From positions 1-37,800 of the IMG/VR virus record IMGVR_UViG_3300031218_000005: 37,800 nucleotides of DNA; one strand, given 5' to 3'. This document shows, piece by piece, positions 1-37,800 of this stretch (the first letter of the stretch is position 1; every line of letters starts with the position of its first letter). The notes beneath the pieces were generated by a model that was given only the letters and a program-made list of their open reading frames with translations, did not search any database and had not been told where the DNA came from. The position numbers were made by a program, and so were the translations under genes. This DNA comes from a virus.

Positions 1-18
1 ATAATTTGTATTATTCAT
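1..18 (-). CDS. 5' end of a gene leaving the window (partial)
   Basis: An ATG on the minus strand at 18-16 starts a reading frame (M-N-N-T-N-Y) that continues past the left edge. The only support is context: a perfect TTAATATATA lies exactly four bases upstream, the same spacing seen before several well-supported genes here. The product cannot be guessed from six residues. Confidence 0.5.
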
Positions 19-22
19 ATAG

Positions 23-32
23 TATATATTAA
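23..32 (-). promoter_or_regulatory. TTAATATATA late-promoter-like motif
   Basis: Perfect ten-base motif on the minus strand, four bases (CTAT) before the ATG at 18. It resembles the T4 late promoter TATAAATA in composition and in its place as the only upstream element. Confidence 0.55.
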
Positions 33-40
33 TTTAAGAA

Positions 41-1936
41 TCAAGAACGTTTCCAAACCCACCTTTTTAAACAACAACCCCACACTCTATAATTACCCAT
101 GTCGTGCATAATACTTACTTCAGTTTTATTTGAATCACCTCCCATTTTTATAAGTTTCTTTTTATTAAATGAGAATCTATGTCTTCTAATACCACCAACA
201 TTCCACCAGTAGTTAATTGGTGTCTCTCCATTTAATTCAAAGTTTAAAGAAGTATATAAACCACCATTAAACACAGAACTTTCAGAAAATGAATATATTT
301 CATCTACATCATAAGTTTTAATATATTTTTTAAATAGCTTAGATGCAGAACCAACCACAACAAGGTTAATCTTGTTACAAAACCTTACCAACTCTATTCT
401 TTTCTTGTTATTATGAAATGCAATAACCGATACTAATTCATTGTCATAAAACAATCCTATTGCGGTTGACCAATTAGTTTTACCCTGTAAATGGTTGTTA
501 TCAAGGAAATTATTTACTAACTTTTTATCACTTATTATTAACATATCACACTTTCTAGCGAATACTTTATCTGTTATTAAACCTAATCGGTTCTTAACAA
601 CTGATTTTATAATATCATTTTTGTATAACCAATCATCTTCCCATATATTTATAAGGTCATAATTATTAGATAAGCATCTATTCATTTTCTCATAATGGTA
701 GTACTTGTCCTTATTAAGTTCAGAATGCCAATATAAACCATTATACTCTATTGCTATCTTTTTTTCCTTTATTAAAAAGTCAATTTCGTAAGGACTAATC
801 AAAGTCCTATCACTATGTATAACATTTTGGTCTAATTCTTTTAAAAAATCTAATATATTAGATTCTTGACTAGATTTCCCAGAGTTTATTGGATTACACA
901 CAGTACAAGTTTCTATACTAGCATCTATTCTTCTTTGTAATGTTGTTGGATGTATCTCAAATTGATGACCACAACTATTATTTTTACTTAATAAAACAAA
1001 TCCTTCTCTACTTGAATTAGAAATGAACGTAAATCCTTTATCATTATAGAACTTTATTCTATTTTTAAGTATCACGTTCTTATATCTATCTGATTTTAAG
1101 TAAGTCTTATATTCATCACTTTTTGTATAATGATCAACACCAAACTTATCCAAAAAATGTTTCTTAGACTTCTCTTTGAATTCGGTAGTTTTGAAGTAAT
1201 TATCAACACCATACTTTTCCATATTTGAATCCTCTATCTTATCTCTTATCTTGATACTTTTTAAAGGATGTGCAACACCATATCTTTCAACCGATTTGTT
1301 CCTATAACTTATCCAAAAATCTTGTGTTTTAGAAATATGATCAACACCATACTTTTCTATATTAGTCTGACTTATTTTATTCTGAACCTCCTTTGATTTA
1401 GATGGATGGTCAACACCATACTTCTCTAAGGAAAACTCTCTAGTCTTTTCTTTAAATTCATCTGTTTTGAAATAATGGTCAACACCATACTTTTCCTCGA
1501 TAGTTGTTTTCCACCTTTCTCTAACTTCCTCATTTTGAAATGATGACTTATGACCCCACCTCTCAATATTTGTTTGTTCTTGCTTCTTTTTAATATCTTG
1601 TGATTTAGCTATGTTATCAACACCATACTTTTCTAAAACAGTTTTTTTCCTTTTCTCCTTGGTCTTGTTACTGCTCTGTGCACACTTAGTACTACAATAC
1701 GTCTTATATCCCTCTGTCCACTTTTTATTAAAGCTAACTCTGTTTATGCAAGAACTACACAGTACATAAGATGTTTTTTTATTTACAAAACACCAAAGAC
1801 GTTCTTTAAACGATAATTCTAAATCTATTGTATATTCAACTATTTTATCATATATATCACCATGGTTATTTATGAAATATGATTCCCTTAACCTACTTGG
1901 TTTATTATCTATTATCTTTATTATTTTATCCTTCAT
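41..1936 (-). CDS. KYGV-repeat homing endonuclease, Vsr-like core
   Basis: A 631-residue homing-type nuclease. The N-terminus has two CxxC-type pairs (C60/C63, C81/C85) that probably bind zinc. Residues 100-280 hold eight modules of about 25 residues built on EKYGVDN/H followed by a charged helix (KSxEFKEK). A second Cys pair (C344, C347) precedes the nuclease core at 383-436, with EIDFLI, IAIEYNGLYWHSE and NIWEDDW, as in Vsr/EDxHD homing nucleases. Residues 475-565 (NHLQG, LVSVIAF, VVVGSASKLF) recall a GNAT fold. It is the largest of five full paralogues here. It lies 6 bases downstream of a second, unrelated nuclease and beyond the capsid gene terminator. The frame is intact, so it is probably active. 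Homing is inferred from the family; the target is unknown. Confidence 0.8.
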   Translation of the reverse strand: MKDKIIKIIDNKPSRLRESYFINNHGDIYDKIVEYTIDLELSFKERLWCFVNKKTSYVLCSSCINRVSFNKKWTEGYKTYCSTKCAQSSNKTKEKRKKTVLEKYGVDNIAKSQDIKKKQEQTNIERWGHKSSFQNEEVRERWKTTIEEKYGVDHYFKTDEFKEKTREFSLEKYGVDHPSKSKEVQNKISQTNIEKYGVDHISKTQDFWISYRNKSVERYGVAHPLKSIKIRDKIEDSNMEKYGVDNYFKTTEFKEKSKKHFLDKFGVDHYTKSDEYKTYLKSDRYKNVILKNRIKFYNDKGFTFISNSSREGFVLLSKNNSCGHQFEIHPTTLQRRIDASIETCTVCNPINSGKSSQESNILDFLKELDQNVIHSDRTLISPYEIDFLIKEKKIAIEYNGLYWHSELNKDKYYHYEKMNRCLSNNYDLINIWEDDWLYKNDIIKSVVKNRLGLITDKVFARKCDMLIISDKKLVNNFLDNNHLQGKTNWSTAIGLFYDNELVSVIAFHNNKKRIELVRFCNKINLVVVGSASKLFKKYIKTYDVDEIYSFSESSVFNGGLYTSLNFELNGETPINYWWNVGGIRRHRFSFNKKKLIKMGGDSNKTEVSIMHDMGNYRVWGCCLKRWVWKRS

Positions 1937-1942
1937 AATTTA

Positions 1943-2803
1943 TTAATTTGTGAAATGTGAAGATAAATACTCAAATACATCTAAATCATAAGGTATCCTT
2001 ACTAACTCAAACTCATTATCTATACACCATCTATTTTTTAAACCATCATATTCGACTAGCTTTTTATAATATTCTTCCCCACCGAATATATCAACTGGTT
2101 TAAAATGTTGTATTCCATCATACTCTATAAATGTCCTTATACTCTCTATGTAAAAATCAAACCTTAACTTCTTATCTTCTATCTTAACAACATATTCTTT
2201 TTCATATTTGATTTCAACTAAGTCTAGAAATTCTATTATTTCCCTCTCGCCCTTTGATTTAGAACACACAGGACAGTTTGTGTTCATATGTAGGATATAA
2301 TTAGGTTTAGTATCAAATTCTGTATTGCAATCAGTACAGAGGTGTTTATGCCTATGGTGCGATCCTTTATATTCTGTTGATAATAGCTTTATATTATTAG
2401 GCAGTATTGACTTGTATTTATCTATAGAGAATATCTTACCAGAACATGACGGACATCCATTTGTAGAACTTAATATAGATTTAGGACTTGTTATAAATTC
2501 CATATCACATGTTTTACACTTATGTAAAGTCTTTTCTCTCATACTTATATAATTACCTAAAAGTTCTATATCCTTAGTTCTTAAAGATTCCTCATATTTC
2601 ATTCTCCTATCAGTACAATTACATTTTATTTTACTGATTTCTTTGGGTTTTTTCTTATATATTCTATTGCATTTAGTACATGAGAATTTAATAGCAGTCT
2701 TTGAATCTATATAGTCTGACTCCCTTTTAATATTAGGATAATTATTTAATAGCCTAGTATCAAGTTGTTCGTTTGTTATTTTCTTACCAGATTTTGACCA
2801 CAT
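1943..2803 (-). CDS. Zinc-ribbon PD-(D/E)XK homing-type endonuclease
   Basis: A 286-residue protein with repeated zinc-ribbon units (CTKC, CKTC and CPSC, CTDC and CPVC) followed by a nuclease core in the last 110 residues. The core reads CPVCSKSKGEREIIEFL, RFDFYI, FIEYDGIQHFKPV and a final LVRIPYD strand, the arrangement of phage Vsr-like or restriction-type endonucleases with DUF723-like N-terminal repeats. It shares this plan with the gene at 19691-20602 but not with the KYGV-repeat family. It has its own TTAATATATA four bases before the ATG, so it is probably transcribed separately from the capsid gene, whose terminator lies just upstream. Homing function is inferred. Confidence 0.75.
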   Translation of the reverse strand: MWSKSGKKITNEQLDTRLLNNYPNIKRESDYIDSKTAIKFSCTKCNRIYKKKPKEISKIKCNCTDRRMKYEESLRTKDIELLGNYISMREKTLHKCKTCDMEFITSPKSILSSTNGCPSCSGKIFSIDKYKSILPNNIKLLSTEYKGSHHRHKHLCTDCNTEFDTKPNYILHMNTNCPVCSKSKGEREIIEFLDLVEIKYEKEYVVKIEDKKLRFDFYIESIRTFIEYDGIQHFKPVDIFGGEEYYKKLVEYDGLKNRWCIDNEFELVRIPYDLDVFEYLSSHFTN

Positions 2804-2807
2804 AATT

Positions 2808-2817
2808 TATATATTAA
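2808..2817 (-). promoter_or_regulatory. TTAATATATA late-promoter-like motif
   Basis: Perfect motif, four bases (AATT) before the ATG of the nuclease gene at 2803. Confidence 0.6.
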
Positions 2818-2871
2818 ATAGGATTCTTTACTGTATTATAGCACAATAGTACGCAAAGTTTTTAACAAAAA

Positions 2872-2902
2872 AAAAGAGGAACAAATTAATTGTTCCTCTT
2901 TT
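2872..2902 (-). terminator. Rho-independent terminator of the capsid gene
   Basis: A 13-bp perfect stem (2872-2884 with 2890-2902) around a five-base loop, followed on the minus strand by a run of U. It lies 20 bases past the capsid protein stop codon and before the motif of the next gene, so it separates the strongly expressed capsid gene from the nucleases. Confidence 0.9.
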
Positions 2903-2922
2903 CCTATTTATATTCTTATGAA

Positions 2923-4593
2923 TTAGTTTAATAATCCATTCTCGTCTGTAATTCTCAAAGTCATAAATTGCTTTTGTGGGAACCAGCCTACTTCAGCTAC
3001 TGCGTATCTTGAACGTAATAACATTCTAGGTGCAAAGGTAGCTTCCGAAATAACACTAATTGATTGTGCCATTAAGTAAGGTACAAATATGATACCTGGT
3101 TGGTCAGGATTGTTCTTTCTACCTAGAGCAATTCTGTTGTCGTTATACTTCATATATGGATCAACATATATTGATATATCTCCGATAGAACCTACTGGGT
3201 AAAGTTGTCCAGCTCCGTTTAGTTTAGATTTTACTGGGTTAAGAGTATAACCTGAAACATCCGATAAAGCTGCTGCTAAACCACCATTAGTAACTAAATA
3301 CTGTGCTGGTCCAACACGTCCTTCTGTTGCAATGTAGTTAGATGCATGCATTATCTTTGTGATAAGCTTTCTTTGCACAGCGTGAGTTGTCTCACCACCT
3401 ACGTTAGCACCTGCATAGTTCGTGTTTAAATCGAACAATGGGTTTCCACCTCTTAATGGTGCAGACTCTCTGTTAAGTTCTCCCATTTCAAATACTTTAG
3501 CAACAATTTGCTTAGATATTGTTTGAGAAAGTTCATTAACAAGAATGCTTTCCATTTTTTGAACGATATCCATACCAGTGTTGGCTTTGATATCTTCAAT
3601 TTCAGTTCTTCTAAGTGCTGATGTTATCTCGATAGTACCAACGGCAATTGTTTTTGAAGAAATTTTCGGTCCAATGATACCTGCGTATCTCTTGTCATCT
3701 TGCTCTCTATCCATTGGATAGTTTCCAGAAAAACCATTTTCACTTGTATTCCAGTTTGCAGAAAAACCTGGTAATTGGTCTTCAAGTGCTGAAATAAGTT
3801 CAACTTTTGCACCAGATACTGTTACACCAGCAACAGCTACTATTTGAGTAGTCATTGCAGTTGTTGAATCAAAAGTGTTTCTTGTTTGGTCAAATGCCCA
3901 TGTAGATCCAGCAGTTCCAACAGCACCATGAGATGTGTTAAATTGTCTGTAAGCTCTAAACATTGGGAATCCATCAATACGTGAAAATCCTAAAAATTCT
4001 ACTTGTCCTGTTTTATCACCTGCTTCTGTTGTAGTAATAACACCATCAGCGATAGCATTGAAAAGCGTTCCGTTTTGTAAACCACCTTGTGATTCTACAA
4101 TACCAGCAGTAGTTAGTTCAGCCTTAAGTGCAGCTCTAACATCTGCGATATTATCAGCATTAAGTTTAAAAACTTGTGGTCTTTCGTCAGAATCACCTAA
4201 ATGTGCATCATCATATCTAAAATCTACGTAAAGTAAATCGATTTTTGGTCCAGGAGAAGGCTTTACTGCAACAAGGTCTAAACCTATTGTTTGTGCAGCA
4301 ATCTTCATAGCTACTGGAAGTAAGTTTTGGCCTACATCTCCAGATCCCTGTGATCCACCGTTTTGTCCAAAAGCATTACCGATTGTTGAACCAGATAATG
4401 TTGATGGCTGTGCAGCTACAACACCTCCCATACCTGATACGTTAGATGCGTTTGCGTAAGCGTTTTCATTAATTGAGTGGAATTCTGCGTACTCGCTCAT
4501 CCAGTCAATTCTGTCGCCAGAAACACCCATGTTCTCTAGAACTGGTGTCCACTTCTTCTTGGCTTTTTGATTGTCTATTCTAATGTGTGACAT
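2923..4593 (-). CDS. gp23: Major capsid protein (T4 gp23-like)
   Basis: A 556-residue capsid protein, close to the 521 of T4 gp23. The gp23 signature is at about 92-118: LLPVAMKIAAQTIGLDLVAVK followed by PSPGPKIDLLYVDFRY, matching the gp23 region with the VGLDLVPVKPMPGP-type motif. Near the N-terminus I41-N42-E43 followed by N44 fits the (I/L)xE rule of T4-type prohead proteases, so an N-terminal propeptide of about 43 residues may be removed. The Gly/Ser/Asn-rich stretch at 46-88 would then become the mature N-terminus. The leader of about 36 bases is A-rich, and the gene is followed by a strong terminator, as expected for the most abundant virion protein. The protease-scaffold gene lies just upstream on the same strand. 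Confidence 0.93.
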   Translation of the reverse strand: MSHIRIDNQKAKKKWTPVLENMGVSGDRIDWMSEYAEFHSINENAYANASNVSGMGGVVAAQPSTLSGSTIGNAFGQNGGSQGSGDVGQNLLPVAMKIAAQTIGLDLVAVKPSPGPKIDLLYVDFRYDDAHLGDSDERPQVFKLNADNIADVRAALKAELTTAGIVESQGGLQNGTLFNAIADGVITTTEAGDKTGQVEFLGFSRIDGFPMFRAYRQFNTSHGAVGTAGSTWAFDQTRNTFDSTTAMTTQIVAVAGVTVSGAKVELISALEDQLPGFSANWNTSENGFSGNYPMDREQDDKRYAGIIGPKISSKTIAVGTIEITSALRRTEIEDIKANTGMDIVQKMESILVNELSQTISKQIVAKVFEMGELNRESAPLRGGNPLFDLNTNYAGANVGGETTHAVQRKLITKIMHASNYIATEGRVGPAQYLVTNGGLAAALSDVSGYTLNPVKSKLNGAGQLYPVGSIGDISIYVDPYMKYNDNRIALGRKNNPDQPGIIFVPYLMAQSISVISEATFAPRMLLRSRYAVAEVGWFPQKQFMTLRITDENGLLN

Positions 4594-4629
4594 AATTTTT
4601 GTTTTATTTTTTTTAAATTTGATATAATC

Positions 4630-4639
4630 TATATATAAA
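4630..4639 (-). promoter_or_regulatory. TTTATATATA late-promoter-like motif of the capsid gene
   Basis: Variant of the ten-base motif, 36 bases before the capsid ATG. The leader contains AAAAAAAATAAAA shortly before the start codon, a feature shared with the other leadered genes and perhaps acting as a ribosome entry region in place of a Shine-Dalgarno sequence. Confidence 0.55.
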
Positions 4640-4660
4640 CCCTTTTTTTACCTTTTTTTG

Positions 4661-4678
4661 AAAGGTGGATTTTTTATA
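4661..4678. repeat. 18-bp element, copy 1, upstream of the capsid promoter
   Basis: AAAGGTGGATTTTTTATA on the plus strand, found again without mismatch at 6891-6908 upstream of the protease-scaffold promoter. Here AAAGGT also pairs with ACCTTT just before it (stem of six, loop TTTTG). It lies 21 bases upstream of the capsid TATA-like motif. Confidence 0.6.
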
Positions 4679-6830
4679 GACTTTTGAACCTTTCTAATAT
4701 TGCATTAGTTTCATCATCAGATAAATTATCCTCTTGGATTAGTTTATCATGTGAAATTAATTTCTTACTAGTCGCTTCGTTTTTCTTGATATTTCTAGTA
4801 TCCCAGAAATGCTCAACTTGACTTTCAGTTACCATGTTATCTTCTGGGTAAAGTCTAGCTTGTGAAAGCACTGACTTTTTAGAAGTCCCATCTAACTGCT
4901 CCCAGACTGGCTTGATACTATCAGGCATTAGTCTGACAACTCTGTCTTCTAGAGTTTCGTTCTTTGTTGATAAAGATTCGCTTATTAAACTTAGAACGTC
5001 TTTCTGTGTGAAATAACTACTTTCGTTTATGTGTAGTTTAACGTTGTCTTGTTCTTCGTTAGTTAAAGCGTAATAACTATCTATTTGTGATTTGTTTAAG
5101 AACTTTAAAAAATTCAAATCACTCGTCTCAGAAACTTTTCGTTTTTTAGCCTCTTCGATTAATTTATCAATAGATTCTGATAAGTCTGAATCACTTAATT
5201 CTGATTCTTCCATTTCACAATCTTCATCTTCTTTTTCTTCGTGTGCATGAGCAACTTCTGCCATTGTCTTAGCAATACCAGTTTGCTTTCTAGCACCTTC
5301 TTCACCATGCATACCTTCTTCATCGTGCATATCTTCTTCATCATGCATATCTTCATCATGCTTACCTTCTTCATCGTGCATACCTTCTTCATCGTGCATA
5401 CCTTCTTGAACACCAAATCCAACAGACTCTAGTGTTGGGAATTGCTCTCCTTTAGATTCAAATAATTTACCACCATTAAGTTTTTCTACTATCATTCCTT
5501 GGTAGTCAACAGACTTGTCAAGGCTTTCAGCGATATACTCTGAATATGCAATGTTGTCATCTAGATTCTCTGCAATGTATTCTGAATAAGCAATATTACC
5601 ATCAAGGTGTTCTGCTAGGTACTCTGAATAGTTAATAGAGTTATCTACATTTTCAGCAATGTATTCACTATAAGAAATGTTCTTACTTACGTTTTCAGCG
5701 ATGTATTCTGAATAATTAATGTTCTTATCTAGATTTTCAGCAATGTATTCTGAATAATTAATGTTCTTATCTAGATTTTCAGCAATGTATTCTGAATATC
5801 CAATGTTCTTATCTAGATTTTCTGCAACATATTCACTATAAGCAATGTTCTTGTCTAAATTTTCAGCAATGTATTCTGAATAGTTAATGTTCTTATCTAA
5901 GTTTTCAGCAACATATTCAGAATAGCTAATAGCTTTTTCTAAATTCTCTGCTAAATAGTCGTTATGCTTAGCTAGTTTACCAGTTGTCTCCTTTAATGAT
6001 TTATTTTCATTAACCATTACTTGTACTTTCTCTGATAAATAATCTAAGTATCCTATTACTTTTTCGTTAGTAGTATTAAGTTCTTCGTAATACTCTAATA
6101 ATTGTTCTAGTTTCTTAGGGTTCATACTTCCCTTAGTTACTGCTCCCTTAACTTCCTTTTTAGTTTCGTTAAGCTCTTTAACTAAATACTGTGAGTAATC
6201 AGTTAATTGTTTCTTTGTTACAAATTCATTTTTGTTCATGTTGAATAATTCGTTTATTTTTGATTCATCGGACATTTCATATATCCTAAAGTTAGATTTG
6301 GCATCGTTGTAGCCTAATGATTCATTAAGTACGGTAACATTCATTTTAGCGGATGCAAATCCAGGATCTGCTACAATGTCGTAAGTGAATAGTTTTTTAA
6401 GTGATACAGAACCGTCAGATTCAGTAACACCCGCTGCTCTTGATGATACAAAAACAGGACAACCATCATTTACTAATGATTTTGCTTCTTTTCCCCAATA
6501 GGTACTTAAAAGCATAATCTCACCCTCTACTGAGTTCTTTTCTTGTACATAATCTGCCTTTCTAATTATGTGCGAAGCTCTTGATAAAGAAGTATCGAAT
6601 ACATCTGGGTGATCAAACTCACCATAAACAACTCCTAGACTATTCATTCTTTCATTAAGTTCGCCCAAAGCTGGGAGAAACTTATCTGCTGAATAAACTC
6701 TATCGTTTCGATTTTTTACCCCGAATTCAGTGAAAGTCCCATTCATAACATATTCACCCTTCTTAGCAGAACCGTTAGATTCTTTAATCAAGGAGTTTGT
6801 CGAGTTTTCTACTATTAATACTGGTTTCAT
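4674..6830 (-). CDS. gp21: Prohead protease fused to scaffold core (gp21-gp22-like)
   Basis: A 718-residue protein in which residues 1-170 match T4-type prohead proteases: NGTF and NRNDRVYS, then YGEFDHP with the likely catalytic His74, then PVFVSSRAAG with the likely catalytic Ser129 or Ser130, and a final DIVADPGFASA. From 180 on it looks like a scaffold: coiled-coil, then eleven 14-residue repeats (290-442) of the form YSEYIAENLDKNIN, an acidic stretch of HDEE repeats (477-508) and a charged helical C-terminus. T4 keeps protease and scaffold as separate genes; here they are one chain. IAE/N in most repeats, and IVE/N at 6-9, fit the (I/L)xE cleavage rule, so the scaffold may be cut to small peptides after assembly. 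An internal start at M186 (scaffold only) is possible but unproven. It sits directly upstream of the capsid gene. Confidence 0.88.
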   Translation of the reverse strand: MKPVLIVENSTNSLIKESNGSAKKGEYVMNGTFTEFGVKNRNDRVYSADKFLPALGELNERMNSLGVVYGEFDHPDVFDTSLSRASHIIRKADYVQEKNSVEGEIMLLSTYWGKEAKSLVNDGCPVFVSSRAAGVTESDGSVSLKKLFTYDIVADPGFASAKMNVTVLNESLGYNDAKSNFRIYEMSDESKINELFNMNKNEFVTKKQLTDYSQYLVKELNETKKEVKGAVTKGSMNPKKLEQLLEYYEELNTTNEKVIGYLDYLSEKVQVMVNENKSLKETTGKLAKHNDYLAENLEKAISYSEYVAENLDKNINYSEYIAENLDKNIAYSEYVAENLDKNIGYSEYIAENLDKNINYSEYIAENLDKNINYSEYIAENVSKNISYSEYIAENVDNSINYSEYLAEHLDGNIAYSEYIAENLDDNIAYSEYIAESLDKSVDYQGMIVEKLNGGKLFESKGEQFPTLESVGFGVQEGMHDEEGMHDEEGKHDEDMHDEEDMHDEEGMHGEEGARKQTGIAKTMAEVAHAHEEKEDEDCEMEESELSDSDLSESIDKLIEEAKKRKVSETSDLNFLKFLNKSQIDSYYALTNEEQDNVKLHINESSYFTQKDVLSLISESLSTKNETLEDRVVRLMPDSIKPVWEQLDGTSKKSVLSQARLYPEDNMVTESQVEHFWDTRNIKKNEATSKKLISHDKLIQEDNLSDDETNAILERFKSL
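5324..5401 (-). repeat. Short repeats coding for MHDEE
   Basis: Imperfect 12-18 base repeats coding for residues 477-502 and beyond of the protease-scaffold protein (GMHDEEG, EDMHDEED). They make a highly acidic patch, reminiscent of the acidic internal peptides that T4 derives from gp22. Confidence 0.7.
5505..5963 (-). repeat. Eleven 42-bp coding tandem repeats in the scaffold
   Basis: Eleven in-frame units of 42 bases code for 14-residue modules (two heptads each) around YSEYIAENLDKN. Some neighbouring units are almost identical at DNA level and others have drifted, so the array has grown by unequal recombination. The unit length of two heptads suggests a continuous coiled coil whose length sets the scaffold. 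Confidence 0.92.
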
Positions 6831-6859
6831 TTATTAGATTTTATTTTTTTCCTATATCG

Positions 6860-6869
6860 TATATATAAT
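6860..6869 (-). promoter_or_regulatory. ATTATATATA late-promoter-like motif of the protease gene
   Basis: Variant motif 29 bases before the ATG. It is followed by CGATATAGG, an A-rich AAAAAAATAAAAT and the start codon, the same order as upstream of the gene starting at 24747. Confidence 0.55.
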
Positions 6870-6890
6870 GAGTTATTTCTCCTTAAATAA

Positions 6891-6908
6891 AAAGGTGGAT
6901 TTTTTATA
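6891..6908. repeat. 18-bp element, copy 2, upstream of the protease promoter
   Basis: AAAGGTGGATTTTTTATA, identical to 4661-4678, and again 21 bases upstream of a TATA-like motif. Conserved distance as well as sequence suggests a regulatory role. Confidence 0.6.
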
Positions 6909-6952
6909 CGATTGTCGGATTTTTTAGTTAATTTTGAGAACTTTCACCGAAT

Positions 6953-6962
6953 TTAATATATA
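6953..6962 (+). promoter_or_regulatory. TTAATATATA late-promoter-like motif
   Basis: Perfect motif on the plus strand, 19 bases before the ATG at 6982. It argues for that ATG rather than the upstream in-frame TTG at 6934, which lies before the motif. Confidence 0.55.
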
Positions 6963-6981
6963 TACTAAAATAGTTATCCAT

Positions 6982-8532
6982 ATGAAATTCAAGACAACAA
7001 GAGGACTTACTATAGAAAAGCTAAAAAGTGAGTTCCCATCATACTATAATAAAATGGTTAACTTCTTAATAGAAGATGATGACATAACACTATCTGAAAA
7101 AATATGGTTGTTTCAAAATGAATTAAAACAAAAACCAAAATGTCTGAACTGTAATAGTAAGGTAAGTTTCACTAAATTTTATAAAGGTTACAGAACATAT
7201 TGTAGTAGAAGTTGTGCTACCAAGTATAGCCATGGATTTAAAGAGGTAAAGGATAAGAGAGTTAAGAAAATGATAGAATGTAACAACAATCCAAAGACTA
7301 GGAAGAAAATGACTGAAAGTGCTAACATAACAAAGTCTAATTTTTCTGATACTAAAAAAAGAGAAATAAACAATAAGAGGTCAAAGACAGTAAATGATAA
7401 ATGGGGTGTTAAAAACATATCAAATGCAGAAAGTATTAAACAGAAAATAAGTACTAGACTACAAGAGGTACTACCTGGTATTAGGCTTGAAAAGACTAAA
7501 GATAGAATTACAAGTGCTGGGTTTTCTGTAATAGATATAGACAATGGTAATTTTAAATTATTATGCAGTAAATGTAAAAAAGAGTTTAATATTTCTAGTA
7601 AACTATTTAACCAAAGAAATAGATTTGATATTGAGCCTTGTCTAAATTGTAACCCCAATAACAATGATTCTTTTTTTGAAAGCAGTATATGTGATTTTAT
7701 CAAAGAAAATTATGACGGTGAGGTAAAAGATAAATGTAGAGATTTTAAAAAATATGAAATAGATGTGTATTTACCAGAGTTATCAATAGGTTTTGAATGC
7801 AACGGTCTTTGGTGGCATTCTGAGAGGTATAAGGAAAATAGTTATCATAAATCTAAAAACGATTTCTTCAAAGAGAAAGGGATACAAATAATACACATTT
7901 GGGAAGATGATTGGAAATTTAAAAAAGAAATAATTAAAAGTAGAGTACTTAACATAGTTAGCAAAACTAATGAAAGGATATGGGGCAGAAAATGTGAGAT
8001 AAGAGAAGTTAATAGTAATGTGTATAGAAAATTTGTAGATAAAAATCATTTACAAGGCCATGCACCAGCCAAATATAAGCTAGGTCTATATTATAATGAC
8101 AATCTAGTATCTGTTATGTCATTTTCTAAGTTAAGGAGGAATTTAGGTTATAAGACAAATCCAGATAATCATTACGAATTACTAAGGTTTTGTAGTAGTA
8201 AAAACACCACTATTGTTGGTGGATCATCTAAATTATTGAAATATTTTATAAGGGAATATAAACCTACTAAAATAATTTCTTATGCTAGTAAAGATTGGTC
8301 AGTTGGTAATTTATATAATAAACTAGGATTTATTGAAATAAAAGAAACTGTTCCTAATTATTTTTATTTCCACAAAGATGAAGGTCTTAGAATAAATAGA
8401 TTTAACTTTAGGAAAGATGTATTAGTTAAAGAAGGATATGACAAAGATAAATCAGAACACCAAATAATGAATGATAGGAAGTATTATAGAGTTTATGACA
8501 CTGGGTCATTATTGTTTGAAATGAATATATAA
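6982..8532 (+). CDS. Vsr-like homing endonuclease with few KYGV repeats
   Basis: A 516-residue homing nuclease of the same family as 41-1936. The frame is open from a TTG at 6934, but the ATG at 6982 follows a TTAATATATA and gives the usual N-terminus. It has Cys pairs near the N-terminus (CLNC, YCSRSC), one clear repeat (NDKWGVKNISNAESIKQKIS) and degenerate ones before it, a second zinc site (CSKC, CLNC), the core EIDVYLPELSIGFECNGLWW, HIWEDDW, and a GNAT-like end (NHLQGHAP, LVSVMSF, VGGSSKLL, LYNKLGF). It has far fewer repeats than its paralogues. It is the first of three tandem family members, three bases before the next, in the gap upstream of the protease gene. Confidence 0.78.
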   Translation: MKFKTTRGLTIEKLKSEFPSYYNKMVNFLIEDDDITLSEKIWLFQNELKQKPKCLNCNSKVSFTKFYKGYRTYCSRSCATKYSHGFKEVKDKRVKKMIECNNNPKTRKKMTESANITKSNFSDTKKREINNKRSKTVNDKWGVKNISNAESIKQKISTRLQEVLPGIRLEKTKDRITSAGFSVIDIDNGNFKLLCSKCKKEFNISSKLFNQRNRFDIEPCLNCNPNNNDSFFESSICDFIKENYDGEVKDKCRDFKKYEIDVYLPELSIGFECNGLWWHSERYKENSYHKSKNDFFKEKGIQIIHIWEDDWKFKKEIIKSRVLNIVSKTNERIWGRKCEIREVNSNVYRKFVDKNHLQGHAPAKYKLGLYYNDNLVSVMSFSKLRRNLGYKTNPDNHYELLRFCSSKNTTIVGGSSKLLKYFIREYKPTKIISYASKDWSVGNLYNKLGFIEIKETVPNYFYFHKDEGLRINRFNFRKDVLVKEGYDKDKSEHQIMNDRKYYRVYDTGSLLFEMNI

Positions 8533-8535
8533 GTT

Positions 8536-10149
8536 ATGATAAAAGAAGATATTTCTAATTTAGGAAAGTATAGCAAGGCTAAAATAACTGCCATATGTGA
8601 TAATTGTCTTAATGAAAAGAAAACAACAATGAAATTATATACATCATATGGATATAAAGCAGGTGTGTACTTATGTAGGAGTTGTAAGATGAAGAAGAAT
8701 AATCTAGAAAAATATGGAGTTGATAATGTGTTTAAACTAGACAGTGTTAAAGATAAAATAAAAAGTAGCAACCAAGAAAAATACGGTGTTGATAATGTAT
8801 CACAGTCTGATATTATTAAAGATAAAATAAGAGTTAGTAATTTAGAAAAGTATGGAGTGGAACACCATATGAAGAATAATAATGTTTTACAGAAACAGAA
8901 AGATAGCAATTTAAAAAAATATGGTGTAGAGAATATTTCTTCACTAGATAGTGTTAAAGAAAAAAAGATATCTACATGTCTTAAAAATAATGATGTTGAA
9001 TTTATATTCCTAGACAAAGTCTTTATAGAAAACAGAAGAAACAACAATTTAGAAAAATATGGCGTAGAGAGTGTTCTTAGTTCAAAAGAAATAAGAGACA
9101 AAATAAAAAATACTAATTTAAAAAGGTATGGCGTAAGAAATCCCTCTATGAATAAAGACATTTCTAATAAAATAAAAAGCAGTGTATTAAGAACCAAACA
9201 TAAACAAATATTAGACAGAGGTGATATTTTATCTATTGATAGTGATAATAGAATGTTCGAAGCTTTTTGTAATAGTTGTAATAATAAATTTGATATAAGC
9301 TATTTTCTATACTACAAGCGAAGAGAAACTAATACAGAGATATGTACTATATGCAATGAGATAGATAAGCACCAATCTGGGAAAGAAATAAAAGTATTTA
9401 ATTTTATAAATGATAATTATAGTGGTGTTATAATACAAAACCATAGAATATTAAACAAAGAATTGGATATATATTTACCAGAATTAAATATTGCTTTTGA
9501 AGTGAATGGACTATATTGGCATTCTGAAATATTCAAAAGCAAAAATTATCACAAGGATAAGTATGACATGTGCAAAAGTAATAATATACAACTTATACAT
9601 CTATGGGAAGATAATTTGGACTATAATTTCGAAATTATAAAATCAATGATATTGAACAAGATTAATATGTCAATTTATAAGATATGGGCAAGGAAATGTA
9701 TTATTAAAGAAGTATGTGATAATAATGTTATCAAGGAGTTTTTAAATAAGAACCATATACAAGGATATGCTTCTTCGTCTGTGAAGGTTGGACTATACCA
9801 TAATGAAGAGTTGGTTAGCCTTATGACATTCAAAAAAAGTAAAGATAAATATGATTTAAATAGATTTTGTAATAAATTAAATACCAGTGTTGTAGGTGGT
9901 GCTTCAAGATTATTAAAGTATTTTAATAGGAATTATTCAAATAAAATATTTACTTTTTCTGATAATTCTTATAGCAATGGCGATTTATATAAGACATTAG
10001 GATTTGATATAGAATACAATCTTAAACCAGACTATAAATATGTACAAAACAATATAAGGATTCATAAGTTTAACTTCAGAAACAAAGACACCTCTGTGTT
10101 ATACAGAATCTATGATGCTGGTAAAGTTAAATATTACATGAGGGGATAA
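8536..10149 (+). CDS. KYGV-repeat homing endonuclease, Vsr-like core
   Basis: A 537-residue paralogue. After a zinc site (CDNC, CRSC) come six intact KYGV modules and one degenerate one (CLKNNDVEFIFL). Then follow a second zinc site (CNSC, CTIC), the core ELDIYLPELNIAFEVNGLYW, HLWEDN, and a GNAT-like region with NHIQGYASSS, LVSLMTF, VGGASRLLKYF and LYKTLGF. WEDN replaces the WEDD of the other copies. The N-terminus is shorter than in the 17483 and 21629 genes, lacking the stretch before the first zinc site. It follows the previous stop codon after three bases, so the two are probably co-transcribed. Confidence 0.78.
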   Translation: MIKEDISNLGKYSKAKITAICDNCLNEKKTTMKLYTSYGYKAGVYLCRSCKMKKNNLEKYGVDNVFKLDSVKDKIKSSNQEKYGVDNVSQSDIIKDKIRVSNLEKYGVEHHMKNNNVLQKQKDSNLKKYGVENISSLDSVKEKKISTCLKNNDVEFIFLDKVFIENRRNNNLEKYGVESVLSSKEIRDKIKNTNLKRYGVRNPSMNKDISNKIKSSVLRTKHKQILDRGDILSIDSDNRMFEAFCNSCNNKFDISYFLYYKRRETNTEICTICNEIDKHQSGKEIKVFNFINDNYSGVIIQNHRILNKELDIYLPELNIAFEVNGLYWHSEIFKSKNYHKDKYDMCKSNNIQLIHLWEDNLDYNFEIIKSMILNKINMSIYKIWARKCIIKEVCDNNVIKEFLNKNHIQGYASSSVKVGLYHNEELVSLMTFKKSKDKYDLNRFCNKLNTSVVGGASRLLKYFNRNYSNKIFTFSDNSYSNGDLYKTLGFDIEYNLKPDYKYVQNNIRIHKFNFRNKDTSVLYRIYDAGKVKYYMRG

Positions 10150-10189
10150 GCCATTTATTTATAAATACATTAAAAATAAATGAGTTTTT

Positions 10190-10546
10190 ATGATATTAAC
10201 TAGAGAGGTCTCTATCAAGATAAGTGAGTCTAACTTTCAATACTATGATAACTTAGGATATGATGTAACAATTGGTGAGTACTTATTAATACCAATAGAT
10301 TTACTATCCAAGGGATCACATAGAGAGATAAAGTGTAAGTGTGATACTTGTGGTGTTGAGAAAGATGTGTTATTTAAAAACTATGTTAAATATGGTAATA
10401 AATGGGGTGAGTATTTTTGTAGAAAGTGTTCAGAATTTAAAAGAAAGAAAACGCTTAAAAGAAATTTTGGTGTAGATTATCCTATTCAAAATGAAGATTT
10501 AAAAAAGAAAATAAAATCATCTAGTTCTTCTAAAGAAAAATCTTAA
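10190..10546 (+). pseudogene. N-terminal stump of a KYGV-repeat homing endonuclease
   Basis: A 118-residue frame equal to the N-terminus of the family: the FQYYDNLGYDVTIGEY and LLSKGS region, a zinc site (CDTC, CRKC), a single module (RNFGVDYPIQNEDLKKKIK), then a Ser/Lys-rich end. The other repeats, nuclease core and GNAT-like domain are missing. It resembles the N-termini of the 17483 and 21629 genes more than its neighbour at 8536. Its stop overlaps that of the convergent LRR gene. Most likely a deletion remnant, though a free-standing DNA-binding fragment is possible. Confidence 0.7.
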
Positions 10547-11307
10547 TCAATAACATTATATCCATCTATTCCCCTAACTTTATCTATAGGTGGTACTTCA
10601 AATCCAAAACCATCTAAAAAGCTATAAAGCCTATCGTATAGAATAGTGTTTTTGCCTCTTATAACTTCAAATTCTTGAAATTCTTCGATTAGTTCTTCAT
10701 CTGTAAGAGAATTGTTTCTAATTTCACCCATCATAGGTTGATTTTTAAAATAATTATATAGGTAGAATAATGGATTACCATACATTTTTATATCCCCACC
10801 AACTTCTGGAAATCCTTCAAATGATGTTATGTTATTATTACTAATGTCTAAATCCCCCTCTATTCTTTTTGATATATAATCAAACGATTCTATTTTATTG
10901 TTACCACAAAACAGACCACCGTTTATAACTTCTGGTAGATATTTAAAACTTTTTATTTCATTACCAGCAAAGTCATAATGATGACCTACTTTACTAGGAC
11001 CACCTTTAAGTGTTTTTAGATTATTCATAGCACAACTATAATCACCACCAACCTCTGTTGGTCCATTATTTAGGCTAAATATACCTGACTTGTATGCATT
11101 AAAAGAAAATTTAACTTTATTTATTTTTATAGGTAGCATATATCCAACTTTATCAAATATAGAGGTTTGGAAGTTATCATTTATATCTATTGAGTAGTCA
11201 TCATTTATAGTATAGTTTACTATACCGTGTGTTGTAGCAAATTCTTTTATTTGGCTTATCTTTTCTTTATCACTTTTAAAGTCCTCATATAATTTAATAT
11301 TTCCCAC
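10543..11307 (-). CDS. Leucine-rich-repeat-like protein
   Basis: A 254-residue protein with five to six imperfect LRR-like units between about 70 and 185 (LKTLKGGPSKVGHHYDFAGN, IESFDYISKRIEGDLDISNN, ITSFEGFPEVGGDIKMYGN), a type common in large phages and of unknown function, presumably binding a protein. The start is a GTG: no ATG fits, and a perfect TTAATATATA lies exactly four bases upstream, as before several ATG starts. The first residues (MGNIKLYEDFKSDKE) resemble the N-termini of two other genes here (28410 and 29024) and the MKTYQEF-type capsid-targeting leaders of T4 internal proteins, a possible hint of packaging in the head. Transcribed divergently from the RNase R gene. Confidence 0.7.
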   Translation of the reverse strand: MGNIKLYEDFKSDKEKISQIKEFATTHGIVNYTINDDYSIDINDNFQTSIFDKVGYMLPIKINKVKFSFNAYKSGIFSLNNGPTEVGGDYSCAMNNLKTLKGGPSKVGHHYDFAGNEIKSFKYLPEVINGGLFCGNNKIESFDYISKRIEGDLDISNNNITSFEGFPEVGGDIKMYGNPLFYLYNYFKNQPMMGEIRNNSLTDEELIEEFQEFEVIRGKNTILYDRLYSFLDGFGFEVPPIDKVRGIDGYNVID

Positions 11308-11311
11308 AAAG

Positions 11312-11321
11312 TATATATTAA
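11312..11321 (-). promoter_or_regulatory. TTAATATATA motif that supports a GTG start
   Basis: Perfect motif four bases (CTTT) before GTG at 11307-11305. The conserved spacing decides this start codon. Confidence 0.6.
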
Positions 11322-11341
11322 GTTAAAACTTTACTTTTTAA

Positions 11342-11350
11342 AAATATATA
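11342..11350 (+). promoter_or_regulatory. AAATATATA late-promoter-like motif of the RNase R gene
   Basis: Weaker match to the motif, six bases before the ATG at 11357, in the 49-base gap between divergent genes. Confidence 0.4.
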
Positions 11351-11356
11351 ATAAGC

Positions 11357-13228
11357 ATGGAAAATAATAAAAAAGAAGGTGTTATAAACTTCTCAGTGAA
11401 TGGGAATGCATCAATAGAAATTGATAAAACTAAGATATACATACACAAAAGCAAGACTTTAAATGCTTTAAATAAGGATTTAGTGAGTGTAAATGTTTAT
11501 AAAAATAAATCAAGGCAAGAAGCTGAAGTAATCGAGGTATTAAAGAGAAATAGGAAAACATTTGTAGGTAAGGCAAGAGTAGGGAAAAAGACTATTTTTG
11601 TAGTTGCTGATGATAATAAAACACCTGTTGACTTCTATATAAAGGGTGGTTTAACTTGTAAAAATGGACAGAAGGTAATAGTAGAGTTTACTAAATGGAA
11701 TGATGGTAAATCACCACAAGGGAAGATAATTGAGATATTGGGAGACTCTGGTGAAAATAATGCAGAAATGAACTCAATAATGCATGATTATAATCTACCA
11801 GTAGAGTTTCCTAGAGATGTTGAGAAGGAAGCATCCAAAATCCCAAAGGAAATATCAATGAAAGATATTAGCGAAAGGAGAGATATGAGGGGAATTAAGA
11901 CATTCACTATTGATCCAAAGAGTGCCAAGGATTTTGATGATGCACTTTCAGTTAAGAATATTGAAAGTGGTTTAATAGAAGTAGGTATTCATATAGCAGA
12001 TGTTGGACATTATGTAAAGGACGGAACTTTACTAAATGATGAGGCTATTAAAAGAGCAACATCGGTATATCTCGTTGATAGAGTTATACCAATGCTACCA
12101 GAGGTTTTAAGTAATGACATATGTTCTTTGAAGCCACATGTAGATAGATTAGCATTTTCTGTAATCTTAACTATAAATGAGGATGGTAAGGTATTAAAAG
12201 AATGGTTTGGTAAGACAATAATAAATTCAGATAATAGATTTACATATGCAGAAGCACAAAGTATAATAGAGGGAGATAGCCATGTATTAGATTACGAAGT
12301 TAGGATATTAGACACAATTGCAAGGAAAATAAGAAAGAAAAGAATTGGAGAAGGTTCAATAGAAATGGGTGGTGTAGAAATACAATTTAAGTTAGCACCA
12401 GATAATAAAAAACCAATAGGTGTTTATTATAAGGTACAGAAAGAGGCTAATAAGCTTATAGAGGAATATATGTTACTAGCCAACAAAGCAGTTGCTAAGA
12501 AGCTATCAAATGCACAAAGAACAGGTGTTTATAGAGTACACAACACTCCTTCTATTGAGAAACTTAATGCACTAGCAGATATATGTGAAAGTTTTGGCTA
12601 TAGTGTAGACTTAGAGAAAACTTCTAATGATTTAAAAAAGGAGTTGAATAAATTACTAATAGAGATAAAAGACCAACCAGAAGAAAATATGATACAGACA
12701 CTAGTAACTAGGTCTATGTCTAAGGCATATTATACTATAAAGAATATTGGACATTATGGGTTAGGATTTTCACACTACTCACATTTTACATCTCCAATAA
12801 GAAGATACCCTGATCTTATAACACATAGGCTATTGTTAGGCTTATTAGAGAATAAACCTAAGTCTAATCCTCTATCTATTGAAGAAGATGCAGAGTGGTG
12901 TTCACAAAGAGAAATAATAGCATCTAAGGCTCAGAGGGATTCTATAAAATACAAGCAAGTTGAATTTCTAATGGACAAGATTGGACAAATATTCCAAGGT
13001 GTCATCACTGGTGTTACTGACTGGGGCATATATGTAGAATTAACAGATAATAAATGTGAGGGTATGATAGCACCAAATGATTTAGGAGATGGTAAGTGGA
13101 GAATAGATACTAAGAAATATACAGCCGATAATAAACTAGGTGATAAACTATCACTGGGTGATGAAATTACAATTGTTGTAGATAATGTGGACTTGGATAA
13201 GAAACAGATAAACTTTAAAAAGTTTTAA
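11357..13228 (+). CDS. rnr: RNase II/RNase R family exoribonuclease
   Basis: A 623-residue 3'-to-5' exoribonuclease. Residues 20-130 look like OB-type RNA-binding domains. The RNB catalytic domain has TIDPKSAKDFDDALS with the metal-binding aspartates D186, D192, D194 and D195, then DRVIPMLPEVLSNDICSLKP with DRLAFSV, and finally FSHYSHFTSPIRRYPDL, all hallmarks of RNase R. The C-terminal S1 domain (about 546-623) contains GVITGVTDWGIYVEL. It is shorter than E. coli RNase R (813), lacking the N-terminal helical and C-terminal basic regions. All catalytic residues are present, so it is probably active on structured RNA. Such an enzyme is uncommon in phages; it may degrade host mRNA or recycle nucleotides. 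It ends at a two-way terminator shared with the portal gene. Confidence 0.92.
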   Translation: MENNKKEGVINFSVNGNASIEIDKTKIYIHKSKTLNALNKDLVSVNVYKNKSRQEAEVIEVLKRNRKTFVGKARVGKKTIFVVADDNKTPVDFYIKGGLTCKNGQKVIVEFTKWNDGKSPQGKIIEILGDSGENNAEMNSIMHDYNLPVEFPRDVEKEASKIPKEISMKDISERRDMRGIKTFTIDPKSAKDFDDALSVKNIESGLIEVGIHIADVGHYVKDGTLLNDEAIKRATSVYLVDRVIPMLPEVLSNDICSLKPHVDRLAFSVILTINEDGKVLKEWFGKTIINSDNRFTYAEAQSIIEGDSHVLDYEVRILDTIARKIRKKRIGEGSIEMGGVEIQFKLAPDNKKPIGVYYKVQKEANKLIEEYMLLANKAVAKKLSNAQRTGVYRVHNTPSIEKLNALADICESFGYSVDLEKTSNDLKKELNKLLIEIKDQPEENMIQTLVTRSMSKAYYTIKNIGHYGLGFSHYSHFTSPIRRYPDLITHRLLLGLLENKPKSNPLSIEEDAEWCSQREIIASKAQRDSIKYKQVEFLMDKIGQIFQGVITGVTDWGIYVELTDNKCEGMIAPNDLGDGKWRIDTKKYTADNKLGDKLSLGDEITIVVDNVDLDKKQINFKKF

Positions 13229-13250
13229 TTAGAACAAAAACTAGCACAAA

Positions 13251-13282
13251 AAAAACATGACTGAATATTCAGTCATGTTTTT
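13251..13282. terminator. Bidirectional terminator between RNase R and portal genes
   Basis: A perfect 32-base palindrome centred between 13266 and 13267, with A runs on the left and T runs on the right, so either strand gives a hairpin followed by U. It serves the convergent genes ending at 13228 and 13308. Confidence 0.92.
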
Positions 13283-13307
13283 ATTTTTGTACCAATCCAT
13301 AATTATT

Positions 13308-15002
13308 TTAGAACTCAAACTCATCACCACCACCAGTATCTGGACTTGGATCATCTGTGCCACCAATATCTAAATCATCACCACCGTCATCTATTGCAGA
13401 GTCGTCTGTGTCACCTGGTCCACCATCCATGGGAGCACCTCCCTCACCTTCGAAACCTTCAACACCATCTGCCGAACCAGCACCTTTATTATTATCTCTA
13501 GCCCAGTATCTTTCATTCTCTGCTTTCTCTTCTGGTGTTAATTTAAACACATTGTCCATAATCCATTCTATATGAAAGTATGGCTGTTCTTCATTTCTCA
13601 TAACCCCTAATAAGCTACTAATAACCTCTGCCTTTTTAGACATATTATTTATCTTCTTCCAGTCCTCAAATGTTTGATTGCTATAGAAGTATATGTCTAT
13701 TTGGTTTATAAAGTTTTCATCATCAGTAAGTTCTGGGAATTCTATAAGCAGTTGTAACCTCACTGGTTTGACAATCATTTCTTTAAAATTCGCTCTAAGT
13801 CTACTAATAAAGTTATGAAATTTTATCTCATCTCTGGTCATATCTGATGCATCGGTAAATAAATTACCACCACCATTTTCAGACTCGAATCTCTGTACAG
13901 GTATTTTAGAAGCTCTTTTGAGTGCTCTGTAAAACCAATTTAACATAGTTTCATCATTTAAATCATGACCTTCTTGCTTAACAAGTTCCATATCAGGAGT
14001 ACCTGCATCACCCTCTGGGAACCATATTTGTTTATTATAATGCAATTGTTTAGAACCATTCATAGATAATGTTCCTAAATCATCATCCCATTCTACGTCT
14101 TCTGAATAGTCATGTATTAATTGTCCTATTTGTTCTTCTGCTCTTTGTCTAGACATTCCCTTAATAGGAACTGTAAATTTTTGATAAACTTGAGCATTTA
14201 ATACGTTAAACATTATTCTTGTCTGTTCAAGTATTTTAAGTTGGTTATATGGTTTTATAAGACCCTCCACATAAGAAGTTTCTGAATAATCATTTTGTGT
14301 AGAATATGATATATAAACTATCTGTGAATCTAGAAATATTCTTCTTAACTGTGGATCTTCTGGATATTGTATCCATAAGTGTCCAACATTAGGTTCATAA
14401 GCAGGTACTAATGTGTCTGGTCTTAATCCATTAAATCCAATAATATTCTTCTTTTTATCATCAAATATTATTTCTGATGCTAGATACCCATCGATTAAGA
14501 AATCTTTCATCATATTCCACGCAGTAATATTGTCAGAAAATCCATACTTAGTATAAACTTTTTTGAAATATTCTAGATATTTATCTTGTATCTCTTGTGA
14601 GTATTCATTTGAAAGTGATCTTGCTGAACAAAAATCACTTTCATCGTTATATACTATACATTCATCACACACAGAAGATACAAAATCTCTTATATCATCC
14701 TTTATAGAATACTCTCTAAGTATTCTTCTTTTATCAGCATATGATTTGTCAAGATACGGAATAGATTTTCTACTTAATACAGATGATACAGCCCTTTGGC
14801 TGAAGAAATCATAGAGAGAATTTCCCTTTGATGAATAAGGATCTTCATTGATTCCTATACCCACTTGGTTTCTTATAATCATATCATTATAATTCATCCC
14901 GTAATTTGAAAGATTTCTAAGTATTTTACTAAAGATTCCTTTATTCTCTATTGCTGAATTTGCAGTACCAAAATCTGAACTAGTAGTATTATATGTTGCC
15001 AT
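13308..15002 (-). CDS. gp20: Portal vertex protein (T4 gp20-like)
   Basis: A 564-residue portal protein, near the 524 of T4 gp20, which forms the dodecameric DNA gate at one capsid vertex and binds terminase and neck. gp20-like stretches are LKILEQTRIMFNVLNAQVYQ, the clip region DDLGTLSMNGSKQLHYNKQIWFP, and KRASKIPVQRF followed by TRDEIKFHNFISRLRANFKE and QLLIEFPEL. The last 55 residues are a Gly/Asp-rich tail unlike T4. The first five codons overlap the end of the HNH nuclease gene upstream, which may couple the two. It is transcribed toward the shared terminator at 13251. Confidence 0.92.
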   Translation of the reverse strand: MATYNTTSSDFGTANSAIENKGIFSKILRNLSNYGMNYNDMIIRNQVGIGINEDPYSSKGNSLYDFFSQRAVSSVLSRKSIPYLDKSYADKRRILREYSIKDDIRDFVSSVCDECIVYNDESDFCSARSLSNEYSQEIQDKYLEYFKKVYTKYGFSDNITAWNMMKDFLIDGYLASEIIFDDKKKNIIGFNGLRPDTLVPAYEPNVGHLWIQYPEDPQLRRIFLDSQIVYISYSTQNDYSETSYVEGLIKPYNQLKILEQTRIMFNVLNAQVYQKFTVPIKGMSRQRAEEQIGQLIHDYSEDVEWDDDLGTLSMNGSKQLHYNKQIWFPEGDAGTPDMELVKQEGHDLNDETMLNWFYRALKRASKIPVQRFESENGGGNLFTDASDMTRDEIKFHNFISRLRANFKEMIVKPVRLQLLIEFPELTDDENFINQIDIYFYSNQTFEDWKKINNMSKKAEVISSLLGVMRNEEQPYFHIEWIMDNVFKLTPEEKAENERYWARDNNKGAGSADGVEGFEGEGGAPMDGGPGDTDDSAIDDGGDDLDIGGTDDPSPDTGGGDEFEF

Positions 15003-15717
15003 GTTCTATATTATTTTTCTTTATATCCCTATTTATTTTACTACACAAAGGCTTTAAATTTGTGTAATGATTAAGTTTAATTATTTCATCTTTATTATTA
15101 GCGGTTGATAGTGGTATAGTGTGATCAATATCCCAACCATGCATTAATTTGCCATTATAAAGTCCTTTGTTTTCCCAAGTCATCCATTCTTTAAAGTTCA
15201 ATTCTAAATATTTCTTGAAATCTATAAAAGAACAACCTAGTATATTTTCGGTTTTGCTATCTTTTGAATATCCATTATAATAGAATGAGTTATATATTAA
15301 ATTTCTAACATTAGTAACCATATTAAACAATGGATCACTGTTTCTTCTTTCTTTTAAGTATTTATTTCTTCTTTCTTTGTTATTTTTCTGATATTCTTTT
15401 TGATATCTTATTTTACTTTCCTTATTCTTGTAATAGTACTCTTTTGCTTTAATTTTTCTACTTTCGCAGTTTTTTAGGTAATTCTCTTTAGCCTTTAGAC
15501 TTAATTCCTCTCTTTTTACTATATTTCTCTCTTTGAAATATTTGGCAAATTTCTCTTTATTATTCTCCCTATATTTTTTCGTTTTGTCTTTGTTCTGTAT
15601 TCTATACAAGGCAGAACATTCCTTACAATTACTCCTATGACCATCTTTGGAAGATTTGCTTTTATTAAATAACACTAATGACTTTTCGTCTTTACATACA
15701 CTACATTTCTTATTCAT
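14989..15717 (-). CDS. HNH homing-type endonuclease
   Basis: A 242-residue HNH nuclease. The N-terminus has a zinc knuckle (C5/C8, C31/C34) typical of phage HNH proteins, the middle (40-125) is a long Lys/Glu/Tyr/Asn-rich helix, and the HNH domain is at about 194-235: HGWDIDHTIPLS, then HYTNLKPLCSKINRD. The Asp-His pair and both Asn residues are present. Its start overlaps the stop of a 45-residue HTH gene by four bases (ATGA), and its end overlaps the start of the portal gene by 14 bases. This tight packing suggests insertion just ahead of the portal gene, with translation coupled across all three. Confidence 0.85.
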   Translation of the reverse strand: MNKKCSVCKDEKSLVLFNKSKSSKDGHRSNCKECSALYRIQNKDKTKKYRENNKEKFAKYFKERNIVKREELSLKAKENYLKNCESRKIKAKEYYYKNKESKIRYQKEYQKNNKERRNKYLKERRNSDPLFNMVTNVRNLIYNSFYYNGYSKDSKTENILGCSFIDFKKYLELNFKEWMTWENKGLYNGKLMHGWDIDHTIPLSTANNKDEIIKLNHYTNLKPLCSKINRDIKKNNIEHGNI

Positions 15718-15851
15718 CTACTAGCATTCTTTATTTTATAATTATATCTACCAGATGGAGTCTTTTCATAATCAATAATACCATTTTTTACCCAGTTATG
15801 TAAAGTTCTCCTTGTTATACTATATTTCTCCATTACTTCTTTTGCTTTCAT
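15714..15851 (-). CDS. Small MerR/excisionase-type HTH protein
   Basis: A 45-residue frame: MKAKEVMEKYSITRRTLHNW followed by VKNGIID and a basic wing with TPSGRYNYK. This is the compact winged HTH of MerR-like, excisionase and IS607-type proteins: helix, turn, recognition helix with RRTLHNW, then a wing. Its stop overlaps the HNH gene start (ATGA), and a TAATATATA motif precedes its ATG by four bases, as for real genes here. A separate DNA-binding subunit for the HNH nuclease, or a regulator of the cassette, is a reasonable guess; a leftover of an IS607-like recombinase is an alternative. Confidence 0.75.
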   Translation of the reverse strand: MKAKEVMEKYSITRRTLHNWVKNGIIDYEKTPSGRYNYKIKNASR

Positions 15852-15855
15852 ATAG

Positions 15856-15865
15856 TATATATTAT
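15856..15865 (-). promoter_or_regulatory. ATAATATATA late-promoter-like motif
   Basis: One-base variant of TTAATATATA, four bases (CTAT) before the ATG of the small HTH gene. Confidence 0.5.
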
Positions 15866-15911
15866 AAATGAGATGCCCCTTTTCTATATATTTCTATATA
15901 TTTCTACATTA

Positions 15912-16598
15912 TTAATACTTTTTAATATTTCTTTGTAATCTTTTTATATGTCCTTTAAGGACATCGTATTTTTCAGATATCTCAGAATTAACATCATAAA
16001 AATCGCTTAATAATGATAATGTCATCTCTCTATGTCTCTGTTCTCTTTTAGCTAGCTTAGCTTCCCATATTTGCATAAGCTTCATAGGATCATATTTATT
16101 TTTTGGATGTTGGTGGTATAAGAATCTTGGAAGTATGTCTAAGCTAACTTTATGAACTACTTTTATTCTAGATACATCATATTCATTAAGAGCATATTCA
16201 AATCCCAACCTCCTAAGTTCATCATATATACCTTGTAGGTCTACTTTTAGATAGTTATTATCTTCAAAATCTTTCTCTGTTATGTACTTATCAAATAATA
16301 ATACCCTAACCTCTAATGGTATAAAATTAAAGTTAACACCAAATGCTATAACCTTCCCAGACATCTTTCTATAATCTGCTAGAAATATTGGCGAGTATTT
16401 CATCCAATTAGACTCATCTTGGTAATGTAAAAAATAGAATCCACCATTTGACATTTTAGAAACTGGTATTGCATTAAACTCTTTTGTAGTTTTTGTATAT
16501 TGCTCATAAAAGTATAAGCTGTTGTTCTTGAAATTATCAGAAATACTATTACCATGTAATAATAAATCTAGCTTTGTTCGTTTAAATAGTTCTGCCAT
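15912..16598 (-). CDS. Unknown protein, possibly virion component
   Basis: A 228-residue protein I do not recognise with confidence. The central part (NWMKYSPIFLADYRKMSGKV, IAFGVNFNFIPLEVRVLLFD) recalls a conserved T4-like hypothetical protein with a YxPxxxxxYxD...GlNxxYLPxxxR pattern. The last 50 residues are basic and helical. There is no signal peptide or membrane segment. Position between portal and gp4 genes suggests a head or neck role, as inference only. A TAATATATA motif sits four bases before the ATG, divergent from the gp4 gene. Confidence 0.65.
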   Translation of the reverse strand: MAELFKRTKLDLLLHGNSISDNFKNNSLYFYEQYTKTTKEFNAIPVSKMSNGGFYFLHYQDESNWMKYSPIFLADYRKMSGKVIAFGVNFNFIPLEVRVLLFDKYITEKDFEDNNYLKVDLQGIYDELRRLGFEYALNEYDVSRIKVVHKVSLDILPRFLYHQHPKNKYDPMKLMQIWEAKLAKREQRHREMTLSLLSDFYDVNSEISEKYDVLKGHIKRLQRNIKKY

Positions 16599-16600
16599 AG

Positions 16601-16611
16601 TATATATATTA
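16601..16611 (-). promoter_or_regulatory. TAATATATATA late-promoter-like motif
   Basis: Motif variant ending two to four bases before the ATG at 16598, depending on the register chosen. Confidence 0.45.
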
Positions 16612-16631
16612 TTTTAGAAAAAGAACATTTC

Positions 16632-16641
16632 TTAATATATA
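16632..16641 (+). promoter_or_regulatory. TTAATATATA late-promoter-like motif
   Basis: Perfect plus-strand motif, four bases (CAAT) before the ATG of the gp4-like gene. With 16601 it forms a divergent pair in a 47-base gap. Confidence 0.6.
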
Positions 16642-16645
16642 CAAT

Positions 16646-17167
16646 ATGTTAAACTCAAAACCAAATAACAAAAAGTATCACCAAGGTAATTATAGACCTA
16701 AGAATAGAGATAAGATAGTTAAAATGAATTCAGAAGGTGGTGTCTATTTCAGAAGTGGTCTAGAACAAAGATTTATGGTTTACTTAGACATGAATGATAA
16801 TGTTAAGAAATGGGGTGCAGAATGTTTGAAGATAAGCTACCAAAAAATGAATCCAAGTTCTGGTGCTTTAAAACAACATACTTACTACCCAGATTTCTAC
16901 TATGAACTAAGAGGTAGTGATGGTGTTTTAAAACAAGTAGTTGTTGAAGTTAAGCCTATGAAAGAGTACAGAACTGTACAAATGCTTATGGAGAATAAGC
17001 TAAAAGTACCAGAAAATGGCTTAAAGAAGTTGAGGAATTTTGAATACGACCTAAAAATGGCACATACAAACAGAAGCAAGTGGGAGGCAATGATAAAGTG
17101 GTGTGATAAAAAAGGTTATAAGTTTATAATAATAACAGAAGAGCATCTAAAGCAGTATGGCGTTTAA
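16646..17167 (+). CDS. gp4: Head completion nuclease (T4 gp4-like)
   Basis: A 173-residue protein resembling T4 gp4 (gp50/gp4), a PD-(D/E)XK-fold protein needed to finish heads before tail joining. Visible motifs are VYFRSGLEQRFMVYLD, VKKWGAECLKISYQ, TYYPDFYYEL and VVEVKPMKE. The E...PDF...EVK order gives a plausible catalytic set (Glu in SGLE, Asp in YPDF, Glu-x-Lys in VEVKP). Length is close to the T4 protein (about 150). The gene is alone on the plus strand, and its stop codon overlaps that of the convergent gene at 17164-17439 by four bases, with no terminator between. Confidence 0.78.
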   Translation: MLNSKPNNKKYHQGNYRPKNRDKIVKMNSEGGVYFRSGLEQRFMVYLDMNDNVKKWGAECLKISYQKMNPSSGALKQHTYYPDFYYELRGSDGVLKQVVVEVKPMKEYRTVQMLMENKLKVPENGLKKLRNFEYDLKMAHTNRSKWEAMIKWCDKKGYKFIIITEEHLKQYGV

Positions 17168-17439
17168 ATAACTAATATCTCGTTTAGGTTTAGTAAATTA
17201 TTCATCTCATGTCTCATAAGCTTAACTGTTTCTAAGCCTTTTATTAAATTAGATTTTAATAAAACATCAATAGGCTCACCAATAGCTCTCTCGTAGTATT
17301 CTGGGACTTTATTCCTGCCACTATAGATTGATTTTAAATATTTGTCTCTAGATTGTAAATCTGAATGTATGGAACAACCACATGGTCTGTTATTATTCTT
17401 TTCACTTTCTTCCCATAGTTGTAAAACAGCTCTTATCAT
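17164..17439 (-). CDS. Small protein of unknown function
   Basis: A 91-residue protein I do not recognise. It has an N-terminal helix, a short CGCSIHSD segment with two Cys and one His, and a Leu/Asn-rich helical C-terminus. No signal peptide or membrane helix. The stop overlaps that of the gp4 gene on the other strand. The upstream region is AT-rich with TATATA-like runs but no perfect motif. Confidence 0.6.
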   Translation of the reverse strand: MIRAVLQLWEESEKNNNRPCGCSIHSDLQSRDKYLKSIYSGRNKVPEYYERAIGEPIDVLLKSNLIKGLETVKLMRHEMNNLLNLNEILVI

Positions 17440-17482
17440 ATATTATTATTTGTGATTATTATATATGAATTAATTTAAATGT

Positions 17483-19267
17483 TTAACTTTTATATAGCCA
17501 TTTTTCTTGACCAGTCGAAAATATTCTATAATAACCCCTTTCGTTCATTATTTCTAACTCAGTCTTATCTTTATCAAATCCTTGTTTTACTAGCTTTCTT
17601 TTAGAGTAATTATATCTGTGTATTCTTTTCCCATTTATAACCCAAAAATAATTAGGTTTAGATAATGTATCAAAAACAAAACCTAACTTTTTATAGACAC
17701 CACCACCAAATAATGATATGTCGGCATATGATATTAAATATTCAAACTTAGTATTGTCTACGAAATACTTAAATAGTTTAGAAGCACCACCAATAACACT
17801 AGTATTTAATTCATTACAAAACCTAATTAATTCATATTCTTTTTTATTGTTTGTTCTCCTCCATCCGAATGTCATTAAACTAACTAACTCATCATTAAAA
17901 TATAATCCTAAGTTTATTGAAGAAGATGCATATCCTTGTATATGATTATTGTTTAGAAATAATTTATAATCTTTGGTATTGACCTCTCTTATATCACATT
18001 TTCTAGCATATATTCTATTATTTACTTTACCCAATCTATTCCTTATGATTGATTTTATTATTTCTTTCTTGCTATCCCAGTCGTCCTCCCATATATGTAG
18101 CAGAGATATCCCCTCTTCATTGCACTTATTTGTTTTACTGATATGATAATCACTACTTTTGAATAGTTCAGAGTGCCAGTATATGCCGTTACACTCAATA
18201 GCTATATTATATTCTGGTATGTATATATCAATCTCCTTACCTTTTAGTATTTTTTTATCATTTTTTATATAGCCAATTCCTAGACTCTCTATAAAAGAAC
18301 CAACTTGTGTTTCGAAGTTAGAATATAATACACCAACTGGGTTGCATTGTGTACATATCATCTTACATGAGTTAAACCTTGCTCTTAATAAACCTTTGTT
18401 TATATCAAAGGTATTATTACATTCTTTATGTATTAATGAGAATATCTCATTTTTATATGAATTAAGTATATACTTATCTGATATTAGTTCTGCATATCTT
18501 TTAAATGTTTTTCTCTGTTTAGTATTCTTTGCCTTTAACTTAAAATTTTCATTCTTAGAAGGATGCCCACCCCAGTTTGAAAAATTTGTAGATTTTACCT
18601 TCTCTTTATATTCTATAGTTTTTGAATAATTACTAACACCCCATTTCTCTATAGAAGTTTCTTTTATTTTGTCTTTATAGTAGTCTGATTTGGATATCCA
18701 ATCTACACCATATTTATCATTAAATGATTTTCTTGATTTGGATATAGTCAATTTACTTTGCATAGACCAGTCTACACCTAAGTTCTTTTGATTAGTTTCT
18801 TTTATTTTGTTAATAACGCCAATAGACTTAGAAGGATTAGTAACACCATACCTATCTAAAGATGTTTGTACAAACTTATCCTTCCATTCTTTCGTCTTAG
18901 AATAGTGGGAAACATTATATTTGTCTAGAAGGCTTTTCTTAAGAGTTTGTTTAACTTCTTCTGATTGCATTGGATTTTTAACACCATACTTTTTAAGAGA
19001 AGTCTTTTCAGATTTTATCTTTTTGCAAGAGTTGCAATAATATATTCCACTTAGACCATTCGTGTAATTCCAGTAGTCTTTAAAGCCATTAGAGACCTCT
19101 TTGTTACAGTTTTGGCATATACATGTAATCTTAGACGAAGTTCCCTTAGACAAGTGTTCTACGCTTATATCTATATATTTACCAACACTAATATCATATC
19201 CAAATGATTTGTAATATTTTATATTCCTAGAGTGACCCTTTATCTTTATCTTTTTTTCTTTTATCAT
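17483..19267 (-). CDS. KYGV-repeat homing endonuclease, Vsr-like core
   Basis: A 594-residue paralogue with the long form of the N-terminus (NIKYYKSFGYDISVGKYIDI, then HLSKGT and a zinc site CQNC, CNSC). Seven modules follow (KYGV, KYNV, RYGV, NLGV, KYGV, KWGV, NWGG), then a second zinc site (HKECNN, CTQC). The core reads EIDIYIPEYNIAIECNGIYW, HSE and HIWEDDW. The GNAT-like end shows ARKCDIREV, NHIQGYASSS, LVSLMTF, VIGGASKLFKYF and VYKKLGF. It lies downstream of the late sigma gene on the same strand, 57 bases away. All motifs are intact. Confidence 0.8.
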   Translation of the reverse strand: MIKEKKIKIKGHSRNIKYYKSFGYDISVGKYIDISVEHLSKGTSSKITCICQNCNKEVSNGFKDYWNYTNGLSGIYYCNSCKKIKSEKTSLKKYGVKNPMQSEEVKQTLKKSLLDKYNVSHYSKTKEWKDKFVQTSLDRYGVTNPSKSIGVINKIKETNQKNLGVDWSMQSKLTISKSRKSFNDKYGVDWISKSDYYKDKIKETSIEKWGVSNYSKTIEYKEKVKSTNFSNWGGHPSKNENFKLKAKNTKQRKTFKRYAELISDKYILNSYKNEIFSLIHKECNNTFDINKGLLRARFNSCKMICTQCNPVGVLYSNFETQVGSFIESLGIGYIKNDKKILKGKEIDIYIPEYNIAIECNGIYWHSELFKSSDYHISKTNKCNEEGISLLHIWEDDWDSKKEIIKSIIRNRLGKVNNRIYARKCDIREVNTKDYKLFLNNNHIQGYASSSINLGLYFNDELVSLMTFGWRRTNNKKEYELIRFCNELNTSVIGGASKLFKYFVDNTKFEYLISYADISLFGGGVYKKLGFVFDTLSKPNYFWVINGKRIHRYNYSKRKLVKQGFDKDKTELEIMNERGYYRIFSTGQEKWLYKS

Positions 19268-19324
19268 TATATGTTATATCTATATATCTAAAAGAGTTGT
19301 TGCTAAAGGGTGTGAAAATATAAA

Positions 19325-19690
19325 TTATAGAGAATGAATACCATTACCATCGTTAGAACCCTCTATTGATAGTACCTTTATTAGATTATCACCATCGCCT
19401 TTCTTTTTATAGAGTTCATTAAATCCCTTAGCTAACCCTCGTTTAAATATTTCTGTGAAGTATGCAAAGGCATTTACTGACTTAGCTTCGTTAAAGTTAT
19501 ACCAATTTTGGTACATGTCTAAAACGCCTGATTGGTAGCAATCCATTTTATCATCATTTGACCAGTACCTCATTTTCTTAATGGTTTTATTTCCTAGTAA
19601 TTCTAGCATCTTCTCAGCCTTTCTAGTAAGCTTACCTCTTGCTTTTGATATTATTATTTCTACATATAGTTCTTTGTTGTTTAAATACAT
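19325..19690 (-). CDS. gp55: Late-transcription sigma factor (T4 gp55-like)
   Basis: A 121-residue protein whose middle resembles T4 gp55, the sigma factor that directs host RNA polymerase to TATAAATA late promoters. Compare MDCYQSGVLDMYQNWYNFNE and SVNAFAYFTEIFKRGLAKGF (residues 49-90) with the gp55 region around [20 protein letters not shown] and PHAYITQACFNAFV. This is the sigma region 2-like core. It is shorter than T4 gp55 (185), mainly at the C-terminus. Its presence fits the TTAATATATA motif seen before many genes. The ATG follows directly after the stop codon of the nuclease gene upstream (TAA-ATG), so its promoter must lie inside that gene or it is read through from it. Confidence 0.75.
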   Translation of the reverse strand: MYLNNKELYVEIIISKARGKLTRKAEKMLELLGNKTIKKMRYWSNDDKMDCYQSGVLDMYQNWYNFNEAKSVNAFAYFTEIFKRGLAKGFNELYKKKGDGDNLIKVLSIEGSNDGNGIHSL

Positions 19691-20602
19691 TTATGTTCTA
19701 TTATTTTTATATATATTATATATATTTTTATCAATAAGTTTTAACTTTTCATTAACAGATTCGTCATATTTGATTATTAATAGATTTATTCTATTATTTG
19801 CACAAAATTCTTGCTTTATCTTATCTTTTTTTCTATTATATTCCAAATTTTTAACACCACCAAAGTATTTTACTGGCTTATAGTGTTGCTCACCATTATA
19901 TTCAATACAAATATTGTATTTTGGTATATAGAAATCAAATCTTAAAGGAAGCTTATTTACACAACCATTAAAGGATTTTTGAAATTCATATAATATTTTA
20001 TTTTTGTCTAGAAAAATACTTATCATACTCTCCCCCTTTGACTTATTACAGTCTGGACATCCATTCATGTTATATAAGTGATTATCAGGTCTTTGGCTAA
20101 AAATGCCATGCTTAACACATATTATATCAACATGTGTTTTGTTATTTGTATAATTAACATTAGAATAATCCCATTTATGTTCTCCCCATATACTTTTAGA
20201 ACTATCTATAAAGTCAGCTTGTAGTTTTGCCCTTTTACATACATCACAATCTTTTTCTTGGTTTAGATGTTGTTTAGGATAAATTTGAAAATAAGTACCA
20301 TGACTTCGGCAACCTATTGTTAATTTACTCCTAGAACACTTGTACAAAGTTTTTGAATAATCCCATTTATGTTCTCCCCATACTCTCTTAGACTCTTGTA
20401 TGAATTTATCTGTTGTCTTTACTTTTGTAGAGCATAATGGACACAGGTTGCCTTTTCTTATTTGTTTTAAGTTTCTAGAAAATTTAGTTTTGTGTTTATT
20501 GCAGACTATAATGGATTTAGTTGTATTGTTAGTATATTCGAAATATGAAAAATTATAATTAATTAGTTCTGTAACTTCTTCATAAAAGTTTGCTTTTTTC
20601 AT
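19691..20602 (-). CDS. DUF723-like repeat, PD-(D/E)XK homing-type endonuclease
   Basis: A 303-residue nuclease. Two clear DUF723-type units, (V/I)WGEHKWDYS followed by a CxxHG zinc half and a CDVC or CPDC pair, follow a first zinc ribbon (CPLC). The C-terminal nuclease core shows CPDCNKSKGESMISIFL, LRFDFYIPKYNICIEYNG, EQHYKPVKYFGG and a Lys-rich helix ending LLIIKYD. It shares this plan with 1943-2803. It lies directly before the gp55-like sigma gene with no gap, and carries its own TTAATATATA. As a stand-alone homing nuclease it would target a nearby site in phages lacking it (inference). Confidence 0.78.
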   Translation of the reverse strand: MKKANFYEEVTELINYNFSYFEYTNNTTKSIIVCNKHKTKFSRNLKQIRKGNLCPLCSTKVKTTDKFIQESKRVWGEHKWDYSKTLYKCSRSKLTIGCRSHGTYFQIYPKQHLNQEKDCDVCKRAKLQADFIDSSKSIWGEHKWDYSNVNYTNNKTHVDIICVKHGIFSQRPDNHLYNMNGCPDCNKSKGESMISIFLDKNKILYEFQKSFNGCVNKLPLRFDFYIPKYNICIEYNGEQHYKPVKYFGGVKNLEYNRKKDKIKQEFCANNRINLLIIKYDESVNEKLKLIDKNIYNIYKNNRT

Positions 20603-20608
20603 ATAGGC

Positions 20609-20618
20609 TATATATTAA
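20609..20618 (-). promoter_or_regulatory. TTAATATATA late-promoter-like motif
   Basis: Perfect motif, six bases (GCCTAT) before the ATG at 20602. Confidence 0.55.
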
Positions 20619-20668
20619 GTTAAAATATGTAACAAATAATTGGTGATAAGTAGTTTATTTTTATTATA

Positions 20669-20676
20669 TTTGTATA
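20669..20676 (+). promoter_or_regulatory. Bacteroidetes-type -7 element TATATTTG
   Basis: TATATTTG matches the Bacteroidetes TAnnTTTG element and lies some 20 bases before the kinase/phosphatase ATG. The upstream -33 box is poor (TTGG, about 22 bases before). There is no TTAATATATA here, so the gene may be early, read by the host sigma factor. Confidence 0.4.
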
Positions 20677-20687
20677 AAACTTAAAAT

Positions 20688-21599
20688 ATGAAAAAAGCAT
20701 TTATATTTATAGGGTTGCCATTGTCAGGTAAATCTATGTATATTGAATCTAGAAAGAAAAAAGACTGGGTTGGTATTAAGGTTGTATCTGCTGATAATAT
20801 AAAGCTAACACACCCTGACTATAATCACAACGTCCCAGAACATGTGCATTTGTGGAGTACAAAAATGGCAGAGGAAGAGATAATTACTCTAGCTAAACAA
20901 GGGTTGTCTAAGATTGTTATGGATGGTGGTGGTATTAACAATAGCTATACCATCAGAATAATTAATATGCTTAAGGACAATGGGTATAAAACAGAATTAA
21001 TTCATATCAAAACCCCTTTACAAGTATGTCTTAGCAGAAATGAAAAACGTGAGAGGAAAGTACCACACATTGATATAATAAGAAAAGCAGCCAAAGAGAA
21101 TATACAATTTAATAGAATATCAGAAATTTGTGATATTTCAACTGTTGTTAATCACTTTTCTAATAAAAACATATTTGTAGATATGGATGGTGTTATAGCT
21201 GGATTATCTTTACTACCTACATATGAGGACAAAGTAGATTTTGTTAATAATGAAATATTCAAAACGCTATTACCAGTAAACCCCGTAATTGATAAACTAG
21301 AAAAATTAAAAGAAGAAGGAAGAAATATCTATATATTATCAGCAATTCCAAATTCACTTTCGTATATAGATAAAAATGAGTGGCTAGATAAGCATTTCAA
21401 CATAGACAAGGATAAGAGATTTTTTGTAAATTCGGGTAGGCACAAAGCAGAGATGTTAGATAATCTTAGATTAAAGTTAAAGCTAGAGAAAAGGGATGTA
21501 TGTCTTATAGAAGACACACACTCTACTCTAGAAAAAGTAAGAGATTATGATATGAATCCTATACACGTATCAGAATTTCTCACAGATGGTTTTGTATAA
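20688..21599 (+). CDS. Polynucleotide kinase fused to HAD phosphatase (T4 Pnk-like)
   Basis: A 303-residue two-domain enzyme. The N-terminal half is a P-loop kinase with GLPLSGKS (9-16), SADN (34-37) and a basic lid SRNEKRERKVPHIDIIRK (116-133), strikingly like the RNSKRGTKAVPIDVLR segment of T4 polynucleotide kinase. The C-terminal half is a HAD phosphatase with FVDMDGVIAG (nucleophile D165, acid D167), ILSAIP (motif II) and CLIEDTHS (motif IV). Length equals T4 Pnk (301). The phosphatase half looks more like deoxyribonucleotidases than the T4 3'-phosphatase. Probable role: 5'-phosphorylation and 3'-dephosphorylation in RNA or DNA end repair. It ends at a two-way terminator. Confidence 0.8.
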   Translation: MKKAFIFIGLPLSGKSMYIESRKKKDWVGIKVVSADNIKLTHPDYNHNVPEHVHLWSTKMAEEEIITLAKQGLSKIVMDGGGINNSYTIRIINMLKDNGYKTELIHIKTPLQVCLSRNEKRERKVPHIDIIRKAAKENIQFNRISEICDISTVVNHFSNKNIFVDMDGVIAGLSLLPTYEDKVDFVNNEIFKTLLPVNPVIDKLEKLKEEGRNIYILSAIPNSLSYIDKNEWLDKHFNIDKDKRFFVNSGRHKAEMLDNLRLKLKLEKRDVCLIEDTHSTLEKVRDYDMNPIHVSEFLTDGFV

Positions 21600-21600
21600 C

Positions 21601-21632
21601 AAAAAAGCTCTTGAATAACAAGAGCTTTTTAA
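21601..21632. terminator. Bidirectional terminator, copy 1 of a 33-bp direct repeat
   Basis: A 12-bp stem (21602-21613 with 21619-21630) around AATAA, with A and T runs on either side. It ends the kinase gene on plus and the homing nuclease on minus, whose stop codon lies in its right arm. The same 33 bases recur at 23409-23441. Confidence 0.92.
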
Positions 21633-23365
21633 TATTTTTTCTCAAATTTTATTTTACCACAGTCCCATATCTTCTTATAGTTATTATCTTTCATAAATTT
21701 ACTTTCTGTTAGATTTGTATTTAAATTAGATTTTTTATAATTTGACTTATGTACTCTCTTACAACCAACGATATATTTATAGTCTGGTTTTGTTTCTTTA
21801 ATTTTCACAAATCCTAAGTTTTTATATAGACCACCATCAGACCAGTCGCTATCAGCATAACTTATTAATCTTTTGGGACTGTGATTTTTAACGAAATAAC
21901 TCAATAATTTACTAGCACCTCCAATTACAGAAGTATTCTTTTTATTACAGAATCTGTTAAGATTCCACTCATCACTCATCATTCTTTTTCTACCTTCTAA
22001 ATGATCAAAAGTCATTATACTAACCAATTCTTCATTGTGGTACAGTCCCAATTTTAGTGAGGATTTTGCTCTTCCCTGTATATGATTTTTGTCTAAGAAA
22101 TTAGTTACAATCTTCGTATTTTTTATTTCTTTTATAACACATTTTCTAGCACCTATTTTATTACTTATACTCAACCAGTTACATATTTGTGATTTTAGTA
22201 TTTCTATATTATTTACCCAATCATCTTCCCATATATGTATTATTCTGATTCCTTTATCAAGAAAATATTTACTCTTATCATAGTGATAGTTTTTTTCTTT
22301 ATATTCTTCTGAATGCCAGTATAATCCATTAAATTCAAAACCTATATTAAGTTCTGGTAAGTAAACATCTATTTCTAAACCATCTCTATAAGATTTTATT
22401 ATAGAACCATTATATTTAGAAGTTATATATTCTAGTAGTTCTTTCTCTTTTATTGATTGTGAACTGCTTATGGGATAACATGTAGTACAAAGTGGTAGGT
22501 TAGACCTTGACCTTTTTAAATAATTATCTATATGTATTTTATAATCATGTTCTTTGTAACACCTCATCAAAGAGATACCATTATCAATATACTTAATGTA
22601 ATTATCATCACTAGATATTGAGAACTTTCCTGGTCTGAATATATCAGATTTCATAATATTATCAGAATCCCATTTATTAGACATAGTCTTTTTATTTTTT
22701 GTCTTAAAATCATCAGATAGTAAATAGTTAGATTGACCATACCTATCCTTATTAGTCTTATTAACACTTTGTCTAACACTTTCTAACATTGAAGGATTTT
22801 CAACACCATATTTTCTTATGTTTGTAGTCCTTGATTTATCTCTTACTTTTTTTGACATCATTGGATACTCGACACCATGATTTTTAAGACAAGTTTCTTT
22901 AAATTTATTTTTAAAATGCTTTGATTTAGATATATGGTCTACTCCATACTTATCAATTAATGTTTGGGATGACTTTTTTCTTATTTTTTTTGATTGTTGT
23001 AAGTATTCAACACCATATTTTTCTATATTGGTCTTTTTAACGCTTTCTTGTATTTCTTTTAGCATCATAGGGTGGTCTACACCGTATTTTTTTATACTAG
23101 TTTCTTTAGCCTTTAGAGATCCACACTTCATACAACAGGCATACTTACTACCATTTGATATATTTCTAAAATACTCTTTTATCTGTATATTGACTTCCTT
23201 GTTACAAAAATCACAAGATACATCCACATCGAGCCTTGATCCCTTGGATATATGTTCTATTTTTATTTCTATTTCATCTTTATGAACTTCATACCCAAGT
23301 GATTTATAATATTTTATCTTTCTACACCCTTTGGTCTTTATTGTTATGGTCTTTTTTATTATCAT
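21629..23365 (-). CDS. KYGV-repeat homing endonuclease between duplicated terminators
   Basis: A 578-residue paralogue. The long N-terminus (KIKYYKSLGYEVHKDEIEIK, HISKGS) and zinc site (CDFC, CMKC) lead to seven modules (KYGV, KYGV, KYGV, NHGV, KYGV, RYGQ, KWDS), the last two degenerate. Then come LPLCTTC, the core LEIDVYLPELNIGFEFNGLY, WHSEE, HIWEDDW, and the GNAT-like end with NHIQGRAKSS, LVSIMTF, VIGGASKLLSYF, SYADSDWSDGGLY and KNLGF. Identical terminator hairpins lie on both sides, as if the gene and one hairpin arrived together or by a duplication at the target. No perfect TTAATATATA precedes it. Confidence 0.8.
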   Translation of the reverse strand: MIIKKTITIKTKGCRKIKYYKSLGYEVHKDEIEIKIEHISKGSRLDVDVSCDFCNKEVNIQIKEYFRNISNGSKYACCMKCGSLKAKETSIKKYGVDHPMMLKEIQESVKKTNIEKYGVEYLQQSKKIRKKSSQTLIDKYGVDHISKSKHFKNKFKETCLKNHGVEYPMMSKKVRDKSRTTNIRKYGVENPSMLESVRQSVNKTNKDRYGQSNYLLSDDFKTKNKKTMSNKWDSDNIMKSDIFRPGKFSISSDDNYIKYIDNGISLMRCYKEHDYKIHIDNYLKRSRSNLPLCTTCYPISSSQSIKEKELLEYITSKYNGSIIKSYRDGLEIDVYLPELNIGFEFNGLYWHSEEYKEKNYHYDKSKYFLDKGIRIIHIWEDDWVNNIEILKSQICNWLSISNKIGARKCVIKEIKNTKIVTNFLDKNHIQGRAKSSLKLGLYHNEELVSIMTFDHLEGRKRMMSDEWNLNRFCNKKNTSVIGGASKLLSYFVKNHSPKRLISYADSDWSDGGLYKNLGFVKIKETKPDYKYIVGCKRVHKSNYKKSNLNTNLTESKFMKDNNYKKIWDCGKIKFEKKY

Positions 23366-23408
23366 AGCTTAATTCTTATATGCAATTTGTCTTTGGAAGT
23401 TTCAAACA

Positions 23409-23440
23409 AAAAAAGCTCTTGAATAACAAGAGCTTTTTAA
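23409..23440 (-). terminator. Terminator, copy 2 of the 33-bp direct repeat
   Basis: The same hairpin as 21601 (stem 23410-23421 with 23427-23438, loop AATAA), 1808 bases away, with one extra A in the left run. It lies 20 bases past the stop of the gene at 23461 and gives a U run on the minus strand. Confidence 0.9.
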
Positions 23441-23460
23441 TTTAAAAACTTTTAATGTAT

Positions 23461-24747
23461 TTATTTACTTAACTTCACTTTTTCATTATATTGAAGTTCT
23501 TTTACCCCACCTAATTCGGACTTAAGATTTTTATGTCTTTTCTCTAGATTTACCAATGCAGTAGAAAGTGTAGTAGACTCCCCAATCATTTGTATAGAAC
23601 CCTTTACTTTTTCAATGTTAAAATTGACATCCTCTAGTTTTAAAGTGATTTCTCTTTCCTTATCTTCTAGTTTTCTCTTAACCATTGTTTCTTTACCCAA
23701 CTTATTCTCATAAAAATAAGTTAAATCGTAGTTAAGTTCGTTTCGGACTTCATTTACTAATTCGATTGCAGATTCAAATTGGAAGAAGCTATTTCCATAT
23801 CTCTCATCACATCTATATAAGAAGGTTGCGTTCTTATAGTTAAAGGCATAACATTCTAAATAAGGATTTATTAAGTTATCAATTTTTTTAACAACGTCTA
23901 GTTCTACAAATTTATCCATATTTTTAGCAACTTCTTGAATAACTGGATAGAAGTTCTTGTTTATAATTGGTATAATAGGTGAATTAAATAATGATTCTAA
24001 TGTACTTTCATCTTCAAGTTCATCATCATTAATATAAATAGATTTATTATCTACACCAAGACCTATAGTTAAATGTTCAGAAATTCTAAAATTTATTTTA
24101 TCATTATCTATTTGAGCATATGTCATAGCAGATTCAATCAATCTTAATTTTCTAAGTTCTGATTCTTCTTTTATATGATCTTCTAATAGTGTTTTCTCAA
24201 TTGCATCTTCTGTTAATAGAAACCATGAATCTTTGACAAGTGCTATATGACCATTCTCTACTTGTTCTACTATTGTGTGAACTGACTCTCCCTGACCACC
24301 ACTAAGTAAATTTGATTTTTTCTCAGGTGAAGAAGTTAAGTTATGTACAAATAGTTTTATCTCTGGCACCCACTCATATATCGATAACTCATTAAGAACT
24401 TTTGACATTCTGTCTTGGTCTGATTGAAGGTTAATTGTTTCTAAAAGAACGTTTATAGGCTGTCTATATAGTTCTCCTTGGTTTTTAGAATTAAGAACAT
24501 TATACAAGTTTTTAAGTTCATATAAAAGTTGATATTCATCCATATCGGTGTTTAACTCTTCTAGCAAAGATTTTACTTGTTTGTCGTATGTATAAGGTTT
24601 CAACCTTTCATTCAAAGAAGTAATAATATTTTTCTCTGATTCATCATTACAAACATTCATATGTCCCTCTACTATATTAGAGATTTCTTCTTGATCAAGC
24701 GAAAGTTCTCTTTTGAAGTTAAACAACTCTAGTTTAAGATTCTTCAT
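23461..24747 (-). CDS. Unknown, probable virion protein with C-terminal coiled coil
   Basis: A 428-residue acidic protein I do not recognise. It is mostly helical; residues from about 345 to 425 form a likely coiled coil (KRKLEDKEREITLKLEDVNF, then LVNLEKRHKNLKSEL). The middle has a compact segment with several aromatic residues (ECYAFNYKNATFLYRCDERY). No signal peptide or membrane segment. The upstream region is the strongest of the leadered type: perfect TTAATATATA, CAATATAG, then AAAAAAATAAAAT before the ATG, matching the protease-scaffold gene. With its own terminator and the gp15-like neighbour, it looks like a strongly expressed late structural gene. That role is inferred. Confidence 0.7.
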   Translation of the reverse strand: MKNLKLELFNFKRELSLDQEEISNIVEGHMNVCNDESEKNIITSLNERLKPYTYDKQVKSLLEELNTDMDEYQLLYELKNLYNVLNSKNQGELYRQPINVLLETINLQSDQDRMSKVLNELSIYEWVPEIKLFVHNLTSSPEKKSNLLSGGQGESVHTIVEQVENGHIALVKDSWFLLTEDAIEKTLLEDHIKEESELRKLRLIESAMTYAQIDNDKINFRISEHLTIGLGVDNKSIYINDDELEDESTLESLFNSPIIPIINKNFYPVIQEVAKNMDKFVELDVVKKIDNLINPYLECYAFNYKNATFLYRCDERYGNSFFQFESAIELVNEVRNELNYDLTYFYENKLGKETMVKRKLEDKEREITLKLEDVNFNIEKVKGSIQMIGESTTLSTALVNLEKRHKNLKSELGGVKELQYNEKVKLSK

Positions 24748-24776
24748 GTGTTATTATTTTATTTTTTTCTATATTG

Positions 24777-24786
24777 TATATATTAA
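24777..24786 (-). promoter_or_regulatory. TTAATATATA late-promoter-like motif, leadered type
   Basis: Perfect motif 29 bases before the ATG at 24747. The leader has CAATATAG and an A-rich run, closely parallel to the leader of the gene starting at 6830. Confidence 0.6.
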
Positions 24787-24810
24787 TAGCAAAAAGCCAT
24801 TTTTTTCTAT

Positions 24811-25743
24811 TTATTTATTATTTTGTCTATCACTTGGGGATTCTCCGTTAGGATTGCTATCTTGTGGTGCATTCCTTTCTCTTGCTTTTAGTATATTGTT
24901 GTACCACTTACTTTTCTTAGGACTAATAGAGTATCCATCTTCTGAATTAACATAAGGCCAACTACTCTTGTCTGTAAAACTACCCTTACCCCCTGGATTA
25001 CCTACAAAATCTTGTTCAGGGCTAAAGTAATCACTATACCCACCAGTTGTTTGATAACCGTTTTGGTCAGTCATACCATCTCCCTCTTTAGTATAACCAG
25101 GTGTGTCTATTTTGTCTTTTCTAAACGCTGGGTAGTATGTTTGTACCTCAAATGATATTGACATTTTTATTTCATTACTTGAAGATAAGTCCTTTTCACG
25201 AGTTATTTCTATATTAGATTCATCTGGTGTTAAAAGAACTGCATCTATGTTCATATAGTTATGTTCAAAATACATAAATCTATATAACCAAAGTGTATCC
25301 AATAGTGCTTGACTACACTTAAATGTGTCTATTTCATTAGCTAACGTTATTTCTAGGTCATATAATACACTTACAGGTACTGCTCTTACTCTATTAAGTG
25401 TTTTTCTAACCTCTATTTTATTCTCAACTACTGTTCTTAACCAAACATTTGGATTTGCAAATTCATCAGATCTTACATTAAATGATTTAAGGGATATATG
25501 TCCTCTTGGTATAATATCCGTGTTTAGTTCAACTTTTCTACTACCAGATGCTATATCATCTTGGAAACTGTCTAATAAAAACCTCTCATCACCTGTCATA
25601 GAGTAATACATTGGCACCTCAACTGCATAATCACCAGATGAGAATCTATTTACCCATCTTAGGCTACCCTCAAGTGTATCTAATACACAAACTGTTAAGT
25701 CTCTAAAGAATGTGTCATCCATGTTTTTTCTATTTCCTATCAT
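24811..25743 (-). CDS. gp15: Tail completion and sheath stabiliser protein (T4 gp15-like)
   Basis: A 310-residue protein whose first 220 residues follow the pattern of T4 gp15, the hexameric terminator that caps the tail sheath and joins tail to head. Similar features: FFRDLTVCVLDTL at the start, then YAVEVPMYYSMTGDERFL, a conserved strand IIPRGHISLKSFNVRSDE, VPVSVLYDLEITL with a later DTLWLYRFMYFEHNY, and MSISFEVQTYYPAF near the end of the fold. Residues 225-310 are a Gly/Ser/Asp-rich tail not found in T4 (272 residues). It follows a perfect TTAATATATA by five bases and lies upstream of an unknown late gene on the same strand. Confidence 0.72.
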   Translation of the reverse strand: MIGNRKNMDDTFFRDLTVCVLDTLEGSLRWVNRFSSGDYAVEVPMYYSMTGDERFLLDSFQDDIASGSRKVELNTDIIPRGHISLKSFNVRSDEFANPNVWLRTVVENKIEVRKTLNRVRAVPVSVLYDLEITLANEIDTFKCSQALLDTLWLYRFMYFEHNYMNIDAVLLTPDESNIEITREKDLSSSNEIKMSISFEVQTYYPAFRKDKIDTPGYTKEGDGMTDQNGYQTTGGYSDYFSPEQDFVGNPGGKGSFTDKSSWPYVNSEDGYSISPKKSKWYNNILKARERNAPQDSNPNGESPSDRQNNK

Positions 25744-25748
25744 ATTTT

Positions 25749-25758
25749 TATATATTAA
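25749..25758 (-). promoter_or_regulatory. TTAATATATA late-promoter-like motif
   Basis: Perfect motif, five bases (AAAAT) before the ATG of the gp15-like gene. Confidence 0.6.
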
Positions 25759-25815
25759 ATTAAACTTTCTCTAATCTAATTAATAAGTAATGTATACAAT
25801 ATTAAACAAAAAGAC

Positions 25816-26781
25816 ATGAGTGTGAACAAATTACTCCTATGGGAGAAGTGGAGACCTAAGAAGGTAGAAGATATGATACTTCTTCCTAGAATTAAAAAAC
25901 ATTTTGAAAATGGGATAGAAGGAAATTATATATTCTATGGACATTACGGAACTGGGAAAACATCATTATCTAGGATACTGGTTGGTAGATACACAAAAGA
26001 TAAACCTTATATAGAGATAAATAGTTCCTTATACACATCCATTGATGTACTTAGGAATGAAATAGAGGATTTTTGTAGATTCACACCAATGATAGATGCT
26101 GGTGATGGAACTAAATATGTTTTTTTAGATGAGTTTGAGAGAGTTTCTATACAATTTCAGGATGCATTTAAGGCATTCATTGAAAAATATAGTAAAAATG
26201 GTGTTAGGTTTATAATAACTACAAACCATATCAATAAGATATCGGATGGTATAAAGTCTAGAATCCCCCAGATAAATTTTGATTGTGAGAATATAGAGGA
26301 AGAAAAGTTTTTAAAAAAAGAAATTTTCAAAAAGATTCAAAACGAAATACTACCAAGTGAAGGCAATACTATACCTAAAGGAGATTTAATAAAAATAGTA
26401 ACAAAGAAATTCCCAGACTTTAGATCAACAATTGAGGAGGTTCAAAGTTATATAAGAACAGGTGGCACGTCTTCTAGTTCATCTAATGTATCAAACGTAG
26501 TTAAACTAGAACTTTATGAGGTATTATATAATTCCGAGTTAGATTATGAGCAAATATATCATTTTTTGATGTCTAAATTTGGCTCTGAAAGAATAGATGT
26601 TATGATTAAGCTTTTAGGTAAGCCATTCATAGATTGGTCAATTGAGAGAAACAAAAATATAGATAAATTATTTGAGTGTAATTTTATAATATCTGACTAT
26701 TCTAATTTATTAGAAAACTCGACTGATCCTATAGTTCTTGGTCTAACAGTAATTGGTAAACTTAGAAAAATTTTAATCTAA
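25816..26781 (+). CDS. gp44: Sliding-clamp loader ATPase (T4 gp44-like)
   Basis: A 321-residue AAA+ ATPase of the clamp-loader family, same length as T4 gp44 (319). It has the N-terminal LWEKWRPKKVEDMIL motif, Walker A GHYGTGKTS (42-50), Walker B YVFLDEFER (101-109), a sensor 1 stretch FIITTNHIN, and SRIPQINFD with the SRC-type arginine finger R149, though Ile replaces Cys. KKFPDFRSTIEEVQSYIRTG matches the KKNFPDFRKTIGELDSYSSKG-type segment of gp44. It would load the processivity clamp for replication and, in T4, late transcription. No TTAATATATA is seen upstream, so it is probably early. The end overlaps the convergent HNH gene by nine bases. Confidence 0.9.
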   Translation: MSVNKLLLWEKWRPKKVEDMILLPRIKKHFENGIEGNYIFYGHYGTGKTSLSRILVGRYTKDKPYIEINSSLYTSIDVLRNEIEDFCRFTPMIDAGDGTKYVFLDEFERVSIQFQDAFKAFIEKYSKNGVRFIITTNHINKISDGIKSRIPQINFDCENIEEEKFLKKEIFKKIQNEILPSEGNTIPKGDLIKIVTKKFPDFRSTIEEVQSYIRTGGTSSSSSNVSNVVKLELYEVLYNSELDYEQIYHFLMSKFGSERIDVMIKLLGKPFIDWSIERNKNIDKLFECNFIISDYSNLLENSTDPIVLGLTVIGKLRKILI

Positions 26782-27369
26782 ATTTTTAAATACATGTGAA
26801 GATGTGTATATAGATACATCATTACCAACTACCATAACACCTACATTTCCTTTATGATGTGGGTGTTCTATTATCTTATTTACAACACCTAATTCTTCAC
26901 CATAAGTAGCCTTGTATATAAAATCGCCCACTTTAATATCTTGAGCCTTTCTATTTTCGCTTAACCACTTTTTTAATTCGTTCTTTATTTGCCTCTTAGT
27001 TTTCACTCGCTTAATTTCATCACCATTACCCTTTTTGTTATTACATCCATAACACATTGGTTGGTAATTATCAATATGATTAGCACCACCCTTAGACTTA
27101 GGGATAATGTGGTCAACGTTTAATGGATAAAGGTTGTCATCATATATGTCAATATGAATGTTTCCTGCCTTATCTAACCCATGACCTATTTGTGTTCCTA
27201 CGTGTCCACATTCTACACATTTAACACCTTTGTGATAGAATGTTTGTAGTCTCCTATGATCTTTGTATTTATATAGGTTTTCAAGAGGCTCTGTTTTAAA
27301 TATTTTATATTTAAATACTTTAGCTTTTTGTGTTTCTTTTAATTCTTTAAAATTTTCTAATACTTTCAT
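26773..27369 (-). CDS. HNH homing-type endonuclease
   Basis: A 198-residue HNH nuclease. Four cysteines C51, C54, C106 and C109 form the usual zinc site around the active centre LNVDHIIPKSKGGANHIDNY (D86, H87, N101), followed by CYGCNNKKGN. The C-terminal 50 residues (KVGDFIYKATYGEELGVVNK) form a small beta domain, perhaps SH3-like, of unknown role. It lies between the clamp loader and gp25 genes, with its end inside the last codons of the former. An AAAATATATA motif lies four bases before the ATG. The catalytic residues are all present. Confidence 0.85.
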   Translation of the reverse strand: MKVLENFKELKETQKAKVFKYKIFKTEPLENLYKYKDHRRLQTFYHKGVKCVECGHVGTQIGHGLDKAGNIHIDIYDDNLYPLNVDHIIPKSKGGANHIDNYQPMCYGCNNKKGNGDEIKRVKTKRQIKNELKKWLSENRKAQDIKVGDFIYKATYGEELGVVNKIIEHPHHKGNVGVMVVGNDVSIYTSSHVFKNLD

Positions 27370-27373
27370 ATTC

Positions 27374-27383
27374 TATATATTTT
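27374..27383 (-). promoter_or_regulatory. AAAATATATA late-promoter-like motif
   Basis: Two-base variant of the motif, four bases (GAAT) before the HNH gene start. Confidence 0.4.
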
Positions 27384-27403
27384 ATATACAAAGATAAACA
27401 AAA

Positions 27404-27413
27404 TTAATATATA
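27404..27413 (+). promoter_or_regulatory. TTAATATATA late-promoter-like motif
   Basis: Perfect plus-strand motif, four bases (AACA) before the ATG of the gp25-like gene. Confidence 0.6.
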
Positions 27414-27417
27414 AACA

Positions 27418-27795
27418 ATGGCATCACTTAGTTTTACCGATTTTTACATAAAATACCCTGGGCATCCTAGTTTTAACAACATAGAATTGGTTGAAGATGA
27501 TGTCATAAGAGTTATTGTGCAGAAGTACGAGATGATAATATTCACAAATAAGGGTGATTTATTAGGCGATCCTAATTTTGGTGCTGATTTACCAAACCTA
27601 TTGTACGAAACTAAATTATCTGCCGAATTTATAGAGGGGGATATTAAAGCACAAATAGCAGACTATATTCCAGAGGTTGATAACATTGAGTATGAACTTA
27701 AAGTTGAATTTTTTGAAGATCCTGATAGGTTTCAAGAATATATGGTAATTGGTTTCAAGATAAGAGACATAGAGATATTTGCCAGCGTACTATAA
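27418..27795 (+). CDS. gp25: Baseplate wedge subunit (T4 gp25-like)
   Basis: A 125-residue protein of the GPW/gp25 family, close to the 132 of T4 gp25, which seeds sheath polymerisation on the baseplate. The key segment is IIFTNKGDLLGDPNFGADLP followed by LLYE, matching the family pattern LLxTxxGErxxxPxFGxxLxxxLFE. It is followed by helical ADYIPEVDNIEYELKVEF and a final beta strand. The gene stands alone on the plus strand and abuts the convergent hydrolase gene with no spacer. Confidence 0.8.
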   Translation: MASLSFTDFYIKYPGHPSFNNIELVEDDVIRVIVQKYEMIIFTNKGDLLGDPNFGADLPNLLYETKLSAEFIEGDIKAQIADYIPEVDNIEYELKVEFFEDPDRFQEYMVIGFKIRDIEIFASVL

Positions 27796-28410
27796 TTATT
27801 TAATAGGACAATTTTTACCAGAGTATATATATCCTTTGTTTCTAGATATATCAACACCAATCGATTTACTAGAAATATAAACATCTTCTAGACATTCAGT
27901 ATCAGAACCACCTACTATAACATATCTTCTATACTTATCATTACTTAGTCTTTTATATAGTTTTTTAGGGATTTGAAACCATTTATGATTATTTCCAATA
28001 TATACAATTGCAGTTCCTTTAGTTGTTTTGAACATTTCACCCTTAATTAGTTTATCATTACTTTCTTTTTTCTTTATGTTATCATAGGTGTTTTTATCTA
28101 ATATCTTTTTATAATAATCTACACTAACATCATAGTTATACCTTTTTTCTATAATTTCAGTTTGGTTAGGAAAATGATATAAATCTTGCCCAATATTTAT
28201 TTCTGGATCATGATCAAATAAATATTCGTTCCCCACTTTACCATTTATGTGATTATCCCATATTTGGAACACCTCATCAAATTCATTACAATACTTTTTT
28301 AATTCTTTAACATAATTATCAGTAAAATACTTTTTAAAACTTTTTTGAACATCAACGATTATAAGAATATCATCAGTTCTATTGCTTTCGAATGTATTTA
28401 TGTATTTCAT
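27796..28410 (-). CDS. Isochorismatase-like cysteine hydrolase
   Basis: A 204-residue protein with the order of the isochorismatase/nicotinamidase fold: ILIIVDVQKSF with D20, IIEKRYNYD with K89, and VIVGGSDTECLEDVYISSKS with C173, giving the Asp-Lys-Cys triad. A segment between K89 and C173 (about 100-160) is longer than in cellular enzymes. The substrate cannot be read from sequence; nicotinamide is one option, which would link it to NAD+ supply. The N-terminal MKYINTFESNRTDD matches that of the gene starting at 29024 and recalls T4 capsid-targeting leaders. A TTAATATATA lies five bases before the ATG, overlapping the terminator of the upstream gene. Confidence 0.62.
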   Translation of the reverse strand: MKYINTFESNRTDDILIIVDVQKSFKKYFTDNYVKELKKYCNEFDEVFQIWDNHINGKVGNEYLFDHDPEINIGQDLYHFPNQTEIIEKRYNYDVSVDYYKKILDKNTYDNIKKKESNDKLIKGEMFKTTKGTAIVYIGNNHKWFQIPKKLYKRLSNDKYRRYVIVGGSDTECLEDVYISSKSIGVDISRNKGYIYSGKNCPIK

Positions 28411-28415
28411 AGTAT

Positions 28416-28425
28416 TATATATTAA
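28416..28425 (-). promoter_or_regulatory. TTAATATATA late-promoter-like motif
   Basis: Perfect motif, five bases (ATACT) before the ATG at 28410. It begins at the tail of the terminator of the preceding gene. Confidence 0.6.
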
Positions 28426-28456
28426 AAATCCCCATCATTTCTTTGACAGGGATTTT
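28425..28456 (-). terminator. Terminator of the acidic-protein gene
   Basis: An 8-bp stem (28425-28432 with 28449-28456, AAAATCCC/GGGATTTT) with a 16-base loop, followed by TTTAATA on the minus strand. It is weaker than the others here. Confidence 0.65.
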
Positions 28457-28478
28457 ATTTATTTAGTATTTTTAATTA

Positions 28479-29024
28479 TTATATTGGCAAATCTTCATCA
28501 TCATCTTCCTCTTCCTCTACATCTTCAAACCCTTCTTCGTCTTGTGCTTGTTGTGTTTGGTCTTGTTGTGTTTGGTCTTCTTCGTCTTGCATTTGTGCTT
28601 TGTCAAATCCTTCTTCGTCTTGCATTTGTGTTTCGTCTTGCATTTGTGTTTCGTCTTGTAGCTCTTCTTGACCACCATCTTCTTGTGTTTGGATTTGAGG
28701 TTGTATTTGTACTTGATCACCTTCACTATCACCACCTATCAAGGCTCTTGAAGATAGTATGTCATTATCTAAGAACTTTTTAGCAACATGCTTAACTAAC
28801 TCTTCTGCAATGTCGAAATCGCCAAAAAGTTTCTTTAAGTCCTCACCTGTTTCATCTTTTACTTTCTTACTATAAGCGTTTATAAGACTTTTAGGAACAT
28901 CAATAGTTGTTCTAACTTTATATGTATCTTCTACTTGAAATACATTTTCATTTATATTTGGTGTTTTGTCTTTACTAACTTTCTTATCTGTTCTATGTGA
29001 TTCGAAATTTTGAATGCGTTTCAT
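28479..29024 (-). CDS. Unknown acidic protein with Q/D/E repeats
   Basis: A 181-residue protein I cannot name. Residues 1-100 are a mixed domain with TIDVPKSLINAYSKKVKDET and DIAEELVKHVAKKFLD. Residues 105-181 are low-complexity, built on DETQMQDE, FDKAQMQDEE and DQTQQ units and ending in a run of acidic residues (VEEEEDDDEDLPI). The start MKRIQNFESHRTD is shared with the hydrolase downstream (MKYINTFESNRTD) and resembles T4 internal-protein leaders. A head-core or internal protein is a possible role. The upstream region is of the leadered type with TTAATATATA and an A-rich stretch. Confidence 0.65.
   Translation of the reverse strand: MKRIQNFESHRTDKKVSKDKTPNINENVFQVEDTYKVRTTIDVPKSLINAYSKKVKDETGEDLKKLFGDFDIAEELVKHVAKKFLDNDILSSRALIGGDSEGDQVQIQPQIQTQEDGGQEELQDETQMQDETQMQDEEGFDKAQMQDEEDQTQQDQTQQAQDEEGFEDVEEEEDDDEDLPI
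28500..28680 (-). repeat. Coding low-complexity repeats (Q/D/E)
   Basis: Degenerate units of about 15-24 bases (TCTTGCATTTGTGTTTCG on plus) coding for DETQMQ and DEEGF-type repeats in the acidic protein. Two units are identical in sequence. Confidence 0.75.
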
Positions 29025-29046
29025 AATTTTTGTTATTTTTATAATT

Positions 29047-29056
29047 TATATATTAA
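29047..29056 (-). promoter_or_regulatory. TTAATATATA late-promoter-like motif, leadered type
   Basis: Perfect motif 22 bases before the ATG at 29024, with AAAAATAACAAAAATT in the leader. Confidence 0.6.
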
Positions 29057-29077
29057 TATCTTAAACTCTCTTTTTTG

Positions 29078-29575
29078 CTATAATGATCCACCAATTAAGA
29101 ATGCACCTATTATAACAATAATGCTACTAACACCACCCCAAAACACTTTTTTCTCTAATTTATCGACTTGTGTTTCATATATATCAACTTTAGTATTCAA
29201 ATTACCAACTTGTGATCTATAAGTTTCTTCTATTAACATACTATTAGCTATTTGTGATTGTAAGTTTAATATTTGTTCGTCTTTATTGTTTACTAACTCA
29301 AATAAATTGGTTATTTGTATCTCTTGCTCACCTATAACTTTTTCTAAATCATTCACAACCCTTATTGTTATTGAATCCAAGCCTTGTCCTAATATGTCAT
29401 TCTTTTCCATAAGTTCTAGTATATCTAACTTAGTATCAACATATCTAGCTTGTTCCATTGTTATAACAACATACTGATTACCCAAAGAATCTTTTTCATA
29501 TTTAGGATAATCTTGACCATATAGAGCAAATGTTGATAGGATGGCTATCAAAGTTATTATTATTTTTTTTCTCAT
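29078..29575 (-). CDS. Exported coiled-coil protein with C-terminal membrane helix, spanin-like
   Basis: A 165-residue protein with a signal peptide (MRKKIIITLIAILSTFALYG, then QD), typical of Bacteroidetes, a periplasmic coiled coil at about 55-140 (LDILELMEKNDILGQ, LNTKVDIYETQVDKLEKK), and a C-terminal membrane helix (FWGGVSSIIVIIGAFLIGG). There is no lipobox Cys, so it is not a classic outer-membrane spanin, but signal plus coil plus C-terminal helix is like a unimolecular spanin. Its start overlaps the stop of the next gene upstream (ATGA), a membrane coiled-coil protein, so the two probably act together, perhaps in lysis. This is inference from topology. Confidence 0.7.
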   Translation of the reverse strand: MRKKIIITLIAILSTFALYGQDYPKYEKDSLGNQYVVITMEQARYVDTKLDILELMEKNDILGQGLDSITIRVVNDLEKVIGEQEIQITNLFELVNNKDEQILNLQSQIANSMLIEETYRSQVGNLNTKVDIYETQVDKLEKKVFWGGVSSIIVIIGAFLIGGSL

Positions 29576-29985
29576 TTATTTAATTTTATTTTTAAAGATT
29601 TAAGCAATCTCTCATCACTTTTATCAGGTGCTTTATTTAGGCTATCTATTTCTTTTTTATTCTTTTCTATTTTAGCTTGCAGAGATTTTAATAATTTCTT
29701 ACTAAGATATGCTTCTCTCTTAGCTTGTATTATAGAATCTTGGCTTTGTTCTATCTTTGTAGAAAGTATACTATCCATTTCTTTTAATAAAACATATTCT
29801 CCCTTTATACTATCTAATTCAAATGTCAAGGAATCTCTTTTGGCTATAAGACTCTCATTTTTAGCATTAAGCCTTTCTATATCTTCCTTGTATGAATCAT
29901 CTGTTTCGAAATATTCCTTGTATATAAAAAATACTAATAGAAAGAATAAGACTGTTATTAGTATTGATTTATTATCTAATTTCAT
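29572..29985 (-). CDS. Membrane-anchored coiled-coil protein, i-spanin (Rz)-like
   Basis: A 137-residue protein with an N-terminal membrane helix (SILITVLFFLLVFFIYKEYF) followed by an almost continuous coiled coil rich in Lys, Glu, Asp, Ser and Leu. This is the topology of Rz-type inner-membrane spanins, about Rz length (153). It shares a four-base ATGA overlap with the exported protein at 29078. No endolysin or holin gene is seen nearby, so a lysis role is tentative. A TAATATATA and an A-rich leader precede the ATG. Confidence 0.65.
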   Translation of the reverse strand: MKLDNKSILITVLFFLLVFFIYKEYFETDDSYKEDIERLNAKNESLIAKRDSLTFELDSIKGEYVLLKEMDSILSTKIEQSQDSIIQAKREAYLSKKLLKSLQAKIEKNKKEIDSLNKAPDKSDERLLKSLKIKLNK

Positions 29986-30019
29986 ATATTTTATTTTTTT
30001 CTTATATATTATTTTGCAT

Positions 30020-30052
30020 TATCCACATATTATCTATATATTTGTCAAAAAA
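30020..30052 (+). promoter_or_regulatory. Bacteroidetes-type promoter TTTG-N20-TATATTTG
   Basis: TTTG (about 30013-30016), 20 bases, then TATATTTG (about 30037-30044), close to the Bacteroidetes -33/-7 consensus TTTG-N19-21-TAnnTTTG. The ATG follows some ten bases later, so the leader would be very short. The genes behind it are enzymes, not structural, and the phage TTAATATATA motif is absent. Confidence 0.55.
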
Positions 30053-30053
30053 A

Positions 30054-30572
30054 ATGATTAAAGAACTATACTGTTTCGATTTTGACAAAACACTGTGCTT
30101 AACACCAGAGCCAAAAGAAGGTAAAGTTATATGGAAAGAAAAGACTGGTGAGGATTGGGGACACCGAGGTTGGTGGGGTAAGTCTGACTCTTTAGATACT
30201 GATGTATTTGATATACCAAAGGTTGATTGGATTTATGAAGAATATCTAAATGCAGTTGCTAGACCAGATTCTTACGTCATTATGGCTACTGGGAGACAGA
30301 ATAGAGTAATGGGAATGAGATCCCGTGTTGAAGAAATTATTAGAAGCCACAATATGTCCTTTGATGAGGTTCATTTATGTAGTGGTCACGATACATTTAC
30401 ATTTAAAGTAAAGCTATTTGAAAATCAAATAGAAAATACTAAATGTGAACACTTCACTATGTATGATGATAGGGCTGAGCATTTAGAAAAATTCGCTAGG
30501 TGGGGAGAAACACAAAAGATAAAGATTACAATAATCGACTCAATTAACAAAACTATAAAAACATTTAATTAA
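30054..30572 (+). CDS. HAD hydrolase, Swiss-army-knife RNA-repair-like type
   Basis: A 172-residue HAD enzyme, taking the ATG at 30054; the frame is open 90 bases upstream, but that part is hydrophobic AT-rich sequence and lies ahead of the promoter. Motif I is YCFDFDKTL (D9, D11), the TPEPKEGKVIW and GWWGKSDSLD segments are those of the HAD_SAK type (Swiss-army-knife RNA repair-like), motif II is VIMATGR, and MYDDR is motif IV. Substrate unknown; RNA ends are plausible from the family name and from the presence of a polynucleotide kinase and RNase R in the window. The ClpS gene follows after five bases. Confidence 0.78.
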   Translation: MIKELYCFDFDKTLCLTPEPKEGKVIWKEKTGEDWGHRGWWGKSDSLDTDVFDIPKVDWIYEEYLNAVARPDSYVIMATGRQNRVMGMRSRVEEIIRSHNMSFDEVHLCSGHDTFTFKVKLFENQIENTKCEHFTMYDDRAEHLEKFARWGETQKIKITIIDSINKTIKTFN

Positions 30573-30577
30573 TAGCT

Positions 30578-30856
30578 ATGACAAAGATAAAAGAAGAAAC
30601 TAAGACAGAAGTAGAAGAAATATTATCTAGTCCATATAGACTAGATTTACACAATGACTCCCATAATTCATTTGAACATGTTATTAAGTGTTTGATAAAT
30701 ATATGTGGACACGAAAAAGAACAAGCAAATCAATGTGCACACATTGTACACTTTAAAGGTATTTGTGATGTTAAGTATGGTGATTATGAGACTATTTCTA
30801 GTATGAAAGAAAAATTGTCAAATAATGGACTGCTTGTTACTATGGAGGAAAACTAG
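30578..30856 (+). CDS. clpS: ClpS-like protease adaptor
   Basis: A 92-residue protein, short like cellular ClpS (about 106), which brings N-degron proteins to ClpAP/ClpCP. The core matches: YRLDLHNDSHNSFEHVIKCL (ClpS: VxLxNDDYTPMEFVxxVL), then EQANQCAHIVHFKGICDVKY, and a C-terminal LLVTMEEN. N26 and D27, and H58, line up with the N-degron pocket residues N34, D35 and H66 of E. coli. The second Asp (D36) is Ser and the Met40 gatekeeper is Phe, so the specificity may differ. It probably shares a promoter with the HAD gene. It may redirect host proteolysis during infection (inference). Its end is four bases from the convergent terminase gene. Confidence 0.85.
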   Translation: MTKIKEETKTEVEEILSSPYRLDLHNDSHNSFEHVIKCLINICGHEKEQANQCAHIVHFKGICDVKYGDYETISSMKEKLSNNGLLVTMEEN

Positions 30857-30860
30857 CTGA

Positions 30861-33800
30861 TTACCTGCGTCTTCCATATCCACCACTTGACTTATATTTG
30901 CTCTGACCATATCCACCACCAGTTCTAGAACCAAGTGTTTTTTTCTTCACATCTAAAAAGTGTGTGTAATCATTACTTTCTATATAATCAGATTTTTTCA
31001 TACACTCATTTATGTAATCAACTATTTCCTTATCAACATGTTTGTTCATCCATTCGTGTATCATCTCTGAAAACTCGTTCTTTTCGAATATAGATGTAGC
31101 ATTTACAATAGTCATGACACAATTATGTACAACTATCCCATTTGCTACATAACTATTATCATCCTCTACTTCTAAATTATAAGTTGTTCCAGTATAATTA
31201 TACTTTTCATTTCTTTGTAGTACTGACGAATATTCAAAATCAGAAATCTTTCTCATACATGACCTTTCTAAACTATCTTCATAAATAGATACCCAATATT
31301 GGCTTTTCGTAGGCTTACCATATCTATGTCTTTTATTATAGGATATTACTGCATGTTTGTCTAATGATATAGATATATCTCTCATAGTCAATGCTAGTTG
31401 AAAACTAGTTGAACATCCTATATAATGTTTAGTCTTACCAGGTGTTTCACAGAGCCAACCATCTCCCTTTATCCAATAATCTAGGACTAGGGACATTTTC
31501 TCTTTATCTAGTTTGTTATAGAGCATTTCGGGGAATATTTTCTCTTTATCTTCATCATAGCATTTAGAAAATATTTCCCATAAGAATCTATTATAAAATA
31601 TCACAGTAGTGCAATTATTTCTATTCTGTACATGATATTTTAAATTCCAGTTATTTATTATATCCTTCATTTCATCAATAAGAGTTAAATCTTTATCATT
31701 AAAGGCTAAAGTTATTCGGTAAGTATTATGAGATGGTTTATAACTGTTACCATCTGCTAAGAATAAGCCTAAAAACTTAGCAAAATTATTATCTAGTTCT
31801 ATTTCCTTTATTTTAAAATTAGATGACGGAGAATATTTATTCCTTTCAAATAATTCTTGATATTTGATATTATTAACATCACCAGTATATAGAGGTGATT
31901 TTATAACAACACACCTAGATTTATTAGAAATGTCACTTGGTAAAATCCACTCTCGCTTAAGATAATTATTATAATTCTTTCTATTTTTCTTTGAGTAGTC
32001 ATTTTTTGGAACATATATAGGATGGTTATATGTTATATCTAAGCTAGGTTGGCCTCTAAATTTGATTCTGTGCATAACACCATCAAAATCTTTTTTACAT
32101 ATATTTGTTACTGGTTTGTAATTTCCTAAATGTGTTAACACCAACTCACCTAATTTGATATCTTTTATTCTTTTATAACCATTTATAGTCTTTATAAGAG
32201 TGTTTGGCAAAACGCAATCATCGTTTCCATTATCTGCTGCATATTTTATATTGCCAGAACTAGTTGTATGTTTTACAAATGTGGTTATTTCCCTTATGGT
32301 GTCTTCATTATTTATTGAGAAAGATTTACTAAGCATTAGAGATTGGTAGTCTTTTATAAGTAAATTTTTTAAACTTGTTACTTTAAGTCCTACCTTTTCT
32401 TCTGGTGAATCTATTCTGTGCTTATATCTAACAAATACAGAAGAACCATAATCATTAATACCATCAAAAACATGAGGTAGTTCTGCTAGTAATGTATTTC
32501 CATAGTTGTTAAGTTCTAAAACTATTTTAAGGTTATCTGGATTAAAATATTCAAAAGCTAATATATAAAGCAATTCTGACATTTGTTTAATAGATATTAT
32601 ATTACTTCGATATATCCCAATTTGTTCTAGTTTGAAAAAATCCTTTATTGATGAATACTTTTCTTTTTGTATATCTATGACCTCTCTACTTTTATTACTT
32701 ATTCTGAATATGTTTATAACAGAAAAATCTTGACCTAATCCCTCTGCAAGGTCAATTGATAAGACTATTTTATATTCTTTTCTTTTTATAGGGTTGTATA
32801 TATCATAATCATCAACCCATTTTAAATTTTCATAGGAAAAATTTAGCTTATCTTCAAATTCATATATCTCCTCCCACTCATAAAGAATTTTATTATTCAA
32901 TAAATGGTCTATAATATTTTCACTTAGTAAAGATTTACTAGCATTTACAAATCTAAGACCGTATTCTTGGTTAAAAGCATCTTCTCCACCAATATCTTTT
33001 ATTGCCTCATCCTTCCATGTAGTAAGTTCTGCTAACTCTAGTATAGATATCTCTTTGCCATCGGGTGTTTTTATATTAAATCCAACAACATCCTCATCAT
33101 GACAATAATCATTATTATAGACCTCGATTACATATTTTTGTAAATCAACACTCCAACTCATTTCGACCTTAGTATCAGCACCCCATTTATTATGTACTTG
33201 ATTAAAAACATTATCCTTTTCTATTTTGTTTTCGTATAATTTATGGTCATTAAGCCTTATATATGTAACAAACCTACCAGGGACTTGGTACCAGTAAACC
33301 CTCATAGGTGTGTAGTTATTTCTTTGTGGGTCACCAGCTGGTCGTTCTGCATTAGTAAGTAATTTATGAAATAAATTCATACCATTTGGTGTAGATGTTA
33401 TTATTATTTTAGAGTTTTTTATTGCAGATACTGTTGGAAAAACCGCAGTATAATATGGTTCTATTATGTTTGAAGGAATATGTGCAAATTCATCTAAATA
33501 AAGAACATCAATAGTAAAACCAATAGCTGGAGTCTTTGTCCTAGCAGAGGTCTTAATACGACAACCATTGTCAAATGTCAGTGATTTTTGATTCCATGTT
33601 TTTATACCAGGTTTTAAAAAAAATGGTAGTAATGAATAAATGGATTTTATCTTGTCAACAATCTCAACTGATGTATCACCCTTGTTAGCAACAATCATAA
33701 TGTTTTTATCATTATTGAATAGTATTGTATGAAGCATAAATATAGAAGCAGATATAGTATTGTGTGAAAGTATTCCATTTGTGTAGAACCTATGATTCTG

Positions 33801-34208
33801 ATGGTCTACCGATAAATCAAACATAGATGATTTATAATCTTCCCTTTTTATATGCTTCACAATACTATTGCCATTTTTGGTCTTTATAGTATCGCCTATT
33901 TTTAATTCTTTACAGAATACTTCATCAAAATATTCATCAAATAATATATGATTATCTGCACAAGTTAAGCTAAGACCGTCAATAGTTTTGATATTATAAT
34001 GATTAAATGGTTGTGTTAAATGTATCTCAGATACTGCCTCATATCCAGTATCAGTCTTTACTCTAATATCTATTAAAGATATAGATTTTAATATTTTTTT
34101 AGAAATATCATCCTCATCCAATGATACATTTCTATATTGGTATTTTTCTATCAACTCAATAGATTTTTCTATCAACTCAATCAATATTTTTTTAAGAAGT
34201 GTAATCAT
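30861..34208 (-). CDS. terL: Large terminase, C-terminal part, with C-intein half and full intein
   Basis: An 1115-residue chain in four parts. Residues 1-150 are the C-terminal half of a split intein (33759-34208) ending in SHN before T151. The terminase begins TISASIFMLH, which completes the Walker A motif begun as SRQVGK in the gene at 35293-35808. Walker B is VLYLDEFAH (about 235-243); ITSTPNG (about 270-276) is motif III. The nuclease domain has SIDLAEG (D485), LELNN (E565) and NDD (663-664). A second intein, 665-1029, interrupts NDD/CVM; the terminase resumes at C1030 and ends in a Gly/Tyr/Arg-rich tail. Spliced terminase would be about 717 residues (T4 gp17: 610). Both interruptions lie in catalytic motifs, so activity should need both splicing events. 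Confidence 0.95.
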   Translation of the reverse strand: MITLLKKILIELIEKSIELIEKYQYRNVSLDEDDISKKILKSISLIDIRVKTDTGYEAVSEIHLTQPFNHYNIKTIDGLSLTCADNHILFDEYFDEVFCKELKIGDTIKTKNGNSIVKHIKREDYKSSMFDLSVDHQNHRFYTNGILSHNTISASIFMLHTILFNNDKNIMIVANKGDTSVEIVDKIKSIYSLLPFFLKPGIKTWNQKSLTFDNGCRIKTSARTKTPAIGFTIDVLYLDEFAHIPSNIIEPYYTAVFPTVSAIKNSKIIITSTPNGMNLFHKLLTNAERPAGDPQRNNYTPMRVYWYQVPGRFVTYIRLNDHKLYENKIEKDNVFNQVHNKWGADTKVEMSWSVDLQKYVIEVYNNDYCHDEDVVGFNIKTPDGKEISILELAELTTWKDEAIKDIGGEDAFNQEYGLRFVNASKSLLSENIIDHLLNNKILYEWEEIYEFEDKLNFSYENLKWVDDYDIYNPIKRKEYKIVLSIDLAEGLGQDFSVINIFRISNKSREVIDIQKEKYSSIKDFFKLEQIGIYRSNIISIKQMSELLYILAFEYFNPDNLKIVLELNNYGNTLLAELPHVFDGINDYGSSVFVRYKHRIDSPEEKVGLKVTSLKNLLIKDYQSLMLSKSFSINNEDTIREITTFVKHTTSSGNIKYAADNGNDDCVLPNTLIKTINGYKRIKDIKLGELVLTHLGNYKPVTNICKKDFDGVMHRIKFRGQPSLDITYNHPIYVPKNDYSKKNRKNYNNYLKREWILPSDISNKSRCVVIKSPLYTGDVNNIKYQELFERNKYSPSSNFKIKEIELDNNFAKFLGLFLADGNSYKPSHNTYRITLAFNDKDLTLIDEMKDIINNWNLKYHVQNRNNCTTVIFYNRFLWEIFSKCYDEDKEKIFPEMLYNKLDKEKMSLVLDYWIKGDGWLCETPGKTKHYIGCSTSFQLALTMRDISISLDKHAVISYNKRHRYGKPTKSQYWVSIYEDSLERSCMRKISDFEYSSVLQRNEKYNYTGTTYNLEVEDDNSYVANGIVVHNCVMTIVNATSIFEKNEFSEMIHEWMNKHVDKEIVDYINECMKKSDYIESNDYTHFLDVKKKTLGSRTGGGYGQSKYKSSGGYGRRR
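31122..32216 (-). mobile_element. Complete LAGLIDADG intein in the terminase nuclease motif
   Basis: A 365-residue intein, residues 665-1029 of the terminase chain. Block A is CVLPNTLIKTINGY, block B is LDITYNHPIYV, the LAGLIDADG helices are FLGLFLADG (about 812-820) and DYWIKGDGWL (910-919), and blocks F and G are YNLEVEDDNSY with NGIVVHN before C1030. All splicing residues (C1, the block B Asn-His, the penultimate His, the last Asn, the +1 Cys) are present, and both catalytic acids of the homing domain are there. It sits between the Asp-Asp pair and CVMTIV of the terminase nuclease domain. Confidence 0.93.
33759..34208 (-). mobile_element. C-terminal half of the terminase split intein
   Basis: 150 residues with block B (LSLTCADNHILFD), a LKIGDTIK segment, block F (MFDLSVDHQNHRFYTNG) and block G (ILSHN before Thr). 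Block B normally lies in the N-terminal half, so the break is between blocks A and B. The first 25 residues (MITLLKKILIELIEKSIELI, EKY) form a Leu/Ile/Lys/Glu helix with two identical heptads, coded by a tandem 21-bp duplication. Confidence 0.93.
34143..34181 (-). repeat. 21-bp tandem duplication coding for IELIEK heptads
   Basis: TTTTTCTATCAACTCAAT occurs at 34143-34160 and 34164-34181, a period of exactly 21 bases, which codes for two copies of the heptad at the start of the C-intein half. Confidence 0.9.
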
Positions 34209-34225
34209 TTTTTTATTATTTTTAT

Positions 34226-35221
34226 CTATACATTATTTAAAAAATCTATACATTTTTTAATAGTTAAATCTTTTTTGCTTTTATATTCAGTATCCCATAT
34301 TATTAGAATATCAAATCCTTTTGATTTAGCAATATTTATTTTTAAATTATCTTTATCCCATATTTCCCTTGCAGTAGGTCCACTTTCTTTATAGAAAGGA
34401 TGTGGATAATCGTTCTCTTTGAAAGTTTTAGGATTTGCATGGTATAAATCACCATTGTATTCGATAATTTTCATTCTTTTTCTATCAGTGAAGTCATATG
34501 AGAAAAATCCTACATCTTTAACTGATATAAAGAACTCTTTATTTTTTATTGCATAGTGTACACGTTTTAGTTCATTATCTGTATAAATCTTACTTATCTT
34601 TTTAAATAAGTCTTGTGATATTTCAGAATAGCCACATTTCATATTACCATTTTCTGCCAAATTTTTCTGCCAAAGTGTTTGTCTATCTAGCCATCTTTTC
34701 TTACCACCAACATCACCATGTTTTTCTACACATTTTTTTAGAGAAAATGTACTTTGTCTTTCGCTAAGCATCTTTTTAGATGTTTCCTCATCATAACCTT
34801 TCAGTAAATAGTATTCTAAAGTAGTATCTGATATTCTATCCTTAATAGCTTCCTTTGCAAAAATACTTATATGCTCCTCTATATTCTCTACACCTTCATA
34901 TTTTGAAAAATTCTTTGAAAATGGACTTCTTGATTTTCTTTCTAATTCAGTTGTATTTTTTTTGTGATTAGGATTTTTTGTGCCTCTTATTTTTTCAGCA
35001 AACATTTTTTTATACTTTTCTTTCTTCATATGCTTACCACCATTAATTGTTGTCTTAGCCTTATCTGATAATGCCATTATAGGAGCACCTTCGTACAATT
35101 CTTTATATTCTTTAGTAGTCATGTTATTATGTGCAAATTTTAAATGCTTTCCATATATTCTTTTGCATTGCTCACCACATATTCTACATGTTACCGTTTC
35201 TTTATTGTCATTTATTATCAT
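34226..35221 (-). CDS. Vsr-like (EDxHD-type) homing endonuclease inside the fractured terminase
   Basis: A 331-residue nuclease lying between the two terminase gene parts on the same strand. The N-terminal CRICGEQCKRIYGKHLKFAH (C12, C15, H26, H31) and TTKEYKELY resemble Ros/MucR zinc fingers. Basic helices follow. The nuclease core near the C-terminus has FFSYDFTDRKRMKIIEYNGD followed by LYH, then a Lys-rich helix and FDILIIWDTEY, the order of Vsr/EDxHD nucleases (cf. EYNGLYWHSE and IWEDDW in the KYGV family). It has no KYGV repeats. It carries its own TTTATATATA and a leader. The context is the fractured-gene arrangement of split intein plus free-standing nuclease. Confidence 0.82.
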   Translation of the reverse strand: MIINDNKETVTCRICGEQCKRIYGKHLKFAHNNMTTKEYKELYEGAPIMALSDKAKTTINGGKHMKKEKYKKMFAEKIRGTKNPNHKKNTTELERKSRSPFSKNFSKYEGVENIEEHISIFAKEAIKDRISDTTLEYYLLKGYDEETSKKMLSERQSTFSLKKCVEKHGDVGGKKRWLDRQTLWQKNLAENGNMKCGYSEISQDLFKKISKIYTDNELKRVHYAIKNKEFFISVKDVGFFSYDFTDRKRMKIIEYNGDLYHANPKTFKENDYPHPFYKESGPTAREIWDKDNLKINIAKSKGFDILIIWDTEYKSKKDLTIKKCIDFLNNV

Positions 35222-35252
35222 AATTTTATTTTGTTTTCTTTTTATATGCTTT

Positions 35253-35262
35253 TATATATAAA
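35253..35262 (-). promoter_or_regulatory. TTTATATATA late-promoter-like motif of the inserted nuclease
   Basis: Motif variant 31 bases before the ATG at 35221, with an A-rich leader (AAAACAAAATAAAATT), as for leadered genes. Confidence 0.45.
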
Positions 35263-35292
35263 AAGTTGTTGGCTTCCTATCAAATAGGTAAA

Positions 35293-35457
35293 TTATTTTT
35301 CTAACAGGAATAAAATATCATATAATTTTATTTTTATTTTTTCTAATAATGTTAGTGATCTTTCTTGTTTAAGCATATGATAATATAGTTTACCAATTCT
35401 ATATTCTTTTCTAATTTCCTTGCTCTTAATTTCGCATAAAGTGTTGAAGGTCAAGCA
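35293..35457 (-). mobile_element. N-terminal half of the terminase split intein
   Basis: 54 residues plus stop codon, starting with the catalytic Cys (C118). Only block A is present; block B is in the other half. The length is about twice the 25-residue N-half of the AceL-TerL intein, the extra being the helical tail. Confidence 0.9.
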
Positions 35458-35808
35458 CTTACCCACCTGCCTACTAGCCATTAATATATTGAATCGATTA
35501 TCAACAAAATTATCTAATATGTCAGCTTGGTAGTCTCTAAGTGTTATTGCTCCAATAGAACCATCTTCTCTTTTCACCTTACAGTATTTTTCGGTAAAAT
35601 GGTGTATATCTAGTGCACATTTAACGTATTCTCCTTGTTCGGCACTTGTCATCTTAAATGTAAGACCTGATCTTCTTAACCCTATTTCATTTTTAAGCCA
35701 TGGGTTTTGAAACCTTTTTAGTACTATACCATCATTTATCTTATCAGTAGCCTCGGTAACGTTCTCACTACTAAATACCATTTGTCTTTCTTTCTTAATC
35801 TTTGCCAT
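35293..35808 (-). CDS. terL: Large terminase, N-terminal part, with N-intein half
   Basis: A 171-residue chain. Residues 1-117 are the N-terminus of the large terminase: AEQGEYVKCALDIHHFTEKY, then ITLRDYQADILDNF (the adenine-binding Q motif) and FNILMASRQVGK, where Walker A stops after Lys117. Residues 118-171 are a 54-residue N-intein beginning CLTFNTLCEI (block A) and ending in an Ile/Leu/Lys/Glu helix (LTLLEKIKIKLYDILFLLEK). After trans-splicing, K117 would join T151 of the gene at 30861-34208, giving SRQVGKTISAS, a standard terminase P-loop. The gene is divergent from the possible small terminase gene. Confidence 0.93.
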   Translation of the reverse strand: MAKIKKERQMVFSSENVTEATDKINDGIVLKRFQNPWLKNEIGLRRSGLTFKMTSAEQGEYVKCALDIHHFTEKYCKVKREDGSIGAITLRDYQADILDNFVDNRFNILMASRQVGKCLTFNTLCEIKSKEIRKEYRIGKLYYHMLKQERSLTLLEKIKIKLYDILFLLEK

Positions 35809-35821
35809 AAGCGACTTATTT

Positions 35822-35836
35822 TTTTATATATATTAT
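35822..35836. promoter_or_regulatory. Shared divergent TATATA region
   Basis: The 42-base gap between the divergent terminase and candidate small-terminase genes holds one TTATATATATTATAA block that can serve either strand, flanked by A and T runs. Confidence 0.4.
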
Positions 35837-35850
35837 AAAAAAACAGCTCT

Positions 35851-36501
35851 ATGTCTAAAACAGATAAAGAAAAAAGTAGGATACAAGACGAATTTGATCA
35901 AATACAAGGGGAGAATAATGATTTTGATATATCAAAACATTTGGCAGAAGCAGAAGATTTACCAGACCTTGGTGAGATAAGCTTGTATGATTATGATGCA
36001 GATTTAAGCACATCATCACAGCAATCAGTGGAGGTTTTAAGTTCACTTATAGACTTATACCTAAGTGATGTTCCAAAACTAAAACAACATCCTTATATAA
36101 AAAATAAGATGAAGGAAGATGCTATGGTATATTCAGAGGCTATATTCTTGGCTAAAATGACTAGAAAAAACTTCCTTAACCAACTACGCCAAATTGATAA
36201 TGGGGAAAGCTCAGCTAGAATGCACGAAGTTGTTAACCAGACTATTGTACAAGTTAGAGAAAACTCTAAATTTCTATCCACTCAAAGAACTGACTTAGAA
36301 AAGTTCTATAAAGATCTAAGAACAGATATGGGATTAGACGATATTGAAAATTCAGAGGTTTTAGAGTCACAATCTGATAAAGCGAAAGATTCACAAGATG
36401 ATGGTGATATTGTTGATAATAGAAAACTAAATGACCTTATAAAAGGAGCAATGATGAAAGAAGGTGATAATAAAAAAGAAAGTAAGGGTAAAAAGAAGTA
36501 A
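35851..36501 (+). CDS. Unknown acidic/helical protein, candidate small terminase
   Basis: A 216-residue, mainly helical, highly charged protein without recognised domain. The N-terminus is acidic (EAEDLPDLGEISLYDYDAD), the middle helical (SLIDLYLSDVPKLKQHPYIK, ENSKFLSTQRTDLEKFYKDL), the end lysine-rich. Its place directly next to the terminase gene, divergent from it, and its all-helical nature make a small terminase subunit (gp16-like) possible. No sequence motif proves it. It abuts the convergent gene at 36502 with no spacer. Confidence 0.6.
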   Translation: MSKTDKEKSRIQDEFDQIQGENNDFDISKHLAEAEDLPDLGEISLYDYDADLSTSSQQSVEVLSSLIDLYLSDVPKLKQHPYIKNKMKEDAMVYSEAIFLAKMTRKNFLNQLRQIDNGESSARMHEVVNQTIVQVRENSKFLSTQRTDLEKFYKDLRTDMGLDDIENSEVLESQSDKAKDSQDDGDIVDNRKLNDLIKGAMMKEGDNKKESKGKKK

Positions 36502-37353
36502 TTATATTTTTAAGTACTTAAATGTTTCAAAAGTTTTCACTAAATTATTAGCATGTATTAGAATATCTTTTTGTTTAAAGATGTTTCTTTGGTTATATGT
36601 TACCTCCCTAACCATAACGTATTTATCTACTCTATTCGTAATGTCATGGATATTATTTTTTATATCATCGCTAGTATTACTCATTATTGTGGTAAACACA
36701 TCGTTTATATTAATAGCCAAATCAATAGATTTTTTATTTTCATCATAAAAGTGGACTGTGTTATAATTCTCAACAACTGTATCTGTAAATTTGTCACCAT
36801 CAGTTTTATAACCGAACAAATGTTGTAATAAGAGTCTTGTTTTTAGATATGAGATATAATCTTTATCTCTATTATAAAATGTTTCTGATAGAAAGTAATA
36901 ATCTTTTACTACTAGATTCATATCACACAATTCCTTCTCTAAGCTATCTATAATCGTTTTGTAGCTACTTTTACTTTTTTTAGAACATATTATGTATATA
37001 TCATCGTTTTTGTTTCTAAGGTGCTGAAAATGCTTCTTATAGATAGTGTAGTCTAAATTTTCTATAATACTTGTATTCATAAATTCTTGTAAGGAGAATG
37101 ATAGGTCAGTTATGTTGAACTTCATACTTTTACTCTTAATCTTTAGTGTGTTGTAAAGGTTTTCTGGTAGCCAATATCCAACATCATCAATATTAAGCAT
37201 AGAATTATATTTCTTATAGATACCTTTTTTTATTAAATTGAATTCTGATTCAGTTAATTTAATGATGGGTATCGAAGGTTTATTCTTAGAGACTAACCAT
37301 ACTGAATTATCTATCTTAATAAGTGTATCAATGTCAAAAAAATGTGCCTTCAT
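36502..37353 (-). CDS. HAD-like protein, function unknown
   Basis: A 283-residue protein whose start, MKAHFFDIDTLI, looks like HAD motif I (D7, D9). IYIICSKKS (about 118-126) could be motif II and VHFYDENKKS (about 206-215) motif IV, the order and spacing of a large HAD domain. No clear motif III Lys is identified and the substrate is unknown. No signal peptide. It starts one base after the stop of the zinc-ribbon gene upstream and lacks an own TTAATATATA, so the two are probably one transcription unit. Confidence 0.65.
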   Translation of the reverse strand: MKAHFFDIDTLIKIDNSVWLVSKNKPSIPIIKLTESEFNLIKKGIYKKYNSMLNIDDVGYWLPENLYNTLKIKSKSMKFNITDLSFSLQEFMNTSIIENLDYTIYKKHFQHLRNKNDDIYIICSKKSKSSYKTIIDSLEKELCDMNLVVKDYYFLSETFYNRDKDYISYLKTRLLLQHLFGYKTDGDKFTDTVVENYNTVHFYDENKKSIDLAININDVFTTIMSNTSDDIKNNIHDITNRVDKYVMVREVTYNQRNIFKQKDILIHANNLVKTFETFKYLKI

Positions 37354-37354
37354 A

Positions 37355-37606
37355 TTATTTGCTATATTTATTAGTTTCAGTATACCTTATTTCCTCTTGT
37401 CCACCACCCTTTGGTTCATCTTCATATTCTCTATCTTCCCATGTTACTCCACCACTTGTTTGTGAGTTAAAGCTTTTGCATTTACTACATTCCTTTGGAA
37501 ATACACTTTTTCCATCTTTTTCTATTGCTTTATCAATATCATAGTAAAAGGGAGCTTTGCACCAAGGATTATTACACACTAATCTTTTTTTATTTTCTCT
37601 ATCCAT
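37355..37606 (-). CDS. Small zinc-ribbon protein
   Basis: An 83-residue protein with CNNPWC and CSKCKSF pairs (C11, C16, C40, C43), a likely four-Cys zinc ribbon, followed by NSQTSGGVTWEDREYE and a disordered acidic end. Its function is not known. It is preceded by a perfect TTAATATATA, four bases from the ATG, and followed after one base by the HAD-like gene. Confidence 0.7.
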   Translation of the reverse strand: MDRENKKRLVCNNPWCKAPFYYDIDKAIEKDGKSVFPKECSKCKSFNSQTSGGVTWEDREYEDEPKGGGQEEIRYTETNKYSK

Positions 37607-37610
37607 AATC

Positions 37611-37620
37611 TATATATTAA
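37611..37620 (-). promoter_or_regulatory. TTAATATATA late-promoter-like motif
   Basis: Perfect motif, four bases (GATT) before the ATG of the zinc-ribbon gene. Confidence 0.6.
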
Positions 37621-37623
37621 TTA

Positions 37624-37762
37624 AAAAACATGCAAGATCATGACTATATAGATATTATAATATAAATTTTGTACTTGTATAGAATTTTAGTTAAAATAAA
37701 TCCTTTTTACTTACAAAAACATGCAACATCATGATATATAAATATATTTAATATAAAATTTT
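37624..37762. repeat. Imperfect direct repeat in the non-coding right end
   Basis: Two copies of about 47 bases, 37624-37670 and 37715-37762, share AAAAACATGCAA, then ATCATGA, TATA-rich sequence and AATATAAA with TTTT. The first has GATC where the second has CATC. The 194 bases from 37607 to the window end hold no gene that I can see; a regulatory or origin-type role is possible. Confidence 0.55.
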
Positions 37763-37800
37763 CATTTTATTAGACTTTCGCTTAGTGCAAATTCATATAT

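What the first reader, a model, noticed from the sequence alone, without database searches (positions are those of the whole stretch)
30861..35808. Fractured terminase: split intein in the Walker A motif with a nuclease gene between the halves
The large terminase is coded by two genes. The first stops in an N-intein just after SRQVGK, the second starts with a C-intein ending SHN before T. Joining them restores SRQVGKT, the ATPase P-loop. A Vsr-like nuclease gene lies between, on the same strand. This is the fractured-gene arrangement (split intein plus free-standing EDxHD-type nuclease) known from metagenomes, and the block A / block B break resembles the AceL-TerL intein. No ATPase should form without trans-splicing, which could time DNA packaging.
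Basis: partly seen in the sequence, partly recalled or inferred. Interest (0 to 1): 0.92.

Follow-up and report, generated by a model that had tools for sequence, protein, structure and literature searches.

The report
Phage packaging motor split by inteins
A virus related to giant phages carries its DNA-packaging motor gene in two pieces that must be joined at the protein level by a self-splicing split intein, with a homing-nuclease gene in the gap and a second intein in the motor's DNA-cutting centre.

Summary
Confirmed. terL is coded by two minus-strand genes: 35293-35808, ending in a 54-aa N-intein after SRQVGK, and 30861-34208, starting with a 150-aa C-intein ending SHN before T. A 331-aa nuclease gene lies between (34226-35221). 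In 63 of 80 fetched TerL relatives the two parts abut exactly. The nuclease's catalytic half models as Vsr / I-Bth0305I. This is a fractured gene of the known type, with four additions. (1) The C-half holds a second, contiguous LAGLIDADG intein at the nuclease motif NDD|C. (2) Both intein halves carry an extra helix at the break; five one-ORF relatives carry both as a presumed hairpin, so the gene breaks at the hairpin tip. IntN is about 55 aa; published natural atypical ones are 15-37. (3) The two intein halves share a history separate from the exteins' (partial r 0.40, p 0.001). (4) The split also occurs without a nuclease, with an antisense one, and with halves 12 kb apart in a 735-kb phage. 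Splicing, homing and helix docking are inferred, not shown; a role in timing packaging is untested.

The parts
35458..35808 (-). TerL N-extein, 117 aa, ends MASRQVGK (first part of Walker A)
   Evidence: phrog_5989 terminase large subunit E 2.8e-17; abuts the C-extein in 63 of 80 relatives
35296..35457 (-). N-intein of intein 1 (54 aa, Cys1, block A), followed by a stop
   Evidence: Cys in 62 of 62
35296..35361 (-). N-tail helix of the N-intein (RSLTLLEKIKIKLYDILFLLEK); presumed docking arm
   Evidence: present in 12 of 12 split loci compared; continuous with the C-head in one-ORF relatives; role inferred
34226..35221 (-). Vsr / I-Bth0305I-like nuclease gene (331 aa), presumed homing endonuclease
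   Evidence: catalytic half residues 195-331: Vsr 1cw0 Z 11.6, 3r3p Z 10.4; E229, D243, H261 invariant in 9 sequences
33759..34208 (-). C-intein of intein 1 (150 aa; block B CADNH, ends SHN)
   Evidence: Cat 6dsl E 6e-7 by sequence; VidaL and Cat best by fold
34131..34205 (-). C-head helix of the C-intein (residues 2-26); presumed docking arm
   Evidence: helix in the model, pLDDT about 73; present in 12 of 12 split loci compared; role inferred
32217..33758 (-). TerL C-extein part 1 (514 aa: Walker A Thr, ATPase, most of the nuclease domain)
   Evidence: PF03237; gp17 alignment of an intein-free relative
31122..32216 (-). Intein 2: contiguous LAGLIDADG intein, 365 aa, between GNDD and CVMT
   Evidence: PF14890 1.3e-15; intein_Cterm; empty site in L010; relatives at the same site
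30864..31121 (-). TerL C-extein part 2 (86 aa: CVMT... to the end)
   Evidence: abuts part 1 in L010 and in intein-free relatives

Best explanation
A fractured terL. Two polypeptides are made. Their intein fragments meet, helped by the helix that each carries at the break, fold into one Hint domain and splice in trans by the class 1 route (Cys1, C-terminal Asn, Thr+1), joining SRQVGK to TISAS so that the Walker A lysine and threonine end up in one chain. A second intein splices in cis and closes the nuclease motif NDD-CVM, so that both active centres need splicing. The nuclease gene in the gap codes a homing endonuclease whose target is inferred to be intein-free terL near the P-loop codons; repair copies N-intein, nuclease and C-intein together. 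Shown: the anatomy, both joins, the nuclease fold, exchange of cassette parts, purifying selection. Inferred: splicing, the nuclease's target, docking by the helices.
For: Exact joins in relatives: site 1 in 63 of 80; site 2 empty base for base in L010. Cys1 62 of 62, Thr+1 80 of 80. The C-intein model's two best PDB matches are VidaL and Cat, the atypical split inteins; its sequence matches Cat from residue 38 on (E 6e-7). Nuclease residues 195-331 match Vsr (Z 11.6) and I-Bth0305I (Z 10.4, 95 of 97 residues, 2.6 A). Split or free changes 7 times on the extein tree, at least 6 forced. L010 against the window: flanks and exteins 97-99.6% identical at DNA level, N-intein 58%, C-intein 65-67%, nuclease catalytic half 62%, nuclease residues 1-165 96%. 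N- and C-intein distances correlate with exteins held fixed (partial r 0.40, p 0.001); the intein-extein partials are 0.00 and 0.01. N-intein dN/dS 0.07-0.43 in the five diverged same-type pairs. Five of five one-ORF loci carry both helices in a row. No Rfam match at 30000-37800.
Against: No splicing or cleavage data exist for this locus. The two halves could not be modelled together. The C-intein model is middling (mean pLDDT 67.7, pTM 0.45) and TM-scores to known inteins are low (about 0.3). The N-tail's amphipathicity beats shuffles at p<0.1 in only 6 of 12 loci. A free-free pair (L067/L073) differs as much next to the site as split-free pairs do, so a co-conversion footprint rests on codon choice alone. 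In the near-copy pair L007-L013 cassette dS exceeds extein dS (N-intein 0.28, nuclease residues 1-165 0.11, Cext1 0.04). The nuclease's N-terminal half has no confident model.
Confidence: 0.87

Rival explanations
1. Plain selfish fractured gene: split intein and nuclease as described, but the extra helices are leftovers of a loop and play no part in docking; the Hint halves associate alone, as in AceL-TerL.
For: AceL/GOS-TerL and VidaL work with 16-37 aa IntN (review passages); N-tail amphipathicity is weak; SCTP-2 has the same intein type split with a short C-intein head.
Against: Helices are kept in 12 of 12 split loci compared, including the 735-kb and 462-kb phages, in the six short-gap splits without the nuclease that I read, and in a row in five of five one-ORF forms.
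Confidence: 0.45
2. Splicing-controlled packaging: the phage keeps the inteins because slow or conditional splicing at both active centres times assembly of the motor.
For: Both catalytic centres are interrupted; the C-intein-bearing, dispersed form persists without a nuclease between the halves in a 735-kb phage.
Against: 63 of 80 relatives do without intein 1; int2 is absent from L010 with nearly the same exteins. No condition dependence was tested.
Confidence: 0.08
3. The two TerL pieces work as separate subunits without splicing (genes in pieces).
For: Such a case is cited for a ribonucleotide reductase split by a homing endonuclease (passage in PMC10448857).
Against: The split falls between the P-loop Lys and Thr; splicing residues are kept and both intein halves are under purifying selection.
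Confidence: 0.03
4. The gap is an RNA intron, or an assembly or sequencing artefact.
For: terL of other huge phages is broken by group I introns (Jug phages, PMC12363816 passages).
Against: No Rfam match; the same anatomy in 48 of 80 loci and in a named 462-kb genome; intein blocks on both sides.
Confidence: 0.01

Closest known systems
AceL-TerL and GOS-TerL atypical split inteins, and their consensus Cat (6dsl)
   Same: TerL host protein; short IntN; break after helix a1 (S2 position, PMC13014065 passages); Hint core
   Different: Thr+1 (GOS-TerL uses Cys+1, PMC11766414 passages); IntN 49-62 aa (theirs 25 and 37); IntC about 149 aa; a helix on each side of the break. The exact AceL/GOS insertion sites were not seen in a text here.
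Fractured genes of Dassa et al. 2009 (paper not held; known from citations and recall)
   Same: two extein genes, split intein, free-standing nuclease between
   Different: second intein in the same protein; relatives that lost the nuclease, have an antisense one, or are dispersed
Aeromonas phage Aes123 polB (L112): N-intein gene, VSR endonuclease gene, C-intein gene
   Same: same gene order; its VSR endonuclease matches P0003 residues 199-326 at 30%
   Different: other host gene; the break leaves block B on the N-half (sequence, my reading)
I-Bth0305I / Vsr nucleases
   Same: fold of the catalytic domain; E, D, H conserved
   Different: own N-terminal half (weak ROS_MUCR match); in type B relatives the catalytic half differs
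Contiguous TerL inteins of Ackermannviridae (Salmonella phage Maynard, Klebsiella phage KpS110, LIMEstone1, Vibrio phage BX-1)
   Same: same site, GK|C...SHN|T; C-intein homologous
   Different: one ORF, 159-179 aa, without the two helices
Mycobacteriophage TerL inteins (PMC5050341, passages)
   Same: TerL as a frequent intein host
   Different: their seven sites all lie in the ATPase domain; int2 here lies in the nuclease domain

Membership tests
Fractured gene (split intein plus free-standing nuclease) | Two extein genes with complementary intein fragments | tested here: met
Fractured gene (split intein plus free-standing nuclease) | Nuclease gene of its own between the halves | tested here: met
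   14 of 15 split loci (the other is cut by a contig end)
Fractured gene (split intein plus free-standing nuclease) | Protein trans-splicing | not testable with these tools
   needs expression or proteomics
Atypical split intein (AceL-TerL type) | Break between blocks A and B with a short IntN | tested here: met
   IntN 54 aa, block B in the C-half; longer than the 15-37 aa reported
AceL-TerL / GOS-TerL allele | Same insertion site and nucleophiles | tested here: inconclusive
   Thr+1 in 80 of 80 against Cys+1 in GOS-TerL (passage); the source papers are not held, so the sites were not compared
Class 1 intein | Cys1, block B His, C-terminal Asn, Cys/Ser/Thr +1 | tested here: met
   C1, H87, N150, T+1
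EDxHD homing endonuclease | Vsr-like fold as in I-Bth0305I | tested here: met
   Z 10.4 over 95 of 97 residues; Foldseek prob 0.99, E 0.054
EDxHD homing endonuclease | Conserved E, D, H, D catalytic residues | tested here: inconclusive
   E229, D243, H261 invariant across types A and B; the last Asp is not aligned with confidence; motif recalled
EDxHD homing endonuclease | Cuts the intein-free allele | not testable with these tools
   needs purified enzyme
LAGLIDADG maxi-intein (int2) | Splicing blocks plus two LAGLIDADG motifs | tested here: met
   PF14890 1.3e-15 in the window; PF14528 in relative L182; motifs FLGLFLADGN and LDYWIKGDGW read in the sequence

The most novel reading that the evidence does not exclude
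A natural split intein that carries its own docking device: the intein has broken, more than once, at the tip of a helical hairpin, leaving one arm on each half. The arms hold the halves together, so the split outlives its nuclease, survives 12 kb of separation in a 735-kb phage, and the two halves pass on as a matched pair. With the second intein, splicing must close both the ATPase and the nuclease centre of the packaging motor.
Probability: 0.5. Interest if true: 0.75.

Novelty: new variant of a known kind. Interest (0 to 1): 0.64.

Why it matters
How split inteins arise and persist is unsettled. This family holds the stages side by side: intein-free, contiguous with a short loop, contiguous with both helices, split, split with a same-strand nuclease, split with an antisense nuclease, and dispersed. 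That makes the order of events testable. If the arms drive docking, the family is also a source of short, self-pairing split inteins with Thr+1 for protein engineering. For phage biology it shows an essential motor whose ATPase and nuclease both depend on splicing.

Tried and rejected
RNA intron: no Rfam family reached its gathering score in 30000-37800. PDB sequence search with the nuclease alone gave only one chance match at E 0.52; its profile reached Vsr at E 1.4; the fold comparison was needed. Distance test for co-conversion: not clean, because the free-free control L067/L073 also had 6 mismatches in the 30 nt left of the site. What remains is codon choice next to the site: Ser AGT in 7 of 8 distinct split sequences against 5 of 43 free, Val GTG in 4 of 8 against 0 of 43; the Fisher p values (5e-5, 3e-4) ignore relatedness. 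Amphipathicity: C-head p<0.1 in 12 of 12, N-tail in 6 of 12 (near-copies among the 12), weak evidence alone. Cassette younger than exteins by dS: in five of five diverged same-type pairs the nuclease halves and C-intein have lower dS than Cext1, the N-intein in three of five; the near-copy pair L007-L013 goes the other way; values are near saturation, so I lean instead. Whole C-intein identity does not separate the two alleles (across 52-61%, L010-L070 60%); the N-intein does (16-30% across), and shared C-intein features such as a 3-aa insert in the head helix do. The first C-intein tree held a wrongly cut row (Kuja, my extraction error); it was dropped and the tree rebuilt. My working note that L121 has no nuclease upstream was wrong: its contig has the end of one at its edge. 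Origin of the contigs: one paper search for six IMG numbers found none; whether they come from Ace Lake, the source of AceL-TerL, is not settled. Dassa 2009 and Bachmann 2015 are not held. That the helix-armed form and an intein in the TerL nuclease motif are not in print rests only on the ten paper searches, seen as listings, and passages of seven papers.
Full report
ANATOMY. All parts lie on the minus strand. The N-half gene (35293-35808) codes 117 aa of TerL ending MASRQVGK, then 54 aa beginning CLTFNTLC, then a stop. After 71 nt comes a 331-aa nuclease gene (34226-35221), and 17 nt after it the C-half gene (30861-34208, 1115 aa), which opens with 150 aa ending TNGILSHN and goes on TISAS. 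The C-half also holds a second, contiguous intein of 365 aa (31122-32216) between GNDD and CVMT: Pfam Intein_splicing 1.3e-15, NCBIfam intein_Cterm with two stretches in the protein, two LAGLIDADG motifs readable in the sequence.

THE JOINS ARE REAL. 208 relatives of C-extein part 1 were found in viral contigs and the best 80 kept. By tblastn of the parts, 63 of 80 have N- and C-exteins abutting exactly, 15 of 80 are split with a C-intein, 2 of 80 are cut off. Of the 15 split, 14 have the nuclease; the fifteenth (L051) begins 36 nt before the C-half. An intein-free relative, L015, matches T4 gp17 (3ezk, whole-sequence E 4e-48), with SRQVGKT over SRQLGKT; in the nuclease domain HDDCVM lies over HDDLVM, though that stretch scores only 10 bits by itself. 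So site 1 separates the P-loop Lys from Thr and site 2 follows the acidic pair of a nuclease motif. The empty second site is seen base for base in L010, whose exteins are 98-99% identical to the window's.

INTEIN 1. The residue after RQxGK is Cys in 62 of 62 N-halves with a readable stop. The junction is HN|T in 80 of 80 loci of the C-intein survey; the HN was partly selected by the search pattern, the Thr was not. Two distant relatives depart: LR756500 ends SSQ|T and LR756501 NLN|T. Block B (CADNH) lies in the C-half, so the break is between blocks A and B. By sequence the C-intein matches Cat, the AceL/GOS-TerL consensus, from residue 38 on (6dsl, E 6e-7), then gp41-1 and VidaL. An AlphaFold2 model of the C-intein (11 sequences, mean pLDDT 67.7) has VidaL and Cat as its two best PDB matches, at low TM-scores. 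IntN is 49-62 aa (median 55, n 62) and IntC has a median of 149 aa (n 71) in the 80 loci. Published natural atypical IntN are 15-37 aa (PMC13014065, passages).

THE BREAK IS AT A HAIRPIN TIP. The surplus is one helix on each half: an N-tail (RSLTLLEKIKIKLYDILFLLEK) and a C-head (MITLLKKILIELIEKSIELIEKY; model helix 2-26). Both occur in 12 of 12 split loci compared, down to the 735-kb and 462-kb phages. In five of five one-ORF loci (L194-L197, L203; inteins of 194-203 aa) the two stretches follow each other directly. Ackermannviridae inteins at the same site (KpS110, Maynard, LIMEstone1, 159 aa; BX-1, 179 aa) are one ORF without these stretches. On a C-intein tree of 66 rows (57 labelled: 7 contiguous, 50 split) contiguous and split forms need 5 changes, at least 4 forced, and one clade of contiguous forms is rejected (AU p 0.004; only 104 columns, so a rough tree). 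The hairpin and its docking role are inference.

THE NUCLEASE. The model (9 sequences) is poor over the N-terminal half and mostly pLDDT 70-92 over residues 200-329. Residues 195-331 match Vsr 1cw0 (Z 11.6, 118 aligned, 2.9 A) and I-Bth0305I 3r3p (Z 10.4, 95 of 97, 2.6 A). E229, D243 and H261 are invariant in 9 sequences. The N-terminal half is conserved (70-99% identity among the ten loci other than L006), while the catalytic half comes in two types, A (window, L013, L010, L012, L070) and B (L057, L058, L076, L080; L006 is closest to B), 33-38% alike between the types without L006. In L069 the second piece of a broken nuclease gene reads as type B. That the constant half aims at terL is inference.

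MOBILITY. On the extein tree (62 rows, 60 labelled) split or free changes 7 times, at least 6 forced; L070 is split while its neighbours L067 and L073 are free. L010 against the window: flanks and exteins 97-99.6% identical at DNA level, N-intein 58%, C-intein 65-67%, nuclease catalytic half 62%, nuclease residues 1-165 96%, int2 absent. The N-inteins of L010, L012 and L070 are 16-30% identical to the window type; their C-inteins share features of their own, such as a 3-aa insert in the head helix. Over 40 distinct loci (thinned from 65 with both halves, one-ORF loci included) N- and C-intein distances correlate with exteins held fixed (partial r 0.40, p 0.001 by 999 permutations), while the intein-extein partials are 0.00 and 0.01 and extein-extein is 0.91. 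N-intein dN/dS is 0.07-0.43 in five diverged same-type pairs; near-copy pairs give 0.03-0.55 on few changes, and the cross-type pair L007-L010 0.65. In those five pairs the nuclease halves and C-intein have lower dS than Cext1, the N-intein in three of five; the near-copy pair L007-L013 goes the other way.

STAGES. The best 80 of at least 347 C-intein loci: 48 split with a type A or B nuclease between; 15 with the N-half upstream and no such nuclease; 5 one ORF; 12 without an N-half in the held upstream DNA (L176 and L180 have 3.5 kb there, L192 2.3 kb, L154 1.5 kb; the other eight under 0.9 kb). Of the 15, nine have gaps of 196-453 nt (counted from the end of the N-extein, N-intein included); five (L142, L144, L157, L158, L174) hold a 574-576 aa antisense ORF with a Vsr-like motif (Pfam DUF7487 in L157, the one scanned); and L187 lacks a readable GK|C. 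L159 has nearly the same intein as L157 without that insert. In LR756501 (735,411 bp) the halves lie at 623865-624410 and 609226-611493, 12.4 kb apart with ORFs on both strands between; no nuclease of this family matched between them, the only match in that genome lying outside, at 595385-595612 (36%, E 1.6e-8). So the split can persist without its nuclease in the gap.

SECOND INTEIN. int2-like sequences occur in 9 of those 80 loci (73 decidable): six of the window's lineage, L182, L183 and L180. The site reads [HN]DD|C...HN|C in L182, L183 and L180, and in L121, which has a C-intein too, and L122. Mycobacteriophage TerL inteins lie at seven sites, all in the ATPase domain (PMC5050341, passages). 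More than one insertion in one terL has precedent: an intein and an intron in Campylobacter phage IBB_35 (PMC3322345, passages).

CONTEXT. The TerL exteins are 71-74% identical to those of 634- and 642-kb phage genomes, and contigs with related terL reach 476 kb, so the window is probably a piece of a huge phage; the record is 37.8 kb long. A Terminase_6N search found a single hit in a 201-kb contig of the same lineage; that contig also holds three more distant relatives of the nuclease.

VERDICT. A true fractured terL with a presumed homing nuclease: a known kind, in a variant with a helix on each side of the break, a second intein in the other active centre, and a full series of stages among relatives.

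Noticed in passing
L108:2959-3852 and L113 (Salicola phage SCTP-2, MF360958): terL is in at least three pieces: a C-intein at the P-loop, then a second split N-intein at the Walker B region (SLLY|CLDGETTV...), with the N-terminal piece about 170 kb away.
   Followed up: partly
L107 (LR756501 699854-701026, minus strand) and L006:5913-6701: Both the 735-kb and the 462-kb phage carry a second TerL-like ATPase ORF whose P-loop reads SRQMGI[TS], without the lysine.
   Followed up: no
L124:1489-4197 (Pseudomonas phage PA5oct): A UvsX-like recombinase opens with a C-intein (SHN|SGKS) right after a gene whose end matches the nuclease: probably another fractured gene.
   Followed up: no
L157:1760-3484 (minus strand); also L142, L144, L158, L174: A 574-576 aa protein with a Vsr-like motif is coded on the opposite strand between the split halves; L159 has nearly the same split intein without it.
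   Followed up: partly
L069:4582-5558: The nuclease gene is broken into two overlapping frames while both intein halves stay open.
   Followed up: no
L111:3842-6560 (Caulobacter phage Cr30) and L127:1135-2019 (LIMEstone1 F-LimIX): Nuclease genes stand directly upstream of terL: a 30% relative of P0003 before an intein-free terL in Cr30, and the annotated homing endonuclease F-LimIX before an intein-bearing terL in LIMEstone1.
   Followed up: no
L006:3938-5827 and LR756501 C-half: C-inteins end in SSQ|T and NLN|T instead of SHN|T, so the usual penultimate His is absent.
   Followed up: no
L123:3450-5183 (Campylobacter phage CJLB-13): A related C-intein opens a terL ORF but joins at SHN|SSKST, a few residues upstream of the window's site.
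   Followed up: no
window 30578-30856 and 29964-30572 (+): A ClpS-like adaptor (PF02617, 2.5e-15) and a HAD_SAK_1 protein lie next to terL on the other strand.
   Followed up: no
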